Assembly (NCBI GenBank): GCA_937982115.1
Contig: CALJNE010000010.1
Coordinates: 1-64,000 of the forward strand
Direction: 5' to 3'
DNA: 64,000 bases
Source of the DNA: an uncultured Bacteroidales bacterium
GTDB lineage: Bacteria; Bacteroidota; Bacteroidia; Bacteroidales; ML635J-15
Part shown: piece after piece, positions 1 to 64,000 of the stretch
Layout: the number at the start of each line of letters is the position of its first letter
Position numbering within the stretch: position 1 is the stretch's first letter
The notes under the pieces: generated by a model
What the model saw: the letters and a program-made list of their open reading frames with translations, nothing else
Told to the model about the DNA's origin: nothing
Database searches by the model: none
Translations under genes and position numbers: made by a program

Positions 1-235
1 TAAAGTCCTTAACTTGGTAATTATTATTAATAGGTATTCTATAAAAGTAAACAGGCAATTCGGTTGATGCCTGATTATCGCAATTTGAACAAAATAAAAT
101 ATTTTTAATTTGATTTTCGTTATAAGTAAAAATTTTTTTATTTTGCCAGAAAAGGGAATCTGAAATGAAAATTTCCTGTGATGTTAATAAGTTGTTGATA
201 AAAATAGCCGTAAAAAGAATGAATGTTTTTTTCAT
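1..235 (-). CDS. Partial secreted protein, N-terminus only; possibly PorU (type IX sortase)
   Basis: The ORF track misses this gene because it runs off the left edge. On the minus strand an ATG at 235 opens 78 codons without a stop. The first ~20 residues (MKKTFILFTAIF...) form a signal peptide, followed by a Cys pair (CSNCDNQAS) and short strand-like segments. It is divergent from the PorP/SprF gene and close to gldJ, and in Flavobacteriia porU and porV lie beside gldJ. PorU, the C25-family sortase of the type IX system, is therefore the best guess. That rests on context and general N-terminal character only; no catalytic domain is inside the window. The secreted nature is fairly sure, the PorU name is not. 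Confidence 0.5.
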   Translation of the reverse strand, partial: MKKTFILFTAIFINNLLTSQEIFISDSLFWQNKKIFTYNENQIKNILFCSNCDNQASTELPVYFYRIPINNNYQVKDF

Positions 236-376
236 AAAATAAAAAAATTAAAAAAAAATTAAAAATTTTTAAAAATTTATTTTTTAGAACGACAAATTTA
301 ATTTAATATTGTAGTTTAGAAATTGGAATTAAAAAAAAAATTATTAAAATTGTGCATTGTTAGAACAAAAATAATT

Positions 377-1363
377 ATGGCAAAACGTTACATATTATTA
401 TTAAGTGCCTTATTCATAGGCAGTTGGACTTTGATTTTTGCACAGGATCCGCATTTTTCGCAGTTTTATGCAAACTCATTGTATCTAAATCCGGCATTTG
501 CGGGATCGGAAAAATGTCCAAGACTTGCTCTAAGTTACAGGAATCAATGGCCTGCATTAGGACCAACTTATGTTACTTACAGTGTTTCTTACGATCAGTT
601 TAGCAATCTGATCCAGGGCGGCGTAGGTTTGCATTTGTTAAACGATGTCCAAGCCGGAGGTGTTATAAACACTACAATGGTTAGCGGGATGTATGCATAT
701 ACATTACCAGTTACTCGCAGATTTTATGTTGCCGGCGGGTTTCAAGTTTCATATATAATGAAATCAATAAATTGGGACTTCATCTTCCCAGATATGATAC
801 ATCCTTTATACGGACCAATTTATTCAACAATTGAAAATCCGGATATTGTAAATCCTCAAAGAAATTATTTCGACTTTTCGGCAGGATTAATTGCTTTCAG
901 TGAAAGAACGTTCTTTGGAGTAGCAATACATCACCTCACACAACCTTCCGAGAGCTTTTTAAGAGGCAGTGATGCTGTTCTACCCAGAAAATTTACCGGC
1001 CATTTCGGAACAGAAATAGACATTAACAGTGCAAACTTTAAAAGAGGAGAATTAAAAATTGCTCCACAATTATTATTTCATCAACAAGGAGAATTTCAAC
1101 AATTTAATTGGGGATTGTATGTTGCCAGAAGAGAAGTTGTTGCAGGTTTTTGGTTAAGACAAAACTTCAATTTCCAATATGATGCTTTCATAATGTTAGT
1201 TGGATTCAGACTCGACAAATTGCGTTTTGCATACAGCTATGACTTAACTGTAAGCAAATTACGTAATTCGACTTATGGAGCACATGAAGTTTCTCTGGCT
1301 TATACTTTCACTTGTAATCCAAGAGAAAAGAAATTCAGCACAATAAGTTGTCCATCATTTTAG
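377..1363 (+). CDS. PorP/SprF family type IX secretion outer-membrane protein
   Basis: A 328-residue outer-membrane barrel of the PorP/SprF family. These proteins work with the type IX secretion/gliding machinery, either in the translocon or as anchors for surface adhesins. A signal peptide (about residues 1-22, ending near IFAQ) is followed directly by the family hallmark DPHFSQFYANSLYLNPAFAG, then alternating aromatic strands to the C-terminus. The ORF track starts at a TTG (323); the ATG at 377 puts the signal peptide at the N-terminus and is preferred. It lies 34 nt upstream of gldJ, so co-transcription is likely. Genomes of this phylum carry many paralogues, so the exact partner cannot be named. 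Confidence 0.88.
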   Translation: MAKRYILLLSALFIGSWTLIFAQDPHFSQFYANSLYLNPAFAGSEKCPRLALSYRNQWPALGPTYVTYSVSYDQFSNLIQGGVGLHLLNDVQAGGVINTTMVSGMYAYTLPVTRRFYVAGGFQVSYIMKSINWDFIFPDMIHPLYGPIYSTIENPDIVNPQRNYFDFSAGLIAFSERTFFGVAIHHLTQPSESFLRGSDAVLPRKFTGHFGTEIDINSANFKRGELKIAPQLLFHQQGEFQQFNWGLYVARREVVAGFWLRQNFNFQYDAFIMLVGFRLDKLRFAYSYDLTVSKLRNSTYGAHEVSLAYTFTCNPREKKFSTISCPSF

Positions 1364-1397
1364 TTAATTAATAATGAATTCTTTAAATTATCAAAAT

Positions 1398-3371
1398 ATG
1401 AAAAAGAATATCGTTCTAATAGTTTCAACGATTTTAATTGGAGTATTACTCCTGAGTTCGTGTAAAAAAGAGGTTTCAAGCACTACAGGTTGGAACTACA
1501 ATGACCCGAATTTCGGAGGTTTTCAAAATCATCCCGGTTATGAACAAGAAACAGGCCCAGGTTTGGTATTTATCGAAGGCGGTACTTTTGCAATGGGTCG
1601 CGTTGAACAGGATGTTATGTATGATTGGAATAACGTTCCGCGTCGTGTAACAGTTTCTTCATTTTACATGGACGAAACCGAAATTAGAAATATTGATTAC
1701 AGAGAATATTTATACTGGTTATCGTATGTTTATGCTTCTGATTACAGATTTTTATATCGCGAAGCATTACCTGATACTCTTGTTTGGAGATCAAGATTAG
1801 CATACAACGAACCAATGGTTGAATTATACCTACGCCATCCAGCATACGAACAATATCCGGTTGTAGGTGTTAGTTGGGTACAAGCAACTAAGTATTGCGA
1901 ATGGAGAACCGACAGAGTAAACGAACTGATTCTCATGAGAGAAGGAATTATCTCCAAATACCTTGCTCCTCAAGACCAGGCAAAACACTTTAATCTTGAC
2001 GCATATTTGATTTATGCAGAAAACTTAGACCTTCCAATAGATGAATCAGGAAAAGGTCCTGATGGAAAGATTCAAAATCTTTATGTTGACCCTGCTGTTC
2101 TTAAAGCCGGCAAAAAAGGTGGTAAAGTTAGTACCGGTGATGACAGAAGATGGGTAAGAATGGACGATGGAATTTTCTTACCACGTTACCGTCTTCCAAC
2201 CGAAGCAGAATGGGAATTTGCTGCTCTGGCTCATATTGGAAATCATTATCGTGAAAGAATTTATGAAAGAAGATTATATCCATGGAATGGTCATTATATC
2301 AGAAACGACAGCAGAGGCGTTGAAAGAGGATTGATGATGGCTAACTCCGTAAGAGGTCGTGGGGATTATATGGGGACTGCCGGTTATTTGAATGATAAAG
2401 CAGACATCACTGCTCCGGTAAAATCATTTTGGCCTAATGAATATGGACTATATTGTATGGCCGGTAATGTTAACGAATGGGTAATGGATGTTTATCGTGA
2501 TCTCACTTTTGAAGATATGGATGAATTCAGACCTTTTAGAGGTAATGTTTTCACAGAATATCAATTGTTTATTGACCCAAGAACAGGAGACATAGAACTT
2601 ACCCCAGAAGCAGAAAACTACTTTGATTATACCGGCAAAATTCTTAAAAAGCCAGTTAGAGACGAAGCTTGCTTTAGCAGAGAGAATTACACTACTGCCG
2701 ATAACAGAAACTATCTTGATGGTGATTTAGAGTCTTTAATCCCAATGGGAAGTGCTGAAAATTACTGGACAAAAGAAGATAAGTTTGTTCCCGAATCAGG
2801 AGCTCCGAAAATCTACGATCCGGTTGATCCTAATATAACTCAAGAAAATATTGGAGAAATATATCCCGGAGCAATCCTTTTAAGTGGTGGTAACGAAATT
2901 CTTTTACCAAACGGAATTAAAGTTGACCTCACAAATATGACATACACTTTACCAACAGGACACGAAAAAACTGCTGACGGCAATATTATGATGCCGGATG
3001 GATCTGTAGTATTACCGGGTGGCGAAATTCAATTACCGGACGGTAGTATTATTTATCCTGATGTATTCTTCAAGAAAAGAACCAAAGAAATGTATAAAGA
3101 AGGAAACTGGGGTGAATATGGAGAATGGGGTCGCGGACAATACAATCCAAGAAATCCAAAAATCAATAAAGGAGACGGACCACGAAATACAGCAATGGCT
3201 ACTCTTGTAACTGATCGTTCCAGAGTATTTAAAGGCGGATCATGGAAAGACCGTGCATATTGGATGGTACCGGGAACACGCCGCTTCCTCGATGAAAAAA
3301 TGGCTAGAGCAGACCTTGGATTTAGGTGTGCTATGGATCGTGTAGGTTCGCCAACTATCTCGAAAAAGTAA
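1398..3371 (+). CDS. gldJ: GldJ-like gliding/type IX secretion lipoprotein (FGE-sulfatase fold)
   Basis: A 657-residue lipoprotein. The ATG at 1398 gives a clean lipoprotein signal ending in a lipobox (LLLSSC, lipidated Cys about residue 22); the ORF-track start eight codons upstream would lengthen it awkwardly. The body has the SUMF1/formylglycine-generating-enzyme fold: GGTFAMG near residue 62, LPTEAEWEF near 265, AGNVNEWVMDV near 354, and VFKGGSW...GFRCAM near 610-650. GldJ and GldK are the FGE-fold lipoproteins of the type IX/gliding machinery; GldJ stabilises GldK in Flavobacterium. The murF gene directly downstream matches the Flavobacterium gldJ-murF order, which favours GldJ over GldK. 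Between about 503 and 551 sits an insert of repeated LPxG/PDGS units (see findings). A strong terminator follows. Confidence 0.75.
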   Translation: MKKNIVLIVSTILIGVLLLSSCKKEVSSTTGWNYNDPNFGGFQNHPGYEQETGPGLVFIEGGTFAMGRVEQDVMYDWNNVPRRVTVSSFYMDETEIRNIDYREYLYWLSYVYASDYRFLYREALPDTLVWRSRLAYNEPMVELYLRHPAYEQYPVVGVSWVQATKYCEWRTDRVNELILMREGIISKYLAPQDQAKHFNLDAYLIYAENLDLPIDESGKGPDGKIQNLYVDPAVLKAGKKGGKVSTGDDRRWVRMDDGIFLPRYRLPTEAEWEFAALAHIGNHYRERIYERRLYPWNGHYIRNDSRGVERGLMMANSVRGRGDYMGTAGYLNDKADITAPVKSFWPNEYGLYCMAGNVNEWVMDVYRDLTFEDMDEFRPFRGNVFTEYQLFIDPRTGDIELTPEAENYFDYTGKILKKPVRDEACFSRENYTTADNRNYLDGDLESLIPMGSAENYWTKEDKFVPESGAPKIYDPVDPNITQENIGEIYPGAILLSGGNEILLPNGIKVDLTNMTYTLPTGHEKTADGNIMMPDGSVVLPGGEIQLPDGSIIYPDVFFKKRTKEMYKEGNWGEYGEWGRGQYNPRNPKINKGDGPRNTAMATLVTDRSRVFKGGSWKDRAYWMVPGTRRFLDEKMARADLGFRCAMDRVGSPTISKK

Positions 3372-3382
3372 TTTCAAATATT

Positions 3383-3408
3383 AAAAACCCCAAAATTTTG
3401 GGGTTTTT
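3383..3408 (+). terminator. Rho-independent terminator after gldJ
   Basis: A perfect inverted repeat, AAAAACCCCAAAA facing TTTTGGGGTTTTT, starts 11 nt after the gldJ stop and runs into a T-rich tail. The symmetry means it could also act in reverse. It separates the secretion genes from murF, so murF probably has its own promoter or depends on read-through. Confidence 0.85.
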
Positions 3409-3431
3409 ATTTATTACATTAATTCTATTTT

Positions 3432-4727
3432 ATGGATAATACTATTTTAAAAATTTATGAAATTTTTAAACAGTGTAAAAGTATAAGCACTGACAGTAGA
3501 ATTTTAAAAGAAAATTCAATTTTTTTTGCACTTAAAGGTGAAAATTTTGACGGTAATAATTTTGTTGAACAAGCCATACAGAATGGATGTATTGCAGCAG
3601 TTTCTTCTGATAAATCATTAAAAGACAATCCCGAAGTCATTTACGTTGAAGACACACTAATAGCTTTGCAGAAACTGGCCAACTTACACCGACGCACATT
3701 AAATATACCTATTTTAGCCATTACCGGATCTAACGGTAAAACTACTACAAAAGAACTCATTTCTACTGTTATGGCTCAAAAATATAGAGTTGCAAGTACC
3801 TCCGGCAACCGAAATAACCATATAGGAGTACCTCTAACTCTTCTATCAATGAACAAAACTGTAGATTTCGGCATAGTAGAAATGGGAACAAGCTCTCCGG
3901 GAGAAATTGAAACTCTATGTAAAATAGCTGAGCCAAACTTTGGACTAATAACAAATATCGGAAAAGCACACCTCGAAGGTCTTGGCTCTTTTGAAGGTGT
4001 TATAAAAGAAAAAACTGCTTTATATAATTATCTGAAATCAAAAAACGGCACTATTTTTTATAATGCTGACAATCCTATCCTGGTAAATGCAATTGGAAAC
4101 TATTCAGGAATACCTTACGGAAAAAACGAAGATAATTTTTGTAGCGGAGAATACCTCGAATTCAATATGCAAGCTGCTGTTAGGTGGAAAACAAGCACTG
4201 AAAACGGACTTGCAAAATCCAATCTTATTGGCAAATACAATTTCGAAAATATTATGGTTGCAATAACTGTTGGGAATTACTTTGGCGTTCCTGGCACATC
4301 TATCGATAGCTCAATTAATTGTTACTTTCCACGTAACAATCGCTCCCAATTAGTTAAAACACAAAGAAACACTTTAATAATAGACTGCTATAATGCCAAT
4401 CCAACAAGTATGGAAGCTGCAATAATGAACTTTTACGACACAAACGAAAAAAACAAAACACTCATACTTGGAGATATGCTTGAATTAGGAACAGAAAGCG
4501 ATAATGAACACAAGAAAATATTGCAACTAATAGAAAGTTTGAAATTCAGGAAAGTATATTTGGTTGGCAATAATTTTAAAAAATCTGAAAATGATTTTGA
4601 ATTTCTTTTTTTTAAAGATGTACAAGAACTAAATAAAGTTCTCTCAAAACATCCGGAATCCGCAAAATTTATTTTAATCAAAGGCAGTAGAGGAATTAAA
4701 CTGGAAAAATGCATTGATTATTTATAA
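3432..4727 (+). CDS. murF: UDP-N-acetylmuramoyl-tripeptide--D-Ala-D-Ala ligase MurF
   Basis: The last cytoplasmic ATP-dependent Mur ligase: it adds D-Ala-D-Ala to the UDP-MurNAc-tripeptide to make the peptidoglycan pentapeptide precursor. At 431 residues it is normal for MurF. Visible: the N-terminal substrate domain with STDSR near residue 20, the ATP loop ITGSNGKTTTKE near residue 95, an NHIGVPLT block, the EMGTSSPGEI motif, and a C-terminal NANPTSM segment followed by LILGDMLELG. The start is ATG 3432, shortly after the terminator. Here it is not inside a dcw division cluster but next to gldJ, as in Flavobacteriia. ppk1 follows within 25 nt, so the two may share a transcript. Confidence 0.95.
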   Translation: MDNTILKIYEIFKQCKSISTDSRILKENSIFFALKGENFDGNNFVEQAIQNGCIAAVSSDKSLKDNPEVIYVEDTLIALQKLANLHRRTLNIPILAITGSNGKTTTKELISTVMAQKYRVASTSGNRNNHIGVPLTLLSMNKTVDFGIVEMGTSSPGEIETLCKIAEPNFGLITNIGKAHLEGLGSFEGVIKEKTALYNYLKSKNGTIFYNADNPILVNAIGNYSGIPYGKNEDNFCSGEYLEFNMQAAVRWKTSTENGLAKSNLIGKYNFENIMVAITVGNYFGVPGTSIDSSINCYFPRNNRSQLVKTQRNTLIIDCYNANPTSMEAAIMNFYDTNEKNKTLILGDMLELGTESDNEHKKILQLIESLKFRKVYLVGNNFKKSENDFEFLFFKDVQELNKVLSKHPESAKFILIKGSRGIKLEKCIDYL

Positions 4728-4749
4728 AAATCATATACCTATTATAAAC

Positions 4750-6780
4750 ATGAAATTTATAAACAGAGAGATTAGTTGGCTTTATTTTAATTCAAGGCTT
4801 ATACAAGAGGCATTAAATCCTGAAGTCCCTCTGCTTGAACGTATCAGATTTTTAGGAATTTATTCAAATAACCTGGATGAATTTTACAAAGTAAGAGTAG
4901 CTTCCTTAATTCGATTAATGGAATTTAACAAGAAGAATTATCCGGAAAAAGTTAAAGAAAATGAACAATTGCTTAACTCTATATATTCTTTTATTCAAAC
5001 TAAACAAATTGATTTTAACAGAGCAAAAGAGTATAATCTTAAAGAACTTGAAAAAAAAGGAGTTTTTTTAGTCAACGAAACTGAATTAAATAATGAACAA
5101 CGTGATTATCTAATAAACTATTTTCATTCAAAAATTTTATCTATTCTTCCAATAATTAGACTAACTAAATCCTCCGATTTAAGTAATTTAAGTGATGGAA
5201 ACATTTATCTGGGAATTATACTTAGAAAAAACAACTTGCCGGATGTAGAGTATGCGATTATACAAATTCCAACTGGCAAACTGCCACGTTTTATCGAAAT
5301 CCCACCTGTAAGAAGAAAAAAATATATTATTTATCTGGATGATGTTATAAGACTATGCTTAAAAGAAATTTTCGGTAAATTCGGATACGATTCTTTTGAA
5401 GCATATACCGTAAAAATTACTAGAGATTCAGAAATAGATTTTTTTGAAAATTCCTCCAAAAGTATTGTTGACTTAATTTCTGAAAGTGTAAAGAAAAGAA
5501 AAACAGGAACACCGGTTCGTTTTATTTACGATTCAAATATGCCTGAACCTTTGATTAATATTTTGATGAATGGACTTAAAATCAAAAAAAAGGAGCAGAT
5601 TGTAAAAGGATACAGATACCATAACTCAAAAGATTTTATGAAATTTCCCAATGTTTTGGGAGAAAAATATGTATATAAACCAATAGAACAAATACCACAT
5701 AGAGATATAGACAACAACTTACCAATACTTGATTCCATAAAGAAAAAAGATATTTTATTACATTTTCCGTATAATTCATTTGATTACATATTAAGACTTT
5801 TAAGAGAATGTTCTATTGATCCACGAGTTAGGTCTATTAAAATCACGTTATATCGCCTGGCAGAGGATTCAAAAGTTATTTCTGCACTTGTAAATGCTGC
5901 TCAAAATGGTAAGAGTGTTACTGTTTTTCTGGAATTAAAAGCCAGGTTTGAAGAAGAACATAATATTTACATAACTCAAGTTTTAGAAGAAGCCGGAATA
6001 AAAATCATTAAAACTATTCCTGGCATAAAAGTACACTCAAAATTAATTCTCATTAGAACAAAAGAGAATAAGGAAAATTTCTTTTACACAAACATCAGCA
6101 CCGGAAACTTTAATGAAAACACAGCAAAAATCTACAGCGATCTTTCTTTGCTAACTGCTGATCAGAAAATTGCTATCGAAGTTGGAAAAGTTTTTTACTT
6201 AATGGAATCAGCTTACAGAATTATAAATTTTGAGCACTTAATTGTTAGTCCTCTATATGCCCGAACAAGATTTATCGAACTTGTTGAAAACGAAATTCGT
6301 AATGCAAAGCAAGGAAAAGAAGCATGGATTGATATGAAATTAAATAGTTTTACAGATCCTGCTCTTGTTGAAAAATTTAAAGAAGCTGTAGATTCCGGAG
6401 TTAGAGTGAGAATCTCTGCCAGAGCATCATGTTCTTTGGTTCAAAAAAATAATCCAAATCTAAAAACAATAGGAATTGTTGATAAATTTCTGGAACATTC
6501 AAGATTTTATATTTTCTGTAATGGTGGCGAAAATCTGTACTATATTAGTTCTTCTGATATAATGATTCGCAATCTCGACACCAGAATTGAAGTAACAGCT
6601 CCAATCTATGACAAAGGATTACAAAAAGAACTTCGAGATATTTTTGAAATTCAAATGAATGACAATATAAAAGCTCGAGACTGGGGAAGTGAAGATGAAA
6701 ACGCCATTGTTAATGCGGGAAAAACTAAAGTACGAACACAATTCGCAACTTACGAATATTTAAAAAAACTAAATAAATAA
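4750..6780 (+). CDS. ppk1: Polyphosphate kinase 1
   Basis: PPK1 makes inorganic polyphosphate reversibly from ATP through a phosphohistidine. The 676 residues fit the family. The N-domain opens with FINREISWLYFNSRLIQEA; the PLD-like C1/C2 catalytic domains carry the phosphorylated His (KVHSKLILI, residue 429, equivalent to E. coli His435) and the second His (FLEHSRFYIF, residue 583). STGNFNENTA is the usual conserved block between them. The ORF track begins at an upstream alternative codon inside murF; the ATG at 4750 matches the usual PPK1 N-terminus. ppx begins 5 nt after the stop, giving the common ppk1-ppx synthesis/degradation pair. Confidence 0.96.
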   Translation: MKFINREISWLYFNSRLIQEALNPEVPLLERIRFLGIYSNNLDEFYKVRVASLIRLMEFNKKNYPEKVKENEQLLNSIYSFIQTKQIDFNRAKEYNLKELEKKGVFLVNETELNNEQRDYLINYFHSKILSILPIIRLTKSSDLSNLSDGNIYLGIILRKNNLPDVEYAIIQIPTGKLPRFIEIPPVRRKKYIIYLDDVIRLCLKEIFGKFGYDSFEAYTVKITRDSEIDFFENSSKSIVDLISESVKKRKTGTPVRFIYDSNMPEPLINILMNGLKIKKKEQIVKGYRYHNSKDFMKFPNVLGEKYVYKPIEQIPHRDIDNNLPILDSIKKKDILLHFPYNSFDYILRLLRECSIDPRVRSIKITLYRLAEDSKVISALVNAAQNGKSVTVFLELKARFEEEHNIYITQVLEEAGIKIIKTIPGIKVHSKLILIRTKENKENFFYTNISTGNFNENTAKIYSDLSLLTADQKIAIEVGKVFYLMESAYRIINFEHLIVSPLYARTRFIELVENEIRNAKQGKEAWIDMKLNSFTDPALVEKFKEAVDSGVRVRISARASCSLVQKNNPNLKTIGIVDKFLEHSRFYIFCNGGENLYYISSSDIMIRNLDTRIEVTAPIYDKGLQKELRDIFEIQMNDNIKARDWGSEDENAIVNAGKTKVRTQFATYEYLKKLNK

Positions 6781-6785
6781 GCCTT

Positions 6786-7670
6786 ATGATTTTTGCAGCT
6801 GTTGATATAGGGTCTAATGCCGGAAGGCTTCTTATTGCCCATGTTTTTGAAAAACGCAATCAAATTTATGCCAGTAAAATTGCTTTGGTCAGAGTTCCTT
6901 TAAGACTGGGTATGGATGTTTTTGAAAAAGGATACATCTCTGATGAAAAAATTGAAATGTTGATTAAAACATTTAAAGCTTATGAATTAATTAAAGACAT
7001 TTATAAACCTCTTGACTTTATTGCTTGTGCAACTGCAGCTATCAGAGAATCTAAAAACAGAGAACAGGTATTGGAAATAATAAAAAAAGAAACAGGAATT
7101 AAACTAAAAGTTCTTGATGGATTAGAAGAAGCTGAATTTGTTTCTCAAGCAAACAACATATATGTTAACAAAATCCACGACGATACTCTTTACATTGATG
7201 TTGGTGGCGGTAGTACGGAAATGTCCTACTTTAAAAAAGAAAAATTCATTGCTTCACAGTCATTTCAAATTGGAACCATTAAATATCTGTTCGATCAGGT
7301 GGAAAATTCCGAATGGCTGAGAATGAAAGAATGGCTCGAAACAGTAAGAGACACAAAACAAAAAGTAAATTGTATTTGCTCGGGTGGAAATATTAGTAAA
7401 CTCACAGATTTATTTGGCAATAAAGACAATACTATAACTAGGTCGCAAATAAAATATGCTGTTGGAGAACTTGAAAAACACTCCTACGAAGAAAGAATCG
7501 AAAGGTTTACTCTCAGACCAGACCGTGCCGACGTAATTATTCCTGCGGCAAAAATTTTTAATAACATTATGAAGTGGGGAAATATCGAATATCTCATTGC
7601 CCCACAACTCGGACTGGTTGACGGTCTAACCATCGAATTATATAAAAAATACAAAAAAGAAAACGGATAA
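6786..7670 (+). CDS. ppx: Ppx/GppA family exopolyphosphatase
   Basis: A 294-residue Ppx/GppA phosphatase of the ASKHA (actin-like ATPase) fold. It removes terminal phosphate from polyphosphate and possibly acts on pppGpp. The two phosphate loops are visible: AAVDIGSNAGRLLIA at the start and YIDVGGGSTEMSYF near residue 138. It is the short form usual in Bacteroidota, without the C-terminal HD-like domain of E. coli Ppx. The position 5 nt after ppk1 strongly supports a polyphosphate role. The next gene starts 29 nt later, so it may belong to the same transcript. Confidence 0.9.
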   Translation: MIFAAVDIGSNAGRLLIAHVFEKRNQIYASKIALVRVPLRLGMDVFEKGYISDEKIEMLIKTFKAYELIKDIYKPLDFIACATAAIRESKNREQVLEIIKKETGIKLKVLDGLEEAEFVSQANNIYVNKIHDDTLYIDVGGGSTEMSYFKKEKFIASQSFQIGTIKYLFDQVENSEWLRMKEWLETVRDTKQKVNCICSGGNISKLTDLFGNKDNTITRSQIKYAVGELEKHSYEERIERFTLRPDRADVIIPAAKIFNNIMKWGNIEYLIAPQLGLVDGLTIELYKKYKKENG

Positions 7671-7699
7671 ATATTTCATAAGGATTTTGCGGGAAAGTA

Positions 7700-10573
7700 A
7701 TGAGAAAAGAAATTGTTTTTGTATTTCAACCCCTAAGCGGGTTTGGATGCATTCCGGAAGCTTTTGTGCTTAGTTTTGAAAATAATAAAATTGGGATTGA
7801 CTATACAAGAATTAACAAAAGTAACTTTAAAAATTTTGAACACCTTGCTAACAATACTACTAAACAGTTAGTACAAATTTGTTTTGATCTTGAAAAAGAT
7901 TCCATAATACAAAAATCCGGTCTTTCAAAAATAAAAAGCTGGGATGAGTTTTATTCTGTTGTTTTTAAAAGCAAGGAAAGCTCATTAAAAGCCATTTCGA
8001 CAAAAGATTTTATAAGAAATTATATCGAAACTAAACAAAACAAATTTTTCGAATTATTAAACGGGCATAAATTGTTTTTACAAAACGGAAAACTTCCTTT
8101 TATGTGGAAACAACTATTTATTGAAGAAGAAATGCCCGAAGTTTATTATTACTTTTATTACAATAAAGATCAGATAAAATACACTCTTGAATGTGAATTG
8201 CATAACAAAAAACTCTCTCTTGCAAATGCAATGTTGCTTTCGCGAAATAGAGCAAGAGTAATAATTGACAAAAAAATTTATGAATTTGAATCCGAAATTG
8301 ACGGTGCCAAGTTGATTCCGTTTTTCTCAAAAAACGAAGTAATTATTGAAAAACTACATATTGAAAATTATATTGAAAAAATCATTCTTCCATTAGTTTA
8401 CACCAACAAAGTTGTTCCCGAAGGTTTTGAAATCATTTGTATTGATGAAATTGATGCAATAATTTTGAAAGTTCATGAAATTGCAGGGAAACAACAACTT
8501 TCACTATTTGATGACAATAAGGAAACACAAAATTCAAATCTGAGTCTGGATATTGAGTTTCAATATCAGGAATTCAGATTTAATCCGGGAAGAATGTCAA
8601 AATCAATAAAGTTTGAAAAAACACAAGATAGTTTTTTTATTAAATATGTTGAAAGAGATATAAAAACAGAAAAATATATTGTTACAAGCTTAAAAAAATT
8701 CGGTTTAAGTATTGAAAATAAACCACTTATAATTCCTATTCAAAAAGGATTGGATATTTTAAGCGACAAATCGGAGGAATTTCAAAACCTTGGAATTGAA
8801 ATAATTTTTACGGATAAAAAAGATAAGCCTGGTAAACTTTTCCTGGGAGAAAGAAAATTTGAACTTGTTTTTGATGAAAATCTCGATTGGTTTGATATTA
8901 AAGCAAAAATAATATTTGGAGAATTTGAAATTCCATTCCTGAGAATCTTAAATTTAATAAAGCAAAACAAGACCGGTTTTCTGTTACCAAACGGAGAATT
9001 GGCTCAAATTCCTGAATGGTGGATAGAGGAATATAAGACAATTTTTGAATTTGTAAAAATTGAAAACGGCACTCCCACTGTTCCAAAGCGATTAATGAAA
9101 ATTGCTCTGGAAAAGGAGAAATCCGATAGAATAAAAATAAATATAAAAGATAGCCTCCGGAACTTTTTCCTGCGAGAAGCCATGCCGGATTACGAGCTAC
9201 CAGCTCAATTTAAAGCCTCTCTCCGCCCCTACCAGATGTATGGTTACAGGTGGCTTCGCAATCTTGATGAAGTAGGTTTTGGCGGATTTCTATCAGATGA
9301 TATGGGACTTGGAAAAACAGTTCAGACTTTGGCCTTGATTCAATGGTTGAGTGAATTGAACAGAGGAACAGTATTATTGGTGGTACCTAAAAGTCTGGTT
9401 TTTAACTGGATAAACGAAATAAATAAATTTTGTCAAGATATTAATTATTACGAATTTACAGGTCAGGAAAGGTTAAAAAATGAAAGTATTTTTAACGAAT
9501 TTAACTTAATAATTACCACTTATTCGATTCTAAGAAGAGATATTGAGTTTTTGTCGTTACATATTTATGATTACTGTATTCTTGATGAGTCTCAATACAT
9601 AAAAAATCCAAAATCGGATACGGCAAATGCTTGTCAGAAGATAAAAGCCTTACACTATTTGTGTCTAACGGGGACGCCAATTGAAAACAGTGTTTCAGAT
9701 TTATGGTCACAGATGAACTTCCTGAACAAAGGAATGCTTGGAAGTTTAAATCATTTTTCCAATGCAGTAAAAGACCCACAGAAAGCTGATTTATATCGAA
9801 GTTTGATAAGACCTTTTATGCTTAGACGTCGTAAAGAAGAAGTCCTGAAAGACCTACCGGAAAAAATTATCACAGTTGAATATTCTGAAATGACGTCCGA
9901 ACAATATGAATTTTACAAAGAAATCAGAAATCGTTATCGAGACAGGTTTCTTGACAGTGCAAAAATTGATGGAAAAGTTAATTCTTTAGTTTTCCTTGAA
10001 GGTTTGATGCGACTCAGACAAGCAGCAAATCATCCATTTTTGGTTGACAGAGAATATAACGGCGAAAGCGGAAAATTTGAGCAAATTTGCATGAAAATTC
10101 AAGAGATTCAGCAGACTGATGCTAAAGTGCTGATATACAGCTCTTTTGTTGAGTACTTAAAATTAGTAAAAGATTTTCTCCTCGAGAATAACATAATTTT
10201 CGCCTATATTGACGGCAGTGTAAGAGATCGCGAAGCACAAATAAATAAGTTTAACTCCGATCCGGAATGTAAAGTTTTCCTATTGTCACTAAAAGCAGGT
10301 GGATTAGGTTTAAATCTCACAGCTGCACAATATGTATTTTTACTGGATCCATGGTGGAACCCCGCTGCCGAAGCTCAAGCATTTGATCGAGCTCACAGAA
10401 TTGGACAAAATAAAACTGTTTTTATCTACAAATTCATTTCGCGTTTATCAATAGAAGAGAAAATTTTAAAACTACAATCCCAAAAATCAGAGTTATTTGA
10501 TAAGTACGTTGAATCAGAAATTAAACCCTCGGATTTTAGCATAGAAGAAGTCTTAAAACTCATTAATGATTAG
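7700..10573 (+). CDS. SNF2-family DEAD/DEAH-box ATPase (Swi2/Snf2-type helicase)
   Basis: A 957-residue SNF2 superfamily-2 ATPase, a dsDNA translocase that remodels protein-DNA complexes. The C-terminal half holds the motor: Walker A DDMGLGKTVQTLA near 533, DEAH-box variant DESQ near 628, CLTGTPIEN, then motif V (LKAGGLGLNLTAAQYVFLLDPWWNP) and motif VI QAFDRAHRIGQ near 892. The N-terminal ~480 residues resemble nothing I can name; many bacterial members carry a long accessory region here. There is no nuclease or methylase domain and no defence-type neighbour, so I treat it as the housekeeping bacterial SNF2 type. It converges on the next gene, the stop codons overlapping by 4 nt. Confidence 0.92.
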   Translation: MRKEIVFVFQPLSGFGCIPEAFVLSFENNKIGIDYTRINKSNFKNFEHLANNTTKQLVQICFDLEKDSIIQKSGLSKIKSWDEFYSVVFKSKESSLKAISTKDFIRNYIETKQNKFFELLNGHKLFLQNGKLPFMWKQLFIEEEMPEVYYYFYYNKDQIKYTLECELHNKKLSLANAMLLSRNRARVIIDKKIYEFESEIDGAKLIPFFSKNEVIIEKLHIENYIEKIILPLVYTNKVVPEGFEIICIDEIDAIILKVHEIAGKQQLSLFDDNKETQNSNLSLDIEFQYQEFRFNPGRMSKSIKFEKTQDSFFIKYVERDIKTEKYIVTSLKKFGLSIENKPLIIPIQKGLDILSDKSEEFQNLGIEIIFTDKKDKPGKLFLGERKFELVFDENLDWFDIKAKIIFGEFEIPFLRILNLIKQNKTGFLLPNGELAQIPEWWIEEYKTIFEFVKIENGTPTVPKRLMKIALEKEKSDRIKINIKDSLRNFFLREAMPDYELPAQFKASLRPYQMYGYRWLRNLDEVGFGGFLSDDMGLGKTVQTLALIQWLSELNRGTVLLVVPKSLVFNWINEINKFCQDINYYEFTGQERLKNESIFNEFNLIITTYSILRRDIEFLSLHIYDYCILDESQYIKNPKSDTANACQKIKALHYLCLTGTPIENSVSDLWSQMNFLNKGMLGSLNHFSNAVKDPQKADLYRSLIRPFMLRRRKEEVLKDLPEKIITVEYSEMTSEQYEFYKEIRNRYRDRFLDSAKIDGKVNSLVFLEGLMRLRQAANHPFLVDREYNGESGKFEQICMKIQEIQQTDAKVLIYSSFVEYLKLVKDFLLENNIIFAYIDGSVRDREAQINKFNSDPECKVFLLSLKAGGLGLNLTAAQYVFLLDPWWNPAAEAQAFDRAHRIGQNKTVFIYKFISRLSIEEKILKLQSQKSELFDKYVESEIKPSDFSIEEVLKLIND

Positions 10574-13506
10574 TTATTTGTACCGCTAATCATTGCATCA
10601 TAAAAAACTTGATGAATGTTACGATAAATTTTTAAGGACAAATGTTTTTGATTTTTTGAATCGAGATGTATTCTATTTGAAAGAAAAACATATACAAGCT
10701 TATATTCGGGATCAACCCACATAACACAACCGGTGAAGCCCGTATGTCCGTATGTTGACGTGGATGCAGAAAGAGCATTGAGATTCTTTTCAGAAGCTTT
10801 ATCAAAGCCCAAACCTCTGTGATTTTCAGGTTGTTTTGATGTAAACAGTTTTACTGTTTGAGGTGATAAAAATCTTAATCCTCCGTAATAACCATTGTTT
10901 AACAACATTTGACCTAAAATAGCCAAATCCCTTGCACATGAAAATAATCCTGCATTTCCGGAAATTCCACCCAACATGGCAGCAGATGGATCATGAACAG
11001 TGCCGTGTATTAACTGTCTTCGCCAGTGAAGATCTTTTTCTGTTGGAGCAATATTTTCTTTTTTATAATTATTGTCAAGTGGATTAAAACAGGTGTAAAA
11101 AAGCCCCAATGGTTTATAAAACTCTTCGGATAAAAATTTGTCAATAGGTTTTTTATTAACTGTATCAATAATCATCTGAACCAAAATCATATTCATGTCG
11201 GTGTATTGATACTTTTCGCGATTAAAAGTTCCAAGACGCTTAATATCCTCGTAAATAGAATCTTCCCAATTCTTTCTGAGGTACATTCCTTCGGCAATTT
11301 TTCTTCGAGCACTATCCTTATTATAGGTTTCGGAAAAATAATAATCAAAAGCATTTTTACGAATATCTATTTTCTTTCCCTCCTTCTCCCACTTTTCGAG
11401 ACTGTCTTTAAATTGTTTTTTGTAAGAATCAACATAAAATAAATAATCCAAAATAGGAAGAGATGGTGCAACACCGCTCTGATGAACCAGCAATGATCTT
11501 ATTGGAACAGTAAAAATATTTGACGACGGAGTTGGTCTTGTTATAATTGTATCATAAATAACAATCAGAGTATCGTTAATGTGTATGCTGTCTTTGTTTT
11601 GCACAATTTTTTCAATTTCTTTCTTTGTTTTATTCAGTATCGAAACAGTATCAATAAATACAACAGTATCCGGCTTTATTTTGAAATAATTAATTTTTTT
11701 ATTTTTGAAATAATCTCCAAACTTATCATTAAGTTTAATTTTACCGGTCTCTACCATTTTCATCATGGCTAATGTTGTTGAAAAAATTTTTGTTAGCGAA
11801 GCCACATCATACATTGTAAATTTTGTAACAGGACTTGATTTTGAATAATCTTTATACCCAAAAGATTTATCATAAATTACAACCCCATCCTTAATGGCAA
11901 AAACCTGACAACCCGGAAAAGCTCCCTTATTCATTGCATTTTGGACGAGGCTGTCAATCCGTAACAAAACTTGAGAATTAATCCCAACCTCTTCCGGCAA
12001 AGTATATCTAATTCTCGAAGACTCTGTTCTCAACCCATACCCGGCCTTAATGCTGTCATTTAAAGAAATTGGCAAAATTCCATTTATCCCTATACCTCCA
12101 AAAACCGACTGTGCAAGTAAACTTAATGCCTCAGAAGAATCAAAATAAGAATTTATAATAACATCGGCATTAGTATTTAAAAGACTTTCATTTAAAACCC
12201 CAATATTTATAAAGAGCTTTTTACATTCACATTTATTGACAAAGTTTAAGATGTTTTCGTCAATTTGTCCGGAAAGATTTTCATACAAAAATATCATCAA
12301 TGAACGCTTTTCAGGGCAGCTTAATTTTGAATTTAAATTATAATATGTTACATTAAAATTATTGGAATACTCACTTAACGCATTTATAAAATCTGAACAT
12401 CTATCTTTATGGTATGCAAAAATTCTTATGCCGAGATTTATTTCCTTCAAAGGAATAAGTTCATTTTCATTCCTTATCAAAACAAAACTTGATTGAATCA
12501 AACGACTTTTTAAAATTTTTACTTTAATACTGTCTGCATCAAAATCAGAATTATATTCGCCTGCTGATTTTATCCAATTAACCGCTCTAAGTATTTTGTA
12601 AATTTTTAAATCAACCTCAAATTTTTTATAGTTTTTCTTAAAAGTCCTCACAAAATTTTCTTTGTCATATTTGGTGTTACCTGTATATATAAAGATATCC
12701 GGAATTTTAGATTCAATTATTTTATCAGAACTTAATATTTCATTTGTTTTATAAACAATAATTCCATCAAATTTTTTTGAATTCAAATAATTGATAAAAT
12801 CTAAATTATTCGAAACAACTCCACACAAGCCAATAGAACTAATATCATCAAAAATTTTATGGGAGATATTACTATCAATACCGCTAAAATCAATAAAACT
12901 TAAAATTTTTGCTTTATGCAGGTATGTAATTCTTAACTTAAGATTTTCCAGAAACACTTTATAATAAGTTGTATCACAAGAATATAACTCCTGTGGTATT
13001 TCCAGAATAAGTCCATTTTTATTATTTTTCGAAATCAATTCGGTTTGCAACGAAAAATAATACTGCAAAAACAGACTATCCCTAACCGATGAAATAATAT
13101 ATTGAGGATAAGCAGTAAAATTTTTGGAGTCTAAAACTGACAAAGAATTAGAATATACAGCATTAAACAAGTATTTTCCATCCAGTTCAAATTGAAAACC
13201 GTAAAGTTTTGCACTATAGCCAATAGGTAAACTATCCTCCCGAATTAATAATGCCTCAACTTTGGATTTAATTTTTAAACTTCTGACTATACTGTCACAT
13301 TCATTACACTCTAATTTGTAAAATTCAGCTTTGCCGTTGGTAAAGTTTTCACGAGACCCAAAAATGTATTTTACGAGTATTAAAACACATAACAACAGTA
13401 AAGAAATAAAAATAATTACAATTATATTTTTTCGGCTAAAAAATTTATGCACTTTATAAAATTTTAAAAACCAAATATAACAAAATCCAGACAAGAATTT
13501 TTCCAT
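10570..13506 (-). CDS. Membrane-anchored GH3-like/beta-lactamase-fold fusion protein
   Basis: 978 residues. A single N-terminal membrane segment (about 27-49) anchors the protein facing the periplasm. Residues ~500-970 are a class C beta-lactamase/DD-peptidase-type serine hydrolase: SLTK nucleophile motif near 569, YTDMN near 767, YGHTGFTG near 922. The preceding ~400 residues match the back half of a glycoside hydrolase family 3 protein: SFVLIRNENELIPL resembles the start of the GH3 C-domain and FGGIGINGILPIS its end. Bacteroidota commonly carry this GH3-beta-lactamase fusion, linked to peptidoglycan recycling. Here the GH3 part looks decayed: I cannot find the KHFPG motif or a convincing nucleophile Asp. 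Probably only the serine hydrolase is active. Confidence 0.85.
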   Translation of the reverse strand: MEKFLSGFCYIWFLKFYKVHKFFSRKNIIVIIFISLLLLCVLILVKYIFGSRENFTNGKAEFYKLECNECDSIVRSLKIKSKVEALLIREDSLPIGYSAKLYGFQFELDGKYLFNAVYSNSLSVLDSKNFTAYPQYIISSVRDSLFLQYYFSLQTELISKNNKNGLILEIPQELYSCDTTYYKVFLENLKLRITYLHKAKILSFIDFSGIDSNISHKIFDDISSIGLCGVVSNNLDFINYLNSKKFDGIIVYKTNEILSSDKIIESKIPDIFIYTGNTKYDKENFVRTFKKNYKKFEVDLKIYKILRAVNWIKSAGEYNSDFDADSIKVKILKSRLIQSSFVLIRNENELIPLKEINLGIRIFAYHKDRCSDFINALSEYSNNFNVTYYNLNSKLSCPEKRSLMIFLYENLSGQIDENILNFVNKCECKKLFINIGVLNESLLNTNADVIINSYFDSSEALSLLAQSVFGGIGINGILPISLNDSIKAGYGLRTESSRIRYTLPEEVGINSQVLLRIDSLVQNAMNKGAFPGCQVFAIKDGVVIYDKSFGYKDYSKSSPVTKFTMYDVASLTKIFSTTLAMMKMVETGKIKLNDKFGDYFKNKKINYFKIKPDTVVFIDTVSILNKTKKEIEKIVQNKDSIHINDTLIVIYDTIITRPTPSSNIFTVPIRSLLVHQSGVAPSLPILDYLFYVDSYKKQFKDSLEKWEKEGKKIDIRKNAFDYYFSETYNKDSARRKIAEGMYLRKNWEDSIYEDIKRLGTFNREKYQYTDMNMILVQMIIDTVNKKPIDKFLSEEFYKPLGLFYTCFNPLDNNYKKENIAPTEKDLHWRRQLIHGTVHDPSAAMLGGISGNAGLFSCARDLAILGQMLLNNGYYGGLRFLSPQTVKLFTSKQPENHRGLGFDKASEKNLNALSASTSTYGHTGFTGCVMWVDPEYKLVYVFLSNRIHLDSKNQKHLSLKIYRNIHQVFYDAMISGTNN

Positions 13507-13861
13507 GCAAATTTTTTTAGATTAATTCTGGCATAACAACATATTTTGAAAAAAATATAAAAGAAGCATTTATATTCAAGATAAATAAATATTTTATAAC
13601 CACAAAATTTTGTATAATTTAATTTTAAGCATTTCAAAAATACAAACTGCTTTTTTAACAACATTATTTTGAATATGAACATCTTTGAGAGTAAAAAAAT
13701 TAAAACCAATTTTTTCCACATTATTTTGTAGCAGAGTAATTATTTAATAATTCTTTACAGATTTTCCGAAAAAATGAACAACAAAATTTTGAAGATGAAC
13801 TCCAAAAAACCTACTTTATTTTATCTCCCAAATAATTTACATTTGCAATAAAAATTTAGAC
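13507..13861. repeat. AT-rich gene-free stretch with three degenerate ~120-bp-spaced repeats
   Basis: This 355-bp stretch has no convincing gene; the minus-strand 85-codon ORF track line is low-complexity and lysine/phenylalanine-rich. Three related words start near 13536, 13658 and 13778: AACAACATATTTTGAA, AACAACATTATTTTGAA and AACAACAAAATTTTGAA, about 120 bp apart. A second pair (CCACAAAATTTTGTA at 13600, CCACATTATTTTGTA at 13716) is similarly spaced. This suggests an old tandem duplication of a ~120-bp unit. The right end carries the promoter of the PAS gene. Confidence 0.4.
13838..13845 (+). promoter_or_regulatory. -7 box (TACATTTG) for the PAS gene
   Basis: TACATTTG matches the Bacteroidota -7 consensus TAnnTTTG and lies 16 nt upstream of the ATG at 13862, implying a very short leader. 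The -33 element is not clear. Confidence 0.5.
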
Positions 13862-14196
13862 ATGGAATTTAAAATTTTACAATCGCTACCTTTTGCTGTT
13901 ACGGTTTGCAATAGGGATGCTGAAATTATTTACATGAATGATAAATCAGTCTCAACTTTTCTAAAGAATTCTGAAGACTCAATTATTGGAAAATCTCTTT
14001 TTGATTGTCATAAAGAAAAATCTGTTTTAAAAATTAAAGAACTACTTAATTCTGGAGGCACAAATACATATACAATTGAGAAAAACGGAGTGAAAAAATA
14101 ATCTACCAATGTCCGTGGTATCAAGAAGGAGAAATTGCCGGATTAGTTGAGATTTCAATTATTTTACCTGATGAAATTCCTCACTTCATTAGATAA
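13862..14196 (+). pseudogene. Small single-domain PAS protein, frameshifted in an A-tract
   Basis: The first 79 codons read as a PAS fold (FAVTVCNRDAEIIYMNDKS...IIGKSLFDCH...TYTIEKNGVKK), then hit TAA. Reading on in the -1 frame from the six-A tract at 14093-14098 gives IIYQCPWYQEGEIAGLVEIS and ends ...PHFIR at 14196. That is exactly the expected end of the ~110-residue stand-alone PAS proteins common in Bacteroidales (ending with a PWY...GLVE...PHF pattern). One missing A in the run would explain it. It could be a sequencing error, a real null allele, or slippage-dependent expression; the intact flanking codons suggest the change is recent. Such proteins are presumed sensors or adaptors; no ligand is evident. 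Confidence 0.8.
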
Positions 14197-14202
14197 AATC
14201 TA

Positions 14203-15024
14203 TTACAAAAATAACTTTTCTTCAAGCTCAGGCTTAAGATTATTAAGCCTGCAAAATTCCTTATACAGAGTAATTATTGATTTTCTCCCTTTTTCGCCCA
14301 TGTTTATAGTAAAATAATTAACATATAATTTAATGTGATTATAAATTACATCATCATCAAGTTCATAAGCGTTTGATTTAACGAAACCATAAGTTTGTTC
14401 CGGATTTTCGAGTGCTGCAACAACACTGTTTTTAATCAACAAATTTAATTTTGCTTTCAAGTTCTCGTCCAAACTTTTTTTAACAGCAATACCTCCAAGT
14501 GGGATAGGACAATTGAATATATTTTCCCACATTTCGCCAAGGTCGGCAATTTTTTTCAATCCTTTTTGATGATATGTAAATCTACTTTCGTGAATAATCA
14601 ATCCGGCATCGCATTCATCATCTAAAACAGCTTGTTCAATATCAGAAAACAAATAAACTTTTTTCTCCAAAGCATTCGGAAAAAATATTTTTAGCAATAA
14701 ATTGGCCGTAGTGTTGTATCCTGGAATAGCAATTTTACAATGAATGATTTCATCGGGATAAATTTTACGCTTTGAAACCAATAGTGGACCACAATTTTCT
14801 CCCATCGCTGAACCGGAATCAAGAAGCTGATATTTATCAATAACATCAAAAAACTTATTATAACTAAGTTTTATTAAATCAAATTCACCGGTTTCAGCCA
14901 ATTGATTCAGAACATCAATATCAGCTATATGATATTCAAAATCAAAATCTCTGAATTTATTTACCATAAAGTCAAAAATGAAAGTATCATTCGGACAGGA
15001 GGAAAAAGCTATTTTAATTTTCAT
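14203..15024 (-). CDS. mqnD: 1,4-dihydroxy-6-naphthoate synthase MqnD
   Basis: MqnD converts cyclic dehypoxanthine futalosine to 1,4-dihydroxy-6-naphthoate in the futalosine menaquinone pathway. The 273 residues have the periplasmic-binding-protein-like fold of the family, with the diagnostic N-terminal SSCPNDTFIFDFM, the SGSAMGENCGPLLVSK block, PGYNTTANLLLKIF and LIIHESRFTY. It follows mqnB with stop and start codons overlapping by one base (TAATG), so the two are translationally coupled. With mqnB here and mqnP at 26 kb, the organism clearly uses futalosine rather than the classical Men route. Confidence 0.95.
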   Translation of the reverse strand: MKIKIAFSSCPNDTFIFDFMVNKFRDFDFEYHIADIDVLNQLAETGEFDLIKLSYNKFFDVIDKYQLLDSGSAMGENCGPLLVSKRKIYPDEIIHCKIAIPGYNTTANLLLKIFFPNALEKKVYLFSDIEQAVLDDECDAGLIIHESRFTYHQKGLKKIADLGEMWENIFNCPIPLGGIAVKKSLDENLKAKLNLLIKNSVVAALENPEQTYGFVKSNAYELDDDVIYNHIKLYVNYFTINMGEKGRKSIITLYKEFCRLNNLKPELEEKLFL

Positions 15025-15671
15025 TACAACTTTGTTTTTATGAATTTTATTAAAATATCTGAGTAATTTTGAATTGGAGTTTTAAAATCCCAATTACTTA
15101 TATTATCGCCTACAAAATTTGAAATACCACGAATTTGAATAAAACATTTTTTGTAATGCTTACATATCATCATAAAGGCAGCACCCTCCATGCTTTCTAT
15201 CTCGGCATCATTAAAATTGTATTTGCCCGGATAATTTATCGTAACAGCCCGACACTTTTTTACCGAATGAAAATATGCGGGATAATCCGATGTATTTTGA
15301 ATTTTTCCTCCAGTAAGGATATTTGAATATTTTTGATTAACCGAAGTTTTAAAAGCTTCCACTGGTAAATTGTTTTTATCGTGAATTAACAAATCGGCAA
15401 ATCTGTCAACTGTTACGTTAACAACTTCTCCAACTGATAACTCATTTTTATATGCTCCGGCAACTCCAATATTTATAATTAAATCATAATTTCTGAAATT
15501 AACCTGTGTAAATAAAGAGAACATCACAGCCGGCGTTCCAACGCCTGTAATAATAATATCAACATTAGATTCTTTGCTTTGAAAAAAGTCAGGAGCTTTC
15601 TCAATAAAAGCAAATTCCGAAATAATTTTTTCGGCTTCAAAATATGTTGCTGCAACTAAAAGAATATTCAT
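15024..15671 (-). CDS. mqnB: Futalosine hydrolase MqnB
   Basis: MqnB is a nucleoside hydrolase of the MTAN/PNP superfamily that removes hypoxanthine from futalosine to give dehypoxanthine futalosine. At 215 residues it fits. Seen: the N-terminal ILLVAATYFEAEKI, the GVGTPAVMFSLF substrate loop, DLIINIGVAGAYKNELSVGEVV, IESMEGAAFMMICKHY (the Glu that contacts the ribose) and a late RGISNFVGDNISNWD with the catalytic-type Asp. Direct overlap with mqnD makes futalosine hydrolase much more likely than 5'-methylthioadenosine nucleosidase. A TAATTTTG box (15703-15710) 31 nt upstream is a fitting promoter. Confidence 0.92.
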   Translation of the reverse strand: MNILLVAATYFEAEKIISEFAFIEKAPDFFQSKESNVDIIITGVGTPAVMFSLFTQVNFRNYDLIINIGVAGAYKNELSVGEVVNVTVDRFADLLIHDKNNLPVEAFKTSVNQKYSNILTGGKIQNTSDYPAYFHSVKKCRAVTINYPGKYNFNDAEIESMEGAAFMMICKHYKKCFIQIRGISNFVGDNISNWDFKTPIQNYSDILIKFIKTKL

Positions 15672-15702
15672 TTCCGAAATTAGTGTTAATTATATATTAA
15701 AA

Positions 15703-15710
15703 CAAAATTA
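15703..15710 (-). promoter_or_regulatory. -7 box (TAATTTTG) for mqnB-mqnD
   Basis: On the minus strand this octamer matches TAnnTTTG and sits 31 nt before the mqnB ATG. The divergent folE starts at 15754, so both promoters must fit in about 80 bp. Confidence 0.45.
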
Positions 15711-15753
15711 AGATTTTTGATTTAAAATTATTTTATTTGCAAAAAATTATAGT

Positions 15754-16383
15754 ATGAAAAAAAATTGTTGCGAACCGCATAAAGAAAACGGTTATCAAAA
15801 ATCAGAAAAATATAATCCCGAAACCACAAAAAGAATATCTGAATTATATAGTGAAATTATTTGTTTGCTTGGTGAAGACATATCGCGAGAAGGTCTTGAA
15901 AAAACACCTCAACGAGTAGCAAAGGCAATGCAATTTTTAACTCAGGGGTACAATCAGGATGCTGAGGAAATACTTCGTTCTGCGATGTTCCGCGAAGAAT
16001 ACAGGCAGATGGTCATTGTAAAAGATATAGAAATATACAGTCTTTGTGAACATCACATGCTCCCGTTTTACGGTAAAGCACACGTAGCTTATATTCCAAA
16101 TCATTACATTACCGGGCTTAGTAAAATAGCTCGAGTAGTTGACGTTTACGCCAGAAGATTACAAGTTCAGGAAAGATTAACAACTCAAATTAAGGATTGT
16201 ATTCAAAACACACTTAAACCACTTGGAGTTGCAGTTGTTATTGAAGCCCAACACATGTGTATGCAAATCAGAGGAGTTCAAAAACAAAACTCAATAACTG
16301 TTACCTCCGATTTTACAGGAGCATTTTTAAAAGAAGCCACAAGAGAAGAATTTTTATCGTTAATTAAATTAAATAAGTATTAA
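15754..16383 (+). CDS. folE: GTP cyclohydrolase I FolE
   Basis: FolE opens the GTP ring to make 7,8-dihydroneopterin triphosphate, the first step of tetrahydrofolate/pterin synthesis. At 209 residues it is typical. The Zn ligands are all present ([20 protein letters not shown] and later [10 protein letters not shown]), along with [23 protein letters not shown] and the closing FLSLI. The first ~20 residues ([19 protein letters not shown]) are a charged Cys-rich tail outside the conserved domain. fabD starts 15 nt after the stop, so the two are likely co-transcribed, with a terminator after fabD. Confidence 0.97.
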
Positions 16384-16398
16384 CCAAAACCAGATTAT

Positions 16399-17277
16399 AT
16401 GAAAGCTTATGTTTTTCCGGGACAGGGTTCTCAATTTGTTGGAATGGGTAAACCATTATACGACAACAACCCTAAAGCCAAAGAACTTTTTGAAAAAGCT
16501 AATGAAATTTTAGGATTTAGAATTACCGATATCATTTTTAACGGAACAGATGAAGACCTCAAACAAACAAAAGTTACACAACCTTCAATCTTTTTGCATT
16601 CGGTAATAACTTATTTATGCCTCGAAGATGCCCCCAACCCTGCTATGGTTGCAGGACATTCTCTTGGTGAATTTTCTGCTCTCACTGCTGCCGGGGCACT
16701 ATCTTTTGAAGATGGATTAAAACTCGTTTACAAAAGAGCTCTGGCTATGCAAAAAGCTTGTGAAATAAATCCATCAACTATGGCTGCAGTTTTAAATCTC
16801 GATTTCGAAACTATTGACAGAATTTGTTCTGAAATTGATGATATTGTAGTTGCTGCAAATTATAATTCCCCCGGACAGGTTGTTATTAGCGGAACTAATT
16901 CCGGAATTGACCTCGCAATGGAAAAACTTAAAGAAGCCGGCGCAAAAAGAGTTATAAAATTACCCGTTGGCGGAGCTTTTCATTCTCCTCTCATGGAACC
17001 TGCAAGAGAAGAATTAAGTATTGCCATAAATCAAACTCATTTTAATACACCTGTTTGCCGGATTTTCCAAAACGTTGATGGACTTCCACATACCGAACCT
17101 GAGACAATTCGCGAAAATTTAATTAAACAGCTCACCAGTCCTGTTCGTTGGACTGATTGCGTTCAGAATATGATTACTCACGGCGCTAAACATTTCATAG
17201 AAGTAGGTCCCGGAAATGTTTTACAAGGACTTATCTCAAAAATTGACAGAAATGTGAGCGTAGAAGGAAGAAGTTAA
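16399..17277 (+). CDS. fabD: Malonyl-CoA:ACP transacylase FabD
   Basis: FabD loads malonyl groups onto acyl carrier protein for type II fatty-acid synthesis. The 292 residues carry FPGQGSQFVGMGK at the N-terminus, the nucleophile elbow GHSLGEFSAL near residue 88, the Gln/Arg region (VYKRALAMQ), and the catalytic His in GGAFHSPLM near residue 195. The final FIEVGPGNVLQGLI is also standard. It is a stand-alone gene after folE rather than in a fab cluster. A Rho-independent terminator lies just downstream. Confidence 0.97.
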   Translation: MKAYVFPGQGSQFVGMGKPLYDNNPKAKELFEKANEILGFRITDIIFNGTDEDLKQTKVTQPSIFLHSVITYLCLEDAPNPAMVAGHSLGEFSALTAAGALSFEDGLKLVYKRALAMQKACEINPSTMAAVLNLDFETIDRICSEIDDIVVAANYNSPGQVVISGTNSGIDLAMEKLKEAGAKRVIKLPVGGAFHSPLMEPAREELSIAINQTHFNTPVCRIFQNVDGLPHTEPETIRENLIKQLTSPVRWTDCVQNMITHGAKHFIEVGPGNVLQGLISKIDRNVSVEGRS

Positions 17278-17285
17278 TATTTTTT

Positions 17286-17312
17286 AAACCGGGTGAAAGC
17301 TCGGTTTTTTAT
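17286..17312 (+). terminator. Terminator after fabD
   Basis: AAACCGGG and CTCGGTTT form a stem around a TGAAAG-type loop, followed by a run of Ts, 8 nt after the fabD stop. It closes the folE-fabD transcript. Confidence 0.8.
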
Positions 17313-17381
17313 TTATAAGATTTAAAAATCCTCTATTACTTTATCCTTAATAAATTTGCAATAATTATTGAGTTAAGTTTT

Positions 17382-17389
17382 TATTTTTG
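17382..17389 (+). promoter_or_regulatory. -7 box (TATTTTTG) for the Na/Pi cotransporter
   Basis: The octamer matches TAnnTTTG and lies 18 nt upstream of the ATG at 17408. It overlaps the TTG that the ORF track uses as a start, which argues that this TTG is not transcribed and that the ATG is the true start. Confidence 0.5.
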
Positions 17390-17407
17390 TATTGTAAAAG
17401 ATTTTTT

Positions 17408-19471
17408 ATGAAAAAGTTTTCCGGAATTTTTATCTTCTTAGCATTTTTCATAACTACTACTGCATTTTGTGTAGAACTCAGAAAGCCAACAAAGGCAGAC
17501 ACCCCGTCCTTCTCAGGAGATAATCAGGTTCAGCTTATAAACACAAAAACTGAAAATCCAATTCGTGTTTTGGTTGTTGACGAAAATAATAATCCGCTGG
17601 CTAATCATAAATTGATATTTCGAGTAATAAATTATCCTAAAAATGCAAAAAACTTTAAAATACTTAATACCGAAGTAATAACCGACAGCACCGGAATTGC
17701 AGAAACCCATTTTAAAATTGGAGACAAAGAAGGATATTATGAGATTTTAGTTTTATCTGCCGATAATCCTTATGCAAAACCTTTGCTTTATACCATTAAA
17801 GCTCAAAAAAAGTCTTGGATATTTTTCATTATCATGGGCTTGCTTGGAGGAATAGCAATTTTTCTGTTTGGAATGGACTTTATGAGTAAAGGATTACAAA
17901 CATCAACAGGAACAAAACTAAGAAACATCCTGCATAAATTTACCTCAAACAGATTTCTGGCTCTTATTGCCGGTATTATTGCAACGGTAATTTTCCAGAG
18001 TTCATCAGCAACAAGTGTAATGCTTGTGGGTTTTGTCGAAGCAGAAATTTTAAGTTTTACACAAACACTTGGCATGCTTCTCGGTGCCGGTATTGGGACC
18101 ACAATTACCGCACAACTTATAGCTTTAAAATTAACGGATTATTCATTGATATTTGTTGCTGTCGGTTTCTTTTTGATGATTGCTGCAAAGAAAACTGTTA
18201 CCTCAAACATAGGTAAGGCAATTTTAGGTTTTGGATTTATATTCTTTGGAATGTTTATAATGTCCGAGGCAATGTATCCACTTAGAGAATATCCAGAATT
18301 TATCAACTTGATGCTTCGATTAGAAAATCCATTTTTAGGAATTTTAATAGGTTTTGTATTTACAGCTTTAATTCAAAGTAGTGCAGCGTTTATAGGTATC
18401 CTTATTACAATAGGTTCTAAAGGACTAATTAGTCTCGAAGCAGCAATACCTCTGATTTTAGGAGCAAACCTCGGAACCGGAATGACAGCAATATTAGCAA
18501 GCATTAACACAGGTCGAGAGGCTAAAAGAGTTGCTTTTGCACATACTCTGTTTAAATTCATTGGCGTAATTGTGTTTGTGTTGTTTATCCCCGAATTTGC
18601 AATATTTCTTAAAAAAATTACTCCTGCTGCATCAAACGAAATTGATGATTTAGCAAAAGTTTTACCTTTTCAGATTGCTAATACTCATACATTTTTCAGT
18701 TTATTCGTCGCTGCTTTATTGTTGCCTTTTCTTAATATTATGGCAAAACTTATTATTTTTATTATTCCGGATAAAAAGACAATTGAAGAAAAATTCAGCC
18801 TCAAATATATTGATAAATCATATATCTCCTCCCCTGCACTTGCATTGAGCTTGGCTAAAAAAGAAACCGAACGTATGGGTGAAACTGTGAAAGAATTAGT
18901 TTCTTTATCTTTAGTCCCTTTTATTAATAAAGATGAAAAAATATTTTCACGATGGCAGATTTTGGAGAACGAATCTGATTTCTTAAAAAACAACATAAAT
19001 AAATATCTAATTTCTGTTGGTGCTGAAAACTCCTCTCCTGAAAACCTTAACGAAGCTTTCCAGATTATGTATGTAGTGAAAGAATTAGAAATGATTGGAG
19101 ATATTGTTAATACAAACATAAAAAAACATGCAGAAAAATTCATTACTCAAAATCTGGATTTCTCAGAAGAAGGACAAAACGAATTAAAAATTTTGCAGGA
19201 AAAATGTCTTAAACAAATTTCAAGATCTATCGAAGTATTCAATGAAGTTAATCTTGAGAAAGCTGCTCATGTTAAAAATAAGTTTAAAAAATATTCTGCT
19301 CTTGCCGAAGAATTGGAAAGGCATCATTATTCGCGTTTAATCGAAAATAATCCCAAATCCATTTCGAGTTCCGAAATTCATCTCGAACTGATTGGATTAT
19401 TAAATGCAATAAATCGCCATGCTACTAATATTTCGAGAATACTGATAAACTGGAATTCTCAAAAAAATTAA
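17408..19471 (+). CDS. Na/Pi cotransporter family protein with N-terminal Ig-like domain and C-terminal PhoU-like domain
   Basis: 687 residues. A signal/first membrane segment (1-20) is followed by a ~90-residue Ig-like (Big_1-type) module (IRVLVVDENNNPLANHKLIF...DSTGIAETHF). Then comes an NptA-type transporter with repeated QSSSAT motifs (FQSSSATSVMLVGF and IQSSAAFIGIL) and about eight membrane segments. The last ~200 residues are helical and PhoU-like. The transporter part imports inorganic phosphate with sodium. Phosphate uptake fits a genome that carries ppk1-ppx, though these genes are not adjacent. The ORF track's TTG start (17387) lies upstream of a proper ATG and is rejected. The gene converges on the next with a 4-nt stop overlap. 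Confidence 0.9.
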   Translation: MKKFSGIFIFLAFFITTTAFCVELRKPTKADTPSFSGDNQVQLINTKTENPIRVLVVDENNNPLANHKLIFRVINYPKNAKNFKILNTEVITDSTGIAETHFKIGDKEGYYEILVLSADNPYAKPLLYTIKAQKKSWIFFIIMGLLGGIAIFLFGMDFMSKGLQTSTGTKLRNILHKFTSNRFLALIAGIIATVIFQSSSATSVMLVGFVEAEILSFTQTLGMLLGAGIGTTITAQLIALKLTDYSLIFVAVGFFLMIAAKKTVTSNIGKAILGFGFIFFGMFIMSEAMYPLREYPEFINLMLRLENPFLGILIGFVFTALIQSSAAFIGILITIGSKGLISLEAAIPLILGANLGTGMTAILASINTGREAKRVAFAHTLFKFIGVIVFVLFIPEFAIFLKKITPAASNEIDDLAKVLPFQIANTHTFFSLFVAALLLPFLNIMAKLIIFIIPDKKTIEEKFSLKYIDKSYISSPALALSLAKKETERMGETVKELVSLSLVPFINKDEKIFSRWQILENESDFLKNNINKYLISVGAENSSPENLNEAFQIMYVVKELEMIGDIVNTNIKKHAEKFITQNLDFSEEGQNELKILQEKCLKQISRSIEVFNEVNLEKAAHVKNKFKKYSALAEELERHHYSRLIENNPKSISSSEIHLELIGLLNAINRHATNISRILINWNSQKN

Positions 19472-20772
19472 TTCTTGCTCTGAAATTTTACAGTTTTAAA
19501 AGATTTTAAATAACTTTCCATCTCGGAATGTAGTTCTTGTGCAGGTTTTAAATCTTCAATTATTTTTATTAAATTCTGAGTTTCTGCATTTATAGCTTCG
19601 CTTCTCTTTAAATAAAACTCTCTCAAATTACTTAAATATCTTATCACATTTGCCTGATCCTTAAGTATTGACGCATCTTTCTCGGCTTCTTCATACCAAC
19701 CTAATAATTTTCGAGGCATATCAATCGGACCAAATATGTTCCTTGGATCGTAAATAGTTAATAAGTCCTCTGCTCCTGTTGGTATTGATGTTCCCCAATT
19801 AATATAATTTTTAAATACCGACTTAAGAATATTGGATGAAAAGGTCATTTGAGTATTTAACAACATGGAATTTATTTCTTGAACATTATGCAAACAAATT
19901 TTACTTGCTTCAATCCATTTTGTTTTAAGTTCGTTTAATTTTTGAATATGTTGCATCGAAAGATCGGATGGTAGTCCTATAAGAGTGATTTCGCATTCAA
20001 ATTTCGAATCCTTTTGCTTGGCTCTATCAATGTTGGATTTTAAATCCGAAAGTGAATTTTTGAGATTATTCCAATTGGTTCGTGCCGAGGACCAATTTTT
20101 ATTTATCAGATCTTTTTCAATAAGATTATAAAAACTTTGTATTCTGTCGAGGTTATTTCTGATGCTGAAATCTTCGTGTCCTTTAGCTTTTATGTTATTT
20201 GAAGAATACCACACTCCTGGTTCTGATTCAATAACAAAATAAAATGTTGCAGTACCATCATAAGTTTCATCTTCCTCATGAACTCCTCCCGGAGCATGAC
20301 GTACATAATGCCATTTTGTTTTAGAATTTACCTTGAAAAAAACTTTGGAATAATTTCCGGGCTTAAATTCTACTGTTGCAGTTCTGGAAATATTTCCGCC
20401 GGAAGATCCTTTTGTTATTACTACCTCCGGCCCCGATGTGAAATTTGCCATCTCTTCTGTTAAAGTCCAAACACCCCGAAATTGCCCCTGATTTATATTA
20501 AAACTAATTCCATTTTCTCCATAAGACTCTATAACAGTATTTTTACCAACATTGGCATACTTATAAGGATTGGAACAATAATCTCTTCGTCCCCCGTAGA
20601 GTATGGCTTCCACTTGAACCCTTTCGCCCGAACGAACTTTAATCTCAGTTCCATTTTGATATTCCTTTCCGTTAACTTTTAATGTAACAAATGGCGTTCT
20701 AAATGGGTCTGCCGAATACAAACAACTAAAGTTAAATACAACTGCTGCAACAATTAATAATATTTTAATCAT
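19468..20772 (-). CDS. Secreted protein of unknown function
   Basis: A 434-residue protein I do not recognise. A signal peptide (about 1-20, ending near CLYSA) suggests export. Residues ~25-200 look like two beta-sandwich modules: VTLKVNGKEYQNGTEIKVRSG reads like an Ig-like strand pair, and TATFYFVIESEPGVWYSS closes the second. Residues ~205-430 are mostly helical and charged (DRIQSFYNLIEKDLINKNWSSARTNWNN...), possibly coiled coil. There is no type IX C-terminal sorting domain, lipobox or catalytic motif. Just upstream on the opposite strand lies a broken secreted-protein gene. Function unknown; a structural or binding role is plausible. Confidence 0.75.
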   Translation of the reverse strand: MIKILLIVAAVVFNFSCLYSADPFRTPFVTLKVNGKEYQNGTEIKVRSGERVQVEAILYGGRRDYCSNPYKYANVGKNTVIESYGENGISFNINQGQFRGVWTLTEEMANFTSGPEVVITKGSSGGNISRTATVEFKPGNYSKVFFKVNSKTKWHYVRHAPGGVHEEDETYDGTATFYFVIESEPGVWYSSNNIKAKGHEDFSIRNNLDRIQSFYNLIEKDLINKNWSSARTNWNNLKNSLSDLKSNIDRAKQKDSKFECEITLIGLPSDLSMQHIQKLNELKTKWIEASKICLHNVQEINSMLLNTQMTFSSNILKSVFKNYINWGTSIPTGAEDLLTIYDPRNIFGPIDMPRKLLGWYEEAEKDASILKDQANVIRYLSNLREFYLKRSEAINAETQNLIKIIEDLKPAQELHSEMESYLKSFKTVKFQSKN

Positions 20773-20869
20773 AATATTTTTGTTTTTTGTGTAAATTTAC
20801 AATTATTTTTTTTAATTTGCATTATATTGAACAAATTAACCATAATATTAACTAAAAAAAATCATAAGT

Positions 20870-21369
20870 ATGAAAATAAAAATTCTATTTGTACTAATAG
20901 CATGCATAGTTTTAACAACTTCCGCGTTATAATCTCAAACAAACATAAATCTGGTTGAATATAATAACCATTTATTATACCATTACACCCTTCTTGACAA
21001 TTATCTTTCAGATTTCGTTTATTCAATCTACGACCCAGATGTAACAGCATCGGAGGTAATCCAAAAATATAATTTTCTTAAAAAAAACTGTAAATATAAC
21101 GGGAAACTTTGAGAGCAATTAAGCCGATTTCAACAGATGATTGTTTCTATAAATCAATAGTTTCTTTTTATGATATCACAAACAGTATAATAAACAATGA
21201 ATATCAACAAATTATAGATATGTATTCTCAAGAATGGAAAGAATACTTTGGTGAAAAAATTATGAATTTAGAAGAAACTTCAACTAAGAAAATTGTTGAT
21301 GGCGAAAATAATGTAATAAACTGTCAAGAGAAATTCGCCACAAAAAACGACCTGAATCTTCAAAAGTAA
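20870..21369 (+). pseudogene. Broken secreted-protein gene (in-frame stop plus frameshift)
   Basis: An ATG at 20870 gives a signal peptide (MKIKILFVLIACIVLTTSAL) that meets TAA at 20930. The same frame continues with SQTNINLVEYNNHLLYHY... to a TGA at 21110. There the coding sense moves to the -1 frame (RAIKPISTDDCFYKSIVSFY...), ending at 21369. Correcting one stop and restoring one lost base gives a 166-residue secreted protein. Its layout (helical N-half, EWKEYFGEK, closing QEKFATKNDLNL) vaguely recalls the LIC11966-type surface proteins, but this is weak. The ORF track shows only the tail as an 86-codon ORF with a TTG start. Two independent lesions argue for true decay rather than a sequencing error. 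Confidence 0.75.
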
Positions 21370-21462
21370 TTTGAATTATAATATTTTACTTTACTATCCG
21401 GCGATATTCTTAAAATAAAACTTTTAAAGTTTTATACTTCTATTTTTTTGTAAATACGTTTT

Positions 21463-22203
21463 TCAGTTTTTACTATTATAAGGGTTCAAATCACTGCCGA
21501 AAACTTTCTTTAAAATGTCTGTAATTCTGGCAACAGGATCTTGTCGTATTTTTTGTTCTTCCTTAGCTACCATCAAAAACAAACCATCAAGAGCTTTTTT
21601 AGTTACATAATCATTCAAATCGGTATTTACTGTCTGTCCTCCTGTGATGTTCATCGCTGTATTATATTTATCGGCCAGTGGCGTCCAATATTTTGCGAGC
21701 ATTACCTTCTCGTTGGCTGCCACGACTTTCGGATAAAATTTATCGTATAGTATATTGTAGGTGGTTTTTCTAAGATATTGAGTTGCTTCATCATCTCTAC
21801 CCTTTAAAATACTAATTGCATCATTTATTGTCATTTGACGAATTGCAGCCACAAAAACATCTTTTGCTTCTTTGGCTGCTTCTTCGGCAGCACGGTTAAG
21901 CTTTTCTTCGAATTGCGTAACTTGATTTTTTAATCCCATTTTTTCGCAATATTCTTTCACTTTTATAGCTTCTTCCGGAAATGGGATTTTTATTTCGGGA
22001 TTACGGTAGTATCCATTTAATTGACTTACAATATCCACAGTATTCCCAATACCTACGGTAAGAGCTTCTTTTAATCCCTGTGCAACCTCCTGTTGAGAGA
22101 GTCCAGGTTTAGTAACTCCTCCAGAATTATTTAAAATTTCCTGTAATACATCACAGCTTGTCAAAAGCAAAACTATACCAATAAGTGCGAAAATCTTTTT
22201 CAT
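21463..22203 (-). CDS. DUF4197 family lipoprotein
   Basis: A 246-residue lipoprotein. Starting at the ATG at 22203 gives MKKIFALIGIVLLLTSC with a lipobox Cys near residue 17; the ORF-track start eight codons earlier is less likely. The rest is DUF4197: LSQQEVAQGLKEALTVGIGNTVDIVSQLNGYYRNPEIKIPFPEEA near residues 35-80, then a helical body with an alternation of DDEATQYLRKTT and KYNTAMNITGG. The family is widespread in Gram-negative bacteria and of unknown function. It follows the PLD gene by 26 nt on the same strand, so it likely belongs to the patatin-lipoprotein-PLD set. Confidence 0.9.
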   Translation of the reverse strand: MKKIFALIGIVLLLTSCDVLQEILNNSGGVTKPGLSQQEVAQGLKEALTVGIGNTVDIVSQLNGYYRNPEIKIPFPEEAIKVKEYCEKMGLKNQVTQFEEKLNRAAEEAAKEAKDVFVAAIRQMTINDAISILKGRDDEATQYLRKTTYNILYDKFYPKVVAANEKVMLAKYWTPLADKYNTAMNITGGQTVNTDLNDYVTKKALDGLFLMVAKEEQKIRQDPVARITDILKKVFGSDLNPYNSKN

Positions 22204-22229
22204 AGTTATAAATTTTAGTTTTAACAAAA

Positions 22230-23309
22230 TTAAAACAAATGTCTAAACGGTATCAAAACACTTTCAATAATTTTTTGAACAAAATGACGCTTCTTCCAGA
22301 TTTCATAGTTAAATTCAATACAATATTTTTGAGTTTCGATAATATGATTTCTCAGAATTTGTAAAATTCGCTCATCAGTACCGCTAATATTAATTTCATA
22401 CATAAATCTGAAACTTCTGTAATCAAAATTGCTGGACCCGAAAAAAAACCAATCATCATCAATAAGCACGATTTTGGAGTGAAGATTTGAAGGAGTATAT
22501 TGAAAAATTTTAATGTCGTTTTTAAAATATTTTCCAAAATATTTATCTCTGAGTATATCAAAAAGTTTAACGTCTGAATTTAGAGGCACTAAAACTGTAA
22601 TTTGAACACCTCTGCGAGCAGCATTTATTATTGCACGTCTTAAACTGCTTCCGGGTAGAAAATATGGGGTCTCGATTACAATGCTTTGCCTGGCATTATT
22701 AATCATTTTTTTTAGTTTATCTCTAACAGGCTGATAAACATTTCCCGGCACATCTCTTATTATTTTTATACAATCATAACTAAGTATCCTTGTTTTCTTT
22801 TTTTTGTCAATGAAAATTTTTTTTGCTCCCAGAAAGTCTTCGAGAAAAATATTTTCTAGTTTTTGAGATATTTCACCTGTAAACCTTGCAGCAAATTCCC
22901 TCCACGATATCGAATACGAAGTAATATTATTTGAGCCGAGATAAGAAATAGTAGAATCAACAATCAAAAGTTTTCGATGATTTCTCAAGTGATTTGCCGA
23001 AAAAATATCCCAGCTAAACTTTAATTTTTCAAAAAATTCAACCTCGCCTCCAAGTTGAATAAGCTTTGAAAAAAAACTTTTTGATACACTCGTCCCCCAA
23101 TCATCAATTAAAATTTTAACTTTTACTCCTTCGGCAGCTTTTTGAGTAAGTACATCCCGAAATTTTTGCCCCACAAAATCATTGCAAAATTTATAGGTTT
23201 GCAAATAAACCTTATGTTTTGCAGTTTTAATATCCTCTATCATTGCAGAGAACAAAGTCAACGGATCATCAAAGCCTTTCACATCATCAATCAAAGAGGA
23301 ATATATCAT
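22230..23309 (-). CDS. Phospholipase D-like phosphatidyltransferase (cardiolipin-synthase type)
   Basis: A 359-residue PLD-superfamily protein with two HKD half-sites: NHRKLLIVDSTISYLGSNN in the first half and LHSKIVLIDDDWFFFGSSNFDYRS in the second. Such enzymes transfer phosphatidyl groups, as in cardiolipin synthesis, or cleave phospholipids. It has no N-terminal membrane helices, unlike ClsA, and is closer in size to soluble ClsB-type proteins. The ORF track begins at a TTG inside the upstream gene; the ATG at 23309, 10 nt after the upstream stop, is preferred. The neighbours are a patatin phospholipase and lipoproteins, which supports a role in membrane-lipid turnover. Confidence 0.87.
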   Translation of the reverse strand: MIYSSLIDDVKGFDDPLTLFSAMIEDIKTAKHKVYLQTYKFCNDFVGQKFRDVLTQKAAEGVKVKILIDDWGTSVSKSFFSKLIQLGGEVEFFEKLKFSWDIFSANHLRNHRKLLIVDSTISYLGSNNITSYSISWREFAARFTGEISQKLENIFLEDFLGAKKIFIDKKKKTRILSYDCIKIIRDVPGNVYQPVRDKLKKMINNARQSIVIETPYFLPGSSLRRAIINAARRGVQITVLVPLNSDVKLFDILRDKYFGKYFKNDIKIFQYTPSNLHSKIVLIDDDWFFFGSSNFDYRSFRFMYEINISGTDERILQILRNHIIETQKYCIEFNYEIWKKRHFVQKIIESVLIPFRHLF

Positions 23310-23319
23310 TGCAACAAAA

Positions 23320-23967
23320 TTATTTTGTTTTTTTATACATAATTCTCGACACTTTTGCAGCAGTTTTTCTGGCAACTTTTCTGGTTAAATCTTCAAAAAT
23401 GTCTGTATCTAATTCTTTATAGGTATAAACCGAATTGTCCTTATTAGTTCCAAATATAATTTGCCAGAAAGTTCTATCCGTACTAAGTTTTTCATCTTTT
23501 CCTGCAAAAACATTATGCTTTTTTAAACCAACAAAACTAAAAGGTTCTTTTCCGATATAAAAATCAAGGCTTAGGTTACAAGATGTTACATAATAAGTGT
23601 TAACTTGTTGGGATTGTTCATAATTTTTAAATTCTTTAATTTCAAATTCTTCATAATATTTTAAATCTTGAATTCTTATGGTAAACGAGTTTAAAACTTT
23701 CAACGAGTAATTATCGCTTTTATCAATTAAGAGTACTACATTATAATCTTTAAGACGATTTCTAAACTCTTCGATAAATATTTCTTTAAGTTTTTCCGAA
23801 TTGGTATTTTTTAAATATTTAGAAGAATTATAATTCTCGAGTTTTATTGAATTATCAATCGGCGTCAAATACAGATAATGTGTGTTTTCGAGTTTTCGCC
23901 CAACAGAACATGAAATTAGCAAAAAACCTAAAATAATTAAACAGATATTCGTTCTAAAATTTTTCAT
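23320..23967 (-). CDS. Putative lipoprotein, unknown function
   Basis: 215 residues if started at the ATG at 23967, which gives MKNFRTNICLIILGFLLISC with a lipobox Cys; an ATG at 24000 would add eleven residues. After the anchor the protein is mixed alpha/beta: an EKLKEIFIEEFRNRLKDYN helix, then strand-rich LKVLNSFTIRIQDLKYYEEF and TSCNLSLDFYIGK, ending in a basic helix (RKVARKTAAKVSRIMYKKTK). The pattern resembles small periplasmic lipoproteins that build a two-layer sandwich, but I cannot name a family. It sits between the patatin and PLD genes, 10 nt before the latter. Confidence 0.75.
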   Translation of the reverse strand: MKNFRTNICLIILGFLLISCSVGRKLENTHYLYLTPIDNSIKLENYNSSKYLKNTNSEKLKEIFIEEFRNRLKDYNVVLLIDKSDNYSLKVLNSFTIRIQDLKYYEEFEIKEFKNYEQSQQVNTYYVTSCNLSLDFYIGKEPFSFVGLKKHNVFAGKDEKLSTDRTFWQIIFGTNKDNSVYTYKELDTDIFEDLTRKVARKTAAKVSRIMYKKTK

Positions 23968-24020
23968 CTTTAAAATTTTTCTTACAATAACAAAAATCAT
24001 TCAAAAAAAATTTAAACAAA

Positions 24021-26354
24021 TCAATAATCGGTTATTTTCCTATTAAACAAGAGATATCCAAAATTAACAACAAAATATGATTTATGGTTTTCACTCGGAT
24101 AATAATTATAACAAAATGACAAAGGTCCTAAAGGAGTGTGAAAAACTATTGAAGCTCCGCCCATAAAGTGTAAAAAAGCCAATGGTTCGGAGTAATGTGC
24201 CGCAAAGACTCTGTCATAAGGTGTTATCTTCAATATTTTTTCGTATGGAGCAAAAGCATAAAATTCTGTTCTGAAGCTAAATTTATCTGTTATGCAATAA
24301 ATTGGTTTTATTCCTGCCGCAAAATAAGTATTGGCATAAAAATCGGGTAAAAATAATGTTTTTGAGTGTATTAAAGGTTTGAATGAATATGCCGAAAGAA
24401 TTGAAGAATGATAATTCCTGAAAAAATCTTTGTTACTTAATTGCATCTCAAAATGTAACCCTATGCAAAACTTCTTTGAGATCCTATTATAGCTTTCGCT
24501 CTTCATAAAAATGCTTATCCATGAATGATATTTTTCATAACTGTCGGATAGAGCTGTAGTGGATCCTGGAATGTTTTTTTCCGTTCCTCCCGTATATCGA
24601 ATTGAAATTACATTTTCAGCACCTTTGGTTGCAAACTGCGGATAATCCAAATTATTCCTGATAATTGAAAAATGTATGGTTTTCGGAGTAAAAATAGTAT
24701 AATCGGCGGTATCGGTTGCTAAATAATAATTTGTTTGGAAATAACTCCATGTTTGAATTCCTCCAGCAATCCCAATTTTTATAATACTTTTTTTATTCAA
24801 TGGCACAAAAGCATCCAATCTCGTTCCATTATCAAAATTTACTATGTAAGGAGGTCGTGAATCCAGAGAAAATAAGCGAGATATTCCTCTGAAGTAGTCA
24901 ATTCTATTAATACTTGATTCAAACTGTAATGCTAAAGGCAAACTCAATGGCAAATCAATACGTCCTGTAAAATTTATAGAACTGTAAAGTCTGCCGAAAT
25001 AAACATTTGATTTTAACAAAAGGGAATAATTTTTTAAAACTTTGTAAGAAGCTCCAAAAAAGCCTGTATTAGAATATGTGCTCGATAAATTTGCTCCGAA
25101 CATAAAATTCAATCTTTCACTTTTTTTAACATTCAGATTTACATCAAAAAAGCAGGTAGAGTCATTATATTTTGCAATTGGAGCAGCAGATTTTATTTGA
25201 AAATCATTAATTAACTTATAGTACTCGTTCTCGAATTGTTTTAAATTCAATTTTTCATTTGGTCTTTTAATGCTACGTTTTATGTATTCCTTAACAGGCT
25301 TATCAACACCCTTAATAAATATCTGATCAAACATTAAATACGGAACTCTATCTCTGAATATTTCTCTCTTTTGATTTAATTCTTCAAAAGATTGTCGCCT
25401 GTCAATACGTGCCAGGATAGAATCCATTACCTGATAACATGCTTCATACCCAATATTGCTGATCTCATCAACCCTATGAAAGTCGAGCAATCCCACATCA
25501 TCCAGGTTTAATCGGATTGTAATTCCTTTGTTTTCGTCAATAAAATATTCACGCTGTTCGCCCATTACAAGATTTTCAATCTGAGCCATCAAATTATCAG
25601 GATCCGGTTTTTGTGTTACTCCCGATACAACAACTCCAATCATAAAATCTGGCGAAAACTCCTTCAACATAACATCATCAGGAAAATTATTGTAAATTCC
25701 TCCATCAAAATAGAGAGTTCCGTCTATTTCAACAGGTTTAAAATAAAAAGGAAAAGTCATTGATGCTCTTACAGCCAGACCCAGATCTCCTTTTTTAAAA
25801 ACTACAGCTTTATTGTTATAAACATCCGATGCAACACACCTGAAAGGAACAAATAAACTGTCGAAATCTTCATTAGCTGCTGCAGTATATTGAGTAAAAT
25901 ACTCCATTATTCCTAAATCCATTGGTTGAGTAGCTATCAAATTTGTAGGTAAACTTACAGATAATGATTTTTCCCTTCTAACTACACCTACTGATAAAAA
26001 CGAAATATCCGGATCGAGCTTTTTGAAAAAATAATAATGTTTTTCGGGAATAATTCCGTTATAATAATTATAAAACCTTTCATCTTTAAACATTTCAATC
26101 ATTTCGTCCGGTGTAATTCCGCAAGCGTACAAAGCACCTACAATTGCTCCTATTGAAGTCCCTGTTACATAATCAATCGGGATGTTGTTTTCTTCCAGAG
26201 CTTTTATAACACCAATATGGGCTAATCCTTTTGCTCCTCCCCCGCTCAAAACTAAACCAACTTTTTGAGAAAACAAATTGCCTCCTGCAAATAACAAGAA
26301 CAAAACAATTAATAATAATGATTTCAATATTTTATTGGAATTGTGCGAAAACAT
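24021..26354 (-). CDS. Patatin-like phospholipase fused to an outer-membrane beta-barrel (PlpD/RssA type)
   Basis: 777 residues. A signal peptide (1-29) is followed by a patatin domain with the oxyanion loop GGGAKGLAHIGVIKAL, nucleophile GTSIG near residue 68 and the catalytic Asp in DGGIYNN near 216. A POTRA-like section around 330-390 (RVPYLMFDQIFIKGVDKPV...) precedes a ~380-residue strand-rich barrel that ends on an aromatic strand (FVVNFGYLLF). This matches type Vd/PlpD-like proteins: a surface or periplasmic phospholipase A tethered to its own barrel. It is the first gene of a minus-strand set with a lipoprotein, a PLD enzyme and a DUF4197 lipoprotein. The Ser-Asp dyad is intact, so activity is expected. 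Confidence 0.93.
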   Translation of the reverse strand: MFSHNSNKILKSLLLIVLFLLFAGGNLFSQKVGLVLSGGGAKGLAHIGVIKALEENNIPIDYVTGTSIGAIVGALYACGITPDEMIEMFKDERFYNYYNGIIPEKHYYFFKKLDPDISFLSVGVVRREKSLSVSLPTNLIATQPMDLGIMEYFTQYTAAANEDFDSLFVPFRCVASDVYNNKAVVFKKGDLGLAVRASMTFPFYFKPVEIDGTLYFDGGIYNNFPDDVMLKEFSPDFMIGVVVSGVTQKPDPDNLMAQIENLVMGEQREYFIDENKGITIRLNLDDVGLLDFHRVDEISNIGYEACYQVMDSILARIDRRQSFEELNQKREIFRDRVPYLMFDQIFIKGVDKPVKEYIKRSIKRPNEKLNLKQFENEYYKLINDFQIKSAAPIAKYNDSTCFFDVNLNVKKSERLNFMFGANLSSTYSNTGFFGASYKVLKNYSLLLKSNVYFGRLYSSINFTGRIDLPLSLPLALQFESSINRIDYFRGISRLFSLDSRPPYIVNFDNGTRLDAFVPLNKKSIIKIGIAGGIQTWSYFQTNYYLATDTADYTIFTPKTIHFSIIRNNLDYPQFATKGAENVISIRYTGGTEKNIPGSTTALSDSYEKYHSWISIFMKSESYNRISKKFCIGLHFEMQLSNKDFFRNYHSSILSAYSFKPLIHSKTLFLPDFYANTYFAAGIKPIYCITDKFSFRTEFYAFAPYEKILKITPYDRVFAAHYSEPLAFLHFMGGASIVFHTPLGPLSFCYNYYPSENHKSYFVVNFGYLLFNRKITDY

Positions 26355-26389
26355 AAAAATTTATATCCTCAAAATTATCCTTTTAATGT

Positions 26390-26397
26390 TACATTTG
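26390..26397 (+). promoter_or_regulatory. -7 box (TACATTTG) for mqnP
   Basis: It matches TAnnTTTG and lies 52 nt upstream of the mqnP ATG, in the 95-bp gap between the divergent patatin and mqnP genes. Confidence 0.45.
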
Positions 26398-26449
26398 CAT
26401 TAAGTTTTGAACAGCTAATTTAAAACTAATTTTTCAAATAGGATAGTTT

Positions 26450-27316
26450 ATGACGGAAACAATAAAAAATTATTTCAAATTAGTAAAATTCAGTCATACT
26501 GTTTTTGCAATGCCCTTTGCTCTGCTTGGATTTTTCATGGCCGTGGAGTTATATAATTATGATTTTACGGCACGTATTTTTATTTTGATTATTTTATGTA
26601 TGGTTTTTGCCCGTAATGCAGGAATGGGATTTAATCGCTATGCCGACCGCCTCATAGATGCAAAAAATCCAAGAACTTCAAGCAGAGAAATTCCTGCAAA
26701 TAAAATAAAATCTCGCAATGCACTTATCTTTGTAATTGTTAATTCTATATTATTTATAATATCAACATATTTTCTCAATGTTCTATGTTTTATTTTATCA
26801 CTGCCGGCTCTGGCAATAATTTTATTTTATTCATACACAAAACGGTTCACCTACCTTTCTCATGTTTTTATCGGTTTAGCTCTAAGTATAGCTCCGTCAG
26901 CTGCATTTATTGCCGTAACTGGAAATTTGTTTTTTCCTGTTATTATTCTTTCGCTTTTAGTTTTATTCTGGACAGCCGGTTTCGACATAATTTACTCGCT
27001 ACAGGACGAAGAATTTGACAGAAATGAAAATTTACACTCCCTACCGGCACGATTTGGCAGGAAAACAGCTCTCGGAATAGCCCGAATATTTCACATAACA
27101 TCATTTATACTTAGCTTGATTTTTATTTATTTGATTGGCATCAACATTTTAAACATTTTGGGCACAATTGTTTTTGGAATTATGCTTTTTTATCAAAACA
27201 AAATTGTAAAAGTTGATAATATTAGCAAAGTAAATTTAGCCTTCGGAACCGTTAACGGTATTGCGTCTGTTGTTTATACAATGATTATTATACTTTCTTT
27301 TTATTTTTCGTTTTGA
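26450..27316 (+). CDS. mqnP: UbiA-family prenyltransferase MqnP (menaquinone, futalosine pathway)
   Basis: A 288-residue integral membrane prenyltransferase with about eight membrane helices. The first Asp-rich motif reads NRYADRLIDAKNPRTSSREIP, a form typical of MqnP/UbiA proteins in futalosine-pathway genomes; the second is YSLQDEEFDRNENLHSLPARFG. It attaches the polyprenyl chain to 1,4-dihydroxy-6-naphthoate, following MqnD. Since mqnB and mqnD are in the window and no UbiC or ubiquinone genes are seen, MqnP is preferred over a UbiA assignment. It is monocistronic and converges on the VTT gene. Confidence 0.88.
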   Translation: MTETIKNYFKLVKFSHTVFAMPFALLGFFMAVELYNYDFTARIFILIILCMVFARNAGMGFNRYADRLIDAKNPRTSSREIPANKIKSRNALIFVIVNSILFIISTYFLNVLCFILSLPALAIILFYSYTKRFTYLSHVFIGLALSIAPSAAFIAVTGNLFFPVIILSLLVLFWTAGFDIIYSLQDEEFDRNENLHSLPARFGRKTALGIARIFHITSFILSLIFIYLIGINILNILGTIVFGIMLFYQNKIVKVDNISKVNLAFGTVNGIASVVYTMIIILSFYFSF

Positions 27317-27332
27317 AGAACCGAAATAAATA

Positions 27333-27947
27333 TCATAAAATTTGTATCACAATGGGAGCATAAATAAAGAATCTGATTATTCTAAAAACTCCTATGAACA
27401 CTAAATTTTTCAGAGGAAACTTCATTGCTCCGGCAACAGTACATGCAACCGCATAAGGCAAAGGGAATAGTGCTGCTATAATAATAAACAAAGAACCCCA
27501 CTTTTTAATTTTATCAACATGAGTAGAATAAAACTTTAAAACTCTTTGTTTTATCGAAGGAATTTGGCGTATAGAAACTCCAATACCATAAGCGGCTAAA
27601 CCTCCTAAATAAGAAACAAATCCTAAAACTCCAACCATTAAATAAAAATTATCAAACTCACTTACCCAAAGGATAAAAAAATCAGGAGGTATCAAGCCTA
27701 AAATACTTTCTGATATAAAAAAACTTAACAAAACTATTGGTGTGGAAAAATTATCAACAAGATATTCCGGTAATTCCGAAAGCTTGATTATAAACTTGTT
27801 TATCACGAAGGCAAGAATAAAAACAAAAACTAAAACCAAAAATATCTTTATAAGATTACTTATAACAAAAGAATATAGACCGGTTTTTTTGTAATACCGA
27901 TAATAAATATTAAATGAATTGAATATATTTCTTTCAATCTTTTTCAT
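27333..27947 (-). CDS. VTT-domain (DedA/YqaA-like) membrane protein
   Basis: A 204-residue membrane protein of the VTT/SNARE-associated (DedA) superfamily. These proteins are lipid flippases or transporters that support envelope integrity. A conserved ESILGLIPPDFFILW segment near residue 92 is the half-buried re-entrant loop with the key Glu, and GFVSYLGGLAAYGIG and FPLPYAVACTVAGAMKFP give the second loop. The N-terminal 30 residues are cytoplasmic and basic. Its arrangement is closer to YqaA than to classical DedA. It converges tail-to-tail with mqnP, 16 nt apart. Confidence 0.88.
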   Translation of the reverse strand: MKKIERNIFNSFNIYYRYYKKTGLYSFVISNLIKIFLVLVFVFILAFVINKFIIKLSELPEYLVDNFSTPIVLLSFFISESILGLIPPDFFILWVSEFDNFYLMVGVLGFVSYLGGLAAYGIGVSIRQIPSIKQRVLKFYSTHVDKIKKWGSLFIIIAALFPLPYAVACTVAGAMKFPLKNLVFIGVFRIIRFFIYAPIVIQIL

Positions 27948-28060
27948 CCGTGCACAAAATAAATCAAAATATTTAGTGTGTTGTTAAAAATTTACTTAAA
28001 AATTAACATTAAAATGTATAATTTTACAACCTATTTACGTTTATAAAGAAACATTTTTTG

Positions 28061-30082
28061 ATGACAAAAGTTATGAGATTATTGCTGTTGATAGTTATTT
28101 ATGTTTTACCTTTCATGGCTTTTGCTCAATCCGGATTTAATTTCTGCAATGAAATTGAAAGTAAAAAAAATATTAAAAGTTTCGATAAGGCTGTTGATTT
28201 ATACAAGAAAGGAAATTTTACAGAATCCGAAAAAATTCTTCTTAAAATAAGCGACGAGGAAAAAGATTTTACAGAGGTCTGGTATTTGCTCTCCGAGATT
28301 TATTATTCACAATACAATTCTGCTACAAATCCCAAGTCATCGAATATTTCATTTCAGAAATATATTAGATGTTTAGAAAACATTGTTGCTTCCTGTCCGC
28401 AATTTAACAAATATGAATATAATTACATCCTGGGTAAACACTATTTTAATCGCGACGAAAATCAGAAAGCACTTAAATATTTGAATGTTTATTTAAGCAA
28501 TGCAGATAAAAATTCTAAAAACTACAAAGATGCCCAAAACACTTACGATTACATAAATACATATTTAAACTTAGTTAACTCTCCTGTTCCATTTAATCCG
28601 GTTGTTGTTGAAGGATTATCAACTGTAAATGACGACTATTTACCCGTAATTTCCCTTGACGGAAGTATTGCCTTCTTTACTAAGGCATATATGAAAAAAG
28701 ACCTTAACTCAATTTATGTGGACAAATTTACGGAAGAGTTTACAATGGCAACATCAAGCGATGAATCAGGTTTGAAGTTTTCGAATACATTACCAATGCC
28801 CTATCCTTTCAATACCGGGAAAAATCAGGGAGCAGCTTCAATAACTATTGATAACAGCATTTTATACATCACGATATGTGAATTTGTAAGTCGAGATTAT
28901 GATAATTGCGATATTTATTATTCTGTTAAGCGTGGAAACAATTGGTCGGAACTTATACGTCTTGGCCCGGAAATCAATGGAATAAACACATGGGAATCAC
29001 AACCCTCTATTTCTGCTGACGGAAAAACTTTGTATTTTGCATCAATTCGTGCGGGCAATGTTGGTTTCGACCCAAACAACCCTACATCAGATATCTGGTA
29101 TTCTACAAAAAATCCGGATGGGACATGGTCAAAAGCAAAAAATCTTGGTCCTCCGATAAATACTCCCGGTAACGAAAAATCACCTTTTATCCATTCCGAT
29201 TCACAAACTTTGTACTTTTCTTCGGATGGCCACCCCGGACTTGGCGGATACGATATTTTCTTCTCAAAATTCAGAGATAACATCTGGACACAACCTGTGA
29301 ATATGGGCTATCCCATAAATACTAAAAGCGATGATCTTGGATTCATTGTTAATACACAAGGCACAAAAGCATACTTTGCCAGTAACAAATTAAACGGGCT
29401 CGGAGGCTGGGATATTTATGCTTTCGACCTTTATCCCGAAGCTCGTCCCGAAAAAGTTATGTTAATTAAAGGACAAATTATTGCCGAATATGGCGACAGC
29501 CTTAATAATGCAAAACTCGAAATCAGAAATACCAGAACAAAAGAAATAAGCGAAGGGATAATTAATGAAAACGATGGAAATTATGCCGTTGCTGTTACTA
29601 CTGATACAACTCAAAATGATTCATACCTTTTACTTGTAAAAAAAGAAAATTACAGTTTTGCATCTGCTCTTATTGAACCTACCACTGAAATTATTGAAAC
29701 TCCGCTGCAAATTGATTTTGAAATTAAACCTATCGAAAAAGGGAAAACTGTTGAACTCAACGATATTTATTTCGCCACAAATTCTTATACAATCGAGCCC
29801 AAAAGCTTTCCGGTACTCGATGCTTTTGCCGATTTTCTGAAAGAAAATCCTAAAATAAAAATCGAGATTCGCGGACATACAGATAATGTAGGCTCTCTCC
29901 AAATGAATATGACCTTATCAAATCAAAGAGCAAAAGCCGTTTACGATTATCTTATTAACAAGGGCATTGAACCTGCTAGAATGAAATTTAGAGGCTACGG
30001 TCCTAACATGCCAATAGCTGATAATAATACCGAAGCCGGAAGAGCAAAAAACCGACGCACCGAGTTTTTTATCCTTGAATGA
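28061..30082 (+). CDS. porE: PorE-like OmpA-family protein (TPR, PD40 propeller, regulatory beta-domain, OmpA-C)
   Basis: 673 residues with the four-part layout of PorE, the type IX secretion component bound to peptidoglycan. A signal peptide (to about FMAFAQS) is followed by TPR helices (about 25-165), a WD40-like PD40 propeller with repeated SADGKTLYFAS and SDSQTLYFSSDGHPGLGGYDIFFSK units (about 190-465), a carboxypeptidase-regulatory-like sandwich (about 475-550), and a C-terminal OmpA peptidoglycan-binding domain (IRGHTDNVGS...LSNQRAKAVYDYL...KNRRTEFF). P. gingivalis PorE is a lipoprotein; here there is no lipobox Cys, so it may be soluble in the periplasm or anchored only by OmpA-C. The ORF track starts three bases early at a TTG. 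Related PD40-OmpA paralogues exist, so the PorE name is tentative. Confidence 0.75.
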   Translation: MTKVMRLLLLIVIYVLPFMAFAQSGFNFCNEIESKKNIKSFDKAVDLYKKGNFTESEKILLKISDEEKDFTEVWYLLSEIYYSQYNSATNPKSSNISFQKYIRCLENIVASCPQFNKYEYNYILGKHYFNRDENQKALKYLNVYLSNADKNSKNYKDAQNTYDYINTYLNLVNSPVPFNPVVVEGLSTVNDDYLPVISLDGSIAFFTKAYMKKDLNSIYVDKFTEEFTMATSSDESGLKFSNTLPMPYPFNTGKNQGAASITIDNSILYITICEFVSRDYDNCDIYYSVKRGNNWSELIRLGPEINGINTWESQPSISADGKTLYFASIRAGNVGFDPNNPTSDIWYSTKNPDGTWSKAKNLGPPINTPGNEKSPFIHSDSQTLYFSSDGHPGLGGYDIFFSKFRDNIWTQPVNMGYPINTKSDDLGFIVNTQGTKAYFASNKLNGLGGWDIYAFDLYPEARPEKVMLIKGQIIAEYGDSLNNAKLEIRNTRTKEISEGIINENDGNYAVAVTTDTTQNDSYLLLVKKENYSFASALIEPTTEIIETPLQIDFEIKPIEKGKTVELNDIYFATNSYTIEPKSFPVLDAFADFLKENPKIKIEIRGHTDNVGSLQMNMTLSNQRAKAVYDYLINKGIEPARMKFRGYGPNMPIADNNTEAGRAKNRRTEFFILE

Positions 30083-30135
30083 TGATAAAATAAAAATTCC
30101 GGTCTGAACAATACACAAAATCATCAAACCGGTCA

Positions 30136-30173
30136 AATAAAAAAACTCCAAAGCATAAATACGATGGAGTTTT
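30136..30173 (-). terminator. Terminator after rplS (possibly bidirectional)
   Basis: AAAACTCCA (30142-30150) and TGGAGTTTT (30165-30173) form a perfect 9-bp stem. Read on the minus strand it is followed by a seven-T run, giving a strong Rho-independent terminator 20 nt after the rplS stop. It may also stop the convergent porE-like transcript. Confidence 0.8.
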
Positions 30174-30192
30174 ATCTTTTTGAAGAAAATTC

Positions 30193-30540
30193 TTAGAAAC
30201 GCTTTTCCTGAATACGTGCTTTCTTTCCTGTTAAATTACGTAAGTAGAAAATACGAGCACGACGCACTTTACCAACCTTATTTAATTCAATTGACTCGAT
30301 AAATGGAGATGCAAAAGGGAAAATTCTTTCTACTCCATAAGCACCTGACATTTTACGAACAGTAAAAGTAGCAGTATTACCCTGTCCTTTAATCTGCAAT
30401 ACTACTCCCCTAAATGACTGTACTCTTTCTTTATTACCTTCGCGAATCTTATAATTTACGGTAATAGTATCGCCGGCTTTGAATTTTGGAAATTCTCTTT
30501 TTACAGCCAAAGTCTCGTTTACAACTTTCATTAATTCCAT
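30193..30540 (-). CDS. rplS: 50S ribosomal protein L19
   Basis: 115 residues of bacterial L19, a protein at the 30S-50S interface. The sequence is unmistakable: FKAGDTITVNYKIREGNKERVQSF, RGVVLQIKGQG, FTVRKMSGAYGVERIFPFASP, VGKVRRARIFYLR, KKARIQEKR. The ORF track starts at a GTG one codon before the ATG; alignment with other Bacteroidota L19 proteins (which begin MDLIK-like) favours the ATG at 30540. A small inverted repeat (AGTCC...GGACT, 30557-30576) lies upstream and could form a leader hairpin, but this is weak. It is a lone gene here, not next to trmD. Confidence 0.97.
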   Translation of the reverse strand: MELMKVVNETLAVKREFPKFKAGDTITVNYKIREGNKERVQSFRGVVLQIKGQGNTATFTVRKMSGAYGVERIFPFASPFIESIELNKVGKVRRARIFYLRNLTGKKARIQEKRF

Positions 30541-30636
30541 CACAAATATATTTTTAAGTCCTTAAAATTTCGGACTGCAATATTAGTGTTTTTTTTTGAA
30601 TTAAAAGTATTTTTTAAAAAGTTTTTAAACTTTTTT

Positions 30637-32019
30637 TTAAAAATAATCTTCCCGTTCCTTATTCGATTTAAAAAGATACCTCAAACTGTCATAAAATATA
30701 TCAAAAGCCTGAGAGGGATGTTCAAAAAATAATCTTAATAAATTTAAAAATCTACCCGGATTTGTAAAATAAAAATTTCTTAGAAAATATGTTTCATGTT
30801 TTTTCAAATTGAGATAATAATCTTTTTTCCATCTCCATCGAAATTCCGGATAATTTTGAACTTCGATATGTTGTTCATTTTTTCTGAAAATTTCTGTTCC
30901 GGGATAAGGAATTATATAAGACAATGAAGCAAAACTTACAGGCATAGTACGTAAAAAACTCAATGTACTTTTAATATCTGTAAATTTTTCTGTTAAAGGA
31001 TTAAAAAGCATGAAAAAGCTAATTTCAACTTTATTCTTCCGCAGTTTTTTCAGTAATAATTTTGTCTTTTCTAAATCAATGTTAAATATTTTGTTATATT
31101 CTCTTCCCGAATTTTCGTTTATGGTTTCGAGTCCAATCATAATATGCTTAAAATTCAGTTCTATCAATATATCCACAATCTCTTCGTCAAGCAAATCAAT
31201 TCGAGTTAATCCATAATAGTTAAATTTCAATCCATTTTCCGATTGAAATTTTAAAACATCTTTCAGGAGCGATTTTTTGAGAGTACAATTATCGTCAAGC
31301 AATCTTATATTTTTTATTCCATTTTCAGCAAAATATTTAATTTCTTGCAAAATATTTTCAGTTTTTCTAAAACGAACTTTGTGCTGGTTGTATGTTTTTA
31401 TACAAAAACTACAGGAATAAGGACATCCAAAAGACCAATAAGTAAACCCTGATTTTCCTTTTGAAAAAAGTTCTTTGTATCTATAATTTTTAATAAATTT
31501 CAAATTATAATGAACTATCAAATCAGGATTATGTTCCGTTTCTTTTAATTTTTCATTTTGTATTATTTCGATAAAATCAGTTTTCTGTTGAGTTTTCCTT
31601 ATACCCAATGAATTATAAACAATTGTTTCAAAATTACCATCCAGAACAGCTCCATACTTTGAAAAATCATCCGGATATAAAGAAGGGATATAACCAATAA
31701 TTACTAAGGGATTTTTTGCAAATAGTTTTAATTTTTCAATAAATTTCAATTCAGAAGAAATAAAATCAACCGAAGTCATGGTGAAAACATAATCAGGTTG
31801 AATATTTTTTATCTTTTCAATACATGTATCTTCGTCATGATTTTCGGCAACAGCATCATAAAAAATCACCTCATCACCGGGAATCACGTTTTCTTCAATA
31901 ATTGTTGACAGCCGAACCAATTCCACCGGAGGATATAAGAATCCTCTTGCAAAATAAGAACAAGAGTATTTTCTTATTATTTTGCTTTGATAAGGTAAAT
32001 TAAGTACTAAAAATTTCAT
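30637..32019 (-). CDS. B12-binding-domain radical SAM protein (last gene of the amidation/carbamoylation operon)
   Basis: 460 residues. An N-terminal B12-binding-type Rossmann domain (about 1-135, with FLYPPVELVRLSTIIEE and PDYVFTMTSVDF) precedes a radical SAM core with CPYSCSFC near residue 203 for the 4Fe-4S cluster and an IRLLDDNCTL strand. The C-terminal ~80 residues are helical and basic. The cobalamin lower-axial DxHxxG motif is not visible, so the B12 may bind base-on or not at all; this is common in the BchE/HpnJ-like branch. The start overlaps the carbamoyltransferase stop as ATGA. No substrate is known; the operon suggests a tailoring step on a carbamoylated or amidated product. Confidence 0.88.
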   Translation of the reverse strand: MKFLVLNLPYQSKIIRKYSCSYFARGFLYPPVELVRLSTIIEENVIPGDEVIFYDAVAENHDEDTCIEKIKNIQPDYVFTMTSVDFISSELKFIEKLKLFAKNPLVIIGYIPSLYPDDFSKYGAVLDGNFETIVYNSLGIRKTQQKTDFIEIIQNEKLKETEHNPDLIVHYNLKFIKNYRYKELFSKGKSGFTYWSFGCPYSCSFCIKTYNQHKVRFRKTENILQEIKYFAENGIKNIRLLDDNCTLKKSLLKDVLKFQSENGLKFNYYGLTRIDLLDEEIVDILIELNFKHIMIGLETINENSGREYNKIFNIDLEKTKLLLKKLRKNKVEISFFMLFNPLTEKFTDIKSTLSFLRTMPVSFASLSYIIPYPGTEIFRKNEQHIEVQNYPEFRWRWKKDYYLNLKKHETYFLRNFYFTNPGRFLNLLRLFFEHPSQAFDIFYDSLRYLFKSNKEREDYF

Positions 32020-33638
32020 TTTTCAATCAGAAAATTTCCAATAACAAGAGCCTCAAGCCCACTACGGTAGAATGTAGCAACAGCATCGGACGGACTAAAA
32101 ACTATAGGTTCGTTATTTGTGTTAAAACTTGTATTTACAACAACGGGATGGCCGGTTTTTTCTTTTAGTTTACATAATAGCGAGTGATACAAAGGCTGAA
32201 GTTCCTTATTGACAGTTTGTATTCGTGCTGTGCCGTCGGCATGAACAATTCCGGGAGTAAATTCCTTAGCTTTTGGAGTGGTATCGAAGGTAATATTCAT
32301 AAAAGGAGCTTTTGCAGCTTTTCCGATAAAGTATTCTTTACTATCCTCTTCTGTTACTGAAGGGCAAAACGGACGGAAAGGTTCACGAAATTTTATCTTT
32401 TTGTTTATAATATTCTTAACGTCGGGCATAGCAGGATTTGCAAGGATGCTACGTGCTCCCAGTGCTCTGGGACCAAATTCAATTCGTCCTTGAAACCATC
32501 CTATCACTTTATTCCGTGCAATGAGTTCGGCAGCAACTTCGGCCGGGTCTTCAATATATTTATACTTAATTAAGTTTTCGTCGAGAATAGATTTAATTTG
32601 TTCGTTGGTAAAATCCGGTCCTAACAAAGCTGTTTCGATAGGTTCGGGAAGATAACCTTTTTGTGCCGAAGCATACATTGCTGCACCTAAAGAAATTCCG
32701 GTATCTCCGGCAGCAGGTTGAACATAAATCTCATCAATGAAATCAAGATTCATAATTTTTTGATTGACAAGGCAATTCAATGCCACTCCACCTGCCAGGC
32801 AAATTTTTCTCAGGCCTGTGCGTTTATGAAAGTCTTCAACCATCGCCAGAATTACCTTCTCGAATTGATACTGTGCAGAAGCAGCAATATCGTAGTATTT
32901 CTGCGTAATTTCTTCGTTACGTAAGCGAGCTTTGCCGAGTATTTCCGTAAGTTTCTCGCTGTAGGCTTTTTCCTGACGAGTAGGTTGCGGTTCTCCCGGC
33001 TTAATCGGTTTTAAAAATTCTTCGTTAAAGAATAATTGACTGTTTCTATAATCGAGAATGTTGCTGAAATCATAAGCATGTTTATTGCCATAAGCAGCCA
33101 TTCCCATAAGTTTGTATTCATCGCTATCGCGTCTGAATCCGCAAAATTGCGTAATTATAGAATAAAATATTCCTAGAGAGTTCGGGCGACTAAATCTTTC
33201 GATAACTTCTATTTTACCGTTTTTACCTGTACATATCTGGGTTGAAACACCGTCTCCCGAAGCATCCATAGTAATAATTAAAGCCTCATCAAACCCGCTT
33301 CCGTAGTACGCGCTTGCAGCATGAGCTGTATGATGATGAACAAAAAACAACTCTGGACAATATCCAAAATTATCGGTAAAATATGACCGAAGGATATTTT
33401 CAAAAACTGTTCCCCATGTACTGCCATGGCAAGCAACTAAATCAACATCCCTAATCGTTAATCCCGAATATTCAAGACATTTATAAACAGATAATTCTGA
33501 TAACTGTCCGGGAGAAAATTTTATCCTGTTCAATCGTTCTTCTTCAATTGCAACAAGCAATTTTCCATCCTTTAGCATTGCTGCCGAAACATCTTGATAG
33601 CCAAGACGTACTCCTCCGTTAATCCCTAATACTATCAT
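32016..33638 (-). CDS. Carbamoyltransferase, NodU/CmcH family
   Basis: A 540-residue enzyme that transfers a carbamoyl group from carbamoyl phosphate (through carbamoyl-adenylate) to a hydroxyl of a sugar, antibiotic or lipid. The N-terminal Kae1-like domain shows MIVLGINGG, the metal-binding HHHTAHAASAYYGSGF near residue 100 and ITMDASGDGVST. The C-domain has IEFGPRALGARSILANP near 390 and a late HPVVVNTSFNTNNEPIV, both standard. It starts one base inside the preceding amidotransferase stop (TAATG) and its stop overlaps the radical SAM start. The operon suggests that one molecule is both amidated and carbamoylated. Confidence 0.95.
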   Translation of the reverse strand: MIVLGINGGVRLGYQDVSAAMLKDGKLLVAIEEERLNRIKFSPGQLSELSVYKCLEYSGLTIRDVDLVACHGSTWGTVFENILRSYFTDNFGYCPELFFVHHHTAHAASAYYGSGFDEALIITMDASGDGVSTQICTGKNGKIEVIERFSRPNSLGIFYSIITQFCGFRRDSDEYKLMGMAAYGNKHAYDFSNILDYRNSQLFFNEEFLKPIKPGEPQPTRQEKAYSEKLTEILGKARLRNEEITQKYYDIAASAQYQFEKVILAMVEDFHKRTGLRKICLAGGVALNCLVNQKIMNLDFIDEIYVQPAAGDTGISLGAAMYASAQKGYLPEPIETALLGPDFTNEQIKSILDENLIKYKYIEDPAEVAAELIARNKVIGWFQGRIEFGPRALGARSILANPAMPDVKNIINKKIKFREPFRPFCPSVTEEDSKEYFIGKAAKAPFMNITFDTTPKAKEFTPGIVHADGTARIQTVNKELQPLYHSLLCKLKEKTGHPVVVNTSFNTNNEPIVFSPSDAVATFYRSGLEALVIGNFLIEK

Positions 33639-34837
33639 TATTTGCCAACATTAAAATATTTATCATAAGTTATTTTTGGTATCAAATTTAATTTTGAAAA
33701 AACATAAATAGGAAATTTGAATAATCTTATAAGATTATAAATTGTTTCATAATCTCTAAAAGTTTTTGGAGGATATGACATGTATTCATCAAATTGTTCT
33801 CTTGTAAGCCCCAGTCGTTTAATACATAAATCAATTACTTTAGGGTCTTCAATTGCATAAATGCCATGAGCTCTTTCAAGTGCTGTTTCACGTTGCATCT
33901 GACCTGAACGAACAAGTGCGGAATCGCTGTTCATATTCATATCAATATTGAATTTTACTCTGTGAACATACTTAATCAAACTATGATACAAATCATCATA
34001 ATAATGAGCTCCGGGATAAACCCAATCTAATTCTTTCTGTATTAACTCAGTTGCTGCAGCTCTGTTGTAATCCCAGTAATACATTGGAGTAATTGTACGA
34101 ATTCCTTTCACCAATGAATAATACAACAATTCCTTAACTCCAAAGTTAAAGCCGGGATCTTCGGGTTTCCATTTTCGTAAGGGAGTTTTGCCAAATTTTT
34201 TATGAACTGTTTTCAGATAACGTCCATCGAAAAATGACCACGAAAGAGGTTTAATTCCTTCGGTACGAAAAGATTGACCTATTAAAATATATTTAAGATT
34301 TTCTTTACATGCTACTCCGTATAATGATGAAGCAATTCCGATATCTGTTCCCATATTTAGGTCAGGCACCGAGGCTTTGAGAAAATCAATTTTTAATTCC
34401 TTAGCTTCTCGCCAGTCGCTTGTAATGGTACGCAGCTCCACCCCAAGCTTGCGAGTTGCCTTAATCATATTTTCTCCTGCCACAGGATTATCAAAGCCAT
34501 CATTAAAATGAACAGCAAGCGGACGTAAGCCAAACTCTTTTACAGTTAAATACAATAAATATGTGCTATCTCTGCCACCACTAATTCCAACAACACAATC
34601 GTACTTTTTAGCCCGTCCGGATTTTTTTATTTTTTCAATGTATTTATTGAGTATTTTACGTCCTGCTTCTCCATTTGGAAATATTTTCTCAAGTTTATCG
34701 TGTATATGACAAAAGCTGCAAACTCCGTCTTTGTCGAATTTTATGCCCGGTACTGTGGAATCCTGAACACAACGATTACATACCTGATATTTAATATTTG
34801 TTGGCTTACCGTTAACAATCACTAAGCTTTTATTCAT
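33638..34837 (-). CDS. PP-loop N-acetyl sugar amidotransferase (WbpG/PseA-like)
   Basis: A 399-residue PP-loop ATP-pyrophosphatase of the N-acetyl sugar amidotransferase family. Members convert a sugar acetamido or carboxyl group to an acetamidino or amide using ammonia. A zinc-ribbon-like start (CNRCVQDSTVPGI...CSFCH) leads into the PP-loop GISGGRDSTYLLYL near residue 85. LIGQSFRTEGIKPLSW and ITPMYYWDYNRA follow, and the tail has a RETALERAHGIYAIEDP segment. These enzymes usually have HisH/HisF-like partners to supply ammonia; none is present here. Instead a nitrilase-fold hydrolase with an intact catalytic triad lies 5 nt upstream. Confidence 0.92.
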   Translation of the reverse strand: MNKSLVIVNGKPTNIKYQVCNRCVQDSTVPGIKFDKDGVCSFCHIHDKLEKIFPNGEAGRKILNKYIEKIKKSGRAKKYDCVVGISGGRDSTYLLYLTVKEFGLRPLAVHFNDGFDNPVAGENMIKATRKLGVELRTITSDWREAKELKIDFLKASVPDLNMGTDIGIASSLYGVACKENLKYILIGQSFRTEGIKPLSWSFFDGRYLKTVHKKFGKTPLRKWKPEDPGFNFGVKELLYYSLVKGIRTITPMYYWDYNRAAATELIQKELDWVYPGAHYYDDLYHSLIKYVHRVKFNIDMNMNSDSALVRSGQMQRETALERAHGIYAIEDPKVIDLCIKRLGLTREQFDEYMSYPPKTFRDYETIYNLIRLFKFPIYVFSKLNLIPKITYDKYFNVGK

Positions 34838-34842
34838 AAATA

Positions 34843-35682
34843 CTAAATTTTAGAAAAATAATCCACTCCTCGGCTATTTAAATAATCGGAAATTTGTGTT
34901 CCTTTCAATTTATTTTGAGGCACAATAGTTTCAAAAACAACTAATTCTCCTGCAAATTCATTAAAATGACCTTCTTTAATAATTCCATCTCTATTAACAG
35001 CAAGAGAGCATCCTACCATTTTTTTGCCTTCATAAGGTCCGCCAACAATATAGCCAACAGATGTTGTACTTACCACAAGCATATCAAACAGCGAAGCTAA
35101 TGAATGCAGCGGCTTTTTCCATTTATCCTTATACGGGTCCATTTCCTCGGTTATACAATAGTCCACTGTCCATGATGAAGGTGATAACAAAATATTGGTG
35201 CCCATTCTTCCCAATGTATGACCGATGGACAAAGCTCCGGAATAATTATCGGCACAAATATTTACTCCGATTTTCCCAAACTCTGTATCAACAACCTCCA
35301 ACTTAGTACCAACTTCATAAAAAGTATGCTCTACTTCGAGCAAATTTATTTTGGAATATTTGAGTATTATCTCACCATATTTATTAATAAGTATAGCAGT
35401 ATTATAAATTTTTTCGTTTCTACGTTCACTTAATCCGACGCATATATATATATTATGTTGTTTTGCAAGTTCGACAAATATATCACTAAATTTTCCGGGT
35501 ATTGGTTGAGCCTCGTTGTAAACAGAGGGATGTGTCCATGCAAAATCAATAGTTTCCGGCAACAAAACCAAATCACAATTTTGTTGAGCAGCTTCAACAA
35601 CAAGTTTTTCGGCCCTATTGAAATTTCTTTCAGGTTCACCTCCCTCTACAAGTAATTGAGCCATTCCAATTTTTATTTTCAT
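34843..35682 (-). CDS. Carbon-nitrogen hydrolase (nitrilase superfamily), candidate ammonia supplier
   Basis: 279 residues of the nitrilase superfamily with the Glu-Lys-Cys triad intact: LVLLPET (Glu near 43), KYSKINLLE (Lys near 112) and VNICADN (Cys near 147). Members hydrolyse amides or nitriles and release ammonia. It is the first gene of the operon, followed after 5 nt by the PP-loop amidotransferase. In glutamine-dependent NAD synthetase a nitrilase-type domain feeds ammonia to a PP-loop domain, so the same pairing may occur here as separate proteins; that is inference. The ATG at 35682 is preferred over the ORF-track start, and a TAAATTTG box lies at 35706-35713. Confidence 0.9.
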   Translation of the reverse strand: MKIKIGMAQLLVEGGEPERNFNRAEKLVVEAAQQNCDLVLLPETIDFAWTHPSVYNEAQPIPGKFSDIFVELAKQHNIYICVGLSERRNEKIYNTAILINKYGEIILKYSKINLLEVEHTFYEVGTKLEVVDTEFGKIGVNICADNYSGALSIGHTLGRMGTNILLSPSSWTVDYCITEEMDPYKDKWKKPLHSLASLFDMLVVSTTSVGYIVGGPYEGKKMVGCSLAVNRDGIIKEGHFNEFAGELVVFETIVPQNKLKGTQISDYLNSRGVDYFSKI

Positions 35683-35705
35683 GGATAAATCGGATTTGTA
35701 AATCA

Positions 35706-35713
35706 CAAATTTA
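35706..35713 (-). promoter_or_regulatory. -7 box (TAAATTTG) for the nitrilase-amidotransferase-carbamoyltransferase-radical SAM operon
   Basis: On the minus strand the octamer matches TAnnTTTG and lies 23 nt upstream of the nitrilase ATG. With overlapping genes downstream it probably drives the whole four-gene unit. Confidence 0.5.
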
Positions 35714-35916
35714 TATTTTTTTTTATAATGTTAATCAAAAATAAGAAATTTCATTGAGACTATGAGTACTACAAAAACAAAATTTTATAATAAAATGAAA
35801 AACAATAATTTACAATTAAAGTAATTCAATTTGACAGAACTTCATTTTTCAATCTTTTTTTATCATTATCACAAGAAAAATGTTTATGAGTTATGTGTTT
35901 TTAAAAAATTACTATG

Positions 35917-35924
35917 TATATTTG
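35917..35924 (+). promoter_or_regulatory. -7 box (TATATTTG) for the PD40 lipoprotein
   Basis: It matches TAnnTTTG and lies 37 nt before the ATG at 35962, in the divergent gap with the nitrilase operon. The -33 element is unclear. The rest of this ~280-bp gap is AT-rich with no gene visible. Confidence 0.5.
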
Positions 35925-35961
35925 TAATTGTTATCCCCAAATATTAACCAAAACATAGATT

Positions 35962-36921
35962 ATGAAAAATTCAAAAATTTTAATTATTGCTGTGATTTCT
36001 TTAATATTGATATACCTGATAGGTTGTAAAAAAGAAGACCCAAACTATCCTGATGTCAATAGACTTGATAAACTCCCTGCTGATATTTCAAAACGTACTC
36101 CCGATAATGACCCGCATCCTCCAATTTTACACTCGGATGAATTTGAATCTCCAATACCATTGGGCGATGGAATCAATACTTCTGGAGCCGAAGATTCTCC
36201 ATTTATTCTTCCGGATGGAAATACTTTATATTTCTTTTTCACTCCGGATGTTAGAAAACCTGCTAATGAACAACTTTTTGACAGTGTAACGGGAGTTTGG
36301 GTTTCGCATAAAATAAACAATGTTTGGCAACCGGCAGTACGAGTTTGGCTTCAGGATCCTGGCAAACTTGCTCTTGATGGAGCTGTCGCAATTCAAGCTG
36401 ACGAAATGTGGTTTGCTTCGGCTCGAGAAGGCTATACAGGAATGAACATGTTTATTGCAAAATGGATTGATGGGAAATGGAGTAATTGGACTTACTGTGG
36501 TAACAGATTGATGAAAGAAATAAAAATTGGAGAGGTTCATTTGCATGGTAATGACTTGTTCTTTCATTCTGATAGAGAAGGCGGTCAAGGAAATTATGAT
36601 ATATGGATGACCACCAGAAATGGGAATAGCTGGTCAGACCCCATAAACATTACAGCAGTAAATTCACCCGAAATGGATGGATTCCCTTTTATTTCTTCTG
36701 ACGGTAACGAACTATGGTTTTGCAGAACTTACATGGGAACACCTGCTGTTTTTAGATCAAAAAAAATCAATAATCAATGGCAAGAACCGGAATTAATTGT
36801 ATCTCAGTTTGCCGGAGAACCTACTCTGGACGATGCCGGTAATCTTTATTTTGTTCACCACTACTTCGAAAATAATATAATGATTGAAGCCGATATTTAT
36901 GTTGCATATAAAAAACGATAA
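35962..36921 (+). CDS. PD40/WD40-like beta-propeller lipoprotein
   Basis: A 319-residue lipoprotein. The signal ends in LIYLIGC (lipobox) near residue 22. The rest is a beta-propeller of TolB/PD40 repeats: DSPFILPDGNTLYFFFTPD, GEVHLHGNDLFFHSDREGGQGNYDIWMTTRNGNSWS and DGFPFISSDGNELWFCRT. The repeats resemble those in the PorE-like protein, but there is no OmpA or TPR domain. PD40 propellers usually act as binding scaffolds. It stands alone between the divergent amidation operon and the exporter operon; no enzyme motif is present. Confidence 0.88.
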   Translation: MKNSKILIIAVISLILIYLIGCKKEDPNYPDVNRLDKLPADISKRTPDNDPHPPILHSDEFESPIPLGDGINTSGAEDSPFILPDGNTLYFFFTPDVRKPANEQLFDSVTGVWVSHKINNVWQPAVRVWLQDPGKLALDGAVAIQADEMWFASAREGYTGMNMFIAKWIDGKWSNWTYCGNRLMKEIKIGEVHLHGNDLFFHSDREGGQGNYDIWMTTRNGNSWSDPINITAVNSPEMDGFPFISSDGNELWFCRTYMGTPAVFRSKKINNQWQEPELIVSQFAGEPTLDDAGNLYFVHHYFENNIMIEADIYVAYKKR

Positions 36922-37006
36922 ACCCTAAATTAAATATCCTTTATAATTATTTTCATTTTTATTATCAAACATGTTTTGTTAATTTTCTCCTGTAAAAGAT
37001 TTTTCG

Positions 37007-37040
37007 TTTGTATGTTATGTAAAAATTTAATGTATATTTG
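37007..37040 (+). promoter_or_regulatory. Promoter of the export operon: TTTG (-33) and TATATTTG (-7)
   Basis: TTTG at 37007-37010 and TATATTTG at 37033-37040 are separated by 22 nt, a little longer than the usual Bacteroidota spacing. The expected start of transcription is about 10 nt before the epimerase ATG at 37057. It probably serves the long co-directional set up to the SGNH gene, perhaps into the radical SAM trio. Confidence 0.55.
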
Positions 37041-37056
37041 CTTTTTACTTTAAACT

Positions 37057-38007
37057 ATGAAACTAATTGTAACAGGAGGAGCAGGATTTATCGGGAGTAA
37101 TTTATGTGATTATTTATTATACAACAATCACAAAGTTCTTTGTATTGACAACTTTGATAATTACTATAACCCAAAAATAAAAAGCAATAATATTGCCAAT
37201 GCTCGTAAGAACAAAAACTTCAAATTTCTTAAAGCAGACATAAAAGACCTTTCAATTATAGAATCTATAATTGACGATAATTACGATGCCATAATACATT
37301 TAGCTGCAAAAGCCGGTGTAAGATACTCGCTGGAATATCCGGTAGGATATGAAGAAATTAATGTAGTTGGCACAAGGAATATATTGGCATTAGCGGTAAA
37401 AAAGGGTATTAAACAATTTATTTTTGCCTCATCCTCAAGCATTTACGGCAACTCACCTACTCCATTTAAAGAAAATTACAATTCTTTGAATCCTATTAGT
37501 CCTTATGCTCAAACAAAGCTATTATCCGAAGAACTCGGTAAAGAATATTCCGAAAAATATGATATAAACTTTATTTCGTTACGTTTTTTTTCCGTTTACG
37601 GACCTCGACTTCGCCCTGACCTGGTTATGAATAAAATTGCCGGAAGCATTTTCAAAGGAGAAAAATTAAAAATTTTTGGCGATGGCAGCTCTGCCAGAGA
37701 TTATACTTATGTTGATGACATAATTTCGGGAATAATCTCTGCAATTGAATATAAAAAATCAAAATTTGAGATTTTTAATCTGGGGAACGGAAACCCTATT
37801 AAGCTTTCTGAAATAATAAAACTTTTTGAAACCTATACAAATTCACGAGCAAACATAGAATATGTTGATACCATTAAGGGAGAATCAGAAATTACATGGG
37901 CAGATAATACTAAAGCAAAAGAAGTTTTAGGATTTAATCCCAAAATCAATGTCGAAAAAGGCGTAAAATTGTTTATTGATTGGTACAAAAATAACATAAC
38001 CGGTTAA
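37057..38007 (+). CDS. NAD-dependent nucleotide-sugar epimerase (UDP-glucuronate 4-epimerase-like)
   Basis: A 316-residue extended SDR. GGAGFIGSNLCDYLL at the N-terminus binds NAD. The catalytic Ser/Tyr/Lys triad is seen in ASSSSIYGN and SPYAQTK. IDNFDNYYNPKIKSNNI and HLAAKAGVRYSLEYP match the UDP-glucuronate/UDP-galacturonate 4-epimerase branch more than GalE. It supplies a nucleotide sugar for the glycan exported by the ABC system directly downstream; the permease start overlaps its stop (TAATG). The exact sugar cannot be decided from sequence. Confidence 0.9.
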   Translation: MKLIVTGGAGFIGSNLCDYLLYNNHKVLCIDNFDNYYNPKIKSNNIANARKNKNFKFLKADIKDLSIIESIIDDNYDAIIHLAAKAGVRYSLEYPVGYEEINVVGTRNILALAVKKGIKQFIFASSSSIYGNSPTPFKENYNSLNPISPYAQTKLLSEELGKEYSEKYDINFISLRFFSVYGPRLRPDLVMNKIAGSIFKGEKLKIFGDGSSARDYTYVDDIISGIISAIEYKKSKFEIFNLGNGNPIKLSEIIKLFETYTNSRANIEYVDTIKGESEITWADNTKAKEVLGFNPKINVEKGVKLFIDWYKNNITG

Positions 38008-38825
38008 TGGAAAGAAAAATAATTACACCCAATAATAATATCAGCTTGTCGGAATATATGAAACAGATTTTCGACTTCAGATATTTTTCTATTTCTGTTG
38101 CCGTTGGAGAGATAAAAAACAAATATGCCAGAAATTATTCAGGACTATTTCTAAGTATAATTCAAAGTTTGATAGGATTGGCTATTTATTGGTTAATCTT
38201 TGGTATAGCCATAAAAATTGACACTGGCGATATTCCATATCCTGTATTTGCACTACCGGGAATAATAGTATGGCAGTATTTCTCGTATCTTGTCGGTAAT
38301 AGTAGCGGAATCTTAATACAATCAGAGCATCTGATAAACAAACTTTACTTTCCGAGAATAAATTTAGTGCTGGCAAAAATTCTTCCGGGATTAGTTGATT
38401 TTGGGGCAGGTTTTATAATTTTTGTCATTTTGTTTACAGCTTTCGGATTGCAGTTTAACATCTTGTGGTTATTTATACCTATTGTACTGCTTTGGTTAAT
38501 AATTTGTGGATTAGCCGTTGGCTTGTGGGCGGCAATATTGTCTTTATATGTTCGTGATTTAAGTCAAATTATTATTCAAATCACAAACTTTTTAATTTTC
38601 ATTACACCGGTTTTTTATCCCGGTACCATAGTTCCGGAAAACTTCAGATTTATTTTATATATAAATCCCATAGCCGGAGTTGCAGAATACTTCAGATGGT
38701 TTCTATTTGGCGGAATAATTCCTGATACAGGATATTTGATAGGTTTTGGAATTATTTTAATTTTGTTTCTAAGTGCTGTGCTGGTATTTAAGAAAATCGA
38801 AAAACAAATTACCGATTTGCTGTGA
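38007..38825 (+). CDS. wzm: ABC-2 type polysaccharide export permease (Wzm-like)
   Basis: A 272-residue membrane protein with six predicted helices and the ABC-2 permease pattern of O-antigen/teichoic-acid exporters (KNKYARNYSGLFLSIIQSLIGLAIYWLIF near the start; FLIFITPVFYPGTIVP and INPIAGVAEYFRWFLFGG in the C-half). It moves a lipid-linked polymer across the inner membrane together with the ATPase encoded next, whose GTG start overlaps its stop by 4 nt. The pairing with a Wzt that has a long C-terminal domain suggests export of a finished, end-capped polymer. Confidence 0.92.
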   Translation: MERKIITPNNNISLSEYMKQIFDFRYFSISVAVGEIKNKYARNYSGLFLSIIQSLIGLAIYWLIFGIAIKIDTGDIPYPVFALPGIIVWQYFSYLVGNSSGILIQSEHLINKLYFPRINLVLAKILPGLVDFGAGFIIFVILFTAFGLQFNILWLFIPIVLLWLIICGLAVGLWAAILSLYVRDLSQIIIQITNFLIFITPVFYPGTIVPENFRFILYINPIAGVAEYFRWFLFGGIIPDTGYLIGFGIILILFLSAVLVFKKIEKQITDLL

Positions 38826-40057
38826 GAGAAGATAATGCCATAGTAATAAAAAATTTGAGTAAGGCCTATTTCAAAAAAGAAGGCTTAGATAGGATTTACT
38901 TTTGGCGAAAAGTTTTCAAAACAAATAAATCAAGTAATTTTTTTGCATTAAAAGACATTAACTTAGAAATAAAACGAGGCGAAATTATCGGGATAATCGG
39001 ACCAAACGGAGCCGGTAAAAGTACGCTTTTAAAAATTTTAGCAGAAGTTACAACCCCCTCAACAGGTGAAATTGAAATTTACGGAAAACTTGCATCAATT
39101 CTCGAAATTGGTATTGGCTTTCAACCGGAATTGTCAGGTTACGATAACATCTTTCTCGTTGGACAGCTTTATGGTTTAAGAAAAAAAGAGATTTCAAAAA
39201 AAATTGACAAAATCATCGAACTATTCGGTTTTCCCGACTTTATTCATACCGAAGTAAAACATTATTCTTCAGGGATGTATATGCGTTTAGCTTTCTCTAT
39301 AATAATCAATATAGAAGCAGATATTTATCTTTTTGATGAAGTTCTTAATGTAGGGGATGCTCCATTCCAATGGAAGGCTCTATCAGAAATAAAAAAACTT
39401 AAAGAAAAAGGCAAAACAGTTTTGATAGTTACACATGTTCCTAAAACCATTCATAATATCTGTGACAAAATGTTATTGCTTATAAAATCAAAACAAATAT
39501 CATTTGACCATCCGAATGATGTAATCATAGAATATCAAAGAATAATACAAAAGCAAGATAAAAAGTTAACATATTGTTCAGAGTTAAAAAAAACAGATAT
39601 ATTAAAGTTGAAATCAAATCCAACCTTTGATTCGGATATTTTATTTTTTAGAATATCAAACAAAGGCTTTTCAATGAGTGATAAAATTTTTTATGATAAA
39701 CCTATTGAAATTTCAATTAAAATTAAGTCAAATACGGAACAGAAAATAGTTTTTGCTCTAATGATTAGTGATTTTAACGGGAACCTTCTTAACACTCAAA
39801 AAACTTTTCTCGTCAATGAAAGCAAAAATACAAGCGAAGAAATTACAATTAATTTTAAACCTTTTACATTCAGCAATTCTCAGTACGGATTCGAAGCAGC
39901 ATTTTTAGATGAAAATAATCATATTTTATGCAATTATAGAAATCTTTTGACAATAGAATTTTTTCACTCAGAAAATAAGACTGATGATTTTAGAGGAATC
40001 ATTGGAATAGATACAGAAATTATTAAAAAATCATCTGCAGCCGATGAAGTTTTTTAG
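38822..40057 (+). CDS. wzt: ABC export ATPase with Wzt-type C-terminal domain
   Basis: 411 residues. Residues ~1-250 are the ATPase: Walker A GPNGAGKST near 62, signature YSSGMYMRLAF near 142, Walker B DIYLFDEVLNVGD and the H-loop VTH. Residues ~260-400 form a beta-sandwich like the Wzt C-terminal domain, which recognises the chain end of an O-polysaccharide (FRISNKGFSMSDKIFYDKPIEISIKIKS...). The start is GTG, coupled to wzm. In well-studied systems this layout means the polymer is capped, for example by methyl or phosphate, before export; here radical SAM or carbamoyl tailoring could provide the cap, which is inference. Confidence 0.93.
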   Translation: MREDNAIVIKNLSKAYFKKEGLDRIYFWRKVFKTNKSSNFFALKDINLEIKRGEIIGIIGPNGAGKSTLLKILAEVTTPSTGEIEIYGKLASILEIGIGFQPELSGYDNIFLVGQLYGLRKKEISKKIDKIIELFGFPDFIHTEVKHYSSGMYMRLAFSIIINIEADIYLFDEVLNVGDAPFQWKALSEIKKLKEKGKTVLIVTHVPKTIHNICDKMLLLIKSKQISFDHPNDVIIEYQRIIQKQDKKLTYCSELKKTDILKLKSNPTFDSDILFFRISNKGFSMSDKIFYDKPIEISIKIKSNTEQKIVFALMISDFNGNLLNTQKTFLVNESKNTSEEITINFKPFTFSNSQYGFEAAFLDENNHILCNYRNLLTIEFFHSENKTDDFRGIIGIDTEIIKKSSAADEVF

Positions 40058-42065
40058 ATATTTTTCCGGCATATCAAATCTAATTAAAAGAAAAGATTTC
40101 AAAGTCTTTTTATTTTTGATTTTGATAGTTTTTACTGTAGCATTTGTTATTTATCTCAAACAAATTAATGTCCTGAGCCCTGTATCTATAAAAATACTTA
40201 CAAACGAAAACATTGAAGAGGTTACAGTTTATTTAACCGGTCCTTTAGGTGGTAAAACAAAGCTGGAGCCTTCTGATGAAAAAAATTCTTTTCTGATAAA
40301 TACAGGTTATTATAAAAATATTATTATCGAACAAAAAAAAATCTCCGCTGCTGAAAAAAATGATTTGCAGGTAGAAATATTTTACAAAAACAACAAAACA
40401 AATTTCGAGTCTCGCTATCAACAGAATGCAATAATCGTCGAAAGAATCGGAGAAATTAGTTTTTATAAAAAATTGAGTAATGTTTTAGTAACAACCTTGC
40501 AACAGCTCATTGCAATAATACTATTATTGATTTTTTCAATTTTGTTTTATAAAACTTCTTGTTCCTATAACTATTCTTTTGATAAAAAACTTGGAAATTT
40601 TGCTCTTTATACAACTACCTCAGTACTTATAGCCTGCTTTGTTTTAATATTAATTGCCGCATCATACACGTATCCAAATGCAGAAGATATAGCTCTTTCC
40701 ACAAAGAAGGGCGATTTCAATTTTCTGAAAAACGGCTTTATTATTTTATTGGTTTATGATGCCAGATTTTTTACTAATTTCCTGTATGGATTAAGTCCTT
40801 TTGCTATTGGGGGAATAGAATTTCACAGAATAAACTCGATTTTAGTTGTAATAATAACTCTTGTAATAATTTTCTGGAGCTTAAAAACATATCTAAAGAA
40901 AAGTATCCCACTACCTTTTGTTCTAATTTTAAGTTTAATCCTTGTAACGACACATTTAATTTTTAGTCCGGGAATTGCTTACGACTTTTTTTACATTGGT
41001 TCGAGTTATGTTTATTTGTTTGGAATTTTGTCTGTTATTACTTGGTCAACATTTTATTATTTAGCAATTATTGAACAAAATCAAAAAAAACGCTTACGGA
41101 GGTTAATATTAGCTTTAGTTAGTCTTTTCTTAAGTTATGGTACTATCGAATTAAATATTTTTTTAAATGCTTATATTATTTTTATGATTGTTTGGTGGAA
41201 ATTCTCCTCAAAAAATATTATTAAATTCAAGCACGAAACAATTGCTTTGATTTTTACTGCTTTAATTTCGAGTTCTTTCATTTTCATGATTCCGGGAAAT
41301 TCTCACAGAACATTAGGGTCTCCAATACAATACAATTTATCATACTTTATCGAAACTTTTAATCTCACATTTTCACCCTTTTTAAAAATTTTGTTTGAAT
41401 GGACATTTTTAAACCTAATAAGCATTCCTATTATTATTCTCGGGATTCTTTTCTGTAAGAAAATCAATTTTTCTACCTCTATAAAAACAAAAGACATTGT
41501 CATATTTTTCATTTCCGGATTAATAACTATGTATTTTATTTATTACATTTTTGCATTCACAAATAGAAATATGTTTAACGATGGTTATCCGGTTAGATTG
41601 CTAAATTATATACAATGGTTATATATGTTTTTGTTTTACATTGTACTTATTTTAATTATGTATAAAATGACATCAAAAATTTTAAATCCCAACATTTTAA
41701 AGTTTAATAATTTATTTTCTTTGCTTTTTGTCTTATTTTTTACAATACAAATAATTTACACCGATAATCAATTAAAACAAATTTACGTTGAATTATCAAA
41801 TGGAACATACAAAAATTTTAACTGGGAAATAAAAGAAAGATTTAATAACATCGAAAACGGTATTAAATCTGGGTCTCAAACAATAATCATAAGTGAAATA
41901 AAGCATAAACCTGCAACTATTTTTGTTCACGAAAAAGATCTAATTGGATCTGACCCCGAATTAAAACTATGGATAAAAAAATACAACAGATACTTTAATA
42001 CAGATAAAATTTCATTTGACGAAACAGAAATCAATCATTCATTAAAAAAACATGATAAAAAATAA
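40044..42065 (+). CDS. Polytopic membrane protein (possible GT-C-like/DUF6056-type)
   Basis: 673 residues with about a dozen membrane helices. The first periplasmic loop is a beta-rich ~100-residue insert after the N-terminal helix (INVLSPVSIKILTNENIEEVTVYLTGPLGG). A second loop begins YTYPNAEDIALSTKKGDFNFLKNG, ending FLYGLSPF, with acidic residues placed as in GT-C-type or DUF6056 proteins. I cannot assign a family with confidence. It starts 14 nt inside the wzt gene. A role in glycan polymerisation, or in adding a residue on the periplasmic side, would fit the operon. Confidence 0.8.
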   Translation: MKFFRYFSGISNLIKRKDFKVFLFLILIVFTVAFVIYLKQINVLSPVSIKILTNENIEEVTVYLTGPLGGKTKLEPSDEKNSFLINTGYYKNIIIEQKKISAAEKNDLQVEIFYKNNKTNFESRYQQNAIIVERIGEISFYKKLSNVLVTTLQQLIAIILLLIFSILFYKTSCSYNYSFDKKLGNFALYTTTSVLIACFVLILIAASYTYPNAEDIALSTKKGDFNFLKNGFIILLVYDARFFTNFLYGLSPFAIGGIEFHRINSILVVIITLVIIFWSLKTYLKKSIPLPFVLILSLILVTTHLIFSPGIAYDFFYIGSSYVYLFGILSVITWSTFYYLAIIEQNQKKRLRRLILALVSLFLSYGTIELNIFLNAYIIFMIVWWKFSSKNIIKFKHETIALIFTALISSSFIFMIPGNSHRTLGSPIQYNLSYFIETFNLTFSPFLKILFEWTFLNLISIPIIILGILFCKKINFSTSIKTKDIVIFFISGLITMYFIYYIFAFTNRNMFNDGYPVRLLNYIQWLYMFLFYIVLILIMYKMTSKILNPNILKFNNLFSLLFVLFFTIQIIYTDNQLKQIYVELSNGTYKNFNWEIKERFNNIENGIKSGSQTIIISEIKHKPATIFVHEKDLIGSDPELKLWIKKYNRYFNTDKISFDETEINHSLKKHDKK

Positions 42066-42600
42066 ATACATATTTTGGACTTATTTTTCTGTATTGACGA
42101 TATTGCTGATTGTTGTGTTTTCAACAATTTTTCTAAAAAAGAAACATGAAGAATTATTATATAATTCAGCTGTAATTATTCTTAAAGCTGACCAGAATGA
42201 ATTAAAAAACTATTTCCCGGAAGATACAATACAATTTTTTTCTCATATCGAAAGTGAGATTGAAAAGTCGGAGTTTTCGTCGGAGATTAAATCTAAATAT
42301 TTCAAGAATAAAAAATACGATTCGGACAACTATGCAAACTTGGTCAGAGATATTTTAAACTGTATCTATGATAATCGAATGAACTTTGCTTTAGTTTCTC
42401 ATTCATTTGAAAATGTTTTTAATTTTGCTTCATTTGAGTTTGAGAGTTATGAAAATAGAAGTTGTTATTTTGAAATTCAGTTTATTAAAGAAAAAAATAC
42501 AGGCAAAATTTTTAGATTTATAAATATTCATTCTTTATTGGATAATTATATAGACTATTTTTTAAAAAATGATAAAACAGTTACAGATGTCAGAAAATAA
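42052..42600 (+). CDS. Small single-span membrane protein, unknown
   Basis: 182 residues. One membrane helix (about 8-30) precedes a ~150-residue, mixed alpha/beta periplasmic part (DQNELKNYFPEDTIQFFSHIE...NVFNFASFEFESYENRSCYFEIQFI) whose size is compatible with an NTF2-like or similar small domain. No recognisable motif. It begins 14 nt inside the previous gene and the next gene begins 14 nt inside it, so it is a real translationally coupled member of the export operon. Function unknown. Confidence 0.72.
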   Translation: MIKNKYIFWTYFSVLTILLIVVFSTIFLKKKHEELLYNSAVIILKADQNELKNYFPEDTIQFFSHIESEIEKSEFSSEIKSKYFKNKKYDSDNYANLVRDILNCIYDNRMNFALVSHSFENVFNFASFEFESYENRSCYFEIQFIKEKNTGKIFRFINIHSLLDNYIDYFLKNDKTVTDVRK

Positions 42601-43441
42601 GTTAAATAAATATCTCAGGGCTTTCCGAATTCCCGAAGTTATAATGATGAGCGGTTTTTTTCTTATCGGAGGTTTCTTTGCAATTGACACATTTGGGATA
42701 AACGAGATTTATAAGATTTTAGCCTTAGGCATTTTAAGTGTTTTTATTGTTTTTGCAGTTTATAGTTTCAATGCCTATGCCGGAATTGATGATGATAAAT
42801 ACAATCTTCGTCTGCAAAACCTTTTTGCCGTTTCGCCAAAATTTTTTATCCGTTCATTTTTTGCAGCATCATTTTTCGTAATTGCTATTTCATTGTTTTT
42901 AAATCCTTTGACTATAGTTCTAAGCATTATCATTTTAATACTGTGGACTTTTTATTCACATCCGAAATACGGGCTTAAACAAAAAGCTATTTATGGAACT
43001 CTAATCCATTTTTTTGCACAAATATTTCATTTTATTCTTGGCTGGATGGTTTTTAAAGAAATAAGCTTGAATGCAATTTTTCTTGCAATATATTTTTCAA
43101 TTGCATTCAGTTGCGGACATTTACTTCACGAAATCATTGATTACAAAGCAGATAATTCATCCGGATTTAAAACCACTCCCATTAAATTCGGAATTAAGAC
43201 TTCTTCTTATGCTATAATTACTTTACTTGGACTCAACTTAACTTATCTGTATCTTTTATTTTATCTGCAAATAGTCGATTACGAAACATTCCTTTCATTT
43301 TTTGCCGCATCAGCAGCCCATTTTATTTTAATAATTTCATCTTTTAAAAACATTCAGGAAAATGCAATTAAAATCAGAAAATATTATAGACTTTTGTACT
43401 TTTTTGCCGGATTAATTTATTTTCTAAAAAAAATAATTTAA
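42587..43441 (+). CDS. UbiA-like membrane prenyltransferase homologue
   Basis: 284 residues with 8-9 membrane helices. FNAYAGIDDDKYNLRLQN near residue 64 looks like the first Asp-rich motif of the UbiA superfamily, and HEIIDYKADNSSGFKTTPIKFG near 182 like the second. Typical UbiA enzymes join an isoprenoid diphosphate to an acceptor; in glycan loci a branch transfers sugar phosphate to a polyprenyl phosphate carrier. Either could apply here. The start at 42587 gives a 14-nt overlap with the previous gene, as elsewhere in the operon; ATG 42569 is an alternative. It is not MqnP, which is encoded at 26 kb. Confidence 0.75.
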   Translation: MSENKLNKYLRAFRIPEVIMMSGFFLIGGFFAIDTFGINEIYKILALGILSVFIVFAVYSFNAYAGIDDDKYNLRLQNLFAVSPKFFIRSFFAASFFVIAISLFLNPLTIVLSIIILILWTFYSHPKYGLKQKAIYGTLIHFFAQIFHFILGWMVFKEISLNAIFLAIYFSIAFSCGHLLHEIIDYKADNSSGFKTTPIKFGIKTSSYAIITLLGLNLTYLYLLFYLQIVDYETFLSFFAASAAHFILIISSFKNIQENAIKIRKYYRLLYFFAGLIYFLKKII

Positions 43442-44709
43442 TGAAAACAAAAAGTGATATCAGTACGATTTTCTTTTTACTCCTCATAATTTTTTTCATT
43501 ATTGAGATTATAAGTTCAATATTATTATCATTCTTACCTTCAGTCACAGCAAAAAAATACAATAGAATCACATCTCCTTTTTGCGTTTTTGAAAATACTC
43601 CGCAATTTAGATATAGCACAATAAAAAATAATTCGGAAGAACAGGATGTAAAAATTAACAGTTATGGATTTATTTTTCCTGACTCTTTAGAACTAAAAAA
43701 AAACAAAAAATGTATCAGAATATTTGTGGTTGGAGGATCGGCTGCATTTGGCAGCGGACAAGCCGAACCTTACAACAAAATAAAAAAATACCCGCAAGGT
43801 TTATATTCGTATGAATCTGGAATATGCGGGCAATTAAGCAAATGCCTCCAAGAAAATTTTCCTGAATACAAATTTCAGGTAATTAATGCCTGCTCAAGCG
43901 GAAGAAAGATCCATCAATCGTTAAACTTATATATTTCTTCAATCAGATTTTTCAACCCCGACATCATTATTTCGTTCGATGGTCAAAATGATCTTTCAAC
44001 CATCGCCGGGAATAATCCATATTTTGAAGATAAAATATATACATTTCCAAAATATTTAAGTTTAGAAACTGATTTACAAAATAGATTTTTTGCAAATTTT
44101 TTTAAAACAAAAAAACTTATTGATTATCTGTCGTTATACTATTCTAAATGGAAGAGTGAAAAAACAAGAAAAAAATTAGCCCAACGACTCCTTAACTATG
44201 ATTATTCAAATTATTCAAAAGATGATTACTTAAAAATAAAAACGAGTTTAGTAACAACAATTAATCAATTCACCGACCTTATAGTAATGTTTAATGAATT
44301 ATGCAAAATAAACAATACAGACTTTGTTTTTGTTTTCCAACCAATGCTTTACCGGCAAATAAATAAAAAATTAACAACTACAGAATCAAAAATGCGAAAC
44401 CAAATTAATCCCATCAATATATCATTAAGTTCGCCCGAAATGAAACCCGACAGCTTAAAAAAAATGGAACATTACGGAAATATAGTTTTAAAGTATTTTT
44501 TTGATGATTATCTAAGCAATAAAGTAGATAGCCTTTCACTCATAAATGAATTTTATTTCATAGACATAAACAAGCAAATTGCTGATAAATATCACAATTT
44601 TGAATTTTACACCGATTATTGTCATCTGACATTTGATGGACATAGAATTTGTGCAGAAATTATTTTTGAAAAAATACGTCCCCTTATTGAAAACAAAATA
44701 AAAAACTGA
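43441..44709 (+). CDS. Membrane-anchored SGNH/GDSL hydrolase
   Basis: A 422-residue protein. An N-terminal membrane helix (about 8-32) precedes a periplasmic SGNH domain: block I FVVGGSAAFGSG near 96, block II NACSSGRK near 150, block III SFDGQND near 180, and the C-terminal DYCHLTFDGH carrying the catalytic Asp/His near 390. SGNH hydrolases remove or transfer acyl groups on glycans and lipids; membrane-tethered ones in polysaccharide operons often act in O-acetylation. Its start overlaps the UbiA-like stop (TAATG). The radical SAM trio follows after 33 nt. Confidence 0.85.
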   Translation: MKTKSDISTIFFLLLIIFFIIEIISSILLSFLPSVTAKKYNRITSPFCVFENTPQFRYSTIKNNSEEQDVKINSYGFIFPDSLELKKNKKCIRIFVVGGSAAFGSGQAEPYNKIKKYPQGLYSYESGICGQLSKCLQENFPEYKFQVINACSSGRKIHQSLNLYISSIRFFNPDIIISFDGQNDLSTIAGNNPYFEDKIYTFPKYLSLETDLQNRFFANFFKTKKLIDYLSLYYSKWKSEKTRKKLAQRLLNYDYSNYSKDDYLKIKTSLVTTINQFTDLIVMFNELCKINNTDFVFVFQPMLYRQINKKLTTTESKMRNQINPINISLSSPEMKPDSLKKMEHYGNIVLKYFFDDYLSNKVDSLSLINEFYFIDINKQIADKYHNFEFYTDYCHLTFDGHRICAEIIFEKIRPLIENKIKN

Positions 44710-44742
44710 ATTTTTTTGTATTTTTACAATAAATTTTTGAGG

Positions 44743-46155
44743 ATGCAAGATAATTCTTGTTTGCTGATAGTTCCGTATTTTATTTCCGGTAAAGGAAGTA
44801 TATTAAATTCCTTTTCCTATTCCATGCCTCCCGTTGGTCTTCTTTCAATTGCGGGATACTTACGTGAGAATGGGATAAAAACAAACATTCTGGATTTAAC
44901 GATACAATCAAAACTTAAACATTCGAACTTAGAATCTTTTTTAATAAAAAAGATAAAAGATTTTGGATTTCCTCAATGGGTTGGAATATCGGTTTGTACA
45001 CCTGTGGCATACAATGCATATAAAATTGCAGAAATAATAAAATCGAACTTTCCTGAAATAAATATCGTTTTAGGAGGTCCACACATAACTGTTCTACGAA
45101 GAAGAATTTTTGATGAATGTCAAAATGCCGATTTTTTAATTACCGGAGAAGGCGAATATGCACTTTGCGAACTAATTAAAAATAATGATTTAAGTCCGGA
45201 TAATTTAATTGAAAAAAATCCTGTTCCAAATATTATAAAAATTCCTGCTAGGGAAATTGAAATTTCAAAATTACCAATGCCTGCATACGATTTATTGGAA
45301 TTTGAGAAATATGTTCCACCTCCTGCTTCTCTTAACAGCAAACGTCCGGCAATTGGCATTATTACTTCCAGAGGATGCCCCTACAAATGTACATTTTGTG
45401 CAAGAATCACAGGACACAAGTTAAGATTTAAAACAATTGACCAAATAATTGATGAAATAAAATATTTAAAGGAAAAATTTAAAATAAAACAATTCCATTT
45501 TTATGACGACACAATAACATGCAACAAAAATTTCATTAAAACCTTATGCAACAGGTTCATTGATGAAAATTTAAATCTACATTGGAGTTGTTTTGCAAGA
45601 GTTGATACCGTTGACGAAGAAATCTTAGGCTTGATGAAAAAAGCCGGATGTTTTGTTATTATGTATGGAGCAGAAAGTCTCGATGAAAGGATTTTATTAG
45701 ATGTAAAAAAAGGTATAACTGTCGAACAAATTCAGAAAGCACTAATATTAACCAGAAAGTCCGGAATCGAATCCCGCATTTCTCTAATTATTGGAACGCC
45801 AACCGAAACAAGAGAAAGTTTAGAAAAAACCGGCAAAGAACTTTTAAAACTTGACACTGATTTTTTTCAGGTCTTTATTGCAGTTCCAATGCCAGGGTCT
45901 CAGTTTTACGTTGAAGCAAAAAACGAAGGAAGAGTTATTAACGAAAACTGGGCAGATTACAACCTAAGCAAAGTTCTTTATAAACATAAAATCTTTACTG
46001 AAAAAGAGTTATTTGCCATCCAAAGAAAACTGTATCTTAAATTTTACTTAAGACCAAAAATTATTTTTAACACTATTAGAAGTATTAATTCCTGGAACGC
46101 TATAAAGAATGCTTTGAGAGGGCTTAAGGGATTTGTAAAAATCGTTTCTTCATGA
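44743..46155 (+). CDS. B12-binding-domain radical SAM protein, trio member 1
   Basis: 470 residues. The ATG at 44743 is chosen over the ORF-track TTG, which adds nine poor residues. A B12-binding-type domain (about 20-150: SYSMPPVGLLSIAGYLRENG...VLGGPHITVLRR) precedes a radical SAM core with ITSRGCPYKCTFCARITG near 205 (CxxxCxxC). The C-terminal ~60 residues contain YLKFYLRPKIIFNTIRSINS, repeated in the next gene. No clear DxHxxG cobalamin motif is seen. It overlaps the next gene by 4 nt. Related BchE-like enzymes perform methylation, cyclisation or carbon-skeleton chemistry; here the substrate is unknown. Confidence 0.9.
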   Translation: MQDNSCLLIVPYFISGKGSILNSFSYSMPPVGLLSIAGYLRENGIKTNILDLTIQSKLKHSNLESFLIKKIKDFGFPQWVGISVCTPVAYNAYKIAEIIKSNFPEINIVLGGPHITVLRRRIFDECQNADFLITGEGEYALCELIKNNDLSPDNLIEKNPVPNIIKIPAREIEISKLPMPAYDLLEFEKYVPPPASLNSKRPAIGIITSRGCPYKCTFCARITGHKLRFKTIDQIIDEIKYLKEKFKIKQFHFYDDTITCNKNFIKTLCNRFIDENLNLHWSCFARVDTVDEEILGLMKKAGCFVIMYGAESLDERILLDVKKGITVEQIQKALILTRKSGIESRISLIIGTPTETRESLEKTGKELLKLDTDFFQVFIAVPMPGSQFYVEAKNEGRVINENWADYNLSKVLYKHKIFTEKELFAIQRKLYLKFYLRPKIIFNTIRSINSWNAIKNALRGLKGFVKIVSS

Positions 46156-47597
46156 ACTCTGATACTCTAAAATATGATATAATATTTATTATTCCAAGAT
46201 ATCAACCGACGCAAGGGTTTATTTGGAAGGCTATAGAATACAGATTTCACAGTCCGGGAGTGCTTTCTCTTGCAGGATTTATAAATTATCACGGCTACAA
46301 AACCGCCATATTTGATTGTAATCTTGAACAAATACCGGAAGAATATTTCGAATTAGAATTTGAAAAAAGATTTGGCAACATAGAGGCATTATTTTTCGGA
46401 TTTTCTTGTGCCACTCAAACAGTTAATTCTGCCTACCGAATATCTGAAAAAATAAAGAAAAAATTTCCGCATTCTAAAATTGTCTTTGGAGGAGCCCATC
46501 CAACTGCTCTGCCCGAAGACGTTTTAAAACACAGTCATATTGATTATGTTGTAGTTGGTGAAGGAGAAATTACTTTGTTAAAATTGTTGCAAAGTCCTAA
46601 TCCAACTGAAATTAATGGACTTGCATACAGAAAAGGCGATAATATTTTCATCAATCCACACGGAGAGAGAATAAAAAACTTAGATTCGCTCCCATTGCCC
46701 GATTACAGCATTATTCCCATTCATAAAAGCAAGCCCCTCATCGGGACATACAAAAAGCTTCCTGCAACAATAATGGTAACTGCGAGAGGTTGTCCGGGCA
46801 GATGTACTTTTTGCAGTAGAGTAACAGGAAACTATTTAAGCGTTATGTCTCCGGAAAGAATGCTTGAAGAAGTGAAGATTTTGCATAATAATTACGGGTT
46901 TAATCAAATTATTTTTTACGATGACACTTTTATTTCGGATAAAAATCGTATCGAAAAATTCTGTGATTTAATAATTGAAAATAAAATAAATATCAGTTGG
47001 ACGTGTTCTTCTCGGGTTGACAGAGTTTATCCCGAATTGCTAAAAAAAATGAAAAAAGCGGGATGTTATCAAATAATGTTCGGAATTGAAAGTTTCAATG
47101 AAGATGTACTTAAAAATATAAATAAAAAGACTAAAACTGAAGATATTTTTTATGCTATCAGAGAAACAAAAAAAGCTGGCATAGAAGCCAGAGCTGCCAT
47201 TATGTTGGGTAATCCAGGCGATACTGAGGAAATTTTAAATGAAAACATAAAATTATTGAAAAAACTAAATCCCGACATGATTCAAGTTACTATTACTACT
47301 GCCATACCGGGATCTCAAATGTTTAGAGATGCTCACATTAATGGAAAAATATTAACATACGATTGGGATAAATATGAAGGTAATTACCAGATTGTTGAGC
47401 ACGAAACTTTGGATTTTAAAACATTACAGAAATATTACAGAAAAACGTATTTAAAATTCTATTTAAGACCTTCATTTATCATAAAGTCAATTTTAAGAAT
47501 AAATTCATTAACGAAAATAAAAGTCCTGATTATTGGGTTTTTTTCTATTTTTCCGATTATTTTCAAAAATATTTTTTCGGTGAACAGCAAAAAGTGA
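46152..47597 (+). CDS. B12-binding-domain radical SAM protein, trio member 2
   Basis: 481 residues and clearly paralogous to its neighbours. The first ~150 residues hold the B12-type domain (HSPGVLSLAGFINYHG...KIVFGGAHPTALPEDVL). The cluster motif is VTARGCPGRCTFCSRVTG near 213. KKAGCYQIMFGIESFNEDVLKNINKKTK and TAIPGSQMFRDA are the same landmarks as in members 1 and 3. Coupling is by ATGA at the start and GTGA at the end, so the three are translated as a unit. Specificity cannot be read from sequence. Confidence 0.9.
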   Translation: MNSDTLKYDIIFIIPRYQPTQGFIWKAIEYRFHSPGVLSLAGFINYHGYKTAIFDCNLEQIPEEYFELEFEKRFGNIEALFFGFSCATQTVNSAYRISEKIKKKFPHSKIVFGGAHPTALPEDVLKHSHIDYVVVGEGEITLLKLLQSPNPTEINGLAYRKGDNIFINPHGERIKNLDSLPLPDYSIIPIHKSKPLIGTYKKLPATIMVTARGCPGRCTFCSRVTGNYLSVMSPERMLEEVKILHNNYGFNQIIFYDDTFISDKNRIEKFCDLIIENKINISWTCSSRVDRVYPELLKKMKKAGCYQIMFGIESFNEDVLKNINKKTKTEDIFYAIRETKKAGIEARAAIMLGNPGDTEEILNENIKLLKKLNPDMIQVTITTAIPGSQMFRDAHINGKILTYDWDKYEGNYQIVEHETLDFKTLQKYYRKTYLKFYLRPSFIIKSILRINSLTKIKVLIIGFFSIFPIIFKNIFSVNSKK

Positions 47598-49075
47598 AAG
47601 ATAGTATATCTTGCATATTATTTAGTCCCCATTTCGAATACGTAAAGGGTAGTATTTACAGAGAGGTGAGCAATTTGGACCCTCCTATCGGATTAATTTG
47701 TTTGTCGGCATACTTAAACGAAAGAAATTTAAAGACTCTTGTTTATGACCTTAATGTTGAAATAAAGTCAAATACAGAAATCAATAACTTTCTTTCGGAA
47801 TTAAAATTAAAATATGAACTTTCAAAAACAATTTTTGGGATATCATTTCTAACTCCTTATGCCTATGCGTCATATAAAATTGCCGAAGAACTTCGTAAAC
47901 TATTCCCGAATAATTTAATAACAGCAGGAGGAGCACACGCAACGTTTATGGCAGATGAAGTTCTTAACTCTAAGCTTGTTGACGTTGTTGTTCATGGAGA
48001 AGGTGAACTAACTATATTTGAAATTACTTCCGGAAAAAGTCTTAATGAAATTGATGGTATTAGTTACATAAAAGAAGGCCAAATTATTAAAAATCCGGAA
48101 AGAGAAAGAATCAAAGATCTTGATAGCCTACCCATACCTGAATACAGACAATTAAAAATGAATAAATACAAGCCTATTTTAGGCTCGTATCGCAAATTGC
48201 CAGCAGCAAACATCATTACAAGCAGAGGCTGTCCCGGACAATGCAATTTTTGTTGTAAAACTTTCGGTCAAAAGGTCAGCTACAAATCTGTTGATAAAAT
48301 CATTGAAGAAATAAAGTTTTTAAAATCAAACTATAAAATTAAACACATCAATATTTACGACGACACCTTCACTTTAAAAAAGCAAAGAGTAATAGATTTT
48401 TGTGAAAGGCTTATAGCTGAAACCCTCGATCTTGAATGGACATGCTTCGCAAGGATAGACACGATGGATGAAGAAATTCTAAAAAAAATGAAAAAGGCCG
48501 GATGTTATCAGATTATGTATGGTGTTGAAAATTTTAACCAAGAAATTCTTGACAATTTAGCAAAAGGGATAAAAGTAGAAAAAATTGAAGAGGTTATTTC
48601 AGCAACGAGAAAAGCCGGAATTGTGACGCGAGTTTCGGTTATGGTCGGAAATACAATAGATACCTGGGACACATATAAAAACAACATTAAAGCATTAAAG
48701 AAATTAAAACCCGACATTATTGTATCAAGTATTTTCACTCCTATACCGGGAAGCAAATTGTATGAATGGGCAAAACAAAATAATCGCCTGCTAACAACCG
48801 ACTGGAACAAATTCGCAGGTAACAATTCAGTCATGAAATTAGACTTTCTCAGCCAGGAAGATGTAATTAAACAATACCGCAAAATTTATTCTGATTATTA
48901 TTACAATTTACCATACTTCATAAGAAGAATTAAACGCATAAATAACTTTACAGAATTTACACACACGGTTAAAGCTTTCTTTTATGTTTTAAAGTTTATT
49001 CTTGTTAGTGCGTTTTATCCCTTGTATGTAAAAATAAAACTTAATAAATCTGAGAAGAAGATCAAAAAATCTTGA
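47594..49075 (+). CDS. B12-binding-domain radical SAM protein, trio member 3
   Basis: 493 residues starting at GTG inside the previous stop. The B12-type domain has LDPPIGLICLSAYLNERN and TAGGAHATFMADEVL; the cluster loop is ITSRGCPGQCNFCCKTFG near 215, with an extra Cys. KKAGCYQIMYGVENFNQEILDNL and FTPIPGSKLYEWAK follow. The C-terminal ~40 residues are basic and helical. The last 87 nt overlap the convergent gene that ends at 48989, so both proteins' C-terminal tails are encoded on opposite strands of the same DNA. Confidence 0.9.
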   Translation: MKDSISCILFSPHFEYVKGSIYREVSNLDPPIGLICLSAYLNERNLKTLVYDLNVEIKSNTEINNFLSELKLKYELSKTIFGISFLTPYAYASYKIAEELRKLFPNNLITAGGAHATFMADEVLNSKLVDVVVHGEGELTIFEITSGKSLNEIDGISYIKEGQIIKNPERERIKDLDSLPIPEYRQLKMNKYKPILGSYRKLPAANIITSRGCPGQCNFCCKTFGQKVSYKSVDKIIEEIKFLKSNYKIKHINIYDDTFTLKKQRVIDFCERLIAETLDLEWTCFARIDTMDEEILKKMKKAGCYQIMYGVENFNQEILDNLAKGIKVEKIEEVISATRKAGIVTRVSVMVGNTIDTWDTYKNNIKALKKLKPDIIVSSIFTPIPGSKLYEWAKQNNRLLTTDWNKFAGNNSVMKLDFLSQEDVIKQYRKIYSDYYYNLPYFIRRIKRINNFTEFTHTVKAFFYVLKFILVSAFYPLYVKIKLNKSEKKIKKS

Positions 49076-50353
49076 AGGTTTTGAATAATAAATAAAAAAA
49101 GATATTCTTTTTATGAATGTTGTAAAAAATTTACTTGTTTTTTTTGAAAAATAATATGGCAATCCGTTTTCTTGTCTCATATATTTATACCATACATCAA
49201 CAGAAAGTTTATCTTCTTTAACAGCCAAATGAAAAACCGGAGTGGAGGGTAAGGCAATCATATTATAAAACTGTGCATAATCGGAATTCAGTTTCAATGC
49301 GAAACGAAGAGTTTTGAACATTTCTTTGGGTTTTTCATCAATATTTCCGTATATATAAGAACAAAGAACTCTTATTTTATTATTTCTTAATTCGCGAATT
49401 GCCTTTAAATATAAATCATTGGGTATATATTTATTAATACTTTTTCTAACATCTTCATCTCCGGCTTCCACACCAATAATAACATAATCAAGTCCGGATT
49501 TTTTCATAATTTGAATAAGTTCTTTATCTAGAAGTTCGGCACGAGTCATGCACGTCCATTTAAACTTAAAATCTTCTTCCAAAAACCAATTACACAAATA
49601 AATAACACGTTCTCGATTATATGTGAAAGAATCATCAACAAAAGTCAACCACTCTAAATTATAGTTTTCAACCAGATATTTTATTTGTCTTTTGACACTT
49701 TCTATTGGATATTCTTTATATCTGTTTTTACCAGGATCTTTGCAAAATTTACAATTATAAGCACAACCTCGTGAGGTAATAACGGTAAACCAACTTCTAC
49801 CGTAAGAAATGTTCTGATATTTTGCAATATCATATAACTCATAATTAGGGTGAATATCAAAATCAGAAATATCAAAAAATGCCGGACTGTCGATTCTTCC
49901 GGTTGATTTTATTACAATACCTGAAATATCTTCAAATCTATTATCTCCATTTTTGAGACGTTCTATAAATTCTGGAAAACTTTTCTCGCTGTATCCAAGA
50001 AAACCATAATCAATATCCATTTCAAAAATCACATTAGGATCATTGGTAACATGTGGTCCGCCTGCTACTATAACTTGATCAGGATATCTAGCTTTTATTG
50101 TTTTTGTGATTTTATAAAAAAAAGGTAAGGATATTGACATTATTGAGTAAGCAACAACCATTGGTTTAAATTCATCAATTTCTTGCAATAAATCTACTAT
50201 ATTGGTATTTATGTCCGCATCAAATAATCTCGAACTTATATTCTTACGCTTCAATAATTCCGAAAGATATCCTACTCCCAAAAATGGATAAATTGAAAAC
50301 TGGACTAAACCTGTTTTAGAAGATGTAACAAATAAAACATCTATAGATTTCAT
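48989..50353 (-). CDS. B12-binding-domain radical SAM protein, minus-strand pair member 2
   Basis: 454 residues from the ATG at 50353, 4 nt after the upstream gene's stop; a GTG at 50374 is possible. N-terminal B12-type domain (FSIYPFLGVGYLSELLKRKN...VIVAGGPHVTNDPNVIF), cluster motif ITSRGCAYNCKFCKDPGK near 192, then FVDDSFTYNRERVIYLCNW and MKKSGLDYVIIGVEAGDEDVRKSI. It differs from the plus-strand trio in the substrate loop after the cluster. It shares a transcript with the gene before it. Function unknown. Confidence 0.88.
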   Translation of the reverse strand: MKSIDVLFVTSSKTGLVQFSIYPFLGVGYLSELLKRKNISSRLFDADINTNIVDLLQEIDEFKPMVVAYSIMSISLPFFYKITKTIKARYPDQVIVAGGPHVTNDPNVIFEMDIDYGFLGYSEKSFPEFIERLKNGDNRFEDISGIVIKSTGRIDSPAFFDISDFDIHPNYELYDIAKYQNISYGRSWFTVITSRGCAYNCKFCKDPGKNRYKEYPIESVKRQIKYLVENYNLEWLTFVDDSFTYNRERVIYLCNWFLEEDFKFKWTCMTRAELLDKELIQIMKKSGLDYVIIGVEAGDEDVRKSINKYIPNDLYLKAIRELRNNKIRVLCSYIYGNIDEKPKEMFKTLRFALKLNSDYAQFYNMIALPSTPVFHLAVKEDKLSVDVWYKYMRQENGLPYYFSKKTSKFFTTFIKRISFFIYYSKPSRFFDLLLRFIKFYFYIQGIKRTNKNKL

Positions 50354-50357
50354 ATTT

Positions 50358-51881
50358 TCATTTGAAAAACTCACGAAAAACCTTTAAAATTTCTTTAATT
50401 CTGACACCATCTCTTTTAAAAACACTTAAAAACATTATAACAAACTTAATAAAAATATCTATTCCGAGAATAATAATTGCAGGTATCTTTTTTACTTTTG
50501 AAAAAAAACTGTCTCCGGTACTTAAAATTAAATCTCCCCAAGCTTTTTGAGAAAAAATTTTCTTTATTTGTCTGAATCTGAAATAATATTTAAAGTAGGA
50601 AAAAAGAATATCATTTCGTATTTGATATTCTGATGTGTTTTCAGGAAGTAGAGGAAAATTCGGTTTTTTATAAAATGGCCTTACCAATACTTCCTGAGAA
50701 TTAAAATTCGAATAATATTTCTTTACTGTGATTTTATCTTTATTTTGGTTATATAAAACTGTCCCGGGATAAGGTACAACATTATTAAATTTCACTAAAT
50801 CCAGGTCGTGCTTTATCGAAAACTCAACACAATTTATTCTAATCTCTCTTGATTCGTCAGGAAAACAAAATATAAAATTAGCCATTACCTTGAATCCTAT
50901 TTCCTTCAATTTACGGATTGCAAGAGATATTTCATCTGGCATTTCTGTTTTGCCGATATTTTTTAATATTTCCGGTGATACTGTCTCTATTCCCAAGAAT
51001 ACTGTGTTAAAGCCTGTATTAAACATTAACTTTAGAACATCTTCATTCATATCTCTAACACGTGCCTGAAAGGAATAAGTAACATCTTTTAATATTTTTG
51101 ACTTACCAATAGCTTCACATAATTCAATTATTCTTTTTTTATTTGCTAATAAATTATCATCAAAAAACGCAATATGTTTTTGTTTTAGATCTTTGACTAA
51201 AAATTCTAATTCTTTTACAGTATTCTCTGTATTTTTATAACGATACCTGCGTTTGCCGACAAAATTCACACAGCAAAATGTACAATTATATGGACAACCC
51301 CTCGAACTTATAATATGAGAAAAATTATACTGTGAAAATGGAATAAAAATATCATAAGGAAATTCAGGTAAAAGATTTATATCATTTACAACCTCATCTG
51401 CCGGATTTATTACAACTTGAAAATCTTTTCGATAGGCAATTCCCGGAATATCCTCAATATGATTACCTGATTTTAATTTATTATAAATATTTACTATCTG
51501 TAATTCGCCTTCTCCGATAAAAACATAATCACATGCTTCTATCTCATTCAAAACTTCTTCCGCTACAGCAGTTGGATGTATTCCACCGAGTATAATAATA
51601 CAATCCGGATAAAGTTTTTTTAATTTATAAGAAAGTTTAACAGCTTCTGAGTAAGCCTCTGTGAGAGTAGAAATACAAAATATATATGGTTTTGAATGAT
51701 TATTAACTATTTCAGAAATCTTTGGTAAAACATTTTTATAAATTTGTTGATCAACAAAAGATGCATTAATATCATTTTCTCGCAATACGGAAATTAAACT
51801 TCCAATGCCATAAGGAATACTTATTGGAAATAAAGGTTTAAAAAGCCCTGTCGAATTTGTAGATGTATTTATAAAAATCAT
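50358..51881 (-). CDS. B12-binding-domain radical SAM protein, minus-strand pair member 1
   Basis: 507 residues. N-terminal B12-type domain (LFPISIPYGIGSLISVLREN...IILGGIHPTAVAEEVL), then the cluster loop IISSRGCPYNCTFCCVNFVG near 193. AFFDDNLLANKKRIIELCEAI and FNTVFLGIETVSPEILKNIG match the radical SAM barrel strands. The C-terminal 130 residues are basic with a hydrophobic stretch (IPAIIILGIDIFIKFVIMFL) that could touch the membrane. Transcription probably starts from a TAAATTTG box inside the palindrome at 51913-51943. Confidence 0.88.
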   Translation of the reverse strand: MIFINTSTNSTGLFKPLFPISIPYGIGSLISVLRENDINASFVDQQIYKNVLPKISEIVNNHSKPYIFCISTLTEAYSEAVKLSYKLKKLYPDCIIILGGIHPTAVAEEVLNEIEACDYVFIGEGELQIVNIYNKLKSGNHIEDIPGIAYRKDFQVVINPADEVVNDINLLPEFPYDIFIPFSQYNFSHIISSRGCPYNCTFCCVNFVGKRRYRYKNTENTVKELEFLVKDLKQKHIAFFDDNLLANKKRIIELCEAIGKSKILKDVTYSFQARVRDMNEDVLKLMFNTGFNTVFLGIETVSPEILKNIGKTEMPDEISLAIRKLKEIGFKVMANFIFCFPDESREIRINCVEFSIKHDLDLVKFNNVVPYPGTVLYNQNKDKITVKKYYSNFNSQEVLVRPFYKKPNFPLLPENTSEYQIRNDILFSYFKYYFRFRQIKKIFSQKAWGDLILSTGDSFFSKVKKIPAIIILGIDIFIKFVIMFLSVFKRDGVRIKEILKVFREFFK

Positions 51882-51912
51882 TTATGATAAATAAAAGCAA
51901 TTCTATTATTAG

Positions 51913-51943
51913 TTTTATGCAAATTTACTAATTTTGCATAAAA
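51913..51943. promoter_or_regulatory. Symmetric divergent promoter: 11-bp inverted repeat containing two opposed -7 boxes
   Basis: TTTTATGCAAA (51913-51923) and TTTGCATAAAA (51933-51943) form a perfect 11-bp inverted repeat with a 9-bp centre. The plus strand carries TAATTTTG (51929-51936) toward the GT-C-like gene; the minus strand carries TAAATTTG (complement of 51920-51927) toward the radical SAM gene. Both fit TAnnTTTG. The symmetry could make it a dimer operator, a bidirectional promoter, or both. Confidence 0.6.
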
Positions 51944-51953
51944 CAAAACTATT

Positions 51954-54116
51954 TTGAAAAACAAGATAATTATAATATCATCAATAGCTACTTTCATTAT
52001 TTTTTTGTCTGTTGCTTTATTTTATATTTTTAATGCAAATTTCTATGGCAGTATTAAAATCATTTCTGAGAAGGAATTATATATCGAAGCTAAAAGTCCT
52101 CTAAACAAAAACCTTAACTTTAACCATGTTTTAATTGACAATAAACATCATTATTACTATAACTATCCTCGGTTTTACAAAGAATTTAGGATTATTGTTA
52201 AAAACTCAGAATCTAATTTGAAAGTCGAAATTTATAAAAACAACAAAATTTTAGTTTATGATGATTCTATTTACGGGGGAAGATTAAAAATTAATACTGA
52301 TAATTATTTTAAAAGATTAGTGAATCTTTGTGACTTTATATTTTTCAGGAAAAATTTTTGGATTTACATACTTTTAACAAGTTCAATATATGTTATATAT
52401 TATATCATAATAGAACGTAATAAGATATTTAATCAAATATTGATTCTCTTCAGTGTATTCAAAAATTCAATTTTTTATCAGATATTATTTTCATTATTAA
52501 TAACTTCAATAACAAGTTATATTTATTTTTCTAATCCGGCAAACATCCCCGACAACAATGTTTACCTTAGTTTGGGTCCTGATCAATTTGATTATCACAC
52601 CATAGCAGTAAACCATTCTAAAGGGGCTGATTTTGGAATTAACGGTCCTGTATTTTCTGATACAGATTATAAAATAATTACAGAAAATCGGGATTTCAAC
52701 ATCACTAATTTTTACGGGGTAAAAGCATTAAACAGATTTCCCGGTTATCAGTACATTATATCCATTATTTACAGAATTTTCAAGCCTGAACCAATCGTTG
52801 CAAAAATTTTCAATATCATAATTGTTTTAATTATATGCATTATTTTACCACTATTATTAAAAAAATCAATTAACATTACTGCATACTTTGCCGGACTTTT
52901 TGCAATACCTTTTGTTTTTCACCAACTAATTTTTTATGCTCAATTAGTTTTGCCCGATATCTTGACTGTTTTCGTAAACTTATTGATTATTTACTTTTGG
53001 ATATATCTAAAAAAAACTTTCAAAAACAAATATTTTTACACTTTGGCAATTTTAATAGGCATTAGTTTTCTGGTAAAAACAAGTATTACACTTCTTATTC
53101 CAATAATAATAATTGATTTGTTTCAGCAATTAAAAAAGAATGGGTTTTCGGTTCGTTATATTTTTAAATCCTTAACATTATTTATTTTGTTGTTTTTAAT
53201 ATGTTGGCTACCATATAATATTTATAGTGTTAAAGAATTTTATAAATCGGCTGACATCTCTAAATCCATAATTGATGATATTCGAAACTTACCCGAAGCA
53301 GAATTTATCTCTAAATACAACCATAAAAAGATATTTCAGACAGAATATTTTGTTCTGGATAATTTAACTCCCAAAGACATTCGCGAATTTAAAAACGAAA
53401 TACTGCCAGAAATAGAAAGAACTGGTTATTTACCTTTCTATCTTTTCAATAAAGAAAAACACTCTTCAAACATCGTTAAACTATCATATTTAAAAATTAT
53501 TTCATTAAATAAGAAGCCATATTTCATGATTTCATTAATATCAAACTATGGAGCTCTTGAATGCCATAATGAATATGTAAAAGATGGAAAAATAACAAAT
53601 GAGTGGATTTTGAATAAAAACAGTTTTTACAACAACGACAATTATACCGATAAATCTCAATTTATCCGTATTGCTAATTTTTACATCAACAAGCCAACTG
53701 AATTGTTTAGAATTGCTCATTCAAAATTGGTAGATTTTGTTTCTTATTCTAATATGTTCATTGTATTTACATTAATCGCCCTATTTTTCTTTTTAACAAA
53801 AGCTCTTGAATCAAAAAGCCGAACAGCTTTATCAATAATTGTTATAAGTTCTATTGTTGCAATCAATATTTTGACGTCAATTATTCCTTATGCTTTCACA
53901 GCCATAATTATTGTTATGTTATTCTCGAAAGATGAACATATTATTCCTTTAAAGCCTGTATTATTTTTAGCATTAAATGGAATTGTTTTTACATTGATAG
54001 CTTTTAGTTCCCCAAGATACTCAATTTATTATTTATTTCCTATTTATACCATGGTTTATTACATTCTTATACAGGTATTTCTAAAATTTCTTTATAAGCG
54101 ATTGTTAATTTATTAA
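51954..54116 (+). CDS. GT-C-like polytopic membrane glycosyltransferase
   Basis: 720 residues, starting at TTG 51954 because no ATG exists near the conserved N-terminus; a TAATTTTG box 17 nt upstream supports this start. Membrane helix 1 (about 5-25) is followed by a beta-rich loop and then about ten helices. YLSLGPDQFDYHTIAVNHSKG near 205 holds acidic residues where GT-C enzymes (PMT/ArnT-like) have their catalytic Asp/Glu. FGVKALNRFPGYQYIISIIYRIF follows, a common pattern in this class. GT-C proteins use polyprenyl-phosphate sugars on the periplasmic side. It ends before a hairpin terminator. Confidence 0.78.
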   Translation: MKNKIIIISSIATFIIFLSVALFYIFNANFYGSIKIISEKELYIEAKSPLNKNLNFNHVLIDNKHHYYYNYPRFYKEFRIIVKNSESNLKVEIYKNNKILVYDDSIYGGRLKINTDNYFKRLVNLCDFIFFRKNFWIYILLTSSIYVIYYIIIERNKIFNQILILFSVFKNSIFYQILFSLLITSITSYIYFSNPANIPDNNVYLSLGPDQFDYHTIAVNHSKGADFGINGPVFSDTDYKIITENRDFNITNFYGVKALNRFPGYQYIISIIYRIFKPEPIVAKIFNIIIVLIICIILPLLLKKSINITAYFAGLFAIPFVFHQLIFYAQLVLPDILTVFVNLLIIYFWIYLKKTFKNKYFYTLAILIGISFLVKTSITLLIPIIIIDLFQQLKKNGFSVRYIFKSLTLFILLFLICWLPYNIYSVKEFYKSADISKSIIDDIRNLPEAEFISKYNHKKIFQTEYFVLDNLTPKDIREFKNEILPEIERTGYLPFYLFNKEKHSSNIVKLSYLKIISLNKKPYFMISLISNYGALECHNEYVKDGKITNEWILNKNSFYNNDNYTDKSQFIRIANFYINKPTELFRIAHSKLVDFVSYSNMFIVFTLIALFFFLTKALESKSRTALSIIVISSIVAINILTSIIPYAFTAIIIVMLFSKDEHIIPLKPVLFLALNGIVFTLIAFSSPRYSIYYLFPIYTMVYYILIQVFLKFLYKRLLIY

Positions 54117-54153
54117 AATAAAATATGAATTTTTGAAATTTTGTTTATAATAT

Positions 54154-54180
54154 TGCTATCGTTAGTTTCGATAGCATTTT
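54154..54180 (+). terminator. Hairpin terminator between the GT-C-like and DegT genes
   Basis: TGCTATCG (54154-54161) pairs with CGATAGCA (54169-54176) around TTAGTTT and is followed by four Ts. The T-run is short, so it may be an attenuating terminator or partial stop. It lies 38 nt after the GT-C stop and ends 15 nt before the DegT start. Confidence 0.6.
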
Positions 54181-54194
54181 AAAATTTCGTCAAT

Positions 54195-55304
54195 ATGGTA
54201 AAAATTCCTTTTAATAAGTTTAATGAATTTTATGTAGATCATACGAAAGAAATTTCCGGAAGACTGAGGTCTGTATTGGAAAGCGGGAAATATCTCCGAG
54301 ACAAAGAAACTTTGCAGCTTGAAAAAGGAATTGCCGAAATATGTAAAAGAAATTTTGCCGTTAGCACCTCATCCTGCACCGATGCTTTGTATTTTGCATT
54401 AATCGCTGTGGGAATAAAACCCGGAGACGAAATCATTCTTCCAACATTTTCGTACATTTCTACTTTATCTGCAATTTTAAGATGTGGAGCCCTTCCTGTT
54501 TTTGTTGATATTGACAATAAAACCTTAACTCTCAAGACTGAGGGTATCGAAAACTTTTTTACTCAAAAAACCCGAGCAATAGTTTTTGTTCAATTATTCG
54601 GTCACGTTATAGATTTAAGAAATTTAAAAGAAACTTGCAAACGGAATAATATTTTTTTGATAGAAGATTCAGCTCAAGCTTTAGGCGCAAGTTTTGAAGG
54701 TTTTTCGGGAGCATCCTTTGGAGATATCAGTTGCATTAGCTTCGATCCCACAAAATTGGTTTCCGCATACGCCACAGGTGGTGTTGCTGTTACTGACAAC
54801 GAAGATTATTACAATACATTACTTAAACTAATTCACCACGGACGTAATGATGAAGGAAAATTTGAAATTTTAGGATATAACAGCAAAATTTCTGAGTTGA
54901 GTGCCTGTTTTATAAATCTACAATTATCTCAGCTTGATAACACCATTTCGAAAATGCAAAGAATAGCTAACACTTACATCGGTCAACTCAGCAAAATAAA
55001 AGAAGTTGAAATAATCTTACCGGAACCTTCCTGCAGATCAACATGGCATAAGTTTGTGATTTTAGCACAAAACAGAAATCTATTAAGAGAATATTTGTTT
55101 CAAAACGGTATAGAAACCAAAATACATTACAATCCACTATTACATGAACACCTTTTACTAAAAAATTACAATTATAAAATTACTGATCTAAGTCATGCAG
55201 AAAAAATCAAAAACGATGTTTTAAGTTTGCCAATTTATCCCGGATTAAAATCAGAAGAAATCAATTATATTTGTGAGAGCATAAATAATTTTTATACATT
55301 ATGA
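54195..55304 (+). CDS. DegT/DnrJ/EryC1/StrS-family sugar aminotransferase
   Basis: A 369-residue PLP-dependent aminotransferase that makes amino sugars from keto-nucleotide sugars. Family landmarks: FAVSTSSCTDALYFALIAVGIKPGDEIILPTFSYISTLSAIL, FIEDSAQALGASFEG-like (LIEDSAQALGAS), the PLP-lysine region FDPTKLVSAYATGG near 187, and HHGRNDEGKFEILGYNSKISEL. It overlaps the NeuD-like acyltransferase by 4 nt (ATGA). The pair resembles PglE/PglD-type aminotransferase plus N-acetyltransferase modules, which give N-acylated amino sugars. Confidence 0.95.
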   Translation: MVKIPFNKFNEFYVDHTKEISGRLRSVLESGKYLRDKETLQLEKGIAEICKRNFAVSTSSCTDALYFALIAVGIKPGDEIILPTFSYISTLSAILRCGALPVFVDIDNKTLTLKTEGIENFFTQKTRAIVFVQLFGHVIDLRNLKETCKRNNIFLIEDSAQALGASFEGFSGASFGDISCISFDPTKLVSAYATGGVAVTDNEDYYNTLLKLIHHGRNDEGKFEILGYNSKISELSACFINLQLSQLDNTISKMQRIANTYIGQLSKIKEVEIILPEPSCRSTWHKFVILAQNRNLLREYLFQNGIETKIHYNPLLHEHLLLKNYNYKITDLSHAEKIKNDVLSLPIYPGLKSEEINYICESINNFYTL

Positions 55305-55882
55305 TAATAGTAGGCTCAGGTTCGGCAGGAAAAGAAACATTAGGAATAATAAAATCTCAATCCGAAGAGTATATTATATTTTTCGATACAAATCCAAAAG
55401 AAAAAATTTTGTGGGGAAAATATCAAGTAATTTCAGAAATTAAAGAATTAACTAAAATATTGCATAAACAAGAAAAGTTTTGCATTGCAATCGGACATCC
55501 CAGAATGAGAGAGAAGATGTTTAAGCTTATGCTTGATTTAGGAGGAATCCCCGTAAATGTGATATCTAAAAACAGCTTTATTTTATCTGAGATTATTGAA
55601 AATGCAACAATTATACAACCTGGTGTTTGTATATCGTATGATGTAAAAATTGGAAAATCCAATATGATCCATGCAAATTCAGTTATCGGACATAAAGTAG
55701 AAACAGGAAATTTTGTAAACATCAGCCCTATGTGTTCAATCATAGGACCAAGTAAAATTGATGATTTTGCATATATAGGAACAGGTAGTATAATTAATCC
55801 GGGGGTAAAAATAGGGAAATATGCATATATTACACCGGGGTCTATAGTAAAAAAAGATATTAAAGACTATGAAACTTATTAA
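55301..55882 (+). CDS. NeuD/PglD-like sugar N- or O-acyltransferase
   Basis: 193 residues. A small Rossmann-type start (IIVGSGSAGKETLGIIKSQ) binds the sugar nucleotide, followed by a left-handed beta-helix with hexapeptide repeats (IIQPGVCISYDVKIG, MIHANSVIGHKVETG, YIGTGSIINPGVKIG) that bind acetyl-CoA. The catalytic-type His is in SVIGHKV. Paired with the DegT aminotransferase it probably acylates the new amino group. It ends at KKDIKDYETY without the usual short tail; its stop lies 14 nt inside the SGNH gene. A broken paralogue lies at 61.1 kb. Confidence 0.9.
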   Translation: MIIVGSGSAGKETLGIIKSQSEEYIIFFDTNPKEKILWGKYQVISEIKELTKILHKQEKFCIAIGHPRMREKMFKLMLDLGGIPVNVISKNSFILSEIIENATIIQPGVCISYDVKIGKSNMIHANSVIGHKVETGNFVNISPMCSIIGPSKIDDFAYIGTGSIINPGVKIGKYAYITPGSIVKKDIKDYETY

Positions 55883-56990
55883 GACTAATAATAAATTATT
55901 TTATAAAACTTTTTTTAGCTTTTTACTTTTCTTTTTGTTATTTCTATTTTCATTCCTTCTTAACTATTATATTATTTCGCCAAAACATAAAATTCTTATC
56001 TTTATAATTTTAAAAACCATATCCCTAACTTTAAGTGTTTTTGCTTTCATATCCTTTTCATTTTATTTTTCAAATATTTTTAAAAGCAAAATTGTTAAAA
56101 ACATCACAGTATCAGTTTTTAGTTTTATATTACTTTTCTCGATTCTTGAAATTTTTTATACTTATTATACTCCAAGCACCAATGTTTTTACTGATTTATC
56201 AAACAAAATATGGCAAAAAAAATACTGGAACCCAATTAACTCTTTAGGGTATAGAGATGTTGAACCTGTTGAAAATGGTGGTAAGAAAAATATTTTGATA
56301 ACTGGAGATTCTTTTGTTGCAGGTCATGGCGTCAGATACGAAGATGTATTTAGTTCTGTTTTAAAAAAAGAATTAAGTCAGGAATACAATGTTTTTAATC
56401 TGGGGGTTTGTGGTTCGCATACCGAAAGGGAATACGACAGTTTACTAACTTATCCCATTAAACCTGATATTATAATTCTGGGATACTATCACAACGATAT
56501 AGAATCTGCAATGATTAAACACAATATACAACCAAAAATCAGTAATCCTAAAGATAAATTATCCTCATTTAGTAAATTTTTAATTGATAATTCTTTGTTT
56601 TTAAATTTCATATTCAGTATCAAAGCAAAATCACAGATATCAGCTGAATTTATGGAATCGGAGCAAAACGATATACTTCTTTACTTAAATGAAGATATCT
56701 GGAATACTCAGAAGCAAAGCCTTAAAAAATTCAAGGAATACAGCAATGAAAATAATGTAAGATTGATAATTGTATTTATTCCCGGATTGGGAGAAGGTAT
56801 TGCTTTTACCAATGTTATTGCCGGCAAAAAAATTGAAGATTTCTGTCGTGAAGAGAATATTGAATTTATTAATATTTATCAGCATATCAAAAACTTACCG
56901 GCATCAAAACGAATAGCAAACAAATTTGATCAACATCCAAGTCCGGAAGTACATAAAATAATTGCAAAAGAACTGCTAATGCAATTATAA
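55869..56990 (+). CDS. Membrane SGNH/GDSL-type hydrolase
   Basis: 373 residues. Three N-terminal membrane helices (about 10-35, 40-63, 75-98) precede the SGNH domain: ILITGDSFVAGHGVRYED near 142, FNLGVCGSHTERE near 175, IILGYYHNDIE near 205 and FDQHPSPEVHKIIAKELL at the end with the catalytic Asp/His. It starts 14 nt inside the NeuD-like gene. Likely a glycan or lipid deacylase or acyltransferase partner in the same pathway; the membrane part may channel acyl groups. It is a different build from the SGNH protein at 43.4 kb. Confidence 0.85.
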   Translation: MKLIKTNNKLFYKTFFSFLLFFLLFLFSFLLNYYIISPKHKILIFIILKTISLTLSVFAFISFSFYFSNIFKSKIVKNITVSVFSFILLFSILEIFYTYYTPSTNVFTDLSNKIWQKKYWNPINSLGYRDVEPVENGGKKNILITGDSFVAGHGVRYEDVFSSVLKKELSQEYNVFNLGVCGSHTEREYDSLLTYPIKPDIIILGYYHNDIESAMIKHNIQPKISNPKDKLSSFSKFLIDNSLFLNFIFSIKAKSQISAEFMESEQNDILLYLNEDIWNTQKQSLKKFKEYSNENNVRLIIVFIPGLGEGIAFTNVIAGKKIEDFCREENIEFINIYQHIKNLPASKRIANKFDQHPSPEVHKIIAKELLMQL

Positions 56991-57027
56991 ATAATTTTGT
57001 AGAATAAAAATCATTAGATTTCTCTAT

Positions 57028-58380
57028 TTAGTACCTAAAATTTTTTGTTAAAATCTCGAAATTGCGGAATAATTTATCTTCGGAATAAAAATTTAATTGC
57101 TGAAAGATATATTTTTTATCATAAAATTTAGAGAATTCAAGCGTAAAATCATAAATAAAAACGTCTCCCAGACGATTAATTGCTTTCTCAATTTTTATGA
57201 AGTCTTGTAAATCATTAAAGCAATGAGTGATATAGATTTTTTTTAACTTTAGTAAAAGCTTTTCTGTTTTTATAAAATACTTCGTATTTTTCTCAATGTT
57301 TTCAGTAATTCTAAGAGTATTGTTAATTCTATTTATTAGATTTTGATATATTTTGTGGTTTTTTGCTGCAATAGAATTATGAATTTCAAAATTGTATTTT
57401 TCTAATTCTAAAAGATTTTTTCTAATAAATTCAGATTTTTGAGTCCATAATGCATTCCAGAAAGGGAAATATACTTCACTGAACCAAATTTCAGCATTAT
57501 ATTTATTTGCAAACTCAACTATTTTTGGCAATTCTGCTAAGTTGTCTTTCATAGCACAAGCTGTAATTCCAAGTTTTCGATTATTTCTTTGTGAATATTC
57601 TGAGAAAAATTCAATATTCGATTTTAATTTATTAAAATCCCCATTTACTCTTATTTTTGAGTAAAGTTCCGGATTAACAGCATCAATGGATACATTAATG
57701 AAAAATTTTCCCTGTTCTAAAAGATTTTTTATTTTTTCGTTTAAAATCGTTCCATTTGTTTGTATGTATATTTCACAATCATTATTTCTTTTGATTATTA
57801 TATCCCATAATTTGTAATAAATTTTATTTAAAAAAGGTTCACCTCCACTAAATCTTGCTGCTTTTATTTCAGGAATAAAATTTTTAATCTGATTAATAAA
57901 ATTCTCATCATACAAATCTTTGAATGCTATATCATTTTTAGCTCTGATTGCTGAAGATGAATATTCCGAACACATTACACATTCTAAGTTACACTCTGTA
58001 GCTATTTTAAAATCTAATATTACAGGTTGATCTTTTTTCTGATCAAAATCTTCGTAAAGCAATGGATTTACGGATTCAAAGTCCCCGGATTCAAAAGCAT
58101 CCAGGCATACTTGACATCCTAAGGAAAAATCTGCCTTTGAAATTGATTTTCTTAGTTTTTTGAGCTTATCCCCTTCCCAAACTTCTTTAATATTATTTTG
58201 AGGGTATCTCCCTAAAACATAGGAATTATTATGACAACAAACATTAATATCTCCATTTGGCATAAAACGAAGACTTTTAAACGGAGCTAGACATATTGGT
58301 AATTCGTAGTTCTCAAGTTTCCTTGAAGAATTGTATTTTTTTATTATTTTATTATTTAATCTAAATTTATTTTTAAACAC
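57028..58380 (-). CDS. Radical SAM protein with N-terminal twitch domain, copy 1
   Basis: 450 residues starting at GTG 58380, right after the upstream stop; this aligns with the MFK... start of the upstream paralogue. The N-terminal twitch (half-SPASM) domain runs CLAPFKSLRFMPNGDINVCCHN...GCQVC, with four Cys that should bind an auxiliary Fe-S cluster. The radical SAM core follows with CNLECVMC near 140, FSGGEPFLN and IQTNGTILN. The ~110-residue C-terminal part is helical. Twitch placed before the radical SAM core is a known but uncommon order. Acts with the gene before it; substrate unknown. Confidence 0.9.
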   Translation of the reverse strand: MFKNKFRLNNKIIKKYNSSRKLENYELPICLAPFKSLRFMPNGDINVCCHNNSYVLGRYPQNNIKEVWEGDKLKKLRKSISKADFSLGCQVCLDAFESGDFESVNPLLYEDFDQKKDQPVILDFKIATECNLECVMCSEYSSSAIRAKNDIAFKDLYDENFINQIKNFIPEIKAARFSGGEPFLNKIYYKLWDIIIKRNNDCEIYIQTNGTILNEKIKNLLEQGKFFINVSIDAVNPELYSKIRVNGDFNKLKSNIEFFSEYSQRNNRKLGITACAMKDNLAELPKIVEFANKYNAEIWFSEVYFPFWNALWTQKSEFIRKNLLELEKYNFEIHNSIAAKNHKIYQNLINRINNTLRITENIEKNTKYFIKTEKLLLKLKKIYITHCFNDLQDFIKIEKAINRLGDVFIYDFTLEFSKFYDKKYIFQQLNFYSEDKLFRNFEILTKNFRY

Positions 58381-58381
58381 T

Positions 58382-59731
58382 TTACAAAAAATTAAAAGCA
58401 ACAATTATGAAATGATCTAATATTGTTTCCTGATCATAGTTAGAAAATTCAAACTTAACAAAATAATCATCAAGCCCGATTATATATTTTTTTAGATTAT
58501 CAGTGATTAAAATATCCGGTATAGAATCTAAAACACCTTTGATAATTTTTGTCTTCGCTGAATCTGAAACTTTAATATCTATAATTTTACAAATATCTTG
58601 TCTTAAAACTTCGAGTTGATATTTGTTTGGAACAGATTGATTTAAATTTATTATTTTATTATGCCAAACCTTTAGCAAATTTAATAGATTATTAAATTTT
58701 TGAATATTTTGTTGAGAGACTTCATTATTATTGTCAAATATAAACTTTTCATAAAAATTAATTATGTCGTGTAACTCTGAAACAGGTAGAGACCACAGTG
58801 CTAAGTTCCATGGCTTCAAAACAATATTATAATTAAATATCCATTGTTTTTCATTACATTTTTTAATAATTTCGGGTATTTCCTTTACATTTATCCTCAT
58901 GGGACAAACCGTAATCGAAAATTTCGTTCCTCTTTCTTTACATATTCGTTCAAATTCTTCGATATTTTTCAATGTTTCCCCCAGTATTGCTCCCTTACGG
59001 ATTTTGGAATAAGTTTGAAGATCAAAACTATCAATTGAAACAGTAATGTTAAACCTTCCGGAATTTAAAATATCTACGACTTTTTGATTAAAAATAGTGC
59101 CATTTGTTGTAACATTAATGATTATTTCCGGATTAAGCTGAATCATTCTCTCCCAGAGAGAATAATAGATATTTATCAAAAAAGGTTCTCCTCCAGTGAA
59201 AACAGCATACTTCAAAAATGGTATAAACTCGTCTAATTGTTTTAAAAAATTTATGTCATAAACGAACTTTTCCTCAGGTTCATAATTTCTTTCCTTCTGT
59301 ATTCGTGATGATAAGGATGCATCACACATTACACATGCAAGATTGCAGGTGTTTGAAAGAGAAAAATCCATTAAAACCGGATATCCGTTTTTATTTAATT
59401 CAAGATAATCGAAACTTAAAGCAGCAACATTCCCAAAATCCCCTTGAAAAAAAAGACTTGAACAGAAATTACATGAATCGGGAATCTCGTAGAAAAGCAT
59501 CTGCTTACGAAGAGTTTGCATTTCTTTTCCAAACCAGATGGATTTCAGACTAAAATCTTTCAAAAAATGATAATCAATATGATGACAACAAACCTGAACA
59601 CCTCCGTTGCGATGAAATCTCAAAGCTCCAAAAGGGGCCTTGCAAAAAAATTTTCTATCGTCGGAATTCCTCGATAGGTTATATGCTTTACGTAATTTTT
59701 TTAACTTTCTATTTAAAAGAAATTTAAACAT
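58382..59731 (-). CDS. Radical SAM protein with N-terminal twitch domain, copy 2
   Basis: 449 residues. Twitch domain CKAPFGALRFHRNGGVQVCCHH...SCNFC at about 30-95, then radical SAM cluster CNLACVMC near 132, FTGGEPFLI and VTTNGTIFN. The C-terminal ~150 residues are helical, ending with a YFVKFEFSNYDQETILDHF segment. The next gene starts just 2 nt after this stop, so the two are coupled. A TATCTTTG box ends only 4 nt before the ATG, implying a leaderless or nearly leaderless message. Divergent from copy 3. Confidence 0.9.
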   Translation of the reverse strand: MFKFLLNRKLKKLRKAYNLSRNSDDRKFFCKAPFGALRFHRNGGVQVCCHHIDYHFLKDFSLKSIWFGKEMQTLRKQMLFYEIPDSCNFCSSLFFQGDFGNVAALSFDYLELNKNGYPVLMDFSLSNTCNLACVMCDASLSSRIQKERNYEPEEKFVYDINFLKQLDEFIPFLKYAVFTGGEPFLINIYYSLWERMIQLNPEIIINVTTNGTIFNQKVVDILNSGRFNITVSIDSFDLQTYSKIRKGAILGETLKNIEEFERICKERGTKFSITVCPMRINVKEIPEIIKKCNEKQWIFNYNIVLKPWNLALWSLPVSELHDIINFYEKFIFDNNNEVSQQNIQKFNNLLNLLKVWHNKIINLNQSVPNKYQLEVLRQDICKIIDIKVSDSAKTKIIKGVLDSIPDILITDNLKKYIIGLDDYFVKFEFSNYDQETILDHFIIVAFNFL

Positions 59732-59735
59732 AATA

Positions 59736-59743
59736 CAAAGATA
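59736..59743 (-). promoter_or_regulatory. -7 box (TATCTTTG) at the very start of the twitch radical SAM pair
   Basis: On the minus strand this matches TAnnTTTG and lies 4 nt from the ATG at 59731, so the transcript should begin at or close to the start codon. Confidence 0.5.
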
Positions 59744-59756
59744 AAAACTAATTTGT

Positions 59757-59764
59757 TAATTTTG
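59757..59764 (+). promoter_or_regulatory. -7 box (TAATTTTG) for twitch radical SAM copy 3
   Basis: It matches TAnnTTTG and lies 32 nt before the ATG at 59797, in the 65-bp gap between divergent radical SAM genes. Confidence 0.5.
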
Positions 59765-59796
59765 GGAATTAAGATTTTAATTTTAAGCCCTAAATA

Positions 59797-61107
59797 ATGT
59801 TTCTAAAAAAAGAAAAATATTTTTGTAATGCTGCTGAATATTCATTATTGTTTCAGCCGGGTGGAGAGATTCTTGCATGTCATTACAATCGAGGATATAT
59901 TCTTGGGAATTATCCGCAAAATGCAATAGATGATGTATGGAATGGTGAAAAGAGGATAAAGCTCATAAAAAAAATACGAAAAGGCAATTTCCCAAAAACC
60001 TGTGAGTTTTGTAAACAAGCAATAAAAAATGGATTCTACAACAAATCGGGGATAAATAAATATCAATATATTACTCCCGGACAATCAGGTTATCCATCAT
60101 CAATGGAATTTCAACTTGATAATATTTGCAATCTCGAATGCATAATGTGTTCGGGCGAATATTCGGCACTCATTAGAAAAAATAGAGAAAAAGGAGAACC
60201 ATATATCAGCCCTTACGACGAAAATTTTGTAAATCAAATAAAAAAATATATTCCTTATCTTAAACAAGTGTCATTTACCGGAGGTGAACCATTTTTATTT
60301 AATATTTACTATCAAATTTGGGATTTAATTTCAATTTTAAATCCTCATCTTCAAATCTATGTTTCAACTAATGGAACAATATTAAATGAAAAAGTAAAAA
60401 AATACCTCGACAAATTAAATTTTAATTTTACAATTTCAATTGATTCACTGCAAAAAGAAAATTACGAAAATATTCGTAAGAATGCAAGTCTTGATAGAAC
60501 AATAGAAAATATTGATTTCTTCATTAGATATGCGAAAACAAAAAATCTGAATATTAATATTAAATCTGTTGTAACACCTTTTAATTACAAAGATATTCCC
60601 GAAGTTCTGGAATTTTGTAATAATAATCAAATAAACTTTATTCCAAAAACTGTATTAATCCCATCTTTTGGCAATTTTAGTTTTAGCTCAGAATTAATTA
60701 TTAACGATGCAATTAAAACATTCGAAGAAATTATCAAAAGAAAAAATCAAACTTCACAAACAGAAAATAACAATTATGATAGATTTCAGGAAATATTAAA
60801 CGAAATCATAGAGATTAAAAAGATTAGAAAAGAAACAATCGAAAAATACCAATATCAATCAACTAAAAAGTTGAAAAAAGAATTTTTAAAAAAAATGATA
60901 TCACAAAAAGGACTTATTTCAAATTATAGCAAATCCGAGTTAAAAGAAATGACTCAAAATCTTATAAATTCTATAACTGATGATAAAGCTTTGAAAAAGT
61001 CCTTAATTTCATTTTTATCTGTTCCTTCAGAAATTATTGCATCAGAATTTAATCGTAATGATTTCAATAAGTTGATTGAAAGATTTAGACAATGTTCAAA
61101 CTTGTGA
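59797..61107 (+). CDS. Radical SAM protein with N-terminal twitch domain, copy 3
   Basis: 436 residues. Twitch domain CNAAEYSLLFQPGGEILACHYNRGYILGNYPQNAIDDVWNG...CEFC; here the usual Cys-Cys pair reads ACHY, so one Cys of the pair is lost. The radical SAM cluster is CNLECIMCSGEYSALIRK near 115, with FTGGEPFLFN and VSTNGTILN. The C-terminal third is lysine-rich and helical. Most similar in spacing to copy 1 (both contain YILGNYPQN/YVLGRYPQN-type words). It is followed by a broken NeuD-like gene on the same strand. Confidence 0.9.
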   Translation: MFLKKEKYFCNAAEYSLLFQPGGEILACHYNRGYILGNYPQNAIDDVWNGEKRIKLIKKIRKGNFPKTCEFCKQAIKNGFYNKSGINKYQYITPGQSGYPSSMEFQLDNICNLECIMCSGEYSALIRKNREKGEPYISPYDENFVNQIKKYIPYLKQVSFTGGEPFLFNIYYQIWDLISILNPHLQIYVSTNGTILNEKVKKYLDKLNFNFTISIDSLQKENYENIRKNASLDRTIENIDFFIRYAKTKNLNINIKSVVTPFNYKDIPEVLEFCNNNQINFIPKTVLIPSFGNFSFSSELIINDAIKTFEEIIKRKNQTSQTENNNYDRFQEILNEIIEIKKIRKETIEKYQYQSTKKLKKEFLKKMISQKGLISNYSKSELKEMTQNLINSITDDKALKKSLISFLSVPSEIIASEFNRNDFNKLIERFRQCSNL

Positions 61108-61149
61108 AGCATATTAAATTAATGTATTTTCAAAACAAACTTTAAAAAA

Positions 61150-61756
61150 ATGATGATAATAATAGGTGCCGGAAATTTGGGAAAACACGTAATTGACCAA
61201 CTTGAGCAAGATGATTATCAAGGAGAACTTTTATTTTTTGATGAAAATTTAAGGGCAAAAACAATTTACAATAAATATCTAGTAATATCAAGTAATATCA
61301 GAGTGGGAAGAATTAATTAAACATCTTCGAGAAATAGACAAAGAATACTTTATTGCCACTGGAAACCCACGTATAAGAAAAAAAATACATTTGAAAATTT
61401 CGGAAGGCAAATACACGGCTCTTTTATCAAAACATGCAGGTATTATTTCTAAATATTCAACAATTGGAGAAGGAAGCTTAATTCAACCTGCTTGTTGTAT
61501 TTCGCATAATGTAAATATCGGAATTTCGTGTTTAATTCATGCAAGTACATTAATTGGTCATGATGTAAATATTAGTAACTATGTAACCATAGGTTCAAAT
61601 GTAAATATTCTTAAAAACGTAAAAATTGGAGAATTTACTACAATAAGTCCGAATACTCTAATATATCCGGATGTCAAAATTGGCAACAATGTTTATATTG
61701 GACCTGGAGTAATAGTAAAAAATGATATTAAAGATTATGAAACAATAATAATCTAA
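61150..61756 (+). pseudogene. NeuD/PglD-like acyltransferase broken by a 10-bp tandem duplication
   Basis: Starts MMIIIGAGNLGKHVIDQLEQ, the Rossmann-type NeuD N-terminus, then meets TAA at 61318 after a frame change. AGTAATATCA occurs twice in direct tandem (61281-61300). Deleting one copy restores a single 198-residue frame through KYLVISEWEELIKHL, ATGNPRIRKKIH and the hexapeptide repeats (LIQPACCISHNVNIG, STLIGHDVNIS, IYPDVKIGNNVYIGPG) to the stop at 61756. The intact paralogue at 55.3 kb has the matching KYQVISEIKEL at this place. The ORF track shows only the tail (61391-61756). The lesion is a clean, reversible duplication, so it may be phase-variable or recent. Confidence 0.88.
61281..61300 (+). 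repeat. 10-bp perfect tandem duplication (AGTAATATCA x2) inside the NeuD-like gene
   Basis: Two adjacent identical decamers. The extra ten bases shift the frame by one and create the premature stop at 61318. Confidence 0.95.
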
Positions 61757-61757
61757 A

Positions 61758-62870
61758 TCATTCTTTTTTAAAAACACCTCCGAAATTGGTCATTCTGTAA
61801 TAATTCCTAAAATTTTTATATGTCTTTTTTTCTAATTCGATAAGTTCTTCGTCAGAAAGTTCGTCAATAAAACATGTAGGATCTTCGGCAAAAATATCGT
61901 TTGATTGATAGAAAGCCATGACTCTGCACCCTCCGCATGTAAAATTGTATTTACAAGAACCGCATTTCCCTTTAAGGTTATTCCTATTTACAATCTTAAC
62001 AAATAGTTCTGATTCAAAGAGAATCTCCTTTAGATTTTGTTTATAAACATTTCCGCCGGAAATATTATCTAATAAAAGAGGACATGGAGCAACCTCACCT
62101 TCAGGATTAATCCCATAGAATGATCCAACCCAGCAACCCACTGAAGGATTTGTAGGGACTTTTGATGTTAAAGAATCTTGATTTGAATGTTTCTTATAAT
62201 CATCCTCATTCAAAAAGAAAGGGACATAACTTACATAACCTCGAAAATATTCCAACAACGCAGGATAAATTTTATTTTTCATGGTTTCTTTGTCAAACAT
62301 CAGAGAATGACAAGGCGTATTTCTGGGAGTGAATGGAATTCTATTATATGGCAATTTCAGGTCATCAATATTTTTCAGAGTTTTATTAAAGCTATCGGCA
62401 TTAAATTTTCCTACAGTAACACACATATTAATTGTAATGCCGTTTTTCTCTAAAAGCTCAATTATTTTTAATGTTTTTTCAGCATCAAAATCACGTGTTT
62501 CTACATTATCATAATCAAAAGAATTAATACCTAATGAAATTAATATATTATCATTCAAAATGGATTTAAGTTTATCAATATTTTTTTGGTTGATGGTTGT
62601 TCCGTTAGAAACTATAGAAATTTTAAAACCTATATCATTAGCAATTTTTAACAATTCAAAAGCATCTTTACGCAATAAAAATTCTCCGCCTGAAAAATCA
62701 ATCATACGAGTGCCCAAATTCCATGCAGGTTCAAATACTCTTTCTACAATTAATTTTGTTGGAACATCAACATATTTCTGTTTTACATTTGATTTCGTTG
62801 AACAACACTTACAGTTCAAGTTACAATTTCGAGTTGCTTCAAAATATAATGTATGAAAAAGCGAATTCAT
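61758..62870 (-). CDS. Radical SAM/SPASM protein
   Basis: 370 residues from the ATG at 62870; the ORF-track TTG overlaps the promoter box. The radical SAM cluster CNLNCKCC lies at the N-terminus (near residue 17), with FSGGEFLLR and VSNGTTIN. The C-terminal SPASM domain holds CWVGSFYGINPEGEVAPCPLL and GKCGSCKYNFTCGGCR...DPTC, giving enough Cys for auxiliary clusters. SPASM proteins oxidise or cross-link peptides, or act on small molecules. No short precursor-peptide gene is evident nearby, so a non-peptide substrate is as likely. It converges with the NeuD-like pseudogene with a one-base gap. Confidence 0.92.
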   Translation of the reverse strand: MNSLFHTLYFEATRNCNLNCKCCSTKSNVKQKYVDVPTKLIVERVFEPAWNLGTRMIDFSGGEFLLRKDAFELLKIANDIGFKISIVSNGTTINQKNIDKLKSILNDNILISLGINSFDYDNVETRDFDAEKTLKIIELLEKNGITINMCVTVGKFNADSFNKTLKNIDDLKLPYNRIPFTPRNTPCHSLMFDKETMKNKIYPALLEYFRGYVSYVPFFLNEDDYKKHSNQDSLTSKVPTNPSVGCWVGSFYGINPEGEVAPCPLLLDNISGGNVYKQNLKEILFESELFVKIVNRNNLKGKCGSCKYNFTCGGCRVMAFYQSNDIFAEDPTCFIDELSDEELIELEKKTYKNFRNYYRMTNFGGVFKKE

Positions 62871-62879
62871 TTTTTTTTT

Positions 62880-62887
62880 CAAAGATA
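62880..62887 (-). promoter_or_regulatory. -7 box (TATCTTTG) of the SPASM radical SAM gene
   Basis: It matches TAnnTTTG on the minus strand and ends 9 nt from the ATG at 62870. The same octamer appears before the gene at 59731. Confidence 0.5.
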
Positions 62888-62919
62888 CAAAGTTCTAACA
62901 AAAATTTTATCAAAAATCG

Positions 62920-62927
62920 TATATTTG
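62920..62927 (+). promoter_or_regulatory. -7 box (TATATTTG) of the SDR gene
   Basis: It matches TAnnTTTG and lies 23 nt before the ATG at 62951; it lies inside the ORF-track extension and therefore supports the later start. Confidence 0.55.
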
Positions 62928-62950
62928 TAAAAATATTGTTATCCAATACT

Positions 62951-63763
62951 ATGACACTTACCGAAAAAACACATAACCTTGAAAAATGGGCAATAATTTT
63001 TGGTGGAACAGGAAGTTTCGGGTTAGCAACTGCAAAACAATTAGTAAAAGATAATTTTAATTTAGTTTTAGTTTATCGAGAAAGGAAAACTTCACTATCC
63101 CAATTAGAGGATGCCCTGCTATTTTTGAGAAATAGTACAAAAACAATTGAATACAATTTGAATGCTAATCTGGCTATTAACAAAGAAACGATTATAAAAT
63201 CACTTATTGAAGAATATAAATTAAATGGTAAAATTACTTTCGTTTTACACGCAATAGCTGATGGCAATTTAAATCCGATGTTTAATACAGAGAGCCAAAA
63301 TTCTCTAAAGTACGAAGACTTTCTGCACACCTTAGAAACAATGGGTTTAAGTTTATATGACTGGACAAAACGTCTTTTTGAAAACGGCCTTTTGAGTAAC
63401 AAAACTTCAATTGTTGGATTAACAAGTGAAGGTACTCATAGATTTTTGCAGGATTACGCTGCTGTTGCATCAGCAAAAGCTGTTATGGAATCAAATATTA
63501 AATACATTGCTGTTGAAATGTGCAAATACGGCATAAGAGCTAACTTGATTAATGCCGGAATAACCGATACAAAAGCTCTTAGATCCTTTCCAAAATATGC
63601 AGAATTTATTGATAAAGCAAAACAAAGAAATCCTTATGGACGTCTTACAACTGCCGAAGATGTTGCAAAGGTAATAGCTTTTTTAGCTAAAGAGGAATCT
63701 GAATGGATAAATGGAACTGTCATTACTGTTGATGGCGGAGAACAATTAATAAGTTTTTATTAG
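62951..63763 (+). CDS. SDR-family oxidoreductase, enoyl-ACP-reductase-like
   Basis: 270 residues. The NADPH-binding start WAIIFGGTGSFGLATAKQLV is followed by VLHAIADGNLNPMF and GLTSEGTHRFLQDYAAVASAKAVMESNIKYIAVEM. The Tyr and Lys of this block are spaced as in FabI/FabL enoyl reductases rather than FabG. The end INGTVITVDGGEQLI is standard SDR. The ORF track adds 76 residues upstream, but the TATATTTG box at 62920 and loss of similarity favour the ATG at 62951. A FabZ-like dehydratase starts 2 nt after the stop, so both act on acyl chains. Confidence 0.9.
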   Translation: MTLTEKTHNLEKWAIIFGGTGSFGLATAKQLVKDNFNLVLVYRERKTSLSQLEDALLFLRNSTKTIEYNLNANLAINKETIIKSLIEEYKLNGKITFVLHAIADGNLNPMFNTESQNSLKYEDFLHTLETMGLSLYDWTKRLFENGLLSNKTSIVGLTSEGTHRFLQDYAAVASAKAVMESNIKYIAVEMCKYGIRANLINAGITDTKALRSFPKYAEFIDKAKQRNPYGRLTTAEDVAKVIAFLAKEESEWINGTVITVDGGEQLISFY

Positions 63764-63765
63764 AT

Positions 63766-64000
63766 ATGAAGGATATAACTGCTAAAATACTTGAAGCTCT
63801 ACCTTATGGACGAGAATTTTGTTTTGTTGACTCAATAGATTATGTTGACGATAAAAAAATCATTGGGCATTATACTTTCACAGAAGATTTATTTTTCTAT
63901 AACTCTCACTTTAAAGACAATCCCTATGTTCCCGGAGTTATTTTGATTGAAACTATGGGGCAAATCGGAATGGTTTCTCATCTGATTTTTATATTAAATG
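63766..64000 (+). CDS. FabZ-like 3-hydroxyacyl-ACP dehydratase (partial, cut at window end)
   Basis: The reading frame from ATG 63766 stays open to the window edge (78 codons) and is absent from the ORF track because its stop is outside. LPYGREFCFVDSIDYVDD and the hot-dog active-site pattern HFKDNPYVPGVILIETMGQIG (His, then Glu in the ExxxQ helix) match FabZ/FabA-like dehydratases. It is 2 nt after the enoyl-reductase-like gene. The pair suggests the beginning of a fatty-acyl or polyene-type gene set beyond the window rather than the housekeeping fab genes. Confidence 0.88.
   Translation, partial: MKDITAKILEALPYGREFCFVDSIDYVDDKKIIGHYTFTEDLFFYNSHFKDNPYVPGVILIETMGQIGMVSHLIFILN

Follow-up and report, generated by a model that had tools for sequence, protein, structure and literature searches.

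The 64,000-nucleotide stretch of an uncultured Bacteroidales genome analysed here (the window) contains a WbuX/WbpG-type PP-loop N-acetyl sugar amidotransferase without HisH or HisF partners, raising the question of where this enzyme obtains its ammonia. The amidotransferase (AT; 33638..34837, minus strand, 399 aa, TIGR03573) is the second gene in the minus-strand order NIT, AT, CT, where NIT (34843..35682, minus strand, 279 aa) encodes a nitrilase-superfamily protein and CT (32016..33638, minus strand, PF16861/PF02543) a NodU/TobZ-like carbamoyltransferase; the gaps are 5 nt between NIT and AT and −1 nt, a 1-nt overlap, between AT and CT. NIT starts at an ATG at 35682 and stops at 34843, the mechanical ORF beginning at a GTG at 35706, and its catalytic triad comprises E42, K110 and C142, numbered from the second codon as in the family alignment. 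An operon neighbour encoding a radical SAM protein (30637..32019, minus strand, PF04055) overlaps CT, and five more radical SAM genes related to it lie in a run at 44716-51881 of the window. An earlier note on this DNA had described a nitrilase-superfamily gene with an intact Glu-Lys-Cys triad 5 nt upstream of an AT lacking HisH/HisF partners, and both observations were borne out, the first by the coordinates, the PF00795 match and the triad residues, and the second by the lack of any HisH or HisF profile match in the window.

AT is a clear member of its family, scoring 224 bits with the TIGR03573 WbuX profile (cut-off 203.2) and carrying the PP-loop GISGGRDS and the tetracysteine CNRC/CSFC. 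According to the LpNASAT structure paper (PMC10607449), the hallmarks of the family are a PP-loop of the form SGGxDS and a CxxC/CxxC motif. Both are retained among the ATs of the NIT-linked clade, the PP-loop being invariant in the 88-89 that could be aligned and the CxxC...CxxC zinc motif present in 87/87.

NIT matches PF00795 at 118 bits, and a fold search (Foldseek) also paired it with nitrilases, its matches being N-carbamoylputrescine amidohydrolase, Nit2 and Pyrococcus amidases. The Pyrococcus amidases are among its closest homologues by fold and its closest solved homologues by sequence, and one entry, 6ypa, has glutaramide, a glutamine-like amide, bound. Across the family the Glu, Lys, Cys triad is invariant (90/90 members) and a second Glu near the Lys is retained in 83/90. 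The earlier note would have given up its proposal had NIT belonged to a nitrilase family of known unrelated substrate; this was not borne out, NIT falling below every curated nitrilase equivalog cut-off (archaeal nitrilase, AguB, formamidase, Nit1/2, Lnt), with a best score of 89.6 bits versus 500. NIT is also not orthologous to the NadE G-domain (PRK13981, 49 bits versus a cut-off of 479). Aligned with NadE of the sampled genomes, it lacks the YRE loop and carries C-A-D where NadE glutaminases carry C-E-D, the roles of these residues being taken from PMC6946656. These differences rule out a NadE-type G-domain and indicate that any glutamine would be bound differently, so that glutamine binding is not readable from the NIT sequence.

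A first pass with a two-row NIT profile against 395 genomes of the class gave 13 tight members (E <= 2.4e-72) followed by a gap to 4e-42, and AT was found on the fetched stretch for all of these except L077, in which NIT occurs without AT on its contig stretch. A 12-row NIT alignment was scanned against 85,462 species genomes, and 80 loci, selected on NIT alone, were kept; these were named as Bacteroidetes (many Hymenobacter), Omnitrophota, Acidobacteria, Deltaproteobacteria, Nitrospinae and Verrucomicrobia, six phyla in all. AT was present in 80/80 loci and adjoined NIT in 79/80, the gene order being NIT-AT in 69 and AT-NIT in 11, and HisH/HisF was found in 0/80 within the stretch fetched. 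Because all 80 NIT loci have AT, the NIT-AT association is real and well beyond chance. NIT and AT distances also correlate (Mantel r 0.59, 0/2000 permutations), which fits co-inheritance or, equally, a shared locus history. One AT of the NIT clade (L366:5798-7066, minus strand) has no NIT nearby and adjoins a class II-fused AT, and its contig also carries a NIT-AT locus 40 kb off.

These data bear on whether HisH and HisF could act in trans, with the nitrilase an unrelated hitch-hiker, an explanation that we regard as scarcely credible. Although some NIT genomes do contain HisH/HisF, the window genome (2.69 Mb, 90.65% complete) gave only sub-cut-off cross-matches to TIGR01855 and TIGR00735, at about 29 bits or less and belonging to other glutaminases and barrels; HisH/HisF-like genes elsewhere in this genome, which the earlier note had named as evidence against its proposal, are thus missing. 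Four other genomes with the NIT-AT pair, G468, G471 and G607 (97-99% complete) and G526 (70%), likewise had no HisH/HisF over the cut-off. The genome searches and the 80/80 linkage, spanning six phyla and two gene orders, largely rule out action in trans. G607 has two more ATs without NIT or HisH, however, and HisH absence alone is therefore no proof of a role for NIT.

The survey of adjacent nitrilase versus hisH/hisF genes proposed in the earlier note was run on 133 ATs from Bacteroidota and Omnitrophota, drawn without regard to NIT, with loci spanning about 6 kb on each side, although some contigs end sooner. HisH/HisF accompanied 94 of these ATs, NIT nine and a fused class II glutaminase six, while 24 had none. 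The respective counts were 50, 2, 4 and 11 in Bacteroidota (n=67), where the two NIT cases include the window locus itself, and 44, 7, 2 and 13 in Omnitrophota (n=66), a sample comprising most, not all, AT matches above the cut-off. The identity of the HisH/HisF clusters was checked with NCBIfam (TIGR01855; WbuZ, TIGR03572; AglZ/HisF2, NF038364). NIT and HisH/HisF never occurred at the same AT (Fisher p=8e-6), and the two neutral samples together with the NIT-only scan gave the consistent NIT adjacency in the absence of hisH/hisF that the note had anticipated.

This mutual exclusion is left unexplained if NIT instead performs a tailoring step of its own in the same glycan pathway, acting on the sugar as an amidase, a deacylase or an Lnt-like N-acyltransferase, and AT takes free ammonia. 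Such a role, which we consider unlikely, draws on the fact that the nitrilase superfamily includes acyltransferases and many amidases, on the missing NadE-type glutamine residues in NIT and on the ATs without a donor gene. For about 18% of the sampled ATs no donor could be recognised nearby, and some may therefore use free ammonia. A tailoring role also leaves unexplained why no gene other than AT and NIT is shared by all 34 dereplicated loci, where the sugar genes vary, and it does not account for genomes with both systems. In at least three genomes, all Bacteroidota (G319, G332 and G375), one AT has HisH and/or HisF as its neighbour and a second AT has NIT, the two ATs being about 10 kb apart on one contig in G319, and only the NIT-clade AT is without HisH/HisF. 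WbuX-family genes without a recognisable donor within about 6 kb were seen at L165, L169, L174, L178, L276, L288, L376, L391 and L392, the AT of L288 lying near an AsnB-like gene.

Phylogenetic analysis placed the change of donor gene in a single clade. Among the 104 ATs of one tree, the 34 linked to NIT group together in a single clade (SH-aLRT 100), which was recovered at 100/100 and in 100% of bootstrap trees in a careful 79-row tree with long branches removed. Because HisH/HisF-linked ATs sit both in sister groups of the NIT clade and in a distant group, the simplest history, on an unrooted AT tree, would be HisH/HisF first, followed by one replacement by NIT; the immediate sister of the clade, L056:5188, is weakly placed (83/44). 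A third ammonia source is represented by ATs of about 600-680 aa in which a class II (Ntn) glutaminase is fused N-terminal to the WbuX-type domain (L041:5112-7148, L042:5365-7179, L043:5108-7138, L044:5110-7128, L300 and L301), and these form a separate single clade. With a class II glutaminase fused to the AT in another clade of the family, the slot that NIT occupies appears to be a glutaminase slot, and it is mainly because this slot elsewhere holds either a class I glutaminase with its conduit or a class II enzyme that we read NIT as a donor rather than as a tailoring enzyme.

We therefore consider it likely that NIT and AT constitute a two-gene, two-component amidotransferase in which NIT would make ammonia, most likely from glutamine, for AT, and the best reading of NIT is as a stand-alone nitrilase-type glutaminase. 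In the proposed mechanism, NIT would hydrolyse the side-chain amide of the donor, most likely glutamine, through Cys142-Glu42-Lys110, releasing ammonia that would be handed over to AT, presumably within a NIT-AT complex. AT would bind ATP at its SGGRDS PP-loop and activate the N-acetyl carbonyl of a nucleotide- or lipid-linked sugar as an adenylate, from which ammonia would displace AMP to give an acetamidino (amidine) sugar. The earlier suggestion that the nitrilase replaces HisH as ammonia source is supported by the linkage and exclusion survey but appears too narrow, as NIT would stand in for HisH and also for the HisF-type conduit (WbuZ/AglZ) of the remaining family.

A true ammonia-donor system using an amide other than glutamine, such as asparagine, a dipeptide amide, formamide or another small amide, seems distinctly improbable. 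In its favour, the nitrilase structures nearest to NIT belong to amidases and carbamoylases that act on varied substrates, and NIT lacks the NadE glutamine signature; the class I and class II donors filling the same slot elsewhere in the AT family are, however, glutamine-specific. For the predicted two-component glutaminase system, tethered AlphaFold models were built from natural neighbours lying in frame, NIT-AT and AT-NIT, with the intergenic stop read as a residue. Both gave confident domains with undefined relative placement and no confident docking (pTM 0.63 and 0.64), and neither yielded an ammonia tunnel. In a Foldseek search both domains of the first model (NIT-AT) aligned, in matching order, with those of glutamine-dependent NAD synthetases at an rmsd of 20-25 A, the modelled arrangement being undefined.

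The neighbours of NIT-AT in the 34 dereplicated loci include a GT2 resembling ArnC/PgfS (22), a DegT-type aminotransferase (16), an SDR (15), an EamA/ArnE-F-like small membrane protein (15), a Gfo/Idh oxidoreductase resembling UDP-GlcNAc 3-dehydrogenase (13) and a hexapeptide acetyltransferase (12). Acting in concert, the dehydrogenase, aminotransferase and acetyltransferase would yield a sugar with a 3-acetamido group, which is of the kind that WbpG amidinates, and we infer an amidine (acetamidino) sugar as the product of these loci; the window locus is without most of these genes. CT is an accessory to NIT-AT, found in about a third of the loci (11/34 dereplicated loci; 27/79 ATs of the scan), and the radical SAM protein encoded at 30637-32019, whose family occurs at 3/34, is outside the conserved pair. 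Pairing of an AT with a carbamoyltransferase recurs at L037 and L046. At L037:8989-12171, on contig C81 of the window genome, a second, diverged WbuX-like gene adjoins another NodU-type carbamoyltransferase with neither HisH/HisF nor NIT at the locus, and L046 has the same composition. A further PP-loop region, WbuX/QueC-like, is embedded in an NRPS module (condensation, AMP-binding, PP-binding) at L040:5522-9541 (minus strand), where amidine formation might take place on a carrier-bound peptide.

It seems reasonably probable that three unrelated ammonia donors have served a single family of PP-loop sugar amidotransferases, namely the class I enzyme HisH with its HisF conduit, a class II Ntn domain fused to the amidotransferase, and a protein of nitrilase fold that took over from both donor and conduit once and then spread over at least six phyla. 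If so, nitrilase-type ammonia donors extend beyond NAD synthetase, a function can be given to a large group of nitrilases without a known substrate, and one can test why a single clade manages without the HisF conduit that most of the AT family needs. In Hymenobacter, other Bacteroidota and Omnitrophota, NIT-AT would also point to the gene clusters from which positively charged amidino sugars are likely to arise.

The proposed system resembles several known ones, each in part. The WbpG-HisH2-HisF2, WbuX-WbuY-WbuZ and PseA-type systems share with it the AT family, the PP-loop, the zinc tetracysteine and a dedicated donor gene adjoining AT, but their donor is a class I, HisH-like glutaminase with a HisF-like conduit, whereas both are missing from NIT-AT and a nitrilase-fold protein is in their place. 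The class II glutaminase-WbuX fusions (L041-L044, L300) also combine the AT family with a non-HisH donor; however, theirs is an Ntn-type glutaminase fused at the N-terminus in an AsnB-like layout, in a separate clade. LpNASAT (PDB 8WEX), the only solved AT relative found by sequence, has the same conserved PP-loop and Zn site, but its description (PMC10607449) leaves the ammonia source aside. In the literature searched, which covered few subscription papers, no match linked a nitrilase with sugar amidination, and an earlier report is possible. In fused NAD+ synthetase (NadE/QNS1) the PP-loop ligase receives its ammonia from a nitrilase-type domain, as proposed here, but within a single polypeptide and through a known tunnel. 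The closest precedent is the two-subunit NAD synthetase of Thermus thermophilus (type C NADS, TTC1538-TTC1539), in which a separate nitrilase-fold G-subunit is encoded in one operon beside a PP-loop S-subunit and proven biochemically (PMC3376133), much as NIT is accompanied by its PP-loop ligase gene in 80/80 loci. The view in the earlier note that a two-gene version would be new thus does not hold for the nitrilase/PP-loop pair in itself. The Thermus enzyme makes NAD and has as its G-subunit an orthologue of the glutaminase domain of NadE, whereas NIT has no YRE loop or C-E-D and is partnered by a sugar enzyme; the proposed pairing for sugar amidination is a variant on a known nitrilase/PP-loop arrangement.
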